Of a DNA stretch of 46,586 nucleotides, positions 1-46,586 are shown in pieces. Positions within the stretch are counted from its first letter, which is position 1, and each line of letters begins with the position of its first letter. This DNA is from Clostridium sp. (GTDB taxonomy: Bacteria; Bacillota; Clostridia; Clostridiales; Clostridiaceae). Below the pieces are notes generated by a model, which made no database searches, had not been told where the DNA came from, and saw nothing but the letters and a program-made list of their open reading frames with translations. The stretch is taken from NCBI RefSeq assembly GCF_029258205.1, contig NZ_JARHZJ010000106.1:1-46586 (forward strand). The letters run 5' to 3'. Made by a program: the position numbers and the translations under genes.

Positions 1-79
1 TATTAGCAAAAACATTCACTAAAGAAAAGCTAAAAAAAATTAAAGTAATTACACTTAATTTATTAAAAAACTTTTTCAT
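1..79 (-). CDS. Start of a secreted or membrane protein gene, cut by the window edge
   Basis: The complement reads a strong ribosome binding site (AAGGAGGAG at about 82-90) and then an ATG at 79 that opens 26 codons running off the left edge. The peptide begins M-K-K-F-F-N-K, continues with a hydrophobic stretch (residues about 9-22) and ends in V-F-A-N. That is a typical Sec signal peptide with a possible cleavage site after the Ala at residue 25. The mature protein lies outside the window, so no function can be assigned. Confidence 0.6.
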   Translation of the reverse strand, partial: MKKFFNKLSVITLIFFSFSLVNVFAN

Positions 80-455
80 TTCTCCTCCTTATATAATAAA
101 TTTAGATTAATAAAGTTAATATTTATATTTTTTAATATTAAATATTAATAAATATAAATTGTCATTAAAGCATTAAAAAAAATAATATCATATTATAAAT
201 AAATTTAAAATATCCATTATCATGTTAATAATAATTAATATGTTTTTAAATTTAAACTTTTATGAAAGTTTAAATGAAGTTTTAAATATTCAAAACAAAT
301 AAGTATTAATATTACTTATTTTGATTTTAATAGTATATTTTTTGAAAAATATTTTCAAAAAAAGAGAAAATAACTTTAATATTTGAAAAAATATATTTTG
401 TGAATATTTTATGAATTTTACATCAAGTTATTGATTATACAACATATAATTATAA
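80..455. other. AT-rich intergenic region without a gene
   Basis: No credible ORF is seen on either strand. It must hold the promoter of the leftward secreted-protein gene. A small perfect inverted repeat, AATAAGTA (298-305) with TACTTATT (313-320), could be an operator, but in sequence this AT-rich it may be chance. Confidence 0.5.
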
Positions 456-503
456 AAAAACTTGGAAGTGTTCCTATGAATTTCATAGGAACACTTCCAA
501 GTT
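453..503 (-). terminator. Strong rho-independent terminator of the M3 peptidase gene
   Basis: A 22-bp perfect stem (459-480 with 482-503) closes over a single base. On the minus strand it is followed by a run of seven T (459-453), directly downstream of the leftward peptidase gene. Confidence 0.85.
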
Positions 504-519
504 CCTTTTATTTATAAAA

Positions 520-2214
520 CTAAAATTTACTGTCATCTATGCTTTCTAAGTATTCATCAACTACTTCAACTACACTTTCAACACATCCATTTTCAAATGG
601 TGATTTTAAATTAGCATATTTTAATAAGCCTAGGAATGTTTTAGTTCCACCTATGTTACATAAATTTAAATAATCTTCCCATGCTTTTTCATGATTTTCT
701 CTATCTTTTTTCCAGAATTGAAGTGCACATATTTGCGCTAAAGTATAATCAATGTAATAAAATGGTGATAAGAATATATGATTTTGTTGAAACCACCAAC
801 CACCTCTTTCTAAGAAATCACATTCATCATAGTTTTTATGTGGAAGGTATTTTTTCTCTATCCTTCTCCACTCATCTTTTCTTTCCTTTGGTGTAGCTTC
901 TGGATTTTCATATACAAAGTGTTGGAATTCATCCACTGTTACTCCATAAGGAATAAATTTAATTGCATCTCCTAGATGATAGAATTTATATTTGTCTGTA
1001 TCCTCTTTAAAGAATAGATACATCCAAGGCCAAGTAAAGAATTCCATACTCATTGAATGTATTTCACAGCTTTCCATAGTTGGCCATTGACACTCTTGCA
1101 TTTCTATCCAAGAACTTCTAAAGTTTTGGAATGCATGTCCAGCCTCATGAGTTAATACATCTACATCCCCAGCTGTTCCATTAAAGTTTGAAAATATAAA
1201 TGGAGCTTTATAGTTAGGGAAGTTTGTACAATATCCTCCAGCTGCCTTCCCTTTCTTAGCTACTAAGTCCATTAAATCATTATCAACCATAAAATCAAAG
1301 AATTCCTTAGTTTCCTTTGAAAGCTCTGAATACATCACCTTTGCATTTTCAACTATCCACTTTGAATCTCCCTTAGGAGTTGGATTACCACTTAGAAATT
1401 CAAATTTTTCATCATAATATTTTAAAGTTTCAAGTCCTAATCTCTTAGACTGTCTTTCATATAATTTATTATTTATAGGCACTATATATTTTTCAACTTG
1501 TTTTCTGAAATTTTCAACCATTTCATTATTATAGTCATACCTTTTCATTCTTACATAGCCTAATTCAACAAAGTTATTAAAACCAAGTTTTTTAGCTATT
1601 TTTGTTCTTACTTTTACAAGTTTATCAAAAATACCATCTATTTCATCTTCATGCTTAACAAAGAAATTGTATTTAGCCTCTGATGCTTTTTTTCTAACTT
1701 CTCTATCTTCTGATGTAACAAAAGGAACTAATTGAGCCAATGTTCTTTCTTCTCCATCAAATTCAATTTTAGCTGAAGCAATAAGTTTTTGATATTGACT
1801 TCCTAATTTATTTTCAAGTTGCATATCCTCTATTACTTCTTTTGAAAAACTTTTTTGAGAATACTCCGCACCCTTTATCATAGTTTCACCATAATAATAA
1901 CCTATTTCATTTTTGAAAGGTGAACTTAATAATGCTTTATAAAATTCATTGTTAATCTCTTCAATAAGAGGAGAATTTTCATCCCAAAAATCACTTTCTT
2001 CATTATAAAATTCATCTTCAGTATTTATTGTATGTCTAACTTCTGATAAAGCCATCATAGTTGATGTATTATTTCTTATCTTATTTATTTTTTCTATTAC
2101 TTCTTTAGCTCTATCAAAATTTTCAACTTTTTCTAACTCTTTTATAAGAGATCTAATATCTTCTTTATCTTTTTCAACATTAGGTCTTTCATATTTAAAA
2201 TCTTCAAATTTCAT
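520..2214 (-). CDS. M3 family oligoendopeptidase (PepF-like)
   Basis: A 564-residue cytoplasmic zinc metallopeptidase that trims short peptides. The zinc site HEAGH is visible at about residues 355-359, inside T-H-E-A-G-H-A-F-Q, and the C-terminal half has the aromatic-rich helical region usual in M3 peptidases. Length and motif fit the clostridial oligoendopeptidase branch of family M3 better than classical PepF (about 600 residues). The ATG follows GAGGTG. The gene is single, with its own terminator on the left and about 95 bp of AT-rich DNA before the next gene on the right. The family is clear. The exact peptide substrates are not known from sequence. Confidence 0.9.
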   Translation of the reverse strand: MKFEDFKYERPNVEKDKEDIRSLIKELEKVENFDRAKEVIEKINKIRNNTSTMMALSEVRHTINTEDEFYNEESDFWDENSPLIEEINNEFYKALLSSPFKNEIGYYYGETMIKGAEYSQKSFSKEVIEDMQLENKLGSQYQKLIASAKIEFDGEERTLAQLVPFVTSEDREVRKKASEAKYNFFVKHEDEIDGIFDKLVKVRTKIAKKLGFNNFVELGYVRMKRYDYNNEMVENFRKQVEKYIVPINNKLYERQSKRLGLETLKYYDEKFEFLSGNPTPKGDSKWIVENAKVMYSELSKETKEFFDFMVDNDLMDLVAKKGKAAGGYCTNFPNYKAPFIFSNFNGTAGDVDVLTHEAGHAFQNFRSSWIEMQECQWPTMESCEIHSMSMEFFTWPWMYLFFKEDTDKYKFYHLGDAIKFIPYGVTVDEFQHFVYENPEATPKERKDEWRRIEKKYLPHKNYDECDFLERGGWWFQQNHIFLSPFYYIDYTLAQICALQFWKKDRENHEKAWEDYLNLCNIGGTKTFLGLLKYANLKSPFENGCVESVVEVVDEYLESIDDSKF

Positions 2215-2309
2215 AATTGACTACACCTCACAATTATATTTTATATAATTCTGACACAATTAAAATTTATTATCAACAAAGTAAAATTATTAAAAATATT
2301 ATTTTACTA

Positions 2310-2887
2310 TTATGATTTTTTTAAACCAATAATTTTTTCCTCACTTATTATTAAGTCAACCTTCTCATCAAAAAACTCATGTGGAATCTCATCAAAGACT
2401 TGAAAATCATAGCATAAAGCAACTCTCTTACTATTAGGATATTTTCTTAAAAATCTATCGTAAAATCCTCCTCCATACCCTAATCTATTTCCCTTTAAAT
2501 CAAATGCTAAACCAGGTACTATAATTAAATCAACTTCCTTACTTATATCTTCACACTCAATGCTTGGTTCTAATATTCCAAAGGCACCACTTTCATTTAA
2601 TTGAAGTAAAGACTCTATTTTAAAAGCCTTCATTTGTCTTTCTCTTAAACTAACAGGAATAACTTTAGGAACTGCAACTTTTTATCTGAATCTAATAACT
2701 CTTTTATTATTTTAGATGTATTTACTTCAGAATCCATATTTACATATATAAATACAACCTTACTATTTTTATATATATCACTTTCAAAAAGAGTTTTTAT
2801 TATTTTTTCATCAGCCATTAACTTAGTATTTTTATCCATACGTTCTCTTTTTAACTTAATTTCATTTCTTAACTCTCCCTTATCCAT
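2310..2887 (-). pseudogene. 5-formyltetrahydrofolate cyclo-ligase, interrupted by a -1 frameshift
   Basis: Two ORF pieces together make one 5-formyl-THF cyclo-ligase (YgfA/MTHFS), the enzyme that returns 5-formyl-THF to 5,10-methenyl-THF using ATP. The N-terminal part starts at the ATG at 2887 behind GAGGAGG (M-D-K-G-E-L-R) and reads to D-S-D-K-K. There the frame is lost in a run of five T on the plus strand (2679-2683). With one more base the reading would go on as K-K-V-A-V-P-K-V-I-P-V and join the second part, which carries the family's nucleotide and substrate motif G-Y-G-G-G-F-Y-D-R-F near residue 140. Both halves are otherwise well kept, so this is a very recent mutation, a slippage-prone tract, or a sequencing error in a homopolymer. 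Confidence 0.85.
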
Positions 2888-3011
2888 ATGAAATTCCTCC
2901 TCATAGATTTTTAATAATTTTACCATATATTGTATTTAAGTACTATATAAATACACTTAATATTCTCTTTACCTAAATTCATAATAATAATAATAAATTA
3001 TATTTTTCTAT

Positions 3012-3051
3012 AAAAAAATAAGTGCATAGTATATATTTATACACTATGCAC
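3012..3051 (-). terminator. Terminator of the glmS transcript
   Basis: GTGCATAGT (3022-3030) pairs with ACTATGCAC (3043-3051), and on the minus strand the hairpin is followed by TTATTTTTTTA. It lies downstream of glmS, the 57-residue gene and the 34-residue ORF, which suggests they form one transcript. Confidence 0.75.
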
Positions 3052-3077
3052 AAAGCTATTAAATTATTTTCTCGCTA

Positions 3078-3182
3078 CTATTGTAAAAATACTTTTTCTA
3101 CTTTTCCTTCTTCTAAGTATTTTGAGTGAGAAACTTCTTTATCATCTAATGAAGTATAAAAGTAATCCCCACACATATACAT
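3078..3182 (-). CDS. Possible 34-residue small protein
   Basis: The complement opens at an ATG at 3182 (M-Y-M-C-G-D-Y-F-Y) and closes at a TAG at 3078, just inside the glmS terminator. The peptide is acidic and lysine-rich and ends K-V-F-L-Q. No strong ribosome binding site is seen, and an in-frame stop lies shortly upstream. I do not recognise it. It could be a real mini-gene at the end of the glmS transcript, a remnant of a longer gene, or chance. Its codon use is natural for this DNA. Confidence 0.3.
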   Translation of the reverse strand: MYMCGDYFYTSLDDKEVSHSKYLEEGKVEKVFLQ

Positions 3183-3211
3183 AAGATTAAACTTTTAAGC
3201 TAATTTTTATA

Positions 3212-3382
3212 TTAAATTCTTTCAGCAGCAATTGCCATTTCTAAATCTCTTATTATTACATTTACTATATCTAACTTCCCTTTAGCATAGTCTTTGTCTT
3301 CTAACCAGTTTAATCCTGTTTCAAGACACTTTTTAGTTTCCTTATACTCTGCTAATAATTTTAATAAACTCTCATTATTCAT
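3212..3382 (-). CDS. Small conserved-looking protein of unknown function
   Basis: A 56-residue ORF starting at M-N-N-E-S-L-L, behind AAGGGGGA at a good distance. A longer version starting at 3409 would overlap the end of glmS and lacks a ribosome binding site. The product is predicted to be nearly all helix, with a Cys near position 19 and an acidic-hydrophobic pattern (L-L-K-L-L-A-E-Y, N-W-L-E-D). It begins 19 bases after the glmS stop and before the shared terminator, so it is probably co-transcribed with glmS. I do not recognise a family. Confidence 0.6.
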   Translation of the reverse strand: MNNESLLKLLAEYKETKKCLETGLNWLEDKDYAKGKLDIVNVIIRDLEMAIAAERI

Positions 3383-3401
3383 ATTCAAAATCCCCCTTTT
3401 T

Positions 3402-5234
3402 TTATTCAACAGTTACTGATTTAGCTAAGTTACGTGGTTTATCAACATCAAATCCTTTAGCTTTAGCTACGTAGTATGAGAATAATTGTAATGGTACAAC
3501 ACTTAAAACTGGTGATAATAAGCTTAATGTTTCTGGTATTTCTATTAATCCTTTAAACATTTTTCTCTTACTTTCTTCCATGTCACCTTTGAAGCAAACA
3601 CCTAAAACATTAGCTCCTCTTGTAACAACTTCTTGAACATTACTTATCATTTTATCTATAAGCTCTCTTTGAGTTAGTAATGATATTACTGGGATATCTT
3701 TTTCTATAAGAGCTATTGGTCCATGTTTAAGTTCTCCACCTGCATAAGCCTCTGAGTGAATGTAAGAAATCTCTTTAAGTTTTAATGATCCTTCCATTGC
3801 AACTCCATAATCCATACCTCTTCCTAAGAAATATAAATCTTTTTCTGTAGATGCTTTAACTGCAAACTCTTTTATTAAATCTGTATTTTTAAGGATCTCT
3901 TCAACTTTTTCTGGTAATTCAAGCATTGCTTTTTTGATTTCCTCAATTTCTTCTACGGATTTGCTTCCTTTTAACTCAGCAAAGTGTAATGCTAATGTGT
4001 ACATAGCAATTAATTGAGTTACATATGCTTTTGTTGATGCAACAGCTATCTCTGGACCAGCCCATGTGTATAATACATCATTAGCTTCTCTTGAAACTGA
4101 ACTTCCTACTACGTTAGTTACAGCTAACACTCTTGCACCCTTTGCTTGACCATCTCTTAAAACTGCTAAAGTATCTGCAGTTTCTCCTGATTGACTTAAT
4201 ACTATTATTAAAGTTTTATCTGTAATAATAGCATCTCTATATCTAAATTCTGAAGCTATATCAACTTCTACTGGTATTCTAACTAACTTTTCTATAGCAT
4301 ACTTTCCAATAACTCCAGCATGGTAAGCTGTTCCACAAGCAACTATATATACTCTATCAACATTATCTAAATATTCTTTAGTTATTGATATATCATCTAA
4401 AGTTACTTCTTTTCCTTCCATGATTCTTGATGTCATTGTATCTTTTATGGCTTTTGGTTGCTCGTTAATTTCTTTTAACATGAAATCTTCATATCCACCT
4501 TTTTCAGCAGCATCAACATTCCATGTTATATGATAAACTTCTTTTTCCACTGGATTTTTTTCTTCATCAAAAAGAGTAACTCCATCATTTGTTAATACTA
4601 CAAACTCTTTATCTTCTAAAAGATAAACTTCTCTTGTATGATTTAAAACAGCTGGTATATCAGAAGCTATGAAATATTCTCTTTCTCCTAATCCAACTAT
4701 TAGTGGACTATCTTTTCTTACAGCTACTAATTTTTCTGGCTCATCATTGCATATAACTCCAATAGCATATGAACCTTCCATGTGTTTAGTAGCTTCCATA
4801 ACAGCATCTAATAAATCTCCCTTGTAGTAGAAATCTACTAAATTTGGAATAACTTCTGTATCTGTTTCTGATTTAAATTCGTATCCTTTTTCCATTAACC
4901 AGTTTCTTAGTTCATTGTAATTTTCAATGATTCCATTGTGAACTACAGCTATTGTTCCTTTATTATTTAAATGAGGATGTGAGTTAACATCTGATGGTTC
5001 TCCATGTGTAGCCCATCTAGTATGTCCTATTCCGATTCCACCCTCTATTGGATTTTCATTTAATATTCCTTCTAAGTTTGCTAATCTTCCTTTATGCTTT
5101 TCAGCCTTTATCTTATTTTCCTCTAAAACTGCAACTCCTGCTGAGTCATATCCTCTATATTCTAATTTTGATAATCCTTCAACTAATATATCTGTTGCCT
5201 TTTTTTGTCCTACGTATCCAACTATTCCGCACAT
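3402..5234 (-). CDS. glmS: Glutamine-fructose-6-phosphate aminotransferase (isomerizing)
   Basis: A 610-residue enzyme that makes glucosamine-6-phosphate from fructose-6-phosphate and glutamine, the first committed step to UDP-GlcNAc and cell wall. The start is set at M-C-G-I-V-G-Y, because the N-terminal Cys is the glutaminase nucleophile once Met is removed. The upstream M-E-G-R-K-N extension would bury it. Domains run in order: class II glutamine amidotransferase (about 1-220, with T-R-W-A-T-H and H-N-G-I-I-E-N) and two SIS isomerase domains (about 285-425 and 455-600, with S-Q-S-G-E-T and the C-terminal S-V-T-V-E). The preceding glmS ribozyme indicates that its product, GlcN6P, represses expression by triggering mRNA self-cleavage. 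Confidence 0.98.
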   Translation of the reverse strand: MCGIVGYVGQKKATDILVEGLSKLEYRGYDSAGVAVLEENKIKAEKHKGRLANLEGILNENPIEGGIGIGHTRWATHGEPSDVNSHPHLNNKGTIAVVHNGIIENYNELRNWLMEKGYEFKSETDTEVIPNLVDFYYKGDLLDAVMEATKHMEGSYAIGVICNDEPEKLVAVRKDSPLIVGLGEREYFIASDIPAVLNHTREVYLLEDKEFVVLTNDGVTLFDEEKNPVEKEVYHITWNVDAAEKGGYEDFMLKEINEQPKAIKDTMTSRIMEGKEVTLDDISITKEYLDNVDRVYIVACGTAYHAGVIGKYAIEKLVRIPVEVDIASEFRYRDAIITDKTLIIVLSQSGETADTLAVLRDGQAKGARVLAVTNVVGSSVSREANDVLYTWAGPEIAVASTKAYVTQLIAMYTLALHFAELKGSKSVEEIEEIKKAMLELPEKVEEILKNTDLIKEFAVKASTEKDLYFLGRGMDYGVAMEGSLKLKEISYIHSEAYAGGELKHGPIALIEKDIPVISLLTQRELIDKMISNVQEVVTRGANVLGVCFKGDMEESKRKMFKGLIEIPETLSLLSPVLSVVPLQLFSYYVAKAKGFDVDKPRNLAKSVTVE

Positions 5235-5326
5235 ATTTTTTCTTCCTTCCATTTTGTAAAATTATATTCTAAATTTCAAAATAAGCTTTATATAACTTCT
5301 TAATACATAGAAGGTCTCAAACACCT

Positions 5327-5514
5327 GATTGACTTTGTCCTTAAAATCACTTTTAAGCTTTAACCAATCTTTTACGGTAGTGCTTTACCGTGGGGCATCC
5401 GCCGAAAATTCGATACTCCCCAACCTCGTCAACTTAATTTTATTAATAATCTTTAAACTCTACTAAAGTTAAATCACTTGTTAGTCTATCAATAAAACTT
5501 TAAGTTCTGGCGCT
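5327..5514 (-). ncRNA. glmS ribozyme-riboswitch
   Basis: The complement carries the recognisable core: AGCGCCAGAACT at the 5' end (cleavage expected between 5514 and 5513), the TTGACGAGGTTGG pseudoknot strand, ATCGAATTTTCGGCGGATG, a P3-type hairpin, and a P4 helix formed by GATTG and CAATC (CAATC ends at 5327). This is the Rfam glmS class. It binds glucosamine-6-phosphate as a cofactor for self-cleavage and so feeds back on glmS. About 90 bases of leader lie between its 3' end and the glmS ATG at 5234. Confidence 0.95.
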
Positions 5515-6012
5515 TTAATCCATTATTTTGAAAGTTAATATATTCTATGCATCATCTTTCTAAAAAGCTACAAACTTATTCTAACACTTTTTTTTAAAAT
5601 TTCAACCTTTTAAAGTTCATTTTTATTCATTTTTAGTTATTTTTATCTATTTTCAAGAAATATTTTAAATTATCTGTCTATACATCTATATTTCTCTTAT
5701 TTAATATATCAATGTATAGTTGTATAGACATCTATAGAATTTAATTTTTGAATAAACTTTTAAATTCTATATTACAAAAGAAATTTCTATATTTATTTCT
5801 TTCATTTTTAACTTTAAAGTATAATTTATATCTAAATATTTTTAATTATTTAAAATTTCTAAGCATAAAAGAACTCACTTATATATAGTAGATAATATTA
5901 TATTTTACTTACTTATAAAAAATTAAATTTCTTATATATCATACTTTAATTAGTTACTTTTCATAAGGAAAATCATATTATAAATACTATAAAAATAATT
6001 TAGGAGATTTTT
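5515..6012. other. Divergent intergenic region between glmS and the ferritin-like gene
   Basis: About 500 bp with no credible gene. It must hold the glmS promoter (minus) and the promoter of the ferritin-like gene (plus). I could not settle -35/-10 boxes with confidence in this AT-rich sequence. The one clear structure is the long inverted repeat at 5675-5730, listed separately. Confidence 0.6.
5675..5730. repeat. 16-bp inverted repeat (TGTCTATACATCTATA / TATAGTTGTATAGACA)
   Basis: The arms 5675-5690 and 5715-5730 are complementary except for one base, across a 24-base spacer. It is not followed by a T-run, lies far from both gene starts (about 280 bp before the ferritin-like ATG), and looks more like an operator pair or a cruciform than a terminator. 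It shares the half-site ATAGACA with the repeat at 8402-8490. Confidence 0.5.
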
Positions 6013-6537
6013 ATGAGCTATACTACAAAAAAGCAACCTCAAGGAAAAGCTTTAGATATAAAAGGATTTTTGAGGGAAGCTTTAATCTCAGAAATAGTTG
6101 CCATCAATGGCTACAGTAAACATATAGACGAAATTGCTTTAGTGGAAGTAAAAGAATTGCTACATCATATAATGGAAGATGAAAAAAGACACTACGGCCA
6201 ATTTTTAGAAGCTCTTAGAAGATATGATAAAGAAGAATTTGAAGTATATGTAGAAGCAGTAGATCATGTCAAAATAAAAGACAAACCTTTAAAGAAAACA
6301 TATCACGAAAATAAAAAATTAACTGCTTATAGTATTTTAAATAAACTAAGAGATGATATTAAAGGAGAATACGAGGCGGTATTACTCTATGATGATTTAA
6401 TAAGTAAAATAGAAGATAAATCTCTTGTTAAAATGATAAAAGATATAGCTAAGGAGGAAAAAGAACACGCAGAAGAACTTACTCTTGCTTTAATAAGACT
6501 TGATTCAGATAAATATGGGCCAATTGAAGAAAATTAA
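6013..6537 (+). CDS. Ferritin-like / rubrerythrin-type diiron protein
   Basis: A 174-residue four-helix-bundle protein. The diiron ligand pattern is visible: Glu near 27, E57-x-x-H60 (E-D-E-K-R-H), Glu near 119-121 (K-G-E-Y-E-A) and E149-x-x-H152 (E-E-K-E-H). It lacks the C-terminal rubredoxin Cys pairs, so it is not a full rubrerythrin. It may be a peroxidase, an iron-oxidising protein or another ferritin-like enzyme. The ATG follows TAGGAG. It is the only plus-strand gene between glmS and glmM, has its own AT-rich hairpin downstream, and is probably unrelated to them functionally. Confidence 0.75.
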   Translation: MSYTTKKQPQGKALDIKGFLREALISEIVAINGYSKHIDEIALVEVKELLHHIMEDEKRHYGQFLEALRRYDKEEFEVYVEAVDHVKIKDKPLKKTYHENKKLTAYSILNKLRDDIKGEYEAVLLYDDLISKIEDKSLVKMIKDIAKEEKEHAEELTLALIRLDSDKYGPIEEN

Positions 6538-6541
6538 TATT

Positions 6542-6563
6542 AAATTTTGATACATCAAAATTT
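6542..6563 (+). terminator. AT-rich hairpin after the ferritin-like gene
   Basis: AAATTTTGAT (6542-6551) pairs with ATCAAAATTT (6554-6563), followed by a T-rich stretch. It is thermodynamically weak but well placed. Confidence 0.45.
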
Positions 6564-6624
6564 AATATATTATTTTTTATATTAATACCACTTTTAATAA
6601 TCATAAACAAGAATATTTTAAATT

Positions 6625-6687
6625 ATAAAAAAGCTATAAATAACATGAAGATTTGAGAATATAGACTTATCATGTATTTATAGCTTT
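6625..6687 (-). terminator. Terminator of glmM
   Basis: AAAGCTATAAATAACATGA (6630-6648) pairs with TCATGTATTTATAGCTTT (6670-6687) with one bulged base. On the minus strand it runs into TTTTTTATAA. It lies about 50 bp beyond the glmM stop and may also stop plus-strand transcripts. Confidence 0.7.
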
Positions 6688-6735
6688 TATAATTTTACAG
6701 TTTTATATAATTTTTTATATCTTAAATATAATATA

Positions 6736-8082
6736 TTAATTACATTTTGCTTCTATCATTCTTGCTAAGTTATGAGCCATTTCATCTATTTCATCTTGAT
6801 TTTCACCCTCAAGCATAACTCTTACTAATGGTTCTGTGCCTGATGGTCTTATTAATACTCTTCCGCAACCATCTAAAGCAACTTCCATCTTTTTGATTTC
6901 AGCTATTATTTCTTCATCTTCTTCATGAATGTTTTTCATATTATTAGGTACTTTTGCGTTAACTAAAACTTGTGGCAATACCTTCATTATATTTTTTAAT
7001 TCAAATAAAGATTTTCCAGTTCTCTTAACTATGCTAGCTACTTGAAGTGCAGTAACAAGTCCATCTCCTGTTGAATTATGCTCTAAGAATATGATATGAC
7101 CTGATTGTTCTCCACCTAAAGAATATCCTTTAGCTAACATTTCTTCTAATACATATCTATCTCCAACTTTTGTAACTGCAGTGTTTATTTTTTCATTCTT
7201 ACAAGCTATCATTAGTCCTAAATTACTCATTACAGTTACAACTAAAGTATCGTCCTTTAATCTACCTAATTCTTTTAAGTATTTAGCACATATTGTTAAG
7301 ATAAAATCTCCGTCAACTAAATTTCCTTGCTCATCAACAGCTAAGCATCTATCAGCATCTCCGTCAAAAGCAAATCCCATATGACATTTTTTATTAATAA
7401 CATATTCCATTAATCCTTCTGGATGAGTTGATCCACAATTTTCATTTATATTAGTTCCATCTGGATTATCATTTATTACAAATATTTCTGCTCCTAATTC
7501 TCTAAAAGCTCTAATAGCAGCTTCATGAGATGCACCATTTGCACAGTCTAAAGCTATTCTTAATCCTTCTAAAGATACTCCTATTGTATCTTTAGCAAAG
7601 CTTATATAATCTTCTAAAGCAGCTTTTTCTATTATTTCTCTTCCTAAATTAGCCCCTGTTGGTGAAGGTACATTTTCAAAACCACTTTCTATAACTCTTT
7701 GTATTTCATCTTCTAAATCATCTGATAATTTATATCCCTTATCATCAAAGAATTTTATTCCATTATATTCAACCGGATTGTGTGAAGCTGATATCATAAC
7801 TCCAGCATCTGCTCCATATACTCTTGTTAAGTGAGCTACTGCTGGTGTTGGAACTACACCTAAGCATACTGCTTCTGCTCCAACTGATAATATACCTGCA
7901 ACTAAAGCAGACTCTAGCATATCTCCTGATATTCTAGTATCTTTTGCTACTAATATCTTAGGTTTATGCGTTCCCTCTGTTAAAACATAAGCTCCAGCTC
8001 TACCTAAGTTATATGCTAATTCTGCTGTTAATTCAGTATTTGCTATTCCTCTAACTCCATCTGTTCCAAATAATCTTGACAA
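6736..8082 (-). CDS. glmM: Phosphoglucosamine mutase
   Basis: A 448-residue enzyme that converts glucosamine-6-phosphate to glucosamine-1-phosphate, the step after GlmS. The catalytic phosphoserine is Ser100 in I-S-A-S-H-N-P, the metal loop D-G-D-A-D-R is near residue 242, and the C-terminal phosphate loop is [10 protein letters not shown]. The start codon is TTG at 8082, behind GGGGTG with a good spacer. In many Firmicutes glmM sits directly after cdaA-cdaR, whose product regulates or binds GlmM. Here that pair is about 15 kb away and glmM is a single-gene unit with its own terminator. Confidence 0.97.
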
Positions 8083-8545
8083 TTTATGTCACCCCTCTAA
8101 TTAATTTATATTATACTTAATTAAAATACTTGTAATTTTGCTACTTAATTAATACTTTTTACACTTTCAAAGAATACTGTATGTAATGCTGTTTGTCAAA
8201 TATTAGTTAATAAAATTTAATTTTTCTCTGTTTCATAATCATTTTTTATGTTACCACATGAATAAAATATATTTATTACTAAAATATTATTTTTAGCTTA
8301 TTTTAATTAACATTCTTTTCACTAATTATTACTTAGATTTATTTATATTAATATAATATATCAGCAATATTAGCATATACTTGAAATTATAAAGGTAATA
8401 AATTTATGTCTATTTAAACATTTAAAAATATTATGTTTATATATATCATACATAAATATTAATGAAAACATTTTAATTATAGACATAAATCTAGTTACGC
8501 CTTAAAATATTAATTGAGTTATATAAAAGAAAGGGGATAATTTAC
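8083..8545. other. Divergent intergenic region between glmM and the DUF349 gene
   Basis: About 460 bp, extremely AT-rich, with no credible gene. It must carry the promoters of both genes. The only clear structure is the 12-bp inverted repeat at 8402-8490. Confidence 0.55.
8402..8490. repeat. 12-bp perfect inverted repeat (ATTTATGTCTAT / ATAGACATAAAT)
   Basis: The arms at 8402-8413 and 8479-8490 are exactly complementary, 65 bases apart, in the upstream region of the DUF349 gene. The half-site ATAGACAT also occurs in the glmS/ferritin-like intergenic repeat, which hints at a shared DNA-binding protein. Confidence 0.4.
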
Positions 8546-9838
8546 ATGACAACTAACGAATCTAATTACATAGATCAAAATAAAAATCCTATAGAAACTG
8601 AAGATTTTGCTAAAGCTTTAGCTGCTGAAGAAGAAAACTCTTGTAAGAGAAAAAAAGAAGTAATTGAAAAAATAAGAAGTTTAGCAAAAAGTGCTCAAAA
8701 TTGGAAAGAAGCTAATAAAGAATTCAATGCTCTTCTTGAAGAGTTTAACAATATTTATTACTATGACCAAGAAACTGAGAATATTCTAAAAAATGAATTA
8801 AGAGAAGCTAAAAATGAATTCTATACTGCTAGAAAAAATTTCTTTGAAAAAGCAAATGAAGGCTTCAAAGAAAATGCTGAAAAGAAAGAAGACGTTATAA
8901 AAAGACTTGAAGCTTTAATATATACAAATGATATAAAAGCTGGAGACATGTTAGCTAAATCTTTATCTGAAGAATTCTATGCTTTAGGTTTTGCAGGTAA
9001 AGAAATAAATACTGAGTTATTCAATAGATTTAAAAAAGCTAGAAGTGCAGCACAAGAAACTAGAAAAGCTGCTATAGAAGGCTTAAGAGAAGAATTTGGA
9101 AATAAAGCTGATAGGAAAAGAGAAATTATCTCAGAGCTTAAATCTTTAGTTAATAATGAAAATTGGAAAGAAGCTACTGAAAAATTCAATGCTCTTTGTG
9201 ATGAATTCAAGAGCATAGGTTTCTCTGGAAAAGAAGGAAATGAAGAAATTTCTCTAGGATATAAAGAAGCTAAAGATGCTTTCTTTGCTAAGAGACAAGA
9301 ATTTTTTGATACCATAAAAGCTGAGAACAAAGTTAATATAGAAAAAAGAAAAGCTCTTATAGAAGACTTAAAGAAACTATATGAAAATGATAGTTGGAAG
9401 GAAGCTTCTGCTAAAGTTAAAGAAATAAGTGATGAATTCTTTAAAATAGGATTCTGTGGAAAAGAAGAAAATGAAAAACTTATAAATGAGTTTAAAGAAA
9501 TAAGAGATGGTTTCTATGCTGCTAGACAAGAATATTTTGATAATATAAATGCTACTAGAGCTAATAAACAAAAAGATTTCTTAAATTCTTTACTAAAAAA
9601 TAAAGATGAGTTCGTTAAAAAGCTAAAAAAATATATTAACCAAGATGAAGAAAGACTTGCTGACTTTACTAATAGATTATTTAATGTTAGACCTGGAAAC
9701 AACTCTTTAGAAACTATTGAAAAATATCAAGAAATAGTTGAAGATATCAAAGGTAGAATTGAAAGCAATAAAGCTAAAGTTAAAGAAGTTCAAAATGAAA
9801 TGAATGAAATAAGAAATGAACTAAACAATTTAAAATAA
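8546..9838 (+). CDS. DUF349 repeat protein, four tandem helical repeats
   Basis: A 430-residue, very charged, all-helical protein without signal or membrane segment. Four copies of a roughly 75-residue unit are visible (about 34-112, 115-185, 190-265 and 270-345). Each has the pattern K-R-x-x-x-I, N-W-K-E-A, E-F-x-x-I-G-F, G-K-E, and then a helix ending in A-R-x-x-F-F. This is the DUF349 fold. The C-terminal 85 residues form a coiled coil. ATG at 8546 follows AAAGGGGAT, and a good terminator follows. The function of DUF349 proteins is not settled. Their helical arrays suggest a binding or scaffolding role, possibly with nucleic acid. Confidence 0.85.
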   Translation: MTTNESNYIDQNKNPIETEDFAKALAAEEENSCKRKKEVIEKIRSLAKSAQNWKEANKEFNALLEEFNNIYYYDQETENILKNELREAKNEFYTARKNFFEKANEGFKENAEKKEDVIKRLEALIYTNDIKAGDMLAKSLSEEFYALGFAGKEINTELFNRFKKARSAAQETRKAAIEGLREEFGNKADRKREIISELKSLVNNENWKEATEKFNALCDEFKSIGFSGKEGNEEISLGYKEAKDAFFAKRQEFFDTIKAENKVNIEKRKALIEDLKKLYENDSWKEASAKVKEISDEFFKIGFCGKEENEKLINEFKEIRDGFYAARQEYFDNINATRANKQKDFLNSLLKNKDEFVKKLKKYINQDEERLADFTNRLFNVRPGNNSLETIEKYQEIVEDIKGRIESNKAKVKEVQNEMNEIRNELNNLK

Positions 9839-9911
9839 AAATATATATGAGAATATAGGAAAATATATTTTGTATATTATTTCCTAAATTATTAACTTAT
9901 AAATATTTAAA

Positions 9912-9972
9912 ACCCTTTGAGTAGATTTAAGAAAAGTACCTTTTTAAAATCTACTTAAAGGGTATATATTTT
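9912..9972 (+). terminator. Terminator of the DUF349 gene
   Basis: A 17-bp stem (9912-9928 with 9947-9963) with one G-U pair on the plus strand, then ATATATTTTT. The wobble favours function on the plus strand. Confidence 0.75.
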
Positions 9973-10084
9973 TGCTCAATCATTTCACTTTAACTATTAA
10001 CTTAAAATCAAATGTTTTATAAGTATTTTTATTATTTAGATAATATAGTATTTTAAGTAAGTAAAAGTTCACTACAAAAAATAA

Positions 10085-11506
10085 TCATAAAGATTCCTTA
10101 GGTAATATTATGATAAACTTACTTCCCTCACCTAATTTACTTTCCAATTTAACCTCTCCTCCATGAGAAGATACTATTGATTTAACTATAGTTAATCCTA
10201 TACCTGTTCCTCCAGTTGCTCTAGTTCTTGACTTATCTGCCCTATAAAATCTTTCAAATACATATTTTAGATCATCTTCTGAAATACCTATGCCTTGATC
10301 TTCTATAGATATTATAACCTTGTTGTCTTTTAATTTCTCTTTTATAAAAATAGTACTTTCTTCATTTGAATACCTAATAGCATTTGAAAGAATATTTATT
10401 AAAGCCTGTGTTATTTTATCCTTATCACAATATAAATTAATATTATTCTTCTCATATTGTATCTTTATACTTTTACTCTTTGCTAAATTAGAAAATTGAA
10501 ATATTACAAAGCAAATTATATCACTTATGTTTGTATTATCTTTTTTTAATTTAATTGAAGCTTCATCATATTTATTTAATTTTTGCATATCACTTACTAA
10601 AGCTGTTAACCTTTCAGCTTCTTCTTTAACACTTAATAGTCTTTGTTCTGTCGGTTCCCATATTCCATCTATCATTGCCTCTAAATGGGATTGTATATTG
10701 GTCAAAGGAGTCTTTAATTCATGAGAAATATCACCAGTAAGTCTTTTTCTTATATTCTCTTGATCTTTTATACTCTGTGAAAGATTATTTATAGAATTTA
10801 TCAAATCATTTATCTCTAAAATATCTGTATCTATCTCAATTTTCCTGTCATAATCTCCTTTAGAGATGTACTTTGCCTTTGTCATTAGCTTATTTATTGG
10901 TCTTGTTATAGATCTTGAGATTATAAAACCTACAATTGTAGATGCTAGAATAAGTAATCCCCCAATACCTAATATTACCTTATTTACTATATCTAAAAAA
11001 ACTAATTCATTCTGCATATAAAATATAGGCCCATAAAATTTAACTCTAACCTCTCCAATTTTTTCTCCATTCTTTATTAAAGGATAATACACAGGTTCAA
11101 ATTGACTTGTTGTAGAGCCATATTTTCCTTCCATAGAACTTTTTATAAAATTCATAACTCTATTACATTTATCCTTAGAATTTTTTTCTATATTCATTAT
11201 TTCTTTGTCTTCTTTATCATATAAAGCAACTATAATTCCTTTATCTAAAGAATCATAAGTTATTTTCTCTATATTCTTATAATTCCACTCATTGTCAGAA
11301 TATTGTTCACTTAGCTCCATCAAAATATTTTGTACTATATTCTGATTTTTAATCATAATATAGTCACCAAATTTTTTATCAAAATAAAACTTAGATATGA
11401 CCATAGTAAGTAAAGTAACAATTATTATAATAACTATGGATGGAACTATGACTTTAAAATTTAAATTTTTATATTTTCTTCCCTTCAAATTTATATCCCA
11501 CCCCAT
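10085..11506 (-). CDS. Membrane sensor histidine kinase
   Basis: Up to 473 residues. A first membrane helix (about 18-43), an extracytoplasmic sensor region, a second membrane helix (about 170-195), HAMP, the HisKA box D-I-S-H-E-L-K-T-P-L-T-N-I and a HATPase domain with N-x-x-x-N-A and D-Q-G-I-G-I follow in order. It overlaps the response regulator gene by 38 bases, so the two are translationally coupled. The ATG at 11506 has no clear ribosome binding site. A TTG at 11488, about 8 bases behind GGGGTGGG, may be the true start. The general fold resembles BaeS-type kinases. The signal sensed is unknown. Confidence 0.88.
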   Translation of the reverse strand: MGWDINLKGRKYKNLNFKVIVPSIVIIIIVTLLTMVISKFYFDKKFGDYIMIKNQNIVQNILMELSEQYSDNEWNYKNIEKITYDSLDKGIIVALYDKEDKEIMNIEKNSKDKCNRVMNFIKSSMEGKYGSTTSQFEPVYYPLIKNGEKIGEVRVKFYGPIFYMQNELVFLDIVNKVILGIGGLLILASTIVGFIISRSITRPINKLMTKAKYISKGDYDRKIEIDTDILEINDLINSINNLSQSIKDQENIRKRLTGDISHELKTPLTNIQSHLEAMIDGIWEPTEQRLLSVKEEAERLTALVSDMQKLNKYDEASIKLKKDNTNISDIICFVIFQFSNLAKSKSIKIQYEKNNINLYCDKDKITQALINILSNAIRYSNEESTIFIKEKLKDNKVIISIEDQGIGISEDDLKYVFERFYRADKSRTRATGGTGIGLTIVKSIVSSHGGEVKLESKLGEGSKFIIILPKESL

Positions 11507-12161
11507 ATACAGTTACTATGAACTTAGGTTTTCTAGTGTTTTCTTCTATTTTACCTCTTAAATTTTTTATATGAGAATCTATAACTCTATCAAAACTGTC
11601 ACTTTTATCTCCTAATACTAGATCTATTATTTCTTCCCTAGTAAATATTTTCTTTGGATATCTACTCAAACAAAGAAGTATATTAAACTCTGTTGATGTA
11701 AGAGTTATTAATTCGTCTCTAATCCACACTTCTCTTGTATCTACATTGATTTTTAACTCTCCATTATCAAAGACTAAAATATCATTTCCCTCATTAGGAC
11801 ATGGCGTACTTCTTCTAATAATGGCTTTTATTCTAGCAATAAGCTGTTTAACACTAAAAGGTTTTGTAACATAATCATCAGCTCCAATATCGAATCCTTC
11901 TAATAAATCCTCTTCCTCAGTCTTAGCTGTTATCATTATTATTGGAATGCAACTCTTTGCTCTAATAACCTTGCAGACCTCTTCTCCACTTAAATCTGGA
12001 AGCATAAGATCTAAAAGAATCAAATCTATTTTATTGTTATCAAATATTTTTAAAGCCTCTTCTCCATTACTACAAGAAAAAACATTGAAACCTTCTTTTT
12101 TCAAATAAGCTTCTAATACTTCAATAATTTTTTCTTCATCATCAACTAATAATATATTCAA
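11469..12161 (-). CDS. OmpR/PhoB-family response regulator
   Basis: About 230 residues: a receiver domain with the acidic pair D-D-E near the start, the phosphoacceptor Asp in L-I-L-L-D-L-M-L-P, T-A-K and K-P-F, followed by a C-terminal winged helix ending V-Y-G-V-G-Y-K-F. I place the start at the TTG at 12161 (M-N-I-L-L-V-D-D-E-E), because AGAGGTGG lies just before it. The GTG at 12170 would overlap that ribosome binding site. It forms an operon with the kinase downstream. Confidence 0.9.
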   Translation of the reverse strand: MNILLVDDEEKIIEVLEAYLKKEGFNVFSCSNGEEALKIFDNNKIDLILLDLMLPDLSGEEVCKVIRAKSCIPIIMITAKTEEEDLLEGFDIGADDYVTKPFSVKQLIARIKAIIRRSTPCPNEGNDILVFDNGELKINVDTREVWIRDELITLTSTEFNILLCLSRYPKKIFTREEIIDLVLGDKSDSFDRVIDSHIKNLRGKIEENTRKPKFIVTVYGVGYKFEGKKI

Positions 12162-12277
12162 ACTTTCCACCTCTTATAAATAATTAGAATTTTCATTAGT
12201 TATATTTATAACTAAAAACTATATAAATAATATGTAGAATTATAAGCTTGTACAATAAAATAAATAAATTTATTTAA

Positions 12278-12306
12278 AAGGAAGACTAAATCATATAGTC
12301 TTCCTT
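12278..12306 (-). terminator. Terminator of the DUF1540 gene
   Basis: AAGGAAGACTA (12278-12288) pairs exactly with TAGTCTTCCTT (12296-12306). On the minus strand it is followed by a short T-rich stretch, just beyond the stop of the DUF1540 gene. Confidence 0.7.
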
Positions 12307-12331
12307 CTAAATTAGTAAAATTAATATTTTA

Positions 12332-12649
12332 TTATTCTTGTCTAAAAGTTGAACATTCTGTATTGTCTTGGTGTTGTGCATAATTACCTGAAATATCTAT
12401 GCTTTCAGCATGGCATTTACAGTTTTTATTATAGCAGCATTTATCTGCTTCACATTCAACACTAGTTGCTTGTTCTGCAATCCCAACATCAACGGCAGCG
12501 TTAGTGAATCCACCTTTTTCAACAAAGCTTCCACAACAAGTAGCTTCTGATTGATTAGCAAATGAACCATTTACTTTTATTGAATTTAATGAACACATAT
12601 CATTTTGATTATATGCACAGTTATCTACACCACAGCTTAAATTTGGCAT
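12332..12649 (-). CDS. Cysteine-rich protein with two DUF1540 domains
   Basis: A 105-residue protein holding two copies of a roughly 40-residue Cys motif (about 4-42 and 62-103). Each has the pattern C-x-x-x-x-C-x-Y-N, a Cys, an I-x-V/I-x-G turn and T-x-C-x-x-F. The pattern suggests metal binding or disulphides. ATG follows AAGGAGGG, and a terminator follows the gene, so it is a single-gene unit. DUF1540 proteins are common in spore formers and their role is unclear. Confidence 0.85.
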   Translation of the reverse strand: MPNLSCGVDNCAYNQNDMCSLNSIKVNGSFANQSEATCCGSFVEKGGFTNAAVDVGIAEQATSVECEADKCCYNKNCKCHAESIDISGNYAQHQDNTECSTFRQE

Positions 12650-12714
12650 ACTATATCCCTCCTTAAGTATTAATGATAGTAGTATGCCTCTTTTTCAAAT
12701 AATTATTCTACTAA

Positions 12715-13014
12715 TTATTTTTCATCTAATCTATTTAATATATTATTGTAACCATCTGCTCCATAATTTAAACATCTATTTACTCTGCTTATAGTAGCTG
12801 TTGAAGCCTTAGTTTCCTCTGCAATTTCAGTATATGTTTTTTTCTCCCTAAGCATTTTTGCAACATGCAATCTTTGTGCTAATGCTTTCAATTCTGAAAT
12901 TGTGCATATATCTTCAAAAAAATTGTAACATTCATTTATATCTTCTAATTTTAATATAGCTTCAAATAAAAAATCTAAATCCTTACCTTTTAGTTTAGAC
13001 TGTACTCCATTCAT
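12715..13014 (-). CDS. YerC/YecD family TrpR-like DNA-binding protein
   Basis: A 99-residue protein of the TrpR superfamily. Its helix-turn-helix is visible around residues 58-85 (T-Y-T-E-I-A-E-E-T, A-S-T-A-T-I-S-R-V-N-R-C-L). Size and the N-terminal helices match Bacillus YerC rather than TrpR itself, and no trp genes are nearby. ATG follows AAGGAG. It is likely a small transcriptional regulator with unknown targets. Confidence 0.88.
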   Translation of the reverse strand: MNGVQSKLKGKDLDFLFEAILKLEDINECYNFFEDICTISELKALAQRLHVAKMLREKKTYTEIAEETKASTATISRVNRCLNYGADGYNNILNRLDEK

Positions 13015-13155
13015 ATAACCTTCTCCTTCAACTACTGGTATATTAATATAAATCTATAATAATTAACTATATGTTTTTCTTTAATAAGTTAATTATATCC
13101 CTTTATCACAATAAATAAAATAATACTTGTATGAGAATTGTTTAATTTAATTAAA

Positions 13156-14001
13156 TCACACCTTAGTATTTGAACTACCATTTGGATCTGTTAATGGTTT
13201 TAAAGAGTTCCATCCTTGCTTAAGCTTTTCATAGACAGCTTTGGTTGGTACCAGCCATACTTCACCTGTCCCTCTAAATACATTTAAAAGTCCTTCTCCT
13301 CCAGTAGCTGTAGACACTAGTGATTTTGATGATTTTTCAACTGTAAACTCAATATCTCCAGTTCTTAATATTGCAAAATTTCCATCAACCTTTAAAACAT
13401 CATTATTTATTTTGCATTTAAATACTTCTTCTTCAGGTACTGGTATTTCTAAAACTACTATTCCCTGTCCTGAAAGCTTAGTTTGAAATACTCCCTCATT
13501 GCCCAAAACCATAGATGATAAAGACTTATTCATGTGGGCAGTTATTTCCACACTACTTTCGCAAGCATAAAATAATCCATCATCAACTATTATTTCATCA
13601 TCTTCTAATTCGATTAAGGCATAATGACCAAAAGAAGGTTCTAAAAATATATCACCAGTCCCTTCATATTTAGGTTTAAATGTACTCTCTCCTGTAACTT
13701 TGCTAGAAAAGAGTTTTTTACCTAGACCTATTGGACCACCAATCTTATTTTTCATAGATATTGGACCTCTCATATAACTTAAAGCTCCTTTTTCTATATT
13801 TATAGAGCTATCTTCTAATATAATTCTTACTTGTCTAAGCTTTATGTTAGCTTCCTTCATTTGATTTAGTTTAATTGCAAGTTCTAAAGAATTTCCTCCC
13901 TTTAAACTATCATATTCTAAAACCTGAAATACAGAATCTCCCCTCATTTCAGTTATCATATTAATTTTATTTTCTATATTAAATGATGTTCTCACATCCA
14001 T
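13156..14001 (-). CDS. AIM24 family protein
   Basis: About 280 residues. The body shows the beta-rich AIM24/TIGR00266-type pattern: glycine turns such as G-P-I-G-L-G-K-K-L-F-S, G-T-G-D-I-F-L-E-P-S-F-G-H-Y and a repeated G-x-G-E-V-W-L-V-P near the end. No signal peptide or membrane helix is present. The ATG at 14001 is very close to AAGGAGAG, so the GTG at 13995 is an alternative start with better spacing. The biochemical function of bacterial AIM24 proteins is not established. Confidence 0.8.
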   Translation of the reverse strand: MDVRTSFNIENKINMITEMRGDSVFQVLEYDSLKGGNSLELAIKLNQMKEANIKLRQVRIILEDSSINIEKGALSYMRGPISMKNKIGGPIGLGKKLFSSKVTGESTFKPKYEGTGDIFLEPSFGHYALIELEDDEIIVDDGLFYACESSVEITAHMNKSLSSMVLGNEGVFQTKLSGQGIVVLEIPVPEEEVFKCKINNDVLKVDGNFAILRTGDIEFTVEKSSKSLVSTATGGEGLLNVFRGTGEVWLVPTKAVYEKLKQGWNSLKPLTDPNGSSNTKV

Positions 14002-14069
14002 CTCTCCTTTATACTAAGTTCTTCCTTTAATTATATCGTAAAATTACAAACTTAATAATCACAAAAATT

Positions 14070-14103
14070 AAAAAAGCTAGAGATTATTAAATTAATCTCT
14101 AGC
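14070..14103 (-). terminator. Strong terminator, now downstream of gene relics
   Basis: GCTAGAGATTA (14076-14086) pairs exactly with TAATCTCTAGC (14093-14103), followed on the minus strand by TTTTTTAATTTTT. It probably ended the former glycogen/maltodextrin operon. Confidence 0.8.
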
Positions 14104-14158
14104 AAAACATTTATGTAAATATATCTTTGTGGACTTTTTTTAATTTTTTTATAATTTC

Positions 14159-14721
14159 CTAGAATATCTTCTTAATAAACTCTAAGTATTTCTCAAACAC
14201 TCCAAGATTGAGCATAAAACCCCATAGCTTTATATTTATTAGTAAATAAATCTTTTTTCTTTCCTTAGGATTTAAATTTATTTCAACAGTTCCTGAAATA
14301 TAACATTTATCCACAAACTTATCACCTATACTTTTATCCACATCATAATAAATTTTATCCACAATTTTATCTATTATTTTTCACCATAAGTAAAAAATCT
14401 TATATTTATGTCCTTATTTAGCTCTGGAATAAATTGAATTTTATTTATAACTACTCCATCTACAAAAAATTTAAAATGAAGTAGCCCATCATAATAAAAT
14501 CCTTGAAGATTTTTAAAGCTATCAACTATTTTATCTGTATATTTACAATAACTCAACAGGTTAATCTTTCCATATTAATACATACTAATAATAATCCCTG
14601 ATATTTTCTACAGTTTGTTCCTATAGCAGTTCCTACACAAAATCCATTTATGCAATTAGTAAACATCCACTCTTTTCTATACCTCTGTCATAAATAGTCC
14701 AATCTTTTTTCCAAACTTCAT
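14159..14721 (-). pseudogene. Relic of a glycogen debranching enzyme (amylo-alpha-1,6-glucosidase), N-terminal part
   Basis: A clear ribosome binding site (AAGAGGTG) and an ATG at 14721 open M-K-F-G-K. The reading is then broken repeatedly. Reading across frames gives D-W-T-I-Y-D-R-G-I-E-K, then K-E-W-M-F-T-N-C-I-N-G-F, then G-T-A-I-G-T-N-C-R-K-Y-Q-G-L-L-L. This matches the conserved start of bacterial debranching enzymes (K-E-W-L-L-T-N-G, G-A-N-T-R-R-Y-H-G-L-L). Further pieces follow at 14556-14374 (F-Y-Y-D-G-L-L-H-F-K-F-F-V-D-G) and 14362-14159. The whole C-terminal catalytic (alpha/alpha)6 domain is missing. Identification of the first part is firm; that of the last piece is probable. Confidence 0.75.
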
Positions 14722-14812
14722 AAATTGACACCTCTTAATTGAATATCTAAAACCTCTTTTTCACCATAACCTCTATGAATTTTAAGCTTTTCTTATTACT
14801 TATATACTCTAA

Positions 14813-15172
14813 TCATATATAAAAACAACTTTTCATAAAGTTATTTTCTCTATTATTTCTTGGTGCATTTTTTAATTTCCAAAATGTCATCACAATATTC
14901 TTATATTGTTCTGTCACTTTAGAACACGACTGAATTACAAGTATTTTCAAAGGCTTTTTAGCCAATCCTAGTTTATCTTTATAAGCTTCAAATACCTTAT
15001 CTTAAGTATCTTTAAATGCTTTAAAATCTGCTAATAAAAAGCATTGATCTCCCTCTTCTAATAATGAATTATAAAGATCTTCAAAATCATCAGTACCTCT
15101 ATCAATAAATCTAAAACTCTCTTTAAATCTTCATCTGCTTTATAGTAAACAACTTCGATATAGTTTCTAAAT
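14813..15172 (-). pseudogene. Relic of glycogen/maltodextrin phosphorylase, C-terminal end
   Basis: Reading the minus strand across at least three frameshifts and several stops gives Y-Y-K-A-D-E-D-L-K-R-V-L-D, then D-R-G-T-D-D-F-E-D-L-Y-N-S-L-L-E-E-G-D-Q, then F-L-L-A-D-F-K-A-F, a stop, D-K-V-F-E-A-Y-K-D-K, and in another frame N-T-C-N-S-V-V-F-stop-S-D-R-T-I-stop-E-Y-C-D-D-I. This follows the C-terminus of family GT35 phosphorylases (G-D-P-Y-x-V-x-A-D-F, then N-x-A-x-x-G-x-F-S-S-D-R-x-I-x-x-Y). The catalytic PLP region is gone. Only about 120 codons remain. Confidence 0.8.
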
Positions 15173-15216
15173 TTATTATTATTTTATATAAAATTTATTC
15201 ATTATTTTCCACCATA

Positions 15217-15262
15217 AAATAAAAAACCATATCAAATTTTAAAATATTTCCTTTGATATAGT
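15217..15262 (-). terminator. Terminator of the PucR-type regulator gene
   Basis: On the minus strand ACTATATCAAA pairs with TTTGATATGGT (plus 15252-15262 and 15226-15236) with one G-U pair, then TTTTTTATTTT. The stem resembles those at 27355 and 35134. Confidence 0.75.
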
Positions 15263-15294
15263 TTCCTATTAGCATAAATATATTTTAAATTATA

Positions 15295-16236
15295 TTACTT
15301 ACTTATTTCTTTACCACGCCATATTAAAAAAGCTATTTTAAAGATTACAGCTTCATTAAAATTTCTTATATCATAAGATGTATACTTTTGAATTTTATCT
15401 AATCTATAAATTAGAGTATTTCTATGTACATATAATTCTTTAGATGCATCACTTATATTAAGCCCACACTTAAAAAATGTTTCTATAGTCTTTATCATCT
15501 CTCTATCTAAATTAGAAAATCCTAACCCAAAATCTTCATACATCTTCATCTTTAAGTCTTCATCTATGGAATCAACTAAAGTTTCAAAAAGTAAATCTCT
15601 TTCTCCATAAATAACTTCATCCAAATCATATTTTATTGCAAGATTTATCTTAGACATATTTATCTCATAAGCCTCTTTTATTTTATTTATATTATTTAAT
15701 TTCATATAACTTATATAACATTTTACATAAAGGTTTGAATCAATAGAGTCCTTTATACTATTAACATGATCATCAACATCTTCTAAAGCACCAATAATTA
15801 CTATATTATTCTCTTTTAAAAGGCTAAATATATTTTTATTACCATAGCATTCATCAACCAGTTCTAAACCATCTTGAAGGTGTGAAGCTAAATAAACATT
15901 AATTATATAGAAATCACCTTTTAAAAAGTTAAACTCCTTATCAATAATATTTTTATCTATAGTAGCTCCATTTAAAACCTTCCTAATAAGTTTTTCCTTT
16001 TTACCTAAAGCTTCTTTAATCTTATTTTCAATTAAATATCTTAATAAAGAAGTACAGCTTTCATATTCCTTTTCAGTTATTATTTTCCCCTTTTTACCAT
16101 TAACTTCAAACTCTAAACAAACTATATCACAATTATCAAAATTTGATAGTATAAATTCATTACTATCCAAAATAACCATAAAAGGTATTTTAGTATTTAA
16201 ATATAACTCTTCTAAGAACTTATGAAAACTGTACAT
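15295..16236 (-). CDS. PucR/CdaR-type transcriptional regulator
   Basis: A 313-residue protein whose C-terminus (about 255-305) is the PucR helix-turn-helix: L-N-I-S-D-A-S-K-E-L-Y-V-H-R-N-T-L-I-Y-R-L-D-K-I. The rest has no obvious ligand-binding domain name, but the middle (about 100-220) may be a degenerate GGDEF-like or sensory fold of the kind seen in this family. ATG follows AGAGGGG. It lies 34 bases after the sugar ABC ATPase gene and before phosphorylase/debranching relics, so it probably once controlled, or still controls, carbohydrate genes. It is unrelated to the c-di-AMP CdaR at 23403. Confidence 0.82.
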   Translation of the reverse strand: MYSFHKFLEELYLNTKIPFMVILDSNEFILSNFDNCDIVCLEFEVNGKKGKIITEKEYESCTSLLRYLIENKIKEALGKKEKLIRKVLNGATIDKNIIDKEFNFLKGDFYIINVYLASHLQDGLELVDECYGNKNIFSLLKENNIVIIGALEDVDDHVNSIKDSIDSNLYVKCYISYMKLNNINKIKEAYEINMSKINLAIKYDLDEVIYGERDLLFETLVDSIDEDLKMKMYEDFGLGFSNLDREMIKTIETFFKCGLNISDASKELYVHRNTLIYRLDKIQKYTSYDIRNFNEAVIFKIAFLIWRGKEISK

Positions 16237-16270
16237 ATTGATTACCCCTCTATATTAAAGCTATTGTTAA

Positions 16271-17380
16271 TTAAACTAATTTTAATTCAGTTTCTTTATC
16301 GAATATATGAATCTTATTAGAATCAACGTAGAACTTAGCTTCTTGACCATTTTGTAACTTAGTACTTCCATTTACTCTAACTGTTATGTTTTGATCTCCA
16401 AGTTTAGTATAAATGTAACTTTCTGCTCCCATTAACTCTGTAACTTCAACTTTTGATTTTATTACTGTTGTTGGATTTGCTGCAACTAATTCTTGCTCAT
16501 CATCTAAATGTTCAGGTCTTATACCTATTATAACATTTTTTCCTATATATCCTTTTTCTTTTAATAATCTAGCTTTATCCATTGGCATTTCAACTTTTTC
16601 ACCTTGGAAGCAAGCAAAATATTTTCCGCCTTCTTCTTTTATAGTACCATCTATAAAGTTCATTTGTGGACTTCCTATGAATCCTGCAACGAATATATTA
16701 GCTGGGTTATTATATATTTCTTGTGGTGAGTCAACTTGTTGAACTATACCATCTTTCATAACAACTATTCTTGTACCCATTGTCATAGCCTCAACTTGGT
16801 CATGTGTAACATATATAAATGTTGTTTGTAATCTTTGATGCAATTTAGAAATTTCAGTTCTCATTTGAACTCTTAATTTAGCATCTAAGTTTGATAAAGG
16901 CTCGTCCATTAAGAATACTTTAGGTTCTCTTACTATAGCTCTTCCTAATGCAACCCTTTGTCTTTGACCTCCTGATAAAGCCTTTGGTTTTCTATCTAAT
17001 AAATGCTCTATATCAAGTATTTTAGCTGCATCCTTGACCTTTTTTTCTATTTCTTCCTTTGGAACTTTTCTTAACTTAAGTCCAAATGCCATGTTATCAT
17101 ATACAGTCATATGTGGATATAGTGCGTAACTTTGGAAAACCATTGCTATATCTCTTTCCTTTGGTTCAACTTCGTTAACTAATCTATCTCCAATAAATAA
17201 TTCACCTTTTGATATTTCTTCTAATCCAGCAATCATTCTTAAAGTAGTAGACTTACCACAACCTGATGGTCCAACAAATACGATAAACTCTTTATCAGCA
17301 ATTTCTAAATTAAAGTCCTTAACTGCTGTAACATCTCCTGGATAAACTTTATAAATATGTTTAAGTGATAAATTTGCCAT
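16271..17380 (-). CDS. Sugar ABC transporter ATPase, MsmX/UgpC/MalK family
   Basis: A 369-residue ATP-binding subunit. Walker A G-P-S-G-C-G-K-S-T (about 38-46), the Q-loop, signature L-S-G-G-Q-R-Q-R-V-A-L-G-R-A, Walker B V-F-L-M-D-E-P-L-S-N-L-D and the C-terminal TOBE/OB regulatory region (about 240-365, with G-I-R-P-E-H-L) are all intact. No permease or sugar-binding protein genes are next to it. This fits an MsmX-type shared ATPase that energises several sugar importers encoded elsewhere. ATG at 17380 follows GGGGGA. The neighbouring regulator and relics suggest an ancestral maltodextrin/glycogen cluster. Confidence 0.92.
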   Translation of the reverse strand: MANLSLKHIYKVYPGDVTAVKDFNLEIADKEFIVFVGPSGCGKSTTLRMIAGLEEISKGELFIGDRLVNEVEPKERDIAMVFQSYALYPHMTVYDNMAFGLKLRKVPKEEIEKKVKDAAKILDIEHLLDRKPKALSGGQRQRVALGRAIVREPKVFLMDEPLSNLDAKLRVQMRTEISKLHQRLQTTFIYVTHDQVEAMTMGTRIVVMKDGIVQQVDSPQEIYNNPANIFVAGFIGSPQMNFIDGTIKEEGGKYFACFQGEKVEMPMDKARLLKEKGYIGKNVIIGIRPEHLDDEQELVAANPTTVIKSKVEVTELMGAESYIYTKLGDQNITVRVNGSTKLQNGQEAKFYVDSNKIHIFDKETELKLV

Positions 17381-17549
17381 ATTAATATTCCCCCATAAAT
17401 TTTAATTATTTTCTCTAATTTCTTTTATGACTTTATTTTACATCAATTAACCGTTTTCATCCATGAACATTATTTACAAAAGAATTCATTATTTTTTGTA
17501 TGATAATCTAAATAGACTGTACAAATTTTATTTTTATTGTGATATTTTC

Positions 17550-17583
17550 AAATAAAAAACAGGATGCATTAAACATCCTGTTT
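17550..17583 (-). terminator. Terminator of the hydrogenase gene
   Basis: AAACAGGATG (17557-17566) pairs exactly with CATCCTGTTT (17574-17583), followed on the minus strand by TTTTTTATTT just after the hydA stop. Confidence 0.85.
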
Positions 17584-17595
17584 ATATTTTAAATA

Positions 17596-19314
17596 TTATT
17601 TTTTATATTTCATGTGTAATAATTCATGAGCTCTTCCATGACCTGGTTTACCCATGTAGTTTTCATACATTTTTAATAAAGCTGAGTTTTGATGTGATTT
17701 TCTTTTCTCTAAATGCTTATCTTGATTATAAAGAACAGAAGCTCTTACTTCTCTAATATCCATTTTATCACTATCTTCAGCTGATATGTGTGGTTGTCCT
17801 CCACCATTAACACATCCACCTGGACATGCCATTACTTCTATGAAATGATAATCATTTATTTTACCAGACTTAACTAGTTCAAATACATTAGCAGCTCCAC
17901 TTACAACAGCTAATTTATATTTATTTCCTGCTATTTCAACTTCTGTTTCTTTTATTCCAGCTAATCCTCTAACAGCTTCATAATCTACATTATCTAAGTT
18001 AGCATTTTCCATGAAATCTTTAGCTGTTCTTAAAGCAGCTTCCATAACTCCACCAGTAGCTCCAAATATAACACCAGCTCCAGTGTACTCACCCATAGCT
18101 GGATCTACTTCACCATCTTCTAATTTAGCAAAGTCTATTTTAGCAGCTTTTATCATTCTAGCTAACTCTCTTGCTGTTATAACTGCATCTATATTTCTTA
18201 TTCCTTCATTTTCCATTTCAGGCCTATCAGCTTCGAATTTTTTAGACGTACAAGGCATTACAGTTACTGTAAATACTTTTTTAGGATCTATATTAGCAAC
18301 TTGTGGATAATAAGTTTTTGATGCTGCACCAAATATTTGTTGTGGTGACTTAGCTGTTGAAAGATTTACTAATAATTCAGGGAAGTAGTTTTCAACTTCT
18401 CTAACCCATGATGGACAACATGAAGTTAACATTGGGAAAGGTCCGTTATTTTTTATTCTTTCTACAAGTTCAGTAGCCTCTTCCATTATTGTCATATCAG
18501 CACCAAAGTTTATGTCAAATACTTTATCAAAACCTAATTCTCTTAAAGCAGTATATAATTTTCCAGTAACATCTTGTCCATAACCCATCTTGAATAATTC
18601 ACCCATTGATGTTCTTACAGCTGGTGCCATAGCAACTATTACATGCTTTTCTGGATCATTTAATGCATCTTGTACTCTTTCAATATGTGATTTTTCTGAT
18701 AATGCATCAACTGGACAAGCAGCTACACATTGTCCACATAATAAACAATTTGTATCATCGAAACATTTTAATTCTTCTGGTCCTACTAATCTTACTCCAT
18801 CAATTCTATGGAATTTTATTGAGTTAGTAGCAGTTCTTGTTCTACATGCAGCAACACATCTACCACATTTAACACATTTACTTCTATCTAAAACTATTGA
18901 TTTACTTCTGTCATCTACATATTCTGATTTGTCTACAACTACAAATGGTTTGTGAGCTCTTGCTTTTGTTTTAATTACAAGTTTTAAGAATTCACAATTT
19001 TCTCTTCTTTTACATGGTCCACATTTAAATTCATGCTCATCCAAAAGTTCTGCAACTCTTTCTTTTCTAGCCTCTATAACTTTTTCACTATCAGTTTTAA
19101 TTACCATTCCATCTTTAGCTTTTATTGCACAAGATCTTAACAGTCTATCATTTCCTTCTTGCTCAACAAGACAAACCCCACATTGTCCCTTATTTCCACA
19201 ATTTTTCAACTCACAAAGCACAGGAATGTCAAATCCATTCTCTCTTGCTAAGTCAAGTATAGTCTTGTCACCATCAAATTCTATAGTCTTATCATTGATT
19301 ATTATTTTATTCAT
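17596..19314 (-). CDS. hydA: [FeFe]-hydrogenase, monomeric ferredoxin-type
   Basis: A 572-residue enzyme that makes H2 from reduced ferredoxin during fermentation. Cofactor ligands are all visible: an N-terminal [2Fe-2S] domain (C34, C45, C48, C62), the His-ligated cluster (H94, C98, C101, C107), two [4Fe-4S] motifs (C147-C150-C153-C157 and C190-C193-C196-C200) and the H-cluster motifs T-S-C-C-P-S-W (C300), M-P-C-T-S-K-K (C355) and C497-P-G-G-C501. Length and numbering are those of the Clostridium pasteurianum CpI type. ATG follows TTGGAGGA, and the gene is a single unit with its own terminator. Confidence 0.98.
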   Translation of the reverse strand: MNKIIINDKTIEFDGDKTILDLARENGFDIPVLCELKNCGNKGQCGVCLVEQEGNDRLLRSCAIKAKDGMVIKTDSEKVIEARKERVAELLDEHEFKCGPCKRRENCEFLKLVIKTKARAHKPFVVVDKSEYVDDRSKSIVLDRSKCVKCGRCVAACRTRTATNSIKFHRIDGVRLVGPEELKCFDDTNCLLCGQCVAACPVDALSEKSHIERVQDALNDPEKHVIVAMAPAVRTSMGELFKMGYGQDVTGKLYTALRELGFDKVFDINFGADMTIMEEATELVERIKNNGPFPMLTSCCPSWVREVENYFPELLVNLSTAKSPQQIFGAASKTYYPQVANIDPKKVFTVTVMPCTSKKFEADRPEMENEGIRNIDAVITARELARMIKAAKIDFAKLEDGEVDPAMGEYTGAGVIFGATGGVMEAALRTAKDFMENANLDNVDYEAVRGLAGIKETEVEIAGNKYKLAVVSGAANVFELVKSGKINDYHFIEVMACPGGCVNGGGQPHISAEDSDKMDIREVRASVLYNQDKHLEKRKSHQNSALLKMYENYMGKPGHGRAHELLHMKYKK

Positions 19315-19462
19315 GCTGTTCCTCCAATTTTTGGTTTTAAATTAAAACTAAATCTCAACTTATATACTGTAAAAATCAGTTAATTTTAAAATCATCGTTA
19401 TTATTCTAACATAATATTTATGAAATATAAATATTTCAGATTTTTATGAACACTTTTTTTAA

Positions 19463-19501
19463 AACAAAATTTAAGGGAGAATTACAAAATTCTTCCCTTA
19501 A
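19463..19501 (-). terminator. Terminator of ptb-buk
   Basis: TTAAGGGAGAATT (19471-19483) pairs with AATTCTTCCCTTAA (19488-19501) with one bulge, and on the minus strand is followed by ATTTTGTTTT. It lies beyond the buk stop. Confidence 0.7.
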
Positions 19502-19540
19502 GTAATCTAAATTAGAAATATTTATATATATTAATTTAAT

Positions 19541-20611
19541 CTATTTATATATCTTTGCTTCTTCAACACCATCTAAAATTCTTATAGCTCCTTGTGCTAA
19601 AGCTAAAAGTTCATCTTCTCCACCATATACAACCATAGGTGCAATCCATTTTACTTTTTTATTTATAGCGTTAGTTACATAGTGACTATATGCAATTCCA
19701 CCAGTTAATACTATAGAATCAACATCTCCATCTAAAACTACAGACATAGAGCCTATTTCTTTTGCTATTTGATATATGAAAGCATCAAATATTAATGAAC
19801 CTTTTTCATCCTCCTCTTGTGATAGCTTTATTAAATCTCTTGCATCATTTGTATTAGCATAAGCAACGAAACCGCCTTTTCCAACTAATTTTTTATAAAC
19901 ATCTTCTTTACTATAATTTCCTGAGAAACACATTTCTACCAATTCACCTGAAGGAACTCCTCCTGCTCTTTCTGGTGAAAATGGTCCATCACCATCTAAT
20001 GCATTATTTACATCTATAACTCTACCTTTTCTGTGTGCTCCTACTGAAACTCCACCACCCATATGAACAACTATTAAGTTAACATCTTCATATGAAGTAT
20101 TACGTTCTTTTGAATATCTCTTCGCAACAGCCTTTTGATTTAGTGCATGGAATTTACTTTTCCTAGGTAATTCTGGAACTCCTGATAATCTTGCTACATC
20201 TTCCATTTCATCAACAACAACTGGATCTACTATAAATGCTCTCTTACCAATTCCTTTTGCTATTTCATTAGATAATATTCCACCTAAGTTCGAAGCATGT
20301 GGCCCTTGAACTCCAACTTTTAAATCTTCAACCATAGCCTCATTGACTTCATAAGTTCCACCTTCTATCGGTTTAAGCATTCCACCTCTTCCAACAACAG
20401 CATCTAACTCATTTATGTCAATTCCTTTTTCTTTTAATACATTTAAAATAACTTCTTTTCTAAAATCAAGTTGATCAAATATTGTATCATATTTTAATAT
20501 TTCTTCTGATGAATGTCTTAAAGTTTCTTCTAAAACTTCTTTTTCCCCTTCATAAACACCAATTTTAGTTGATGTAGATCCTGGATTTATTATTAATAAT
20601 TTATACACCAT
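19541..20611 (-). CDS. buk: Butyrate kinase
   Basis: A 356-residue member of the acetate/butyrate kinase family that makes ATP and butyrate from butyryl-phosphate. Visible motifs are the N-terminal [10 protein letters not shown], the phosphate loop [13 protein letters not shown] (about 190), and L-T-G-G-I-A-Y near 295. The start is set at the ATG at 20611 ([11 protein letters not shown]), because GGGGGAAAG lies just before it. The upstream ATG at 20626 overlaps that site. Only 22 bases separate it from ptb, so the two form the classic ptb-buk operon. Confidence 0.96.
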
Positions 20612-20633
20612 ATAACTTTCCCCCAAAAATTCT

Positions 20634-21542
20634 CTACTTTAAATCATGAGCAACCACTGCTGCTATAGCTATTGATTTAACTTTTGTTTCAAAACTATCT
20701 GCTCTAGAAGTTAATATAACTGGAGCTGATGTACCAACTAATAACCCACCATTTTTACACTCTGACATGTAAGTTAAAGTCTTGTACATTACATTTGCAA
20801 CATCTATATTTGGTAATAATAATATATCCGCTTTTCCTGAAACTTCTCCTTTTATTCCTTTATGCTCTGCTGCTTCCTCTGATATAGCATTATCCAAGGC
20901 AAATGGCCCATCAACTATACATCCCTTTATTTGTCCTCTATCATTCATCTTAGCTAATAATGCTGCATCTATTGTTGCTGGCATATTAGGATTTACAACC
21001 TCCACTGCACCTATAACAGCTACCTTAGGAACTTTAACTCCACAAGCATGTGCAACTTTAACTGAGTTATTTATCATTGATACCTTATCTTTTAACTCTG
21101 GATAAGTATTAAAAGCTGCATCTGTTAAGAAAAGTAACCTATCAATTCCTGGTATTTCGAATACAGATACATGTGACATTAATTTACCTGTTCTTAATCC
21201 AACCTCTTTATTCAATACACTTCTTAAAAAAGTAGCAGTATCAACTAGACCTTTCATTACCATATCAGTTTTTCCTATTGATGCTAGTTCTACTGCTAAT
21301 AATGCTGCTTTTTTATCATCAGGTTCATTTATAATTTCAAAATCAGCTAAATTCATATCTATTTTATTAGCTATTTCTTTTATTTTTTCTTCATTACCAA
21401 CTAAAATAGCATCAGCTATTCCTAATTTTTTGGCTTCTCTTAAAGCCTCTAAAACTGGTTTATCTTGAGCAACTGCAACCGAAACTTTTTTCATTCCATT
21501 CTCTCTTAGTTTTGAAAACAATTCATTAAAATTTTTAGCCAT
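20634..21542 (-). CDS. ptb: Phosphate butyryltransferase
   Basis: A 302-residue enzyme that swaps CoA for phosphate on butyryl-CoA and feeds BUK. It shows the phosphotransacylase pattern: [29 protein letters not shown] and G-P-F-A-L-D-N-A, followed by [10 protein letters not shown] near the end. The ATG at 21542 (M-A-K-N-F) sits behind AGAGAGGG. The TTG at 21551 is less likely. A Rex-like palindrome lies 26 bases upstream of the ATG, so the operon is probably under NADH/NAD+ control. Confidence 0.96.
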
Positions 21543-21567
21543 AATACTCAACCCTCTCTATCGAATT

Positions 21568-21585
21568 TTGTTAAATTTATAACAA
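21568..21585. promoter_or_regulatory. Rex-type operator of ptb-buk
   Basis: TTGTTAAATTTATAACAA matches the Rex consensus TTGTTAA-N4-TTAACAA with one mismatch. It overlaps a probable -10 region (TATAAA on the minus strand) just upstream of ptb. Rex represses fermentation genes at low NADH/NAD+. Butyrate and alcohol genes are known Rex targets in clostridia. Confidence 0.7.
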
Positions 21586-21654
21586 TTAGAAATAAAAAAA
21601 AACTGACTATATAAATTTATTAATTCAAAATCAATTCTCAATAACTATATTTTA

Positions 21655-21689
21655 CCAAAAAATATTCTGAAAACATCAGTTTTCAGAAT
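21655..21689 (-). terminator. Terminator of the FAD oxidoreductase gene
   Basis: ATTCTGAAAAC (21664-21674) pairs exactly with GTTTTCAGAAT (21679-21689), then ATTTTTTGG on the minus strand. Confidence 0.8.
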
Positions 21690-21724
21690 ATTCAATTTAT
21701 TATCTTTTATTTAATTGTTAAAAT

Positions 21725-23326
21725 TTAAACACTATATTCTTTCATAATATTTTCTGCTACTTTTAGACCATCTACAGCTGCTGAAACAATTCCTCCTGCA
21801 AAACCTGCGCCTTCTCCAGCTGGATATAAACCCTCTAAAGATATACTTTGTAACTTTTCATTTCTTTCAATTCTAACTGGAGCTGATGTTCTTGTTTCTA
21901 TACCAGTTAATACACTATCACTATGTCCAAAACCTTTTATCTTTCTATCAAAGTCAGTTATTCCCTCTTTTAAGCCATCTATTACATAAGAAGGTAAGCA
22001 CTTTCTTAAATCTTCAAATCTATATCCATTACTTAACACACTCGGATTAACCTTTCCTAGCTTAGTTGTAACTCTATCATTCATAAAATCTCCAACTAAT
22101 TGAACTGGAGTGTTATAATTTCCTCCTCCTAGTTTAAAAGCAAGTTCTTCATAATGTCTTTGGAACTTCATTCCTTCTAAAGGATGATCTCCTCCAAAAT
22201 CATTTGGTCCTACAGTTACCACTAAAGCCGAGTTAGCATTTTCTTTATCTCTAGCATGATAACTCATTCCATTTACACATAATCTTTTTTCCTCTGAAGA
22301 AGCATTTACAACAACTCCCCCAGGACACATACAGAAAGAATAGATAGCTCTATCTAGAGTCTTACTTTGATATGATAATCTATATTCAGCTGCCTTTAAT
22401 CTTTTATGATTAGCATATTTTTCTCCATACTGACTTAAATTTATAATTTCTTGTGGATGCTCTATCCTAACTCCGATAGCAAATGGTTTTTGCTTCATAA
22501 AGATCCCTTCATTGAATAACATTTCATATGTATCTCTAGAACTATGTCCTAAAGCTAAAACTGCTACTTCACATGGTACTTCTTCACCGTTAACTTTTAT
22601 TCCTTTTAACTTGTTATCTTTTTTTATTATACCTTCAAATCTTGAATTAAAATGAACTTCTCCACCATGTCTTTTTATTTCTTCTCTAATATTTTTAACT
22701 ACGTCTTTTAATATATCAGTTCCTACATGAGGTTTTCCTTTATATATTATTTCCTCTGGTGCGCCATTTCTCACAAGAGCATCAAGAACATAATCACATC
22801 TTGTATCTTTTATTCTAGTTGTAAGCTTTCCATCTGAAAAAGCTCCTGCTCCACCTTCACCAAACTGTACATTTGACTCTGGATTTAATTCTCCAGTTCT
22901 CCAAAATTCTTCTACAGTTTTAGTTCTCTTATCTACGTCTTCTCCTCTTTCAAAAACGATTGGATTAAATCCCTTCTTAGCTAATAAAAGAGCTGCAAAA
23001 AGTCCTGCTGGCCCTAATCCTATAACTATTGGTCTATGCTCAAGTTTTTTTTCCCCAAAGTTAAAATCAAAATCATAATTAACTTTATCTATCTTTACAT
23101 CCTTATCATTAAGTCTAGCTACTATTTTTTCTTCATCTTCATGCTCTATATTTATACAATAATTAAATTTTATAAGATTCTTTTTCCTTGCGTCTAAAGA
23201 TTCTTTTATTATTTTTATATCTCCAATTTCATCCTTGGACATCTTTAATTTCTTAGCTACTTTATTCTTTAAAAGACTTAAGTCTTCATTTATGTCTAAA
23301 CTAATATTATTTATTCTAATAGTCAT
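21725..23326 (-). CDS. FAD-dependent oxidoreductase of the COG2509 type
   Basis: A 533-residue predicted flavoprotein dehydrogenase. A small N-terminal region (about 1-85, D-L-S-L-L-K-N-K-V, K-E-S-L-D-A-R) precedes the FAD-binding motif G-L-G-P-A-G-L-F-A-A-L near 103. Further FAD contacts are V-A-V-L-A-L-G-H-S-S-R-D-T and the C-terminal G-L-Y-P-A-G-E-G-A-G-F-A-G-G-I. The region around V-Q-F-G-E-G-G-A-G-A-F-S-D-G-K-L-T-T-R is typical of this family. ATG follows GTGGAGG. The substrate is unknown. It is a single-gene unit between two terminators. Confidence 0.85.
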   Translation of the reverse strand: MTIRINNISLDINEDLSLLKNKVAKKLKMSKDEIGDIKIIKESLDARKKNLIKFNYCINIEHEDEEKIVARLNDKDVKIDKVNYDFDFNFGEKKLEHRPIVIGLGPAGLFAALLLAKKGFNPIVFERGEDVDKRTKTVEEFWRTGELNPESNVQFGEGGAGAFSDGKLTTRIKDTRCDYVLDALVRNGAPEEIIYKGKPHVGTDILKDVVKNIREEIKRHGGEVHFNSRFEGIIKKDNKLKGIKVNGEEVPCEVAVLALGHSSRDTYEMLFNEGIFMKQKPFAIGVRIEHPQEIINLSQYGEKYANHKRLKAAEYRLSYQSKTLDRAIYSFCMCPGGVVVNASSEEKRLCVNGMSYHARDKENANSALVVTVGPNDFGGDHPLEGMKFQRHYEELAFKLGGGNYNTPVQLVGDFMNDRVTTKLGKVNPSVLSNGYRFEDLRKCLPSYVIDGLKEGITDFDRKIKGFGHSDSVLTGIETRTSAPVRIERNEKLQSISLEGLYPAGEGAGFAGGIVSAAVDGLKVAENIMKEYSV

Positions 23327-23362
23327 AAAACTGCCTCCACTTTATTTTCTTTAGTAAATTAT

Positions 23363-23399
23363 TTTACCACAGAATACGCTTAAAGTAATCTGTGGTAAA
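23363..23399 (-). terminator. Probable terminator of cdaA-cdaR
   Basis: TTTACCACAGA (23363-23373) pairs exactly with TCTGTGGTAAA (23389-23399), just beyond the cdaR stop. The following T-run on the minus strand is weak. Confidence 0.55.
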
Positions 23400-23402
23400 T
23401 AT

Positions 23403-24731
23403 TTATTGTTTATTATTTGAATTTTGATTATTACTTCTATTTGAAGCATTATTATTATTATTTGAATTATCACTTGGTTTTGTAGAATTATTCTCTGCAC
23501 TTTCTGCTGAATCATTATTTTTTTTAAAAGTTACCTTAACCTCCGTAGGATTTGTGCTAATAACCTTTATATTATAATAAGAGTTTGATATATTAGGCTT
23601 TACACTACCTCCATCAACTGTAAGTTTTGATATATCAATAGTACATTTAAATTTACTTAAATCAATACTATTTACTGAATCCTCAGGTCCATTAATTGTT
23701 ACTTTTACAGTTTTAGTATTTAATTCAGGAGTATATCCATCTACAGTACCTTCTATAGTTACTGGTAATTCTATTTCCTTTTGAGCATCTTTACTAAAAT
23801 CTAATTTAACTTTAATTTGGGCTTGGTCATTAGATGCTAAACCTACTCCCTCTGGAACTTTTAATACTGTTGATATCTCCGAATCATCTCCATACTGTGA
23901 AACATCTATAGGTACTGTCTCAATGGAGTTTATTTTACTTAAAGTATCCTCTGATCCAATTAAACTCACCTTTGCTATACTTGGTATAATTGATTTTATG
24001 GCTAATCCTTCCTTAGGAGTGCCGGTTGTAATAACACTAACTGGTACTTCCTTAGATTTTTTCACTCCAAAGGATACATCTACTTTATTAGGACTTATAT
24101 TAACTTCCTTAATTTCATTGCCCTCTTCATCTACTGCCACAACTGGTAAATTCATATTAACAGCCTTGTTAACATCATTTATCTCACCTTTCACTTCTAA
24201 AGTCTTAACTTTACTTACTAATGATTGTGCTCCAGATACAGTAGCATTTTGTGGATTTATATTTATTTTATCTGCATAAGTACCATGCTCTGTATTTACC
24301 TTTATTTTGCTAACAATAGGCAGACTTTTTTCTTGGTATTTATCAAGAAGAACATTCACTCTTAGAAATCCATTATTTTTTATGTTTATATTATTAGGAT
24401 AACTTTCTATTTGTACTGGTATATTATTGTCTCCATCTTTTAAAACATATTCACTTAAATTAACAACTACCTTAAATTGTTCTTTTTTCACCTTATATAT
24501 TTCAGTAGATGGACCTTCTAAATCTAAATCTACAGTTAAATTTTGATTAGGAACCATTACTAAATCATATTCTTTAAGTATATCATTATTAACAACCTGA
24601 ACTGGTACATTATTTAATTTAAGCTCTCTTACTGGATTTTCTACATTTATTATATATAACCAAAGAGAAAATGATAATATTAAGCATATAAATTTTACTA
24701 AGAAATTCTTTCCCTTAATTTTTTTAAGCAT
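23403..24731 (-). CDS. cdaR: YbbR-domain regulator of the diadenylate cyclase
   Basis: A 442-residue membrane-anchored protein: one N-terminal transmembrane helix (about 10-27, K-F-I-C-L-I-L-S-F-S-L-W), then four YbbR-like beta domains outside the membrane (about 35-390, each with a V-P-V-x-V / L-P-V start). The last roughly 35 residues form a Ser/Asn-rich tail, with runs of Asn. YbbR/CdaR proteins bind and modulate CdaA. The gene overlaps the end of cdaA by 34 bases, so expression is tightly coupled. Codons in the tail are AAT-rich, which may make it unstable between strains. Confidence 0.92.
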   Translation of the reverse strand: MLKKIKGKNFLVKFICLILSFSLWLYIINVENPVRELKLNNVPVQVVNNDILKEYDLVMVPNQNLTVDLDLEGPSTEIYKVKKEQFKVVVNLSEYVLKDGDNNIPVQIESYPNNINIKNNGFLRVNVLLDKYQEKSLPIVSKIKVNTEHGTYADKININPQNATVSGAQSLVSKVKTLEVKGEINDVNKAVNMNLPVVAVDEEGNEIKEVNISPNKVDVSFGVKKSKEVPVSVITTGTPKEGLAIKSIIPSIAKVSLIGSEDTLSKINSIETVPIDVSQYGDDSEISTVLKVPEGVGLASNDQAQIKVKLDFSKDAQKEIELPVTIEGTVDGYTPELNTKTVKVTINGPEDSVNSIDLSKFKCTIDISKLTVDGGSVKPNISNSYYNIKVISTNPTEVKVTFKKNNDSAESAENNSTKPSDNSNNNNNASNRSNNQNSNNKQ

Positions 24732-25555
24732 ATTTTCACCTTCTCTCCATAAGTTTTTCCTCTCTTATCTCGTCTATTTCTCATAACTTTTAATAATATA
24801 TTTTTTAATTTTTTACCATCATAATTTCTTGTTAATCGACCTTTTACAGCTAAAGATATAGCTCCTGTTTCTTCTGAAACAACAATAACTAAAGCATCTG
24901 ATATTTCAGATAATCCTATAGCAGCTCTATGTCTAGTTCCAAGTTTTTTATTTATAGTATTATTATTTGTTAATGGTAATACACAACCTGCTGAAACGAT
25001 TCTATCATTTCTAATTATAGTTGCCCCATCATGTAATGGAGTGTTCTTAAAGAATATATTCTCTATTAATGCAGAAGTTATTACTGCATCTAACTGAGTT
25101 CCTGTAGAAATTATTTCTGCTAATCCTGTCCCTTGCTCTATAGCTATTAGAGCACCAGTTTTAGTTTCAGCCATATTCTCTACTGCTATTATAATTTGAT
25201 CAATAACTTCCTCTAACTTTTGATCATCTTGAATAACATGAAAATCATCAAAAGCAGTACTTCCTATATGTTCTAATGCTCTTCTTATTTCTGGTTGGAA
25301 AATAATAATTATTGATAAAACACCTATTGTTAATGTTTTTGTTAATATAAAGTTCAACATTTGAAGTCTCAAAACATAACTTATAGGAATTAAAATCAAT
25401 AACAATATTACTCCCTTTAACAATTGCTCTGCCCTTGTTTCTTTTATTAACATATATCCTCTATAAAATATAAAAGCTACAATCAATATATCTATGATAG
25501 ACCAAATAGATACATCCTTTAAACTATTTGTAAATACCGTTATTAATTCTTGCAC
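24698..25555 (-). CDS. cdaA: Diadenylate cyclase (c-di-AMP synthase), CdaA/DacA type
   Basis: A 285-residue membrane enzyme making the second messenger c-di-AMP. Three N-terminal transmembrane helices (within about 18-85) precede the DAC domain with the hallmark D-G-A (176-178, L-H-D-G-A-T-I-I) and R-H-R (208-210, G-T-R-H-R-A-A-I-G-L-S-E). I choose the GTG at 25555, which sits seven bases after GGAGGT. The ATG at 25570 has no such site, and the much longer upstream reading into 25846 is antisense to the diverging gene's leader and lacks family similarity. It forms an operon with cdaR but, unlike in many Firmicutes, not with glmM. Confidence 0.94.
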   Translation of the reverse strand: MQELITVFTNSLKDVSIWSIIDILIVAFIFYRGYMLIKETRAEQLLKGVILLLILIPISYVLRLQMLNFILTKTLTIGVLSIIIIFQPEIRRALEHIGSTAFDDFHVIQDDQKLEEVIDQIIIAVENMAETKTGALIAIEQGTGLAEIISTGTQLDAVITSALIENIFFKNTPLHDGATIIRNDRIVSAGCVLPLTNNNTINKKLGTRHRAAIGLSEISDALVIVVSEETGAISLAVKGRLTRNYDGKKLKNILLKVMRNRRDKRGKTYGEKVKICLKKLRERIS

Positions 25556-25715
25556 AAAATTCACCTCCATTACAGTAACAATTAAATTATACAATAAAAA
25601 TCTAAGTATAAGATACATTTTAAATGATTTCTTTTCAGTTTTACATATTCTAAGTAATGTTATTATATATTCTCTCATATATTTTAATAGAAAATTATAT
25701 AAGGGGGTGCTCACT

Positions 25716-26678
25716 ATGGACTTTAAATATAAAAAATATATTGATAATTCCTTAATATATATAATATTTGCAGTTCTGATATTAATATTTATAATAGGTT
25801 TTTTATTTTTCAGATCACACAATGAAAAATCCAAACTTGAAGACATAGGAAGAACTATTTCTGAAATTAATCTTACTTATGATTTTTCTGAGGATACAAT
25901 AACATCTGAAATTTATATTAACTCAATAGAAATGAAATTAGATAAACTTAAAGAAACAAATTCTACTTTAAAATCTTTATCAGTTTCTCAAAAGCATCAA
26001 AATTTATTCTCTCCAATTAATGATGGATTAGATAAAAATATTGAATTATTCAATAAATTACTTTCTATTTTGAAAACTCCAGATGCTTTAAATCTAGCTG
26101 ATGAATATGCTATTGCTTCAAAATTAAAGGAAGAATGTGAAAATTACTATTCTATGTGTAGATCTAATTTAATTCCTGTATATCTATATAAAGAAGGTAA
26201 TAATTACCTCCAAGATATTTTTTATTATATAAATGAGCTAATAAAAACTAACAGAGATAAGAGATTTATTCAAAGCCAAAAAAATGATTTTGTTGTTTCT
26301 ATGAAAGCACTGCTTCTTAAACTTTCTTCAATTGACGAAAAACTTTTTGAAACAGCTAACTTAATTAAAGAATCAAATAGAGATTTAAAAGTTTTGGCTA
26401 CAGATATAGAAAATAAACTTTCTTTTCTTAAAGAATTAAAAAACGACTTATATTCTTTACCTATCCCAGAACAAGCTAATGATTCTTTCTTAGCACTTGA
26501 AAAAGCATTAAAATCTTATGATAAATATATTAATTACTTCTATAAAGGTCTTTTAGATGAAATTGAAAATAAAAAGACAGCAGAAGATTATTATAATGAA
26601 TCTTCAAATTTATTTGATGAATTCACCTATTCATTAGAAGATGCTGAAAAATCTTTAGATAATTATAATAAAAATTAA
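25716..26678 (+). CDS. Membrane-anchored coiled-coil protein, unknown function
   Basis: A 320-residue protein starting at the ATG at 25716 behind AAGGGGGTG. One transmembrane helix near the N-terminus (about 12-33, S-L-I-Y-I-I-F-A-V-L-I-L-I-F) is followed by a long acidic, Lys- and Glu-rich helical region with heptad-like leucines (about 40-315). The orientation is not clear from charge alone. The gene diverges from cdaA with about 160 bp between them and precedes a SleB-family hydrolase, so a role at the cell envelope is possible. I do not recognise the family. Confidence 0.75.
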   Translation: MDFKYKKYIDNSLIYIIFAVLILIFIIGFLFFRSHNEKSKLEDIGRTISEINLTYDFSEDTITSEIYINSIEMKLDKLKETNSTLKSLSVSQKHQNLFSPINDGLDKNIELFNKLLSILKTPDALNLADEYAIASKLKEECENYYSMCRSNLIPVYLYKEGNNYLQDIFYYINELIKTNRDKRFIQSQKNDFVVSMKALLLKLSSIDEKLFETANLIKESNRDLKVLATDIENKLSFLKELKNDLYSLPIPEQANDSFLALEKALKSYDKYINYFYKGLLDEIENKKTAEDYYNESSNLFDEFTYSLEDAEKSLDNYNKN

Positions 26679-26748
26679 AGTATGGTATTAATTCTATTTT
26701 TTTGGTTACAATATACAAAGTAAAATAATTACCTAAAAGGAGGTTCTT

Positions 26749-27351
26749 ATGAAAAAGAGTATTTATACTTACTTTATCTTCGCCTTCGCCTTATTAATTA
26801 TCACTACACTTAATGAGAAAGAAGTTTTAGGGCTTTCTCTTTCAAATGAGCATATAACCAAAAATAATTATATAGAATTAACAGAGATAGCTACTAATTC
26901 ACCAAATCCTGAATGTGAGCAAAGCTATAATACAAATAATGATGTTGTTGCTGTATTCAAAAGTTCAGACTCTACAATTTCACTTACTAATGATGACATA
27001 TATTTAATGTCTCAAGTAGTATATGCTGAAAGTAAAGGTGAACCTTTTGATGGAAAAATAGCAGTTGCATCAGTAATACTTAACAGAACAACAAATTCTC
27101 AATTTCCAGATACAATTCATGGAGTAATAACTCAAAAAAATGCTTTTTCTTGTGTTAGAAATGGCAAAATTGACGTAGTACCTGATGATGATAGTTATAA
27201 TGCTGTTATAAAAGCTATAGAAGGATATGACCCAACAGGTGAAGCATTATATTTTTATAACCCTAAAATTGCTACATGCTCGTGGATGAAAGGCGTTCAA
27301 AAGACAGGAGAAAAAAGTATAGGTCAACATGTATTTTTTAATGTTACTTAA
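26749..27351 (+). CDS. SleB-family cell wall hydrolase
   Basis: A 200-residue secreted or exported protein. An N-terminal hydrophobic segment (about 5-20) acts as signal or anchor. The C-terminal half (about 83-200) is the SleB/CwlJ hydrolase domain, with L-M-S-Q-V-V-Y-A-E-S-K-G-E-P (catalytic Glu region), A-V-A-S-V-I-L-N-R and F-S-C-V-R-N-G-K, ending G-Q-H-V-F-F-N. Such enzymes open cortex or wall peptidoglycan. It lacks a peptidoglycan-binding repeat, so it is more like a vegetative relative or a short germination enzyme than full SleB. ATG follows AAGGAGG. Confidence 0.88.
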   Translation: MKKSIYTYFIFAFALLIITTLNEKEVLGLSLSNEHITKNNYIELTEIATNSPNPECEQSYNTNNDVVAVFKSSDSTISLTNDDIYLMSQVVYAESKGEPFDGKIAVASVILNRTTNSQFPDTIHGVITQKNAFSCVRNGKIDVVPDDDSYNAVIKAIEGYDPTGEALYFYNPKIATCSWMKGVQKTGEKSIGQHVFFNVT

Positions 27352-27354
27352 ATA

Positions 27355-27397
27355 AATAGGCTATATCAAAATAAATTTGATATAGCCTATTTTTTAT
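27355..27397 (+). terminator. Bidirectional terminator between the SleB-family and thioredoxin reductase genes
   Basis: AATAGGCTATATCAAA (27355-27370) pairs exactly with TTTGATATAGCCTATT (27376-27391) and is followed by TTTTTATTT on the plus strand. It lies between two convergent genes. Confidence 0.8.
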
Positions 27398-28254
27398 TTC
27401 TTACTGTCTAAGTATGCAACTGCACTTAAAGCAGCTACATTTCCTTCACCTGCAGCTTTTATATATTGGTATGGTCTACCAGTACAATCTCCTGCAGCAA
27501 AACAGCCTTCTATATTAGTTTTCATTAACCTATCAACTTCTATGTAATCTTCAGTTATTTTTAATCCTGGTACTAATTGCCCTGGTGATATACTATCTCT
27601 TAATAAAAATATACCATCAGTATCTATTTCACCATTCTTAGTAACTAATTTATTAACTTTATTATCCCCTTTTATTTCTAAAGGAATATCATTAATAACT
27701 TCAATTTCTGAATTTAAATTAAATTCTCCCTTATATCTAGGAATATAATAAACTTTAGCTGCTAATTCACTTACAAAATTAGCTTCTTCTTCAGCTTCTT
27801 TATTATAGCCAATTATAGTTACAGTTTTTTCTTTATATAAAGGAGCATCACAAGTTGCACAATATCCTACACCTTTACCTAAGAATTCTTCTTCACCTTT
27901 CATAGGTTTTGTGTATTCAATACCTGTTGCTAAGATTATTGAAGTAGCTTCATACATTTTTTCATTTACCATAAGAGCGAAATATTCTCCCATAGCATAA
28001 ATACTATTTATTCTTTCTTCTGTTATTTGTATATCCATCTCCTTTAGATGACTCATAAACTGATTTTTAAGGTCAGCACCATTTTTTCCAACAAACCCAA
28101 GATAGTTATTTATCTTTGGAGCTTTAACAAGCTTTGTACTTAAATCATTGTTACCAAAAAGAATAAATTTTTTGTTTCTAATTTTTGCATTTAATGCAGC
28201 TGAAAGCCCAGCTGGTCCGCTTCCTATTATAGCTATATCGTATCTTTCGCTCAA
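27394..28254 (-). CDS. Thioredoxin reductase-like flavoprotein without an NADPH site (FFTR-like)
   Basis: A 286-residue flavoprotein of the thioredoxin reductase fold: FAD motif G-S-G-P-A-G-L-S-A-A (11-20), redox pair C132-A-T-C135 and the FAD C-terminal motif G-C-F-A-A-G-D-C-T-G-R. Where standard enzymes have the NADPH loop G-x-G-x-x-A and H-R-R-x-x-x-R, this one reads I-I-G-Y-N-K-E-A-E-E-E-A and Y-I-P-R-Y-K-G, and it is shorter than usual (about 310-320). That fits the ferredoxin-linked flavin thioredoxin reductases known from clostridia. The start is a TTG at 28254 behind AAGGAGAT. Thioredoxin is encoded 26 bases upstream in the same operon. Confidence 0.88.
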   Translation of the reverse strand: MSERYDIAIIGSGPAGLSAALNAKIRNKKFILFGNNDLSTKLVKAPKINNYLGFVGKNGADLKNQFMSHLKEMDIQITEERINSIYAMGEYFALMVNEKMYEATSIILATGIEYTKPMKGEEEFLGKGVGYCATCDAPLYKEKTVTIIGYNKEAEEEANFVSELAAKVYYIPRYKGEFNLNSEIEVINDIPLEIKGDNKVNKLVTKNGEIDTDGIFLLRDSISPGQLVPGLKITEDYIEVDRLMKTNIEGCFAAGDCTGRPYQYIKAAGEGNVAALSAVAYLDSKK

Positions 28255-28280
28255 AATTATTCATCTCCTTAAGAAGCTTA

Positions 28281-28595
28281 TTAAACGTATTTTTTGATAA
28301 CTTCAACTAATGCAGCTTTTGGTCTAAAACCAACTAAAGTATCAACAACTTTTCCCTCTTTAAATATTAATAAAGTTGGTATACTTTGTATTTGATACTT
28401 TCCAGCTGAACCTGGATTTTTATCAACATCAACTTTTACAAACTTAACATTTTCCATTTCATTTGATAACTCTTCTATAACTGGAGCTATCATTTTACAA
28501 GGTCCACACCAAGTTGCCCAGAAATCAACAACTACTACTTCACTTGCTTCTATTACTTCTGTATTAAAATCTTGATCATTTATATGTTTTAACAT
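28281..28595 (-). CDS. trxA: Thioredoxin
   Basis: A 104-residue standard thioredoxin with the active site W-C30-G-P-C33-K, the cis-Pro loop I-P-T-L-L-I-F and normal length. ATG follows AGGAGG. It is the first gene of a two-gene operon with the reductase. A consensus promoter and a GC-rich palindrome lie directly upstream. Confidence 0.96.
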   Translation of the reverse strand: MLKHINDQDFNTEVIEASEVVVVDFWATWCGPCKMIAPVIEELSNEMENVKFVKVDVDKNPGSAGKYQIQSIPTLLIFKEGKVVDTLVGFRPKAALVEVIKKYV

Positions 28596-28613
28596 TATAT
28601 ACGCCTCCTGTTA

Positions 28614-28628
28614 TACCCCTAAGGGGTA
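28614..28628. promoter_or_regulatory. GC-rich palindrome TACCCC-TAA-GGGGTA, candidate operator of trxA
   Basis: A perfect 6+6 palindrome, unusually GC-rich for this DNA, sits between the predicted transcription start and the ribosome binding site of trxA. Position and sequence resemble operators of the CsoR/CstR-type repressor family (TACCCC...GGGGTA). Binding there would block transcription of trxA-trxB. The assignment to a repressor family is inference. Confidence 0.5.
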
Positions 28629-28642
28629 CTTTATTATTTATA

Positions 28643-28671
28643 ATTATATTATATTAAAAAAATTAAGTCAA
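28643..28671 (-). promoter_or_regulatory. Sigma-A promoter of trxA
   Basis: On the minus strand TTGACT (28671-28666) and TATAAT (28648-28643) are separated by exactly 17 bases. The predicted start is near 28636, about 40 bases before the trxA ATG. Confidence 0.8.
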
Positions 28672-28711
28672 CGCTACAAATAATAATTACTATTTAATTT
28701 TTATAATTTTC

Positions 28712-29881
28712 TTATTCAAATGTTCCTTTTACTAATAATTTTTTATTATACATTAAAACATTCCCTCTAGATATAACAGAATTTATATCTAGATTTTTCT
28801 TATCTAATAAAACTATATCTGCATCTTTTCCTGTTGATATAAATCCTTTATTAGATAACTTTAAAATATTAGCAACATTACTAGTTATAACTTTTATTGC
28901 TTTTTCTAATGGTACTCCAAGCTTTATAGCTTCCTTCACTTCATTAAAAAGACTTTGAACGGAACAAATTCCTAATCCTTTAAGTTCTCCATTTTTATCG
29001 AATAATGGCATGCTCCCATTACCATCTGAAGAAAAAGTTATTCTTTCTATATCTACCCCAGCATCTAAAAGCTTTTTAAGTCCTTCTCCAGCTCTTAATT
29101 CTCCTTCTTCTAAATGTTGAGGATCTGAAGATGTAGTTAAATCAATTTGCCCTCCATCCTTAGCATAATTTATTCCAGCTTCAAAAAGTTCTCTACTTCT
29201 TCCCATATGAGTAGGAACTATTTGATTTGCTGGAATTTCTGTTTCTTTTATAAGTCTAGTTATATACTCAATCATTCTTTTCCCATTTCCTAAATGAACA
29301 TTTACTATTCCTGCTTTTCCTGATAAAAGACCTCCAACTCTTGCTTGGGCTACTATATTAAGAAATTGCTCATATGTTGGTTGAGAACTTCTATGGTCTG
29401 ATAGTGCTATTTCACCTACACCTATAACTTTATCTATTAATAATAAATCACTTTTTATGGTCTTAGTTATAGTATTTACAGGGACATCATAAGATCCAGT
29501 ATAACAGTAACAAGTTACTCCCTCTTCACAAAGAGCATGAGCTTTTGCAACTAGTCCTTTCATGTCTCTGCAAATACCGTCAGTTCCTATACATCCTACT
29601 AGAGTAGTTATACCACCTTTTACTATACTACTTAATTGTAACTCTGGAGTTCTAGTTCTAAAACCACCTTCACCACCTCCACCAATTATATGGACATGAC
29701 AATCTATAAAGCCTGGAACAGCTATCATGCCTTCTCCATCAATTACTTGTATGTTTATAAAATCTTTAGGAATATTCACATAATCATATAATCCTTCAAT
29801 TTTATCACTTAATATAACAATATCCTTTTTTCCTAAATACTCTGGGTCATAAATCTCAATATTTTTTATTACTTTTAACAA
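28712..29881 (-). CDS. iadA: Beta-aspartyl (isoaspartyl) dipeptidase
   Basis: A 389-residue zinc amidohydrolase that removes isoaspartyl residues from dipeptides. Metal-site and family motifs are visible: D-C-H-V-H-I-I-G-G-G-G-E-G-G (about 62), G-E-I-A-L-S-D-H-R-S-S, V-N-V-H-L-G-N-G, P-T-H-M-G-R and F-S-S-D-G-N-G-S-M-P. The start is a TTG at 29881, seven bases after AAAGGAGGT. It is a single gene between the thioredoxin operon and the ptsI terminator. No peptide transporter lies beside it. Confidence 0.94.
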   Translation of the reverse strand: MLKVIKNIEIYDPEYLGKKDIVILSDKIEGLYDYVNIPKDFINIQVIDGEGMIAVPGFIDCHVHIIGGGGEGGFRTRTPELQLSSIVKGGITTLVGCIGTDGICRDMKGLVAKAHALCEEGVTCYCYTGSYDVPVNTITKTIKSDLLLIDKVIGVGEIALSDHRSSQPTYEQFLNIVAQARVGGLLSGKAGIVNVHLGNGKRMIEYITRLIKETEIPANQIVPTHMGRSRELFEAGINYAKDGGQIDLTTSSDPQHLEEGELRAGEGLKKLLDAGVDIERITFSSDGNGSMPLFDKNGELKGLGICSVQSLFNEVKEAIKLGVPLEKAIKVITSNVANILKLSNKGFISTGKDADIVLLDKKNLDINSVISRGNVLMYNKKLLVKGTFE

Positions 29882-29970
29882 AAATACACCTCCTTTATTT
29901 TAATTATTATTATTTTTACCTAAAACTAAATAATAAATAATTTAATTTAATAAAAACTTATTTTTTTATA

Positions 29971-29997
29971 AAAAAAAGGCACGAATTAATTCGTGCC
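29971..29997 (-). terminator. Strong terminator of ptsI
   Basis: A 20-base perfect palindrome (29978-29997), GGCACGAATT paired with AATTCGTGCC, is followed on the minus strand by TTTTTTTTATAA. Confidence 0.85.
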
Positions 29998-30052
29998 AAA
30001 ACTTAGGGTTTTGAGTGTTCTATATTAATATTAATTTTAATATTATTGACTA

Positions 30053-31672
30053 TTATTCTTGTTCCATTATTATTTTCTTAGCAGTTAGGATTGATGTAGC
30101 ACTCATAGAGAATTCATCTAAACCATATTCAACTAATGTTGGTATAGCTCTTTCGTCTCCTGCCATCTCTCCACACATTCCTACCCACTTACCATGTTTG
30201 TGAGCTCCATCTATTGTCATTTTAATTAATCTTAATACAGCTGGATGCATTGGATTGTAAAGGTATGATACCTTCTCACTCATTCTATCAGCAGCTAATG
30301 TATATTGGATTAAATCGTTAGTTCCTATTGAGAAGAAATCAACATGCTTAGCTAACTCATCAGCGCAAACTGCTGCAGCTGGGATTTCAACCATGATACC
30401 CCATTGAATTGAATCTGAGTATTCTATACCTTCTGCTTTTAACTCTACTTTGCACTCTTCAACAAATGCTCTAGCTTGTTGGAATTCTTCTAATCCTGAA
30501 ATCATTGGGAACATTACTGCAAGATTTCCATAAACAGAAGCTCTTAATAAAGCTCTTATTTGAACTCTAAAGATATCTTTTCTGTCTAAGCATAATCTTA
30601 TAGCTCTGTATCCTAAGAATGGATTCATCTCTTCTGGTAATGGTAAGTATGGAAGAGTTTTATCTCCACCGATATCTAGTGTTCTAATAACAACTTGCTT
30701 ACCATCTGCTTTTTCTAAAACATATTTGTATGCTTCAAATTGTTCATCTTCAGTTGGAGCTTCATCTCTATCCATATATAAGAACTCAGTTCTAAATAGT
30801 CCAACTCCATCTCCACCATTTGCTAAAACTTGATCTATATCTTCTGGTTTGCCTATGTTTCCGCAAACCTCTATTCTTCTACCTGATTTAGTAGTTGTTT
30901 TAACATCTATTAATTTTTTTAATTCTTCTTGTTCTGCTTTAAATTTCTCTAATCTAGCTTTATATTCATTTATAGTAGCTTCATCTGGGTTTATTATAGC
31001 TACGCCCTCAATACCATCAACTATTATAGTATCCCCATTTTTAACCGAAGTTGTTATGTCACCTAGTCCAACAACAGCTGGTATTTCTAAAGTTCTAGCC
31101 ATTATAGCTGAGTGAGAAGTTCTTCCTCCGATGTTAGTTAAGAAACCAACAACCTTACTTCTATCTAATTGAGCAGTATCTGAAGGTGTTAAGTCATGAG
31201 CTACAACAACAGTATTAGCTCCTACATTTTCCATTCCGTTTCCGCCCTTACCAGCTAGGTTAGCTATTATTCTCTTAGAAACATCTTTTATGTCTGCTGC
31301 TCTTTCTCTCATGTAAGGATCATCCATAGAATCAAATATCATAACGAAAGTATCTGTAACATTTTGAACAGCCTTCATAGCGTTTAATTGGTCATTTTCT
31401 ATAGTCATTTCCATTTGACCAGTAAACTCTACATCATCTAATAACATTAAGTGAGCTTCAAAAACTTGAGCTTCATGTTCTCCAATTTCATTAGCTGTTT
31501 TTTCTTTTATTGCTTCTAATTGTTCTCTTGATTGAACTAAAGCTTTAGATAATTTTTCTTTTTCAGATGCTATATCTGAAACCTTCGCATCAGATATTAT
31601 TATTTCCTCATGTTCTTGTATAAATACAGTTCCTATTGCATATCCTTTTGAAGCAGCAATACCTTTTTTCAT
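30053..31672 (-). CDS. ptsI: PTS enzyme I (PEP-protein phosphotransferase)
   Basis: A 539-residue general PTS protein that takes phosphate from PEP and passes it to HPr-His15. The active-site His lies in G-G-R-T-S-H-S-A-I-M-A-R (about residue 189), and the PEP-binding C-terminal barrel shows G-V-G-L-F-R-T-E-F-L-Y-M and G-M-C-G-E-M-A-G-D. The start is the ATG at 31672 (M-K-K-G-I-A-A-S-K) behind AAAGGAGG, not the earlier 31702. No ptsH lies beside it. Unusually, the upstream region carries a -24/-12 sigma54 promoter and, further up, three inverted repeats shared with a divergent sigma54 activator that contains an HPr domain. Confidence 0.97.
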   Translation of the reverse strand: MKKGIAASKGYAIGTVFIQEHEEIIISDAKVSDIASEKEKLSKALVQSREQLEAIKEKTANEIGEHEAQVFEAHLMLLDDVEFTGQMEMTIENDQLNAMKAVQNVTDTFVMIFDSMDDPYMRERAADIKDVSKRIIANLAGKGGNGMENVGANTVVVAHDLTPSDTAQLDRSKVVGFLTNIGGRTSHSAIMARTLEIPAVVGLGDITTSVKNGDTIIVDGIEGVAIINPDEATINEYKARLEKFKAEQEELKKLIDVKTTTKSGRRIEVCGNIGKPEDIDQVLANGGDGVGLFRTEFLYMDRDEAPTEDEQFEAYKYVLEKADGKQVVIRTLDIGGDKTLPYLPLPEEMNPFLGYRAIRLCLDRKDIFRVQIRALLRASVYGNLAVMFPMISGLEEFQQARAFVEECKVELKAEGIEYSDSIQWGIMVEIPAAAVCADELAKHVDFFSIGTNDLIQYTLAADRMSEKVSYLYNPMHPAVLRLIKMTIDGAHKHGKWVGMCGEMAGDERAIPTLVEYGLDEFSMSATSILTAKKIIMEQE

Positions 31673-31760
31673 TATGTAGTCCTCCTTTAAGTTCGTACTC
31701 AACTAAATACAACATAAAATATCAATCACAATTAAACTAAATTCACTGCTTATATATAAC

Positions 31761-31777
31761 AGCAATTTACGTGCCAA
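31761..31777 (-). promoter_or_regulatory. Sigma54 (-24/-12) promoter of ptsI
   Basis: The minus strand reads TTGGCACGTAAATTGCT (31777-31761). It matches the consensus TTGGCAC-N4/5-TTGCW, with the invariant GG (31775-31774) and GC (31763-31762) exactly 10 bases apart. The expected start is near 31750, leaving about 80 bases of leader before the ptsI ATG. Confidence 0.88.
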
Positions 31778-31919
31778 GTTTTTAATTGTTAATATTTTTC
31801 AAAATATATTATACTCATAAACCCTAGTAAAAATGCCTATAAATCTTTTAAAAATATTTTATTTTTAAAAACTTACGTTAAAATAATCAGTCATATTAGT
31901 TATTTTTATTATACTAAAT

Positions 31920-32072
31920 ATGATAAAAAATATCAATCCAATTTTATTGTTGATATTTTTTATCAATTTTCTTTTAAAAACAATCTTTTTTATTAAGATG
32001 TATATTCATAAAGCCTTTAAAATAGTACTTTTTTCTGATAATATATTATTAACACTTGATAAAAAATATCAA
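31920..32072. promoter_or_regulatory. Three enhancer-like inverted repeats (TTGATA-N5-TATCAA)
   Basis: Copies lie at 31920-31936 (one end base differs), 31950-31966 (reverse orientation) and 32056-32072. Each is a 17-base TTGATAAAAAATATCAA or its complement. Centres are about 30 and 106 bp apart, near whole helical turns. They lie about 150 to 290 bp upstream of the ptsI -24 element and within 215 bp of the activator's ATG. They are the likely binding sites of the divergent activator. Confidence 0.75.
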
Positions 32073-32131
32073 CCACATTAACTTTTTATATAAATTCATA
32101 AAAAATAAAACTCTGGACGGTGATTTATTTA

Positions 32132-34141
32132 ATGTATTCAAGAGAATTGATTATAAAGACTCCATTAGGATTACATACTAGATACTCTGCTATGATTGTT
32201 AATAAGGCTTCTGAAATAGAGTCTAAGTATAAAGTTAAACTCTATATAAAAAAAGAATCTTATACAGATTGGCTTGGAATAAGTATGCTTGCAATACTTT
32301 CTCTTAAGGTATTGCCTAATGAAAGTATATTAATTGGATCTAAAAACGAAGGAATGATTGAAAAGTTAGCTGTTCAATCTCTTCTTGAGTTTATTGATAA
32401 AAACATAAATAATCTAATTGAATCTGAAGATAGTGAAATAGATGAAATAATAGATGCTAGCATAGTAGCTAATGAACAAGTGGTGGAAAGTTTACCAATA
32501 GGTATTGTCGTTATAGATATAGACCAAAATATAATAACAATGAATCAATACGCTTTAAGATTTATTGGATGCAATAAAAAAGATGTTAAAGGAAAAAAAA
32601 TTAATGAAGTAATCCCATCATCTCAACTTCCTCATGTTATGCTTAGCAATTTAAAAAAATACGGCTCAACTCTTCATATAAATAACAGAGTTGGCTTAGT
32701 AAATAGTTCTCCTCTTTTCATAAACGATAAGATTATAGGTGCTGTAAGTGTTATTCAAGATGTATCTGATATTATAGGTATGAAAGAAATAAATGAGAAA
32801 TTTACTAAAATACTTGAAAATTCACAGGATATGATTTGCTTTGTAGATGAGAATGGCATAATAAATTATTTAAATCCTGCATATACTAAAAACTTTTCTA
32901 AAGTTAGTTCTGATTTTATAGGCAAAAGTATTTTCGATGTTTCTCCTGATGGACTTAGAGCTAAAGTGTTTAAAGAAAGAACTTTATTAAAAGATGTAAT
33001 TCATAAAAAAAGTGGTATAAATGTTATAAGTACTATCGACCCTTTATTTATCGATGGGCAGTTTAAAGGAGTTATTTCAACTTCTAGACCAGTTAGTTTA
33101 ATTAAAGAACTTATGTCAAAACTAAATAAATCTGAACAAGAGTTGGATTATTATAAAAATGAGTTTTTAAGACAGCTATCTAAAAATTCTTCTTTTAAGA
33201 ATATTATAGGATCAACTAGAACCCTAAAAGACATAATGTACATGTGTCAAAAAGCTTCAGAAACTACCTCAACTGTTCTCATTCGTGGTGAAAGTGGTAC
33301 AGGGAAAGAACTTATTGCAAAAGCAATTCACAATAATAGCAATAGAAAAAATAAGCCTTTTGTAAGAGTTAACTGTGCTTCAATCCCTGAAAATCTCTTA
33401 GAAAGTGAATTATTCGGATATGAAAAAGGCGCTTTTACAGGAGCAGTTCAAAGTAAACCAGGTAAATTTGCTATTGCTGATACAGGTACTATATTCTTAG
33501 ATGAAATAGGTGATATGCCTCTATCAATGCAAGTTAAACTTCTTAGAGTTTTGCAGGAAAGAGAAATTGAAAGCGTGGGAGGTATAACTCCTAAAAATAT
33601 TGATGTAAGAGTTATTGCAGCAACTAATAGAAATTTAGAAGAAATGATTGATGATGCTTTATTTAGAGAGGATCTTTATTACAGACTTAATGTACTAGGT
33701 ATTAATCTTCCTCCACTTAGAGAACGTAAAGAAGATATTCCTGAATTAGTAGAGCATTTTATAACTAAACTAAATAAAAAGTTAAATAAAACTGTATTAG
33801 GAATAAAACAAGATGCCCTTAATCTACTAATTGAATATTCTTGGCCTGGGAATATTCGTGAACTTGAAAATATAATGGAAAGAGCTATAAACCTTTGTGA
33901 TGGTGACTATATAGATAGTTCTTATTTACCTTCATATCTAAAGCCAGTTGAATCAAAATCTTTTAATTTAAATATTGATATTGATCATATTCTTCCCTTT
34001 GAAGAATATGAGAAACAAATAATCGAAGCAGCTATGAAAAAGTACAAATCCTTCAACAAAGCTGGAAAAGCTTTAGGATTAACACATAGAACAGTTTCTT
34101 TGAAATGTAAAAAATATAATATAGATGTAAAAAAAGAATAA
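32132..34141 (+). CDS. Sigma54-dependent activator with N-terminal HPr domain and two PAS domains
   Basis: A 669-residue enhancer-binding protein. Domains in order: an HPr-like domain (about 1-92) with H15 and R17 in G-L-H-T-R and Asp at position 46 where Gram-positive HPr has regulatory Ser46; PAS 1 (about 115-215); PAS 2 (about 222-330); an AAA+ sigma54-interaction domain (about 360-595) with Walker A G-E-S-G-T-G-K-E near 386 and the G-A-F-T-G-A loop near 433; and a Fis-type helix-turn-helix (about 635-665, N-K-A-G-K-A-L-G-L-T-H-R-T). The intact G-A-F-T-G-A loop indicates true sigma54 activation. The ATG at 32132 follows GGACGGTGAT. It diverges from ptsI, whose promoter is sigma54-type, so ptsI is the obvious target. 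Confidence 0.92.
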   Translation: MYSRELIIKTPLGLHTRYSAMIVNKASEIESKYKVKLYIKKESYTDWLGISMLAILSLKVLPNESILIGSKNEGMIEKLAVQSLLEFIDKNINNLIESEDSEIDEIIDASIVANEQVVESLPIGIVVIDIDQNIITMNQYALRFIGCNKKDVKGKKINEVIPSSQLPHVMLSNLKKYGSTLHINNRVGLVNSSPLFINDKIIGAVSVIQDVSDIIGMKEINEKFTKILENSQDMICFVDENGIINYLNPAYTKNFSKVSSDFIGKSIFDVSPDGLRAKVFKERTLLKDVIHKKSGINVISTIDPLFIDGQFKGVISTSRPVSLIKELMSKLNKSEQELDYYKNEFLRQLSKNSSFKNIIGSTRTLKDIMYMCQKASETTSTVLIRGESGTGKELIAKAIHNNSNRKNKPFVRVNCASIPENLLESELFGYEKGAFTGAVQSKPGKFAIADTGTIFLDEIGDMPLSMQVKLLRVLQEREIESVGGITPKNIDVRVIAATNRNLEEMIDDALFREDLYYRLNVLGINLPPLRERKEDIPELVEHFITKLNKKLNKTVLGIKQDALNLLIEYSWPGNIRELENIMERAINLCDGDYIDSSYLPSYLKPVESKSFNLNIDIDHILPFEEYEKQIIEAAMKKYKSFNKAGKALGLTHRTVSLKCKKYNIDVKKE

Positions 34142-34151
34142 AAGAAAAAAG

Positions 34152-34187
34152 CACTTGGAGACCAGCACATCTCCAAGTGTTTTTTTA
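34152..34187 (+). terminator. Terminator of the sigma54 activator gene
   Basis: CACTTGGAGA (34152-34161) pairs exactly with TCTCCAAGTG (34170-34179), then TTTTTTTATT. Confidence 0.85.
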
Positions 34188-34235
34188 TTAGTAAGAGTTT
34201 AGTAACATTCTTAAGTATAATTATGACAAGACTTT

Positions 34236-34276
34236 TTTAGTTTTAACTACGGGAACAGCTAATAATTAAAACTAAA
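34236..34276. repeat. AT-rich inverted repeat after rpsD
   Basis: TTTAGTTTTAA (34236-34246) pairs exactly with TTAAAACTAAA (34266-34276) around a GC-containing loop. No good T-run follows on the minus strand, so it may be a weak terminator or an mRNA 3' end structure of the S4 gene. Confidence 0.4.
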
Positions 34277-34308
34277 ATTAATATCAAACAAGTTTTACAG
34301 TATCTTTA

Positions 34309-34902
34309 TTATTTAGAATAGAATTCAACTATTAATTGCTCTTGTATTGTTATTGGAATTTCTTCTCTCTTAGGCTTTCTAATGAAAATTCCTTTAAAGT
34401 TATCTTCTTCTTTACTTACGTAAGGAACTTCATTTCCAATGCTATCTTTAAAGTTGTTTACAAACATCTCTGTTTTTCTTGATTTTTCTCTTAAAACAAC
34501 TTCATCACCTATGCTTAATCTGAAAGATGGTATATTTACTTTTTTTCCATTCACTAAGAAATGTCCATGATTAACCATTTGTCTTGCTTGTCTTATTGAA
34601 CTTGCAAACCCCATTCTATATACCATATTATCAAGTCTTGACTCTAAAATCATAAGTAAAGCCTCACCAGGTTGTTCTTTACTATTGAAAGCTTTCTCTA
34701 CATATCTAGTAAATTGTCTTTCCATAACACCATAGTAAGCTCTTAATCTTTGCTTTTCTAATAATTGAATACCGTAATCAGATAATTTCTTATCTGCTCT
34801 ACTTGTTCCTCTATCAGCTCGTTTCATTGCTTTTGGATGTCCAACTACATTTAATCCAAGTCTTCTGCACATCTTGAAACGAGGTCCCATCATCTTAGCC
34901 AT
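34309..34902 (-). CDS. rpsD: Ribosomal protein S4, stand-alone copy without zinc cysteines
   Basis: A 197-residue S4 protein with the S4 RNA-binding domain (about 85-150, [12 protein letters not shown] and V-N-G-K-K-V-N-I-P). The N-terminus has a single Cys (C12), where zinc-type S4 proteins have four. It stands alone, not in the usual rpsM-rpsK-rpsD-rpoA-rplQ operon. Several clostridia have two S4 genes, and this is probably the second one. ATG at 34902 follows TTGGAGG. A near-consensus Fur-family box lies about 60 bases upstream, which suggests induction when a metal is scarce. S4 paralogues of this sort may replace a zinc-binding copy. Confidence 0.93.
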
Positions 34903-35133
34903 ACTTAACCTCCAAATGTTTTTTGTTTTCTATAATATTATCTTAACACAAAACCCTATTTATTGAAAATGATTATCATTATTATACAATCTGTTTAGTT
35001 GAAATTATCTTATTAAATCTTAAAAATACTAACTATTTCTCAAAATTCGATTTATTTTTCATTTTAAATAGTTGCATTTTTAATTAAATATAAATAATTA
35101 AATCTAAATTAGCTTTTTTAGTATAAAAATAAA
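34903..35133. other. Upstream region of the S4 gene
   Basis: AT-rich DNA with no gene. It holds the Fur-type box at 34965-34983 and a possible minus-strand -10 (TAAGAT, around 34940). The part beyond 34990 shows no clear structure. Confidence 0.5.
34965..34983. promoter_or_regulatory. Fur/Zur-type box upstream of the S4 gene
   Basis: The minus strand reads AATAATGATAATCATTTTC, which agrees with the 19-base Fur consensus GATAATGATAATCATTATC at 17 positions. It overlaps the expected -35 region of the S4 promoter, a repressing position. Fur and Zur boxes look alike, and zinc control (Zur) would fit the gene better. Confidence 0.7.
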
Positions 35134-35216
35134 AAGCTATATCAAAATTATAACTTAGAAGAATTCATAAACTCTTATATTCATAAATTCTCTCATAAAT
35201 AGTATTGATATAGCTT
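35125..35216 (-). terminator. Terminator of nrdB
   Basis: AAGCTATATCAA (35134-35145) pairs exactly with TTGATATAGCTT (35205-35216) around a long loop, and on the minus strand is followed by TTTTATTTTT. The stem shares its core with the terminators at 15226 and 27355. Confidence 0.65.
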
Positions 35217-35253
35217 CCTCTATGATTTATGCAATTAAATATTAAATTCTAGT

Positions 35254-36288
35254 CTATAGATCATCTATTAAGGCTCCAGCTTTAGCATATGCTGTTGATT
35301 TTGCCTCAAAGAAATCTGTTTTTACTTGGTTTGCATCAGCATAATAATCTACCCACGGTGCTGGATTCTCATTATATCCTTCAAATAAAGGTTCTAAACC
35401 TATAGCTTTAACTCTTAGATTTCCTATATATTTTATATATCTTTCTATAAGGTTTTTATTTATTCCATTAACATTATCACCTATAACATAGTGACCCCAT
35501 GCAATTTCATGTTCAACACCAGTTCTCACCATTTCTCTTAATTCTTCTTTTAACTCTTTAGTAAATACTTCTGGAATTTCTTCTTTTAATTCCTTTATTA
35601 TACTTCTAAATAGCCATAAATGAGTATTTTCATCTCTGTTTATATATCTAATCTCTTGAGCTGAACCTGGCATTTTTCCATTTCTCTCTAAGTTATAGAA
35701 AAACATAAATCCTGAATAGAAATAAACACCCTCTAAAATATAGTTAGCCATTACTGATTTTATAAAGTTTTCCATACTTGAGTCTTCTAAAAATTTATTA
35801 TATAGATCTCCTATAAATTTATTTCTTTGAAGTAATATAGCATCATCTTTCCATTGGAATAATATCTCATTTCTTTCCTCTGGTGAACAGATACTATCTA
35901 ACATATAACTATAACTTTGTGAGTGAACCGCCTCTTGGAAAGCTTGTATAGTTAAACATAAGTTAACTTCTGAAGCAGTAATATAACTATTTATATTTCC
36001 TAAGTTAGCTGTTTGTATTGAATCTAAAAATATTAAGAAAGATAATATTTTGTCATATGCTGTTTTTTCTTCCTTAGTCAACTTTTTATAATCTTTTAAA
36101 TCTTGAGCTAAGTTTATTTCTTCTGGTATCCAGAAATTATTCATTGCTTGTCTATACCATTCTGAAACCCAAGTATATTTCATATTATTAAAGTCATTTA
36201 AGTTAGTTGTATTACCGTTTATCATTTTCTTTTTATTAGTTTCAATATCTCCAAACTCATTAAAAAGCGGTCTTTTTTTTATTTCCAT
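35254..36288 (-). CDS. nrdB: Class I ribonucleotide reductase, beta (radical) subunit
   Basis: A 344-residue diiron/tyrosyl-radical subunit. Ligands are visible: D89, E119 and H122 in E-A-V-H-S-Q-S-Y with radical Tyr126, then Glu in I-L-E-G-V-Y and Glu/His in R-D-E-N-T-H. ATG at 36288 follows AGGTGA. It is downstream of nrdA in the same operon, with about 95 bp and a hairpin between. No nrdI lies nearby, which favours a class Ia type over NrdEF. A class I enzyme needs oxygen to form its radical, so it should serve the organism under low-oxygen exposure. Confidence 0.93.
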   Translation of the reverse strand: MEIKKRPLFNEFGDIETNKKKMINGNTTNLNDFNNMKYTWVSEWYRQAMNNFWIPEEINLAQDLKDYKKLTKEEKTAYDKILSFLIFLDSIQTANLGNINSYITASEVNLCLTIQAFQEAVHSQSYSYMLDSICSPEERNEILFQWKDDAILLQRNKFIGDLYNKFLEDSSMENFIKSVMANYILEGVYFYSGFMFFYNLERNGKMPGSAQEIRYINRDENTHLWLFRSIIKELKEEIPEVFTKELKEELREMVRTGVEHEIAWGHYVIGDNVNGINKNLIERYIKYIGNLRVKAIGLEPLFEGYNENPAPWVDYYADANQVKTDFFEAKSTAYAKAGALIDDL

Positions 36289-36332
36289 TTTAAGTCACCT
36301 TTCATCTCTTTATTTCTCTATTTATAAGTAAT

Positions 36333-36362
36333 AGATACTCACCTAATCCTAGATGAGTATCT
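36333..36362 (-). terminator. Hairpin between nrdA and nrdB, possible attenuator
   Basis: AGATACTCA (36333-36341) pairs with TGAGTATCT (36354-36362). It lies between the two subunit genes without a long T-run, so it may partly stop transcription or stabilise the nrdA mRNA end. Confidence 0.4.
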
Positions 36363-36383
36363 TTAAGTTTCTTAATTTATATT

Positions 36384-38615
36384 CTAAGCTGAACAGCTCT
36401 CACATTCATCAATACTTAGAGATTTGCTTCTTACATAATAAATACTTTTAACTCCATTTTTACAAGCTAGAATATAAAGATTCATTATTTGTCTCATAGT
36501 ATAGTCTGTAGTTATATATAAGTTAAATGATTGTCCTTGATCTATATGTCTTTGCCTTACCCCATTAGCTATAACTGTAAATTCTTGATTTACATTATAA
36601 GCTGAAACATAGTACCAGAAATTTTCTTGACATAATCCAGGTGCCACCTTTGGAGTTATGCTTCCTTTTTTCTCTTCTAACCAGAATCTATTCATAACTG
36701 GATCTACTCCCTCTGAAGTTCCAGCTAAAGTAGCAGTTGAGCCATTTGGAGCTACTGCAAATAAGTATCCATTTCTCATACCATATTTACTAACCTCTTC
36801 TTTTAGTGCTTTCCATTGTGGTGAATTATATTCTCTTAGTTCAAAATAATCACCATTACTCCAATCTGATCCTTCAAATAATGGATAACTTCCTTTTTCC
36901 TTTGCTATGTTTAAACTAGCTTTTATAGCATAGAAGTTTATTCTCTCATAAACTTTATCTACAAAATTCAAGTGTTCCTCTGACTCCCATACAATCTTAT
37001 TATTAACAAGCATATGATGGTATCCTGATGTTCCTAACCCAACAGCTCTATATTTCTTGTTTGTTATTTCAGCAAATGGAACTGAATAATAATTTAAGTC
37101 TATTACATTATCCATGGCTCTTATTTGAGTTTCAACAACATATTCTACTTCTTCATCTGATGTAACATCAACATTTCCTAATACCATTGAAGAAAGGTTA
37201 CATACAACAAAATCTCCTGGCTTAGTTTTTTCAATAACTACTGTATCACCATTTTCGTCTTTAATTTCTGTTTGCTCTATTTCCATAGCACTCATATTTT
37301 GCATTATTTCAGTACAAAGATTTGATGAATATATCATTCCTTTATGTTTATTAGGATTAAATTTATTTACTGTGTCTCTGTAGAAAGCAAACGGTGTTCC
37401 TGTTTCTGCAGCACTCTTTATTATAAGTCTTACAACATCTTTAACACTCATGACTCTCTTTTCTATTCTATCATCTTCTACACACTCATAATATTTCTTT
37501 TCCCATTCTTCGCCATAGAAATCTTCTAAAGAATATCCTTTAACATTCTTTATTTCATGAGGACACATCATATACCAGTTAGCGTCTATATCATTTTCGG
37601 CTAATTTCCAAAATAAATCTGGATAACAAAGTCCTGGGAATATATCATGAGCTTTCTTTCTGTCATCTCCGTTATTTGTTCTTATTTGAAGAAACTCAGG
37701 TAAATCTTTATGCCATGCATCTAACCAAATAGCAACTGATCCGTTTCTAACTCCTAATTGGTCAACAGCTACGGCTGTATCATTGAATAATTTTATCCAA
37801 GGTATAATTCCACCTGATGCACCTTTAAAACCTCTTATAGCTGAACCTAGAGCTCTTACTTTACCAATATAGATTCCCATTCCACCACCGAACTTAGAAA
37901 CCTTTGAAAAATTATCTAATGATTTATATATACCAGCTAAGCTATCATCTACAGTATCTATAAAACATGAACTTAATTGGTAGAATGGCTTTCTAGCATT
38001 TGACATAGTTGGAGTAGCCATTGTAGCCTTTATAGAACTTAACACATCATAAAATCTTTTTGCCCAATAAAGTCTTTTTTCCTTCTTCTCAGGGATAGCA
38101 AGGTGCATAGCAATCCCCATAAACATTTGTTGAGGAAGTTCTAATGGTAACCTATTAAAATCTTGAACTAAATATCTTTTTGCTAATAAATTTATTCCAC
38201 TGTATGTAAATAAAAAGTCTCTTTCTATTTTTATTTCTTTTTCTAATTCTTCTATATCTTCCTTAGAGTAATTATCTAAAATATATTTTCCGTATAATCC
38301 TTTATCAATAAGTTCTTTTATAAACCCATAGAAATTATCATATGGATTTGCTCCTTCTTCTAATCCTCTATTTACTCTTACTTCTTGGTATAAATTCTTA
38401 ACATATAGCTTTGCAGCAATCTCCTGCCATCTTGGTTCTACTTGAGAAGTTAACTCTAATGAAACTTGTATGAAAGATTTTATTATTTCTTTTTCTCCCA
38501 TTTTTGATGTAACTATATTATCTAACGCAATCATTAACTTTTCTTCTGTATATAACCCTGTTTCATCATTTAGTTCTTCTATAGACCATCTACAATATCT
38601 CTTTAATAATGTCAT
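36384..38615 (-). CDS. nrdA: Class I ribonucleotide reductase, alpha (catalytic) subunit
   Basis: A 743-residue catalytic subunit reducing ribonucleotides. An N-terminal ATP-cone-like region (about 1-95) precedes the catalytic barrel with the redox Cys in L-S-S-C-F, the active-site Cys in S-N-L-C-T-E-I-M and the partner Cys in V-V-C-N-L-S-S-M. The C-terminal tail ends in C-E-S-C-S-A, the exchangeable thiol pair re-reduced by thioredoxin. I choose the ATG at 38615 behind GGAGGG; the TTG just before it is an alternative. Two NrdR-like boxes 31 bp apart lie directly upstream. Confidence 0.93.
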   Translation of the reverse strand: MTLLKRYCRWSIEELNDETGLYTEEKLMIALDNIVTSKMGEKEIIKSFIQVSLELTSQVEPRWQEIAAKLYVKNLYQEVRVNRGLEEGANPYDNFYGFIKELIDKGLYGKYILDNYSKEDIEELEKEIKIERDFLFTYSGINLLAKRYLVQDFNRLPLELPQQMFMGIAMHLAIPEKKEKRLYWAKRFYDVLSSIKATMATPTMSNARKPFYQLSSCFIDTVDDSLAGIYKSLDNFSKVSKFGGGMGIYIGKVRALGSAIRGFKGASGGIIPWIKLFNDTAVAVDQLGVRNGSVAIWLDAWHKDLPEFLQIRTNNGDDRKKAHDIFPGLCYPDLFWKLAENDIDANWYMMCPHEIKNVKGYSLEDFYGEEWEKKYYECVEDDRIEKRVMSVKDVVRLIIKSAAETGTPFAFYRDTVNKFNPNKHKGMIYSSNLCTEIMQNMSAMEIEQTEIKDENGDTVVIEKTKPGDFVVCNLSSMVLGNVDVTSDEEVEYVVETQIRAMDNVIDLNYYSVPFAEITNKKYRAVGLGTSGYHHMLVNNKIVWESEEHLNFVDKVYERINFYAIKASLNIAKEKGSYPLFEGSDWSNGDYFELREYNSPQWKALKEEVSKYGMRNGYLFAVAPNGSTATLAGTSEGVDPVMNRFWLEEKKGSITPKVAPGLCQENFWYYVSAYNVNQEFTVIANGVRQRHIDQGQSFNLYITTDYTMRQIMNLYILACKNGVKSIYYVRSKSLSIDECESCSA

Positions 38616-38626
38616 CAATTAGCCCT

Positions 38627-38673
38627 CCACAACATATAGTAATTATTTTTAAAATTCGCACAATATCTTGACA
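38627..38673. promoter_or_regulatory. Tandem NrdR boxes upstream of nrdAB
   Basis: Box 1 (38627-38642) matches 12 of 16 and box 2 (38658-38673) matches 11 of 16 positions of the NrdR consensus ACACWATATATWGTGT. They are exactly 31 bp apart, three helical turns, as expected for NrdR. Box 1 lies just upstream of the nrdA ribosome binding site. Confidence 0.65.
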
Positions 38674-38863
38674 ATTTATTATAATAATTTAAAGTTATTT
38701 TGTAAAACTCAAATTTTTTGAAAAAGTTACCCTATCGCACCAATAACTCTTATTATATAAGTCATATTTTCTTTTTTTAATGTTATTTGACTAATAATTA
38801 TTATTGACATTTTAAAGTTATTTCTACAATAAGAATAATAAAGCTTTTAAGTAAGGATAAATG

Positions 38864-38897
38864 AAAAGGCTACAGATATTTAATCTGTAGCCTTTTT
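38864..38897 (-). terminator. Terminator of the ArsC/Spx-like gene
   Basis: AAAAGGCTACAGAT (38864-38877) pairs exactly with ATCTGTAGCCTTTT (38883-38896) just after the stop. Confidence 0.8.
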
Positions 38898-38898
38898 A

Positions 38899-39255
38899 CT
38901 ATTTTAAATTTTGAGCCCATTCTTCTTCTTTAAATCCTATAAGGACTAAATCATCTTTTATAAGTAAAGGTCTTTTTACTAACATACCATTGCTTGATAA
39001 TATTTCTAAAAGTTCATCTTCACTAGCTGTTTTTACTTTATCCTTAAGATTCATCTCCCTATAAAGTTTACCAGAAGTATTAAAGAACTTATTTAGTTTA
39101 ACTCCACTCTTTTCATACCAAGCCTTTAATTCTTCTTTAGTAGGATTTTCTTCAACAATCATTCTATCTATAAAATTTATATTGTTTTCTTCTAACCATT
39201 TCTTAGCTTTTCTACAAGTACTACATTTAGGATATTCTAAAAATAAAAAACTCAT
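38899..39255 (-). CDS. ArsC/Spx-family thioredoxin-fold protein
   Basis: A 118-residue protein of the arsenate reductase/Spx family. The N-terminal C11-S-T-C14 in P-K-C-S-T-C-R-K-A-K-K-W-L and the later K-R-P-L-L-I-K motif are visible. Length and the two-Cys motif fit Spx/MgsR or YffB-like proteins equally well. It does not carry the classic arsenate operon context. ATG follows AAGGTG. It may act in redox-linked transcription control or as a reductase, and the sequence alone does not settle this. Confidence 0.82.
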   Translation of the reverse strand: MSFLFLEYPKCSTCRKAKKWLEENNINFIDRMIVEENPTKEELKAWYEKSGVKLNKFFNTSGKLYREMNLKDKVKTASEDELLEILSSNGMLVKRPLLIKDDLVLIGFKEEEWAQNLK

Positions 39256-39419
39256 TTTCTTACACCTTCTTTATAATTAATACACAATAAAAATTATTAT
39301 ATAATAATTATACTGTTTATAAATTTATTTTTAAATATGTTAATTACAAAATTTTATAATTTTTTATAATTATAGATTTTATAAAGTTTATTAAAATAAA
39401 CTTAAATAATCACTATTAA

Positions 39420-41246
39420 TTATTCTTTAATATTATCATCTTTATTTTTAGGAATTATTACAAAAGCTTTAAATAGGTCACCTTCACATTCAACCCTAAA
39501 CTTTCCGTTATGAAGCTCCACAATAGTTTTAGCTATTGCTAATCCTAATCCCGATCCTTCTATAGTTGAATTTCTTGATTCATCTCCTCTTGCAAATCTT
39601 TCTAAAATATCCTTCTCATCAAAATCTAAAGCATATGAAGAAATATTTTTAAATGATATTTCCACATAATTTTCTAAATTTCTTATTTCTACATAGACCC
39701 TAGTTTTTTCTAAACTATATTTTAAAGCATTAGTAGTTAGATTTTGAAATACCCTAGACATCCTTTGAGGATCTATATTAACCATACACTCCTCTGGGCC
39801 ATTTATCTTAAATTCAATTTCTTTTTCTGAATATATATCTTCCACCTCGGCTATACATTGGTATATAAGTTGAATTATATCTATATTATATTTAAATAAT
39901 TCCACCTTTCCTGAAGACATCTTAGAAACCTCAAACAAATCATCTATAAGTTTCTTTAAAGTTTGAGATTTTTTGTCTAATATTTCTATATATTCTTTTC
40001 TTTCCTCTTCTGTTATATTATTTAACTGAAGTATATTTACATAATTTATTATGGATGTTAATGGAGTTTTTAAATCATGTGAAACATTAGATATAAGTTC
40101 TGTCTTTAATTTTTCATTTTTTATGCCTTCATCAACAAGTTCCTTATACCCTATTCTTAAATCATTAACATCATCGGCTAATTCTCTTATTTGTCTATCA
40201 TCATTATCTTTTATTTCTATATCTGTATCACCTTTTTTAACTTTTTCTATTCCTTTTATTACAGTATCTAGTCCATCATATTTTCTTATAAACTTTACTA
40301 TAAAATGAATAACTAAGATAATTGGAATTATCCATAAGTATCTATTATCTGTTAAAACATAATGATATTGCTTCCATACAAATTCTATATTTCTCATAAA
40401 TCCATTTATAAGAATATATATTATAGTAAAGGAAATAACAAATATAACGACCTTATCTCTTAGAAATTCTTCTATAAACATCTTCTTTGTTATTAAGACA
40501 TTTAAGCTATCTAAAAATCTATAAAAGTATCCATTTTTCCAGCTTTCCTTATAGGCTCTTATTCCCATATTTTTAATCATAGCTAATTTTTTTATAATCA
40601 AAAGTAACATCAAAAGTGTTGTAGTCATAGTTGCTATAAAGGCAATCTTAATTGAATTTATTTCAGAGTCATAAAGTTCTCCCCTTGAGAAATATATTTC
40701 TTCATAATTATCTGAAGAATTAATTTCTTTAAATACTACATTATCATTTTTAGATAAACTTTCTAAAACCTCCTTAGGTGTTGAAAGGTTATATGGCTTT
40801 TCATAAAACCATACTCTATTAGAATAATATTCCCCTGTTTTTTTATTTATAAGAACTACACCAGAATAACTAGTTGCTCTTTCTTGAAGCTTTGCAATAA
40901 ATGTTTGTTTTTCATCTTTTGTTTTTAAGCTATCTAATTTACTTAAATAGTTGGTTTCATTGTAAAGAAAATCTGATATATCCACAGATTGTGCTAATAG
41001 CCTGCATTCTCTATATTTATGTGGACTTATCAAGGCATCTCTATACATAACTGTATTACTTATATCAGAATTTGCTTTAGAATTTAATTTTGCTATGTTA
41101 TCAAAGGAATATCCTCCAAATAAAATAGTATATAAAACAGGTACAAACACTGCAAATATGATTATAAACATATTTTCTATACTTCTTACTGAAAGGCTAT
41201 AGTTTTTCCACCATCTTGAAAAACTATTTGTCAATTTTATACCCAA
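39420..41246 (-). CDS. Membrane sensor histidine kinase, large sensor
   Basis: A 608-residue kinase with several transmembrane helices: one near residue 30, one near 215, and two near 270 and 305. An extracytoplasmic sensor part lies at about 55-200. HisKA carries the box N-V-S-H-D-L-K-T-P-L-T-S-I, and the HATPase ends with G-S-G-L-G-L-A-I-A-K. It overlaps its response regulator by 23 bases. The start is a TTG at 41246 (a second TTG follows at 41234). The signal is unknown. Confidence 0.87.
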   Translation of the reverse strand: MGIKLTNSFSRWWKNYSLSVRSIENMFIIIFAVFVPVLYTILFGGYSFDNIAKLNSKANSDISNTVMYRDALISPHKYRECRLLAQSVDISDFLYNETNYLSKLDSLKTKDEKQTFIAKLQERATSYSGVVLINKKTGEYYSNRVWFYEKPYNLSTPKEVLESLSKNDNVVFKEINSSDNYEEIYFSRGELYDSEINSIKIAFIATMTTTLLMLLLIIKKLAMIKNMGIRAYKESWKNGYFYRFLDSLNVLITKKMFIEEFLRDKVVIFVISFTIIYILINGFMRNIEFVWKQYHYVLTDNRYLWIIPIILVIHFIVKFIRKYDGLDTVIKGIEKVKKGDTDIEIKDNDDRQIRELADDVNDLRIGYKELVDEGIKNEKLKTELISNVSHDLKTPLTSIINYVNILQLNNITEEERKEYIEILDKKSQTLKKLIDDLFEVSKMSSGKVELFKYNIDIIQLIYQCIAEVEDIYSEKEIEFKINGPEECMVNIDPQRMSRVFQNLTTNALKYSLEKTRVYVEIRNLENYVEISFKNISSYALDFDEKDILERFARGDESRNSTIEGSGLGLAIAKTIVELHNGKFRVECEGDLFKAFVIIPKNKDDNIKE

Positions 41247-41922
41247 GTCCCCACACCACCTTTATATACTCAGGTTCTTTTGAATTTATTTCTATTTTTT
41301 CTCTCATTCTTCTTATATGAACTGTTACTGTATTTTCACTTTTATAAAAAGGTTCTTCCCAAACTCTTTCATAAATCTCTTTAATTGAAAATATTCTTCC
41401 TGGATGTGATGCTAAAAGCGTTAATATTTTATACTCTGTTGCAGTTAATTTTATATTTTCTTCTCTTAAAGAAACCTGTTTGTTTACAGTATCTATAGTT
41501 AAATCTTTTATTACTATTAAATCTTGAGTATTCTCCCTATTTAAAGGATAATCATACCTTCTTAATTGAGATTTTACCCTTGCAACAAGTTCTAAATGAT
41601 TAAAAGGTTTGGTAACATAATCATCTGCTCCTATGTTTAATCCTAATATTTTGTCACTATCTTCTGATTTTGCTGATAACAATATTATTGGTATATTTCT
41701 ACTTTCTCTTATCTTTAAACAAGTTCTCATTCCATCTAACTTAGGCATCATTATATCTAAAACCACAAGATGTATGTCTTCTTTATCTAAAACTTCTAAG
41801 GCCTCAAATCCATCTCCAGCCTTTATTACATTTATGCCTTCTCCTCTTAAATATATATCTATTGCATCTCTTATTTCCTTTTCATCATCTACAACTAAAA
41901 CATTAAACTTTTCTTTTTCCAT
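41224..41922 (-). CDS. OmpR/PhoB-family response regulator
   Basis: A 232-residue regulator: a receiver with D-D-E near 12, the phosphoacceptor Asp in L-V-V-L-D-I-M-M-P, S-A-K and K-P-F, and a C-terminal winged helix with V-H-I-R-R-M-R-E-K-I and W-G-L-G-Y-K. ATG at 41922 follows AAGGAG. It precedes and overlaps the kinase gene, so the two are one operon. The arrangement resembles VanR-type systems of low-GC Gram-positives, but no resistance genes lie nearby. Confidence 0.9.
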   Translation of the reverse strand: MEKEKFNVLVVDDEKEIRDAIDIYLRGEGINVIKAGDGFEALEVLDKEDIHLVVLDIMMPKLDGMRTCLKIRESRNIPIILLSAKSEDSDKILGLNIGADDYVTKPFNHLELVARVKSQLRRYDYPLNRENTQDLIVIKDLTIDTVNKQVSLREENIKLTATEYKILTLLASHPGRIFSIKEIYERVWEEPFYKSENTVTVHIRRMREKIEINSKEPEYIKVVWGLGYKIDK

Positions 41923-42175
41923 GATAAAGCACTCCTTAAACTTACACCTCTCCTAAATAATAACGGAGGAAAATTAAAATTAATCTATTTATTTATTACG
42001 ATTTTCTTAAGATACACCTTCTACTATTAATTTAATGAATTTCTTAGTATATACAATGTATTTTATCATAAAAACACATTAGTTGCTTTTTCAATGTATT
42101 TATTGGCTTTACTTTAAAAAAAAAAGCATTATAATTACCTATGAAATTATTTATTGTAAATTTAGGAGAATCCCA

Positions 42176-43033
42176 ATGAATTACATCAAAGAAAAAAAAG
42201 AATTACTAATTGATAATATATTTATTATCATAGGTTGCTTTATTGCATCTTTAGGAGTCAACCTATTTTTATCAAATGCAAAACTTCTTAGTGGTGGAGC
42301 AACAGGTATTGCACTTATCTTTCAATACTTAATGGGAGTTAACTCAGGTATTGTTGTTTTACTTATAAATATTCCATTATTTATACTTAGTTACTTTAAA
42401 CTATCAAAGCAATTTACATTTAACTCAGCTATAGGAATGCTAGCTTTATCACTTTCATTAATGATAACAGCACCAGTATCACACCTTGTTACCTTAGATG
42501 ATAAATTACTATATTGCGTTTTTGGTGGCGCTATATGTGGATTTGGTTATGGTTTAGTATTTTCTAAAGGTGGATCAACCGGTGGAACAGATATTATTAC
42601 TATGGTTATACGTAAAAAATATTCTAATTTTAATATAGGTTCATTAAGCTTTGCATTAAATATGTGTATCGTTGGTGTAGGAGCTATTTTCTTTGGATTA
42701 GAAACCGCTCTTTATACACTTATATCTATATTTATGCAAACAGTGCTAGTTGATAAAGTTATTAAAGGGATACATTCAAAACAATTATTGCTTATAATAA
42801 CTGATAAAGAACAACAAGTTATAAATTATATAATAAAAGATCTCCATAGAGGAGTAACCTCTCTTTTAGCTGAAGGAGAATATACTCATGATAAAAAGAA
42901 AATGCTTTATTGTCTAGTTACCACAAGACAAATGATAGAATTAAAAAATTCAATACATTATATAGATCCAAATGCCTTTATAACTATAATAGATGTTTCA
43001 GAAGTTAAAGGAAAAGGCTTTAAAAATATATAA
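42176..43033 (+). CDS. YitT family membrane protein (DUF161 and DUF2179)
   Basis: A 285-residue protein with five or six transmembrane helices in the first two thirds (F-I-I-I-G-C-F-I-A-S-L-G, L-L-S-G-G-A-T-G-I-A, G-G-S-T-G-G-T-D-I-I) and a C-terminal cytoplasmic DUF2179 domain (about 215-285). ATG at 42176 follows TAGGAG; an upstream extension to 42083 is not supported. The transported substrate, if any, is unknown. It is a single-gene unit with a good terminator. Confidence 0.9.
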   Translation: MNYIKEKKELLIDNIFIIIGCFIASLGVNLFLSNAKLLSGGATGIALIFQYLMGVNSGIVVLLINIPLFILSYFKLSKQFTFNSAIGMLALSLSLMITAPVSHLVTLDDKLLYCVFGGAICGFGYGLVFSKGGSTGGTDIITMVIRKKYSNFNIGSLSFALNMCIVGVGAIFFGLETALYTLISIFMQTVLVDKVIKGIHSKQLLLIITDKEQQVINYIIKDLHRGVTSLLAEGEYTHDKKKMLYCLVTTRQMIELKNSIHYIDPNAFITIIDVSEVKGKGFKNI

Positions 43034-43040
43034 ATCAAAT

Positions 43041-43071
43041 AAAAGCTATGCTGATTAGGCATAGCTTTTTT
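43041..43071 (+). terminator. Terminator of the YitT-family gene
   Basis: AAAAGCTATGC (43041-43051) pairs exactly with GCATAGCTTTT (43059-43069), then more T. Confidence 0.8.
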
Positions 43072-43134
43072 AATGTCATAATAATTAAATAAATCAAAGT
43101 ATATATAATAGTAAAATGATTTTTAGGAGCTTTT

Positions 43135-43287
43135 ATGAATAAATTTAAATTAGTCAATTTCTTAATATGTTTTTTATTTATTATATTATTTTTCTTAATT
43201 CTAAACCTTATATTTTCATCTTATAAATTTAACTCAATTACACCTAATGATATGGAAGTAAGGTTGTCATTATTAATTTTTCTTTGA
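43135..43287 (+). CDS. Small 50-residue membrane protein
   Basis: An ATG at 43135, preceded by TTAGGAGC, opens 50 codons to a TGA at 43287. The peptide has a basic start (M-N-K-F-K) and then one long hydrophobic helix (about 8-28, F-L-I-C-F-L-F-I-I-L-F-F-L-I-L), and ends S-L-L-I-F-L. The ribosome binding site and composition look real. It ends seven bases before the convergent cwlD stop. It may be a genuine small membrane protein or the start of a truncated longer one. Confidence 0.5.
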   Translation: MNKFKLVNFLICFLFIILFFLILNLIFSSYKFNSITPNDMEVRLSLLIFL

Positions 43288-43293
43288 ATACTA

Positions 43294-43965
43294 TCATTTA
43301 AAATATTGATCTATAGAATTTACTAAAGTATTTGCAATTTTATTTTGATAATCCTCTTTACCTAATAGCGCACATTCTTCTGGATTAGATAAAAAGCCAC
43401 ATTCAACTATTACAGAAGCTCCTTCATATCCATCATTTAAAATTTTATATTCTTTTTTTGCAACTTTTGATTCTCTCTTATTACTTGGATCAACCTCTTC
43501 TTTTAATTTTTCTTGTATTATCTGACCTAATTTTTTACTTGGTTCATTATTAGCACTCCATACCTGAGCACCTTTACAACTCTTTTGAGGAAACATATTC
43601 TGATGTATGCTTATAAAAGCATCACACTTATTTTCTTTTTTTATTTTCACTCGATTTTCTAAGTCTTCTATTTTCTTCTCTCTAATCTTTTTTCCCTCAG
43701 TATATAATCCTACATCATCACTTCTAGTCATAATAACCTTATACCCTTTACTCTCTAAAGCATCTTTTGTTTTAAGTGCTATTGATAAATTTATATCTTT
43801 CTCAATTATTCCACTTTCACTCTTTGCTCCCCCATCAATTCCTCCATGTCCTGGATCAATAACTATTATCTTATTATTTTCCTCTGCATTAATCTTTAAT
43901 AAGCTAATATTTAATACTAAAAAAGAAATCATCATAATTGATACTATTTTAATTATTTTCTTCAT
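43294..43965 (-). CDS. cwlD: N-acetylmuramoyl-L-alanine amidase, CwlD type
   Basis: A 223-residue exported amidase. An N-terminal signal or anchor helix (about 4-22) precedes a zinc amidase domain with V-I-D-P-G-H-G-G-I-D-G-G, the Glu in G-I-I-E-K-D-I-N-L, F-I-S-I-H-Q-N and V-E-C-G-F-L-S-N. The domain layout and length match CwlD, which helps make muramic-delta-lactam in the spore cortex with PdaA. ATG follows TAGGAGG. No pdaA or gerD lies next to it. Confidence 0.88.
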   Translation of the reverse strand: MKKIIKIVSIMMISFLVLNISLLKINAEENNKIIVIDPGHGGIDGGAKSESGIIEKDINLSIALKTKDALESKGYKVIMTRSDDVGLYTEGKKIREKKIEDLENRVKIKKENKCDAFISIHQNMFPQKSCKGAQVWSANNEPSKKLGQIIQEKLKEEVDPSNKRESKVAKKEYKILNDGYEGASVIVECGFLSNPEECALLGKEDYQNKIANTLVNSIDQYFK

Positions 43966-44119
43966 TAAGAATACCTCCTAGCTAACTCTAAATTGTTATA
44001 ATTACAAATTCTAAAAAGAATATATTTAATAATAATAAATCAATAAAAATATTATCTCTTTTAGAATTATGAAACCCAATTTATTTTTTCCTATATCTAA
44101 AGAAATATTCTAATTAAAA

Positions 44120-44149
44120 TAAAAAAGAATACCTAAAGTTAGGTATTCT
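44120..44149 (-). terminator. Terminator of the Na/Pi cotransporter gene
   Basis: AGAATACCT (44126-44134) pairs exactly with AGGTATTCT (44141-44149), then TTTTTTATTTT on the minus strand. Confidence 0.8.
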
Positions 44150-44158
44150 CTAATATAA

Positions 44159-45772
44159 TTAATAAACTTCCATAACACTTTCAGCTATGTTAGTAGAATG
44201 GTCACCTATTCTTTCTAAATTGCTTAATAAGTCCATAAATATTGCACCATCATAAGCACTACAAGAACCTTGACTTAATCTCTTAATATGATTTTCTCTA
44301 AATTCTTTTTGAGAAGCATCTATCTTTCTTTCTATTTCATAGATAGTTTCAGCTTCCTCTATATTTTCATTTGCATAAGAATCAATTGTTATGTCAAGTG
44401 CTTTAACTGTTTGATCATATAGATAATCTATTTCATTTAAAGCATCTTCACTATATTTTAATTTTCTTCCTGCCTTTTCTAATGTTAAATCAGCTATGTT
44501 TTCAGCATGATCTCCTATTCTCTCAATATCAGTTACGATATGGAAAGTTGATGCTACTAAATTACTCTCTTTAGCAGATAAATCACATTTAGATAATTTA
44601 ACTAAGTAATCAGTTATTTCTTCTTCTAATATATTTATAAGTTTTTCATTCTCATATACTTTTTTAACTAAGCTTTCATTATTTTCTTTAAAAGCTCTCA
44701 TACTCAACTCTAAATTTTCCTTAGCTTTATTAGCCATTCTTAAAGTTTCTTTTTGAACTTGACCTACAGCTATTACTGGTGTTTCTAATAATCTTTCATC
44801 AAGATATTTAGGTCCAAAAAGTTCAACTTCATCTTCACCTTTTATTAATTTGTTAACTATCATAATCATGTACTTACTTAAAGGCACAAGTATTATAGTA
44901 GCAGTTATATTAAATATTGTATGAGCATTAGCTATTTGTCTTTGAACATCTGTAGGGCTCATATCTTGAACAATATGTGCTAAAGGTTTTAAGAACGGTA
45001 TAAATATAAGTGTACCTAATATATTAAACATTAAATGTATGGCAGCAGCTTTATGAGCTGTTTTATTTGCTCCAATACTTGATATTAAAGCAGTTACACA
45101 TGTTCCTATATTACATCCAAATAATATTGGTAAAACTACATTTATAGTTATAGAACCTGTTGATGCTAAGGCAATTAATATACTTGTTGTAGCTGATGAA
45201 CTTTGTAATATAGCTGTAAGAGCTAAACCTGTAAATATTCCTAATAACCAGTTTTCACCTATAGCCATTATAAGTTGTGAGAACATTGGTGAATGTGATA
45301 ATGGTTTTAAAGCTGAACTCATTATTCCCATACCCATAAACAAGATACCAAAACCTAATATTATATCAGCAATATTTTTTCTTTTCTTTTGTTTTGCTGA
45401 CATTAATAAAACAACACCTACTATAACAAATAACGGTGCAATTTCATCTAATTTAAAGGCAACAAGTTGAGCAGTAATAGTTGTACCTACGTTTGCTCCC
45501 ATGATTACTCCAGCAGCTTGTGCAAGATTCATAAGACCTGCATTAACAAATCCAACTACCATTACTGTAGTAGCACTTGAACTTTGTACAATCATTGTAA
45601 CAAAGGCCCCAATTAAAACTGCTGATATAGGATTTTTAGTAACTTTCTCTAATATACTTTTTAATTTATCACCTGCAGCATTCTCTAATCCTTCTCCCAT
45701 TAACTTCATTCCAAAAAGGAATAGACCTAATCCACCGGCAACTTGAATTAAGGTAAAAATTGCATCTTTCAA
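44159..45772 (-). CDS. Na/Pi cotransporter family protein with PhoU-like domain
   Basis: A 537-residue membrane protein of the NptA/YjbB type. The N-terminal 300 residues hold about nine helices and the repeated Q-S-S-S-A-T-T motif (V-Q-S-S-S-A-T-T and L-Q-S-S-S-A-T-T), the mark of the two inverted halves. The C-terminal part (about 340-537) is PhoU-like, with two E-R-I-G-D-H motifs. The start is a TTG at 45772 behind GGAGGAG. It likely imports phosphate with Na+. Regulation by phosphate is plausible, but no Pho box was identified. Confidence 0.9.
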   Translation of the reverse strand: MKDAIFTLIQVAGGLGLFLFGMKLMGEGLENAAGDKLKSILEKVTKNPISAVLIGAFVTMIVQSSSATTVMVVGFVNAGLMNLAQAAGVIMGANVGTTITAQLVAFKLDEIAPLFVIVGVVLLMSAKQKKRKNIADIILGFGILFMGMGIMSSALKPLSHSPMFSQLIMAIGENWLLGIFTGLALTAILQSSSATTSILIALASTGSITINVVLPILFGCNIGTCVTALISSIGANKTAHKAAAIHLMFNILGTLIFIPFLKPLAHIVQDMSPTDVQRQIANAHTIFNITATIILVPLSKYMIMIVNKLIKGEDEVELFGPKYLDERLLETPVIAVGQVQKETLRMANKAKENLELSMRAFKENNESLVKKVYENEKLINILEEEITDYLVKLSKCDLSAKESNLVASTFHIVTDIERIGDHAENIADLTLEKAGRKLKYSEDALNEIDYLYDQTVKALDITIDSYANENIEEAETIYEIERKIDASQKEFRENHIKRLSQGSCSAYDGAIFMDLLSNLERIGDHSTNIAESVMEVY

Positions 45773-46130
45773 GATACTTCTCCTCCACTTTGCTTAATTT
45801 GTAAAATACAAACTTATTTTTAATTTAAAATATCAATCCTATAACATTTTACAATATAATCACTGCTTTGTTAAGTTTTCAAGCTTCTTTTTAACCTAAA
45901 CTTAATACACAATCCAAATAATTGAATTTTTTTCTAAATAATATCCAATTTATTAAGTTAAACTAAAACAAAATCTAGCTTATCCCTAGTTATAAAGCCA
46001 TTTCTAATATTTATTACTAAACTATATATTTTTTAAAAATTTATTTTAAATTTGTTAACAATTATACTAATTCATCAATCATTACTAACTATAACTTAAA
46101 TAAAAATAACTATTTTCATAATAATAAAAA
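45773..46130. other. Intergenic region between rpsI and the Na/Pi cotransporter gene
   Basis: About 360 bp of AT-rich DNA without a gene. It must carry the minus-strand promoter of the cotransporter gene. I see no convincing operator or RNA element in it. Confidence 0.5.
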
Positions 46131-46155
46131 AAAGAAGGAGAATTTCTCCTTCTTT
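46123..46155 (-). terminator. Terminator of rpsI
   Basis: AAAGAAGGAGA (46131-46141) pairs exactly with TCTCCTTCTTT (46145-46155), then a T-run (TTTTTTTATT) on the minus strand. It marks the end of the rplM-rpsI-type transcript. Confidence 0.8.
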
Positions 46156-46170
46156 CTGATAAAAGCAATA

Positions 46171-46563
46171 TTATCTCTTTGAGAATTGTGGAGATCTTCT
46201 TGCTTTCTTTAAACCGTATTTCTTTCTTTCAACCATTCTTGGGTCTCTAGTTAAGAATCCAGCTTTCTTTAATTCTGGTCTTAAGTTTTCATCAGCTTTT
46301 AATAAAGCTCTTGATATACCATGTCTTATAGCTCCTGCTTGACCTGATAATCCACCACCATGAACGTTAACTAAAACGTCATATTTGTCTTTAGTTTCAG
46401 TTAAAACTAATGGTTGGTTAACTACAACTCTTAAAGTTTCTAATCCGAAATATGTTTCTATTTCTCTATTATTTACTATAACTCTACCTTCACCTGGTAC
46501 AAGTCTTACTCTTGCAACTGATTTCTTTCTTCTTCCAGTTCCCATGTATTGAACTTTTGCCAT
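46171..46563 (-). CDS. rpsI: Ribosomal protein S9
   Basis: A complete 130-residue S9 protein, with [12 protein letters not shown] near the start, [16 protein letters not shown] in the middle and the C-terminal tail ending R-R-S-P-Q-F-S-K-R that reaches the P-site tRNA. ATG follows GGAGGAG. Its usual partner rplM (L13) should lie just beyond the right edge. Other ribosomal protein genes are likely close by. Confidence 0.98.
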
Positions 46564-46586
46564 TTGAACTCCTCCTCCCGAGCTTA

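Follow-up and report, generated by a model that had tools for sequence, protein, structure and literature searches.

What does a sigma54 activator sense when an HPr domain is fused to its N-terminus, and which gene does it serve? The question is raised by a gene at 32132..34141 on the plus strand of a 46,586-nucleotide stretch of Clostridium sp. DNA (hereafter the window), which encodes a protein of 669 amino acids. Along the plus strand, the protein consists of an HPr domain (residues 3-89; 32138..32398), a first PAS domain (residues about 115-213; 32474..32770; PAS_8 at 115-168 and PAS_9 at 123-213, together with the structure model), a second PAS domain (residues about 224-320; 32801..33091; PF00989 and PF08448 from 224 and 228, the end taken from the model), a sigma54-interacting AAA+ domain (33203..33703; PF00158, E 1.2e-72) with GAFTGA at residues 433-438 (33428-33445), and a Fis-type helix-turn-helix (residues 624-664; 34001..34123). 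The last of these scored 45 bits with PF18024 against a cut-off of 27, and 20.7 bits with PF02954, slightly below the cut-off of 22. The initial annotation had proposed this order of domains, and the Pfam matches and the position of GAFTGA bear it out. An AAA+ domain of PF00158 with GAFTGA at 433 and a C-terminal Fis-type helix-turn-helix mark the protein as a sigma54 enhancer-binding protein, and the genome supplies both a sigma54 and, before the predicted target, a -24/-12 promoter. The source genome contains one sigma54 match and six PF00158 matches. Two of the six are strong, namely the activator described here and one on contig 17 (L277, G000:C17, 3435-6214). The latter has 453 amino acids in an open reading frame that begins with a PAS-like stretch, and it is divergent from a transporter-like gene having its own TGGCATGAAAATTGCT promoter.

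We compared the protein with the known classes that it resembles. The N-terminal domain passed the Pfam gathering score for PF00381 and has the HPr fold. On TIGR01003 (HPr family phosphocarrier protein) it scored 38.4 bits against a curated cut-off of 47.9. By these scores the domain is HPr-like, yet not classed as a free phosphocarrier by TIGR01003. Membership in PrdR (NF041552) was rejected, with 495.2 bits against a cut-off of 795, and the score with the DhaR model was far below its cut-off (253.3 versus 551). No PRD family, the mark of a LevR-type activator, appeared among the best 25 of the 26 Pfam matches with E no higher than 1, the remaining match being weaker than E 0.17. The model of the full-length protein (pTM 0.46, mean pLDDT 82.5) leaves the packing of the HPr domain on the rest of the protein unfixed.

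The neighbouring gene is ptsI, encoding enzyme I of the PTS (30053..31672, minus strand; 539 amino acids; TIGR01417 at 712.9 bits against a cut-off of 341.7), which is our predicted target. It is divergent from the activator gene across a gap of 459 bases. In this gap, a putative sigma54 -24/-12 promoter, TGGCACGTAAATTGCT (31761..31776, minus strand), points into ptsI. It is conserved and is the sole exact match to TGGCACRNNNNTTGCW in the window and in the genome, where 25 places match with at most one mismatch. The ptsH gene lies on a different contig, and none of the 25 places was found there. On the 3' side of ptsI there is a terminator-like hairpin (29978..29997, minus strand), a weak call, since two terminator-like sites were found against 1.4 expected from shuffles; because it comes after ptsI, the gene is probably transcribed alone. 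Elsewhere in the window, two adjacent frames on the minus strand (2310-2633 and 2645-2926, together 2310-2926) resemble two parts of one gene, perhaps that of 5-formyltetrahydrofolate cyclo-ligase.

Between the activator gene and ptsI we also found palindromes of the form TTGATA-N5-TATCAA, which resemble activator sites: one with a single mismatch at 31920..31936 and two exact ones, TTGATATTTTTTATCAA at 31950..31966 and TTGATAAAAAATATCAA at 32056..32072, the last being 60-76 bases ahead of the activator's start codon. In the window, the five-base-spacer pattern with up to two mismatches occurred 18 times against 13.02 expected, a weak excess that 6 of 100 shuffles reached. Exact copies occurred at four places in the genome, two of them at this locus, compared with two per strand for a reversed control pattern. 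A variant with a six-base spacer occurred in the window about as often as chance predicts (13 times, against 13.74 expected). Since the counts in the window and the genome are weak, we based the case for the palindromes on 66 intergenic regions with shuffles and controls.

For this purpose, 206 genomes of the family Clostridiaceae were searched for relatives. The ptsI group comprised 70 places, which are the window and 69 further places with a close relative; among 20 lower-scoring full-length rows, 11 were fetched. Overall, ptsI was present within 67 of the 70 fetched stretches, window included, and was divergent from the regulator in all 67, so that the fusion beside ptsI, which the initial annotation had suggested looking for in other clostridia, does recur; these rows are related by descent, and the counts here and below are not counts of independent events. 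The three others are L075 and L097, both on contigs in which the neighbour is elsewhere or cut, and L130, a paralog in genome G117. The gap between regulator and ptsI was mostly 250-740 bases, with outliers at L139 (2.4 kb) and L129 (1.2 kb, a partial ptsI match). One locus, L140 (G182:C1:481044-491556), has an activator frame of only 181 amino acids beside ptsI, a truncated gene, and its ptsI promoter has one mismatch. Six ptsI-linked relatives (L111, L119, L122, L128, L129 and L138) are 554-559 amino acids long, about 110 shorter, and probably have one PAS domain fewer.

Upstream of ptsI, a match to TGGCAYRNNNNTTGCW with at most one mismatch was found in 65 of 67 cases, 55 of them exact; the distance to the start ranged from 48 to 354 bases, the median being 97. 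As controls we used ptsI genes from genomes without this regulator: 40 places were hand-picked from listed rows rather than drawn at random, and one (L271) was dropped because its upstream region was too short. None of the remaining 39 had such a promoter with up to one mismatch upstream of ptsI; 35 of these genomes have a sigma54 match (counted by hand), some are incomplete (e.g. G092, 51%), and G031, G009 and G018 carry a dha-type relative. Shuffled ptsI upstream regions gave a promoter with up to one mismatch in 17 of 1340 cases and an exact one in a single case. The palindromes behaved alike. L139 was left out here, its ptsI being 2.4 kb away, and among the 66 remaining intergenic regions 62 contained exact palindromes (116 in total), while all 66 contained at least two with up to one mismatch. 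In 20 rounds of shuffling, an exact palindrome never arose, and one-mismatch palindromes arose in 0.75 regions on average (maximum 3). The 39 controls held no exact palindrome and a single one with one mismatch. Many of the palindromes stand 20-60 bases before the regulator's own gene. Sequence and statistics thus support the domain architecture, the promoter and the operator-like palindromes, as well as the prediction that ptsI is the target.

The two ptsI genes that lack the promoter belong to L134 (genome G108) and L135 (genome G107). These are also the only two genomes of the 70 in the ptsI-linked group in which no sigma54 match was found. Their regulators have NI-NGN and NT-NGN in place of GAFTGA; among 81 proteins, 70 have GAFTGA, 8 have GSFTGA, 2 have these altered forms and 1 is truncated. 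Promoter and GAFTGA were lost together, and H15, R17 and the palindromes were retained. The two regulators probably now work with another sigma factor. Such a pattern is expected if HPr-dependent control of ptsI is the function that is kept and sigma54 is just the usual means. We know of no HPr domain in E. coli DhaR, which differs from the activator in this respect. DhaR is similar in that it controls dihydroxyacetone kinase genes and has lost GAFTGA, as in L134 and L135; in the accessible text of PMC3162934, DhaR and TyrR of E. coli are described as former sigma54 activators with an altered GAFTGA.

Beyond the close relatives, the best 80 of 254 relatives include named ones from Halanaerobiales, Peptococcaceae, Geosporobacter and Bacillaceae. 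We examined 41 distant relatives (L141-L151 and L207-L236), of which 34 carry the HPr domain. By hand count, every one of the 34 has dhaK, dhaL, dhaM or ptsI in the fetched stretch (among them L145 and L218, almost one and the same gene), and these genes were found in none of the seven fetched stretches of HPr-less relatives. A sigma54 promoter with up to one mismatch precedes the target genes in 32 of the 34; in L214 and L216 the fetched stretch ends within the upstream region. For five of the seven HPr-less relatives (L227, L228, L232, L234 and L235), sigma54 promoters lie just downstream. In the tree, the seven form one side of a branch (100/99), the ptsI label needs two changes and the dha label three; the root is a midpoint only, and we claim no direction of change between dha-linked and ptsI-linked forms. 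The palindrome, with up to one mismatch, is present in the gap between activator and dhaK at 6 of 11 dha-linked loci. In the paralog L130 (G117:C47:79741-90403, 2794-5666), the sigma54 promoter (3479, minus strand) precedes an adenylate kinase gene rather than ptsI. That adenylate kinase gene is followed by thioredoxin and thioredoxin-reductase-like genes; the window has a thioredoxin/reductase-like pair too, at 27394-28595, beyond iadA and ptsI.

We then asked which residues are held constant in the HPr domain. The predicted phosphorylation site is encoded at 32174..32182 on the plus strand (H15 at 32174-32176, then T16, and R17 at 32180-32182). That His 15 and Arg 17 are present with HPr-like numbering had been noticed from the start, and both proved invariant. 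In an alignment of 51 diverse N-termini (A2; the window plus 50 of 80 loci, these being the best 80 of 254 relatives), G13, H15, R17 and A20 are the sole invariant positions among 98, and H15 and R17 are kept in all 51 rows as well as in 70/70 ptsI-linked relatives. Pro18 of HPr is kept in none of the 70, which have I, V, F, Y or L instead. Pro18, G67 and D69, all invariant in 12 true HPrs, do not belong to the positions conserved in the activator's HPr domain across A2. Since H15 and R17 are invariant while Pro18, G67 and D69 are lost, the sequences indicate that the active-site pair is what selection holds. One of the 11 dha-linked relatives, L148, has Thr instead of R17. In summary, the domain shares with HPr phosphocarriers the fold, H15, R17 and a helix B with a Ser N-cap, but differs from them in being fused to a regulator, in lacking Pro18 and in having five additional residues before helix B.

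HPr accepts phosphate from enzyme I, and for this reason enzyme I would be the direct donor to the activator as well. We propose that the protein acts as a sigma54 enhancer-binding activator on the divergent ptsI gene and senses through the HPr domain that it carries. Phosphorylated enzyme I would pass its phosphate to H15. With enzyme I scarce, or losing its phosphate to sugar, H15 would stay unphosphorylated, the AAA+ part would be active, and sigma54-RNA polymerase would transcribe ptsI. Enzyme I would thereby meter its own synthesis in a self-adjusting loop. The palindromes shortly before the regulator's own gene suggest that the activator may also bind there and limit itself. As a whole, an HPr-sensing activator through which enzyme I meters its own gene is, in our judgment, the probable explanation of the locus. 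The initial annotation had likewise proposed a sensor tied to enzyme I, a part that gains circumstantial support from the invariant H15 and R17, from the gene facing ptsI and from the controlled promoter and palindromes. Counting against the explanation are the loss of Pro18, G67 and D69, the missing R17 in L148, the TIGR01003 score below its cut-off and the L130 promoter that faces adenylate kinase.

The weakest step of this explanation is the sign. We lean moderately toward the unphosphorylated form as the active one, because ptsI and dhaKLM would both be wanted while phosphate is being drained. If instead phosphorylated H15 were active, ptsI would be expressed at high PEP and in the absence of sugars; as PRD-type activators are generally stimulated by phosphorylation through P~His-HPr according to the accessible text of PMC4706839, this deserves some weight, but it would reduce enzyme I during PTS sugar use, and we give it roughly a minority share of our belief.

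The enzyme I-metered reading also has to be set against one in which enzyme I or a DhaKLM subunit binds to the HPr domain, so that occupancy rather than phosphotransfer alters the AAA+ activity. DhaK and DhaL act on E. coli DhaR by binding, and docking would account both for the tie to the enzyme I and DhaKLM genes and for the loss of Pro18. Binding alone, however, would not need H15 and R17, which are invariant in 51/51, and we regard it as unlikely.

The remaining question is the residue at position 46. The number 46 falls on an Asp (32267..32269, plus strand), which the initial annotation took for a replacement of the HPr-kinase target Ser46; the permanent negative charge had suggested a sensor insulated from HPr kinase. 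However, the activator's domain is five residues longer than HPr in the segment joining helices A and B. In a profile-profile alignment (probability 99.4%), S51-M-L-A-I-L-S57-L-K-V is paired with S46-L-I-G-V-L-S52-L-G-V of the same organism's HPr, and Asp46 falls at HPr residue 41, ahead of helix B. The structure prediction, which had been called for as a check, gave an HPr fold with helix B beginning at 52, just behind Ser51 (32282..32284, plus strand) as its N-cap. Because five additional residues precede helix B, the Asp at number 46 is a counting artefact, and by alignment and model Ser51 is the equivalent of Ser46, so that the HPr-kinase serine is retained. Consistently, the Ser51 position is Ser in 70/70 ptsI-linked relatives, in 9/11 of the dha-linked sample and in 46/51 rows of A2. 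The residue numbered 46 is acidic in 60 of the 70, but Ser in 3 of them and Lys in 7 of the 11 dha-linked relatives. A true swap of Asp for Ser46 would even count against the link to enzyme I, given that the title of PDB entry 1sph describes S46D HPr as impaired.

With the serine retained, the activator may have a second input. HPr kinase acting on Ser51, in addition to enzyme I acting on H15, would let it read the FBP/ATP level too. The constancy of Ser51 speaks for such a reading, as do the HPr kinase in the source genome and the fact that none of the eight family genomes without an HPr kinase match has a ptsI-linked relative. But with HPr kinase in nearly all genomes of the family (198 of 206), its co-occurrence proves little; moreover, a Ser at a helix N-cap may be purely structural, and A2 has Asn (3/51) and Thr (1/51) at this position. 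We consider this second input doubtful. As for the insulating charge itself, the Asp at number 46 and its acidic counterparts in 60/70 relatives are all that speaks for it, and with the alignment and the model both placing the Ser46 position at Ser51, it is next to impossible.

How does the activator relate to known systems? In LevR-like activators, PRD and EII domains serve as phosphate acceptors, whereas in the activator described here the built-in HPr domain is the predicted acceptor. Both are sigma54 activators, those of the LevR type being under PTS phosphorylation control according to the accessible text of PMC3162934. The same text (Francke 2011) reports that some sigma54 activators of clostridia, 0.3% of activators, have HPr as a signal domain, and cites Reizer 1999, whose title implies PEP-dependent phosphorylation. 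HPr-domain sigma54 activators are therefore a kind already described (Francke 2011, Reizer 1999), and our protein resembles them in being a clostridial sigma54 activator that carries an HPr domain; that text names no target, promoter or operator for them. For the DhaQ group, the accessible text of Nie 2019 (PMC6615313) predicts a regulon of dhaKLM and ptsI and lists PTS-HPr among activator domains. DhaQ members are thus sigma54 activators with the predicted targets dhaKLM and ptsI, and with dhaKLM and/or ptsI as the target via sigma54, our activator may, judging by its promoter and palindromes, be one of them; an HPr domain on DhaQ members, H15 or the loop is not mentioned in that text. A literature search, with subscription journals largely outside it, returned no experiment on H15 or on phosphorylation of the HPr domain in such an activator. 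Four points have no counterpart in the literature searched: that Ser51 is the Ser46 equivalent, that promoter and palindromes accompany ptsI in a controlled comparison, that variants exist in genomes without a sigma54 match, and that across Bacillota the HPr domain is tied to the enzyme I or DhaKLM genes.

To our knowledge, direct phosphorylation by enzyme I has been demonstrated for no transcription factor. It is conceivable, though we hold it only tentatively and think it rather improbable as a whole, that the fused HPr domain of a transcription factor sitting on the gene for its phosphodonor takes phosphate directly from enzyme I and is a substrate of HPr kinase at Ser51 too, summing PEP/enzyme I and glycolytic state, and that throughout Bacillota this device serves the genes of enzyme I and dihydroxyacetone kinase and is kept even where sigma54 has been lost. 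In C. acetobutylicum, ptsI falls in a ccpA mutant, though no CRE site was found for ptsI, according to the accessible text of PMC3507653. A dedicated HPr-sensor activator facing ptsI is a candidate answer to this ccpA effect without a CRE site. If enzyme I is the donor, the activator would connect the PTS to DNA while bypassing free HPr, EIIB and PRD domains.
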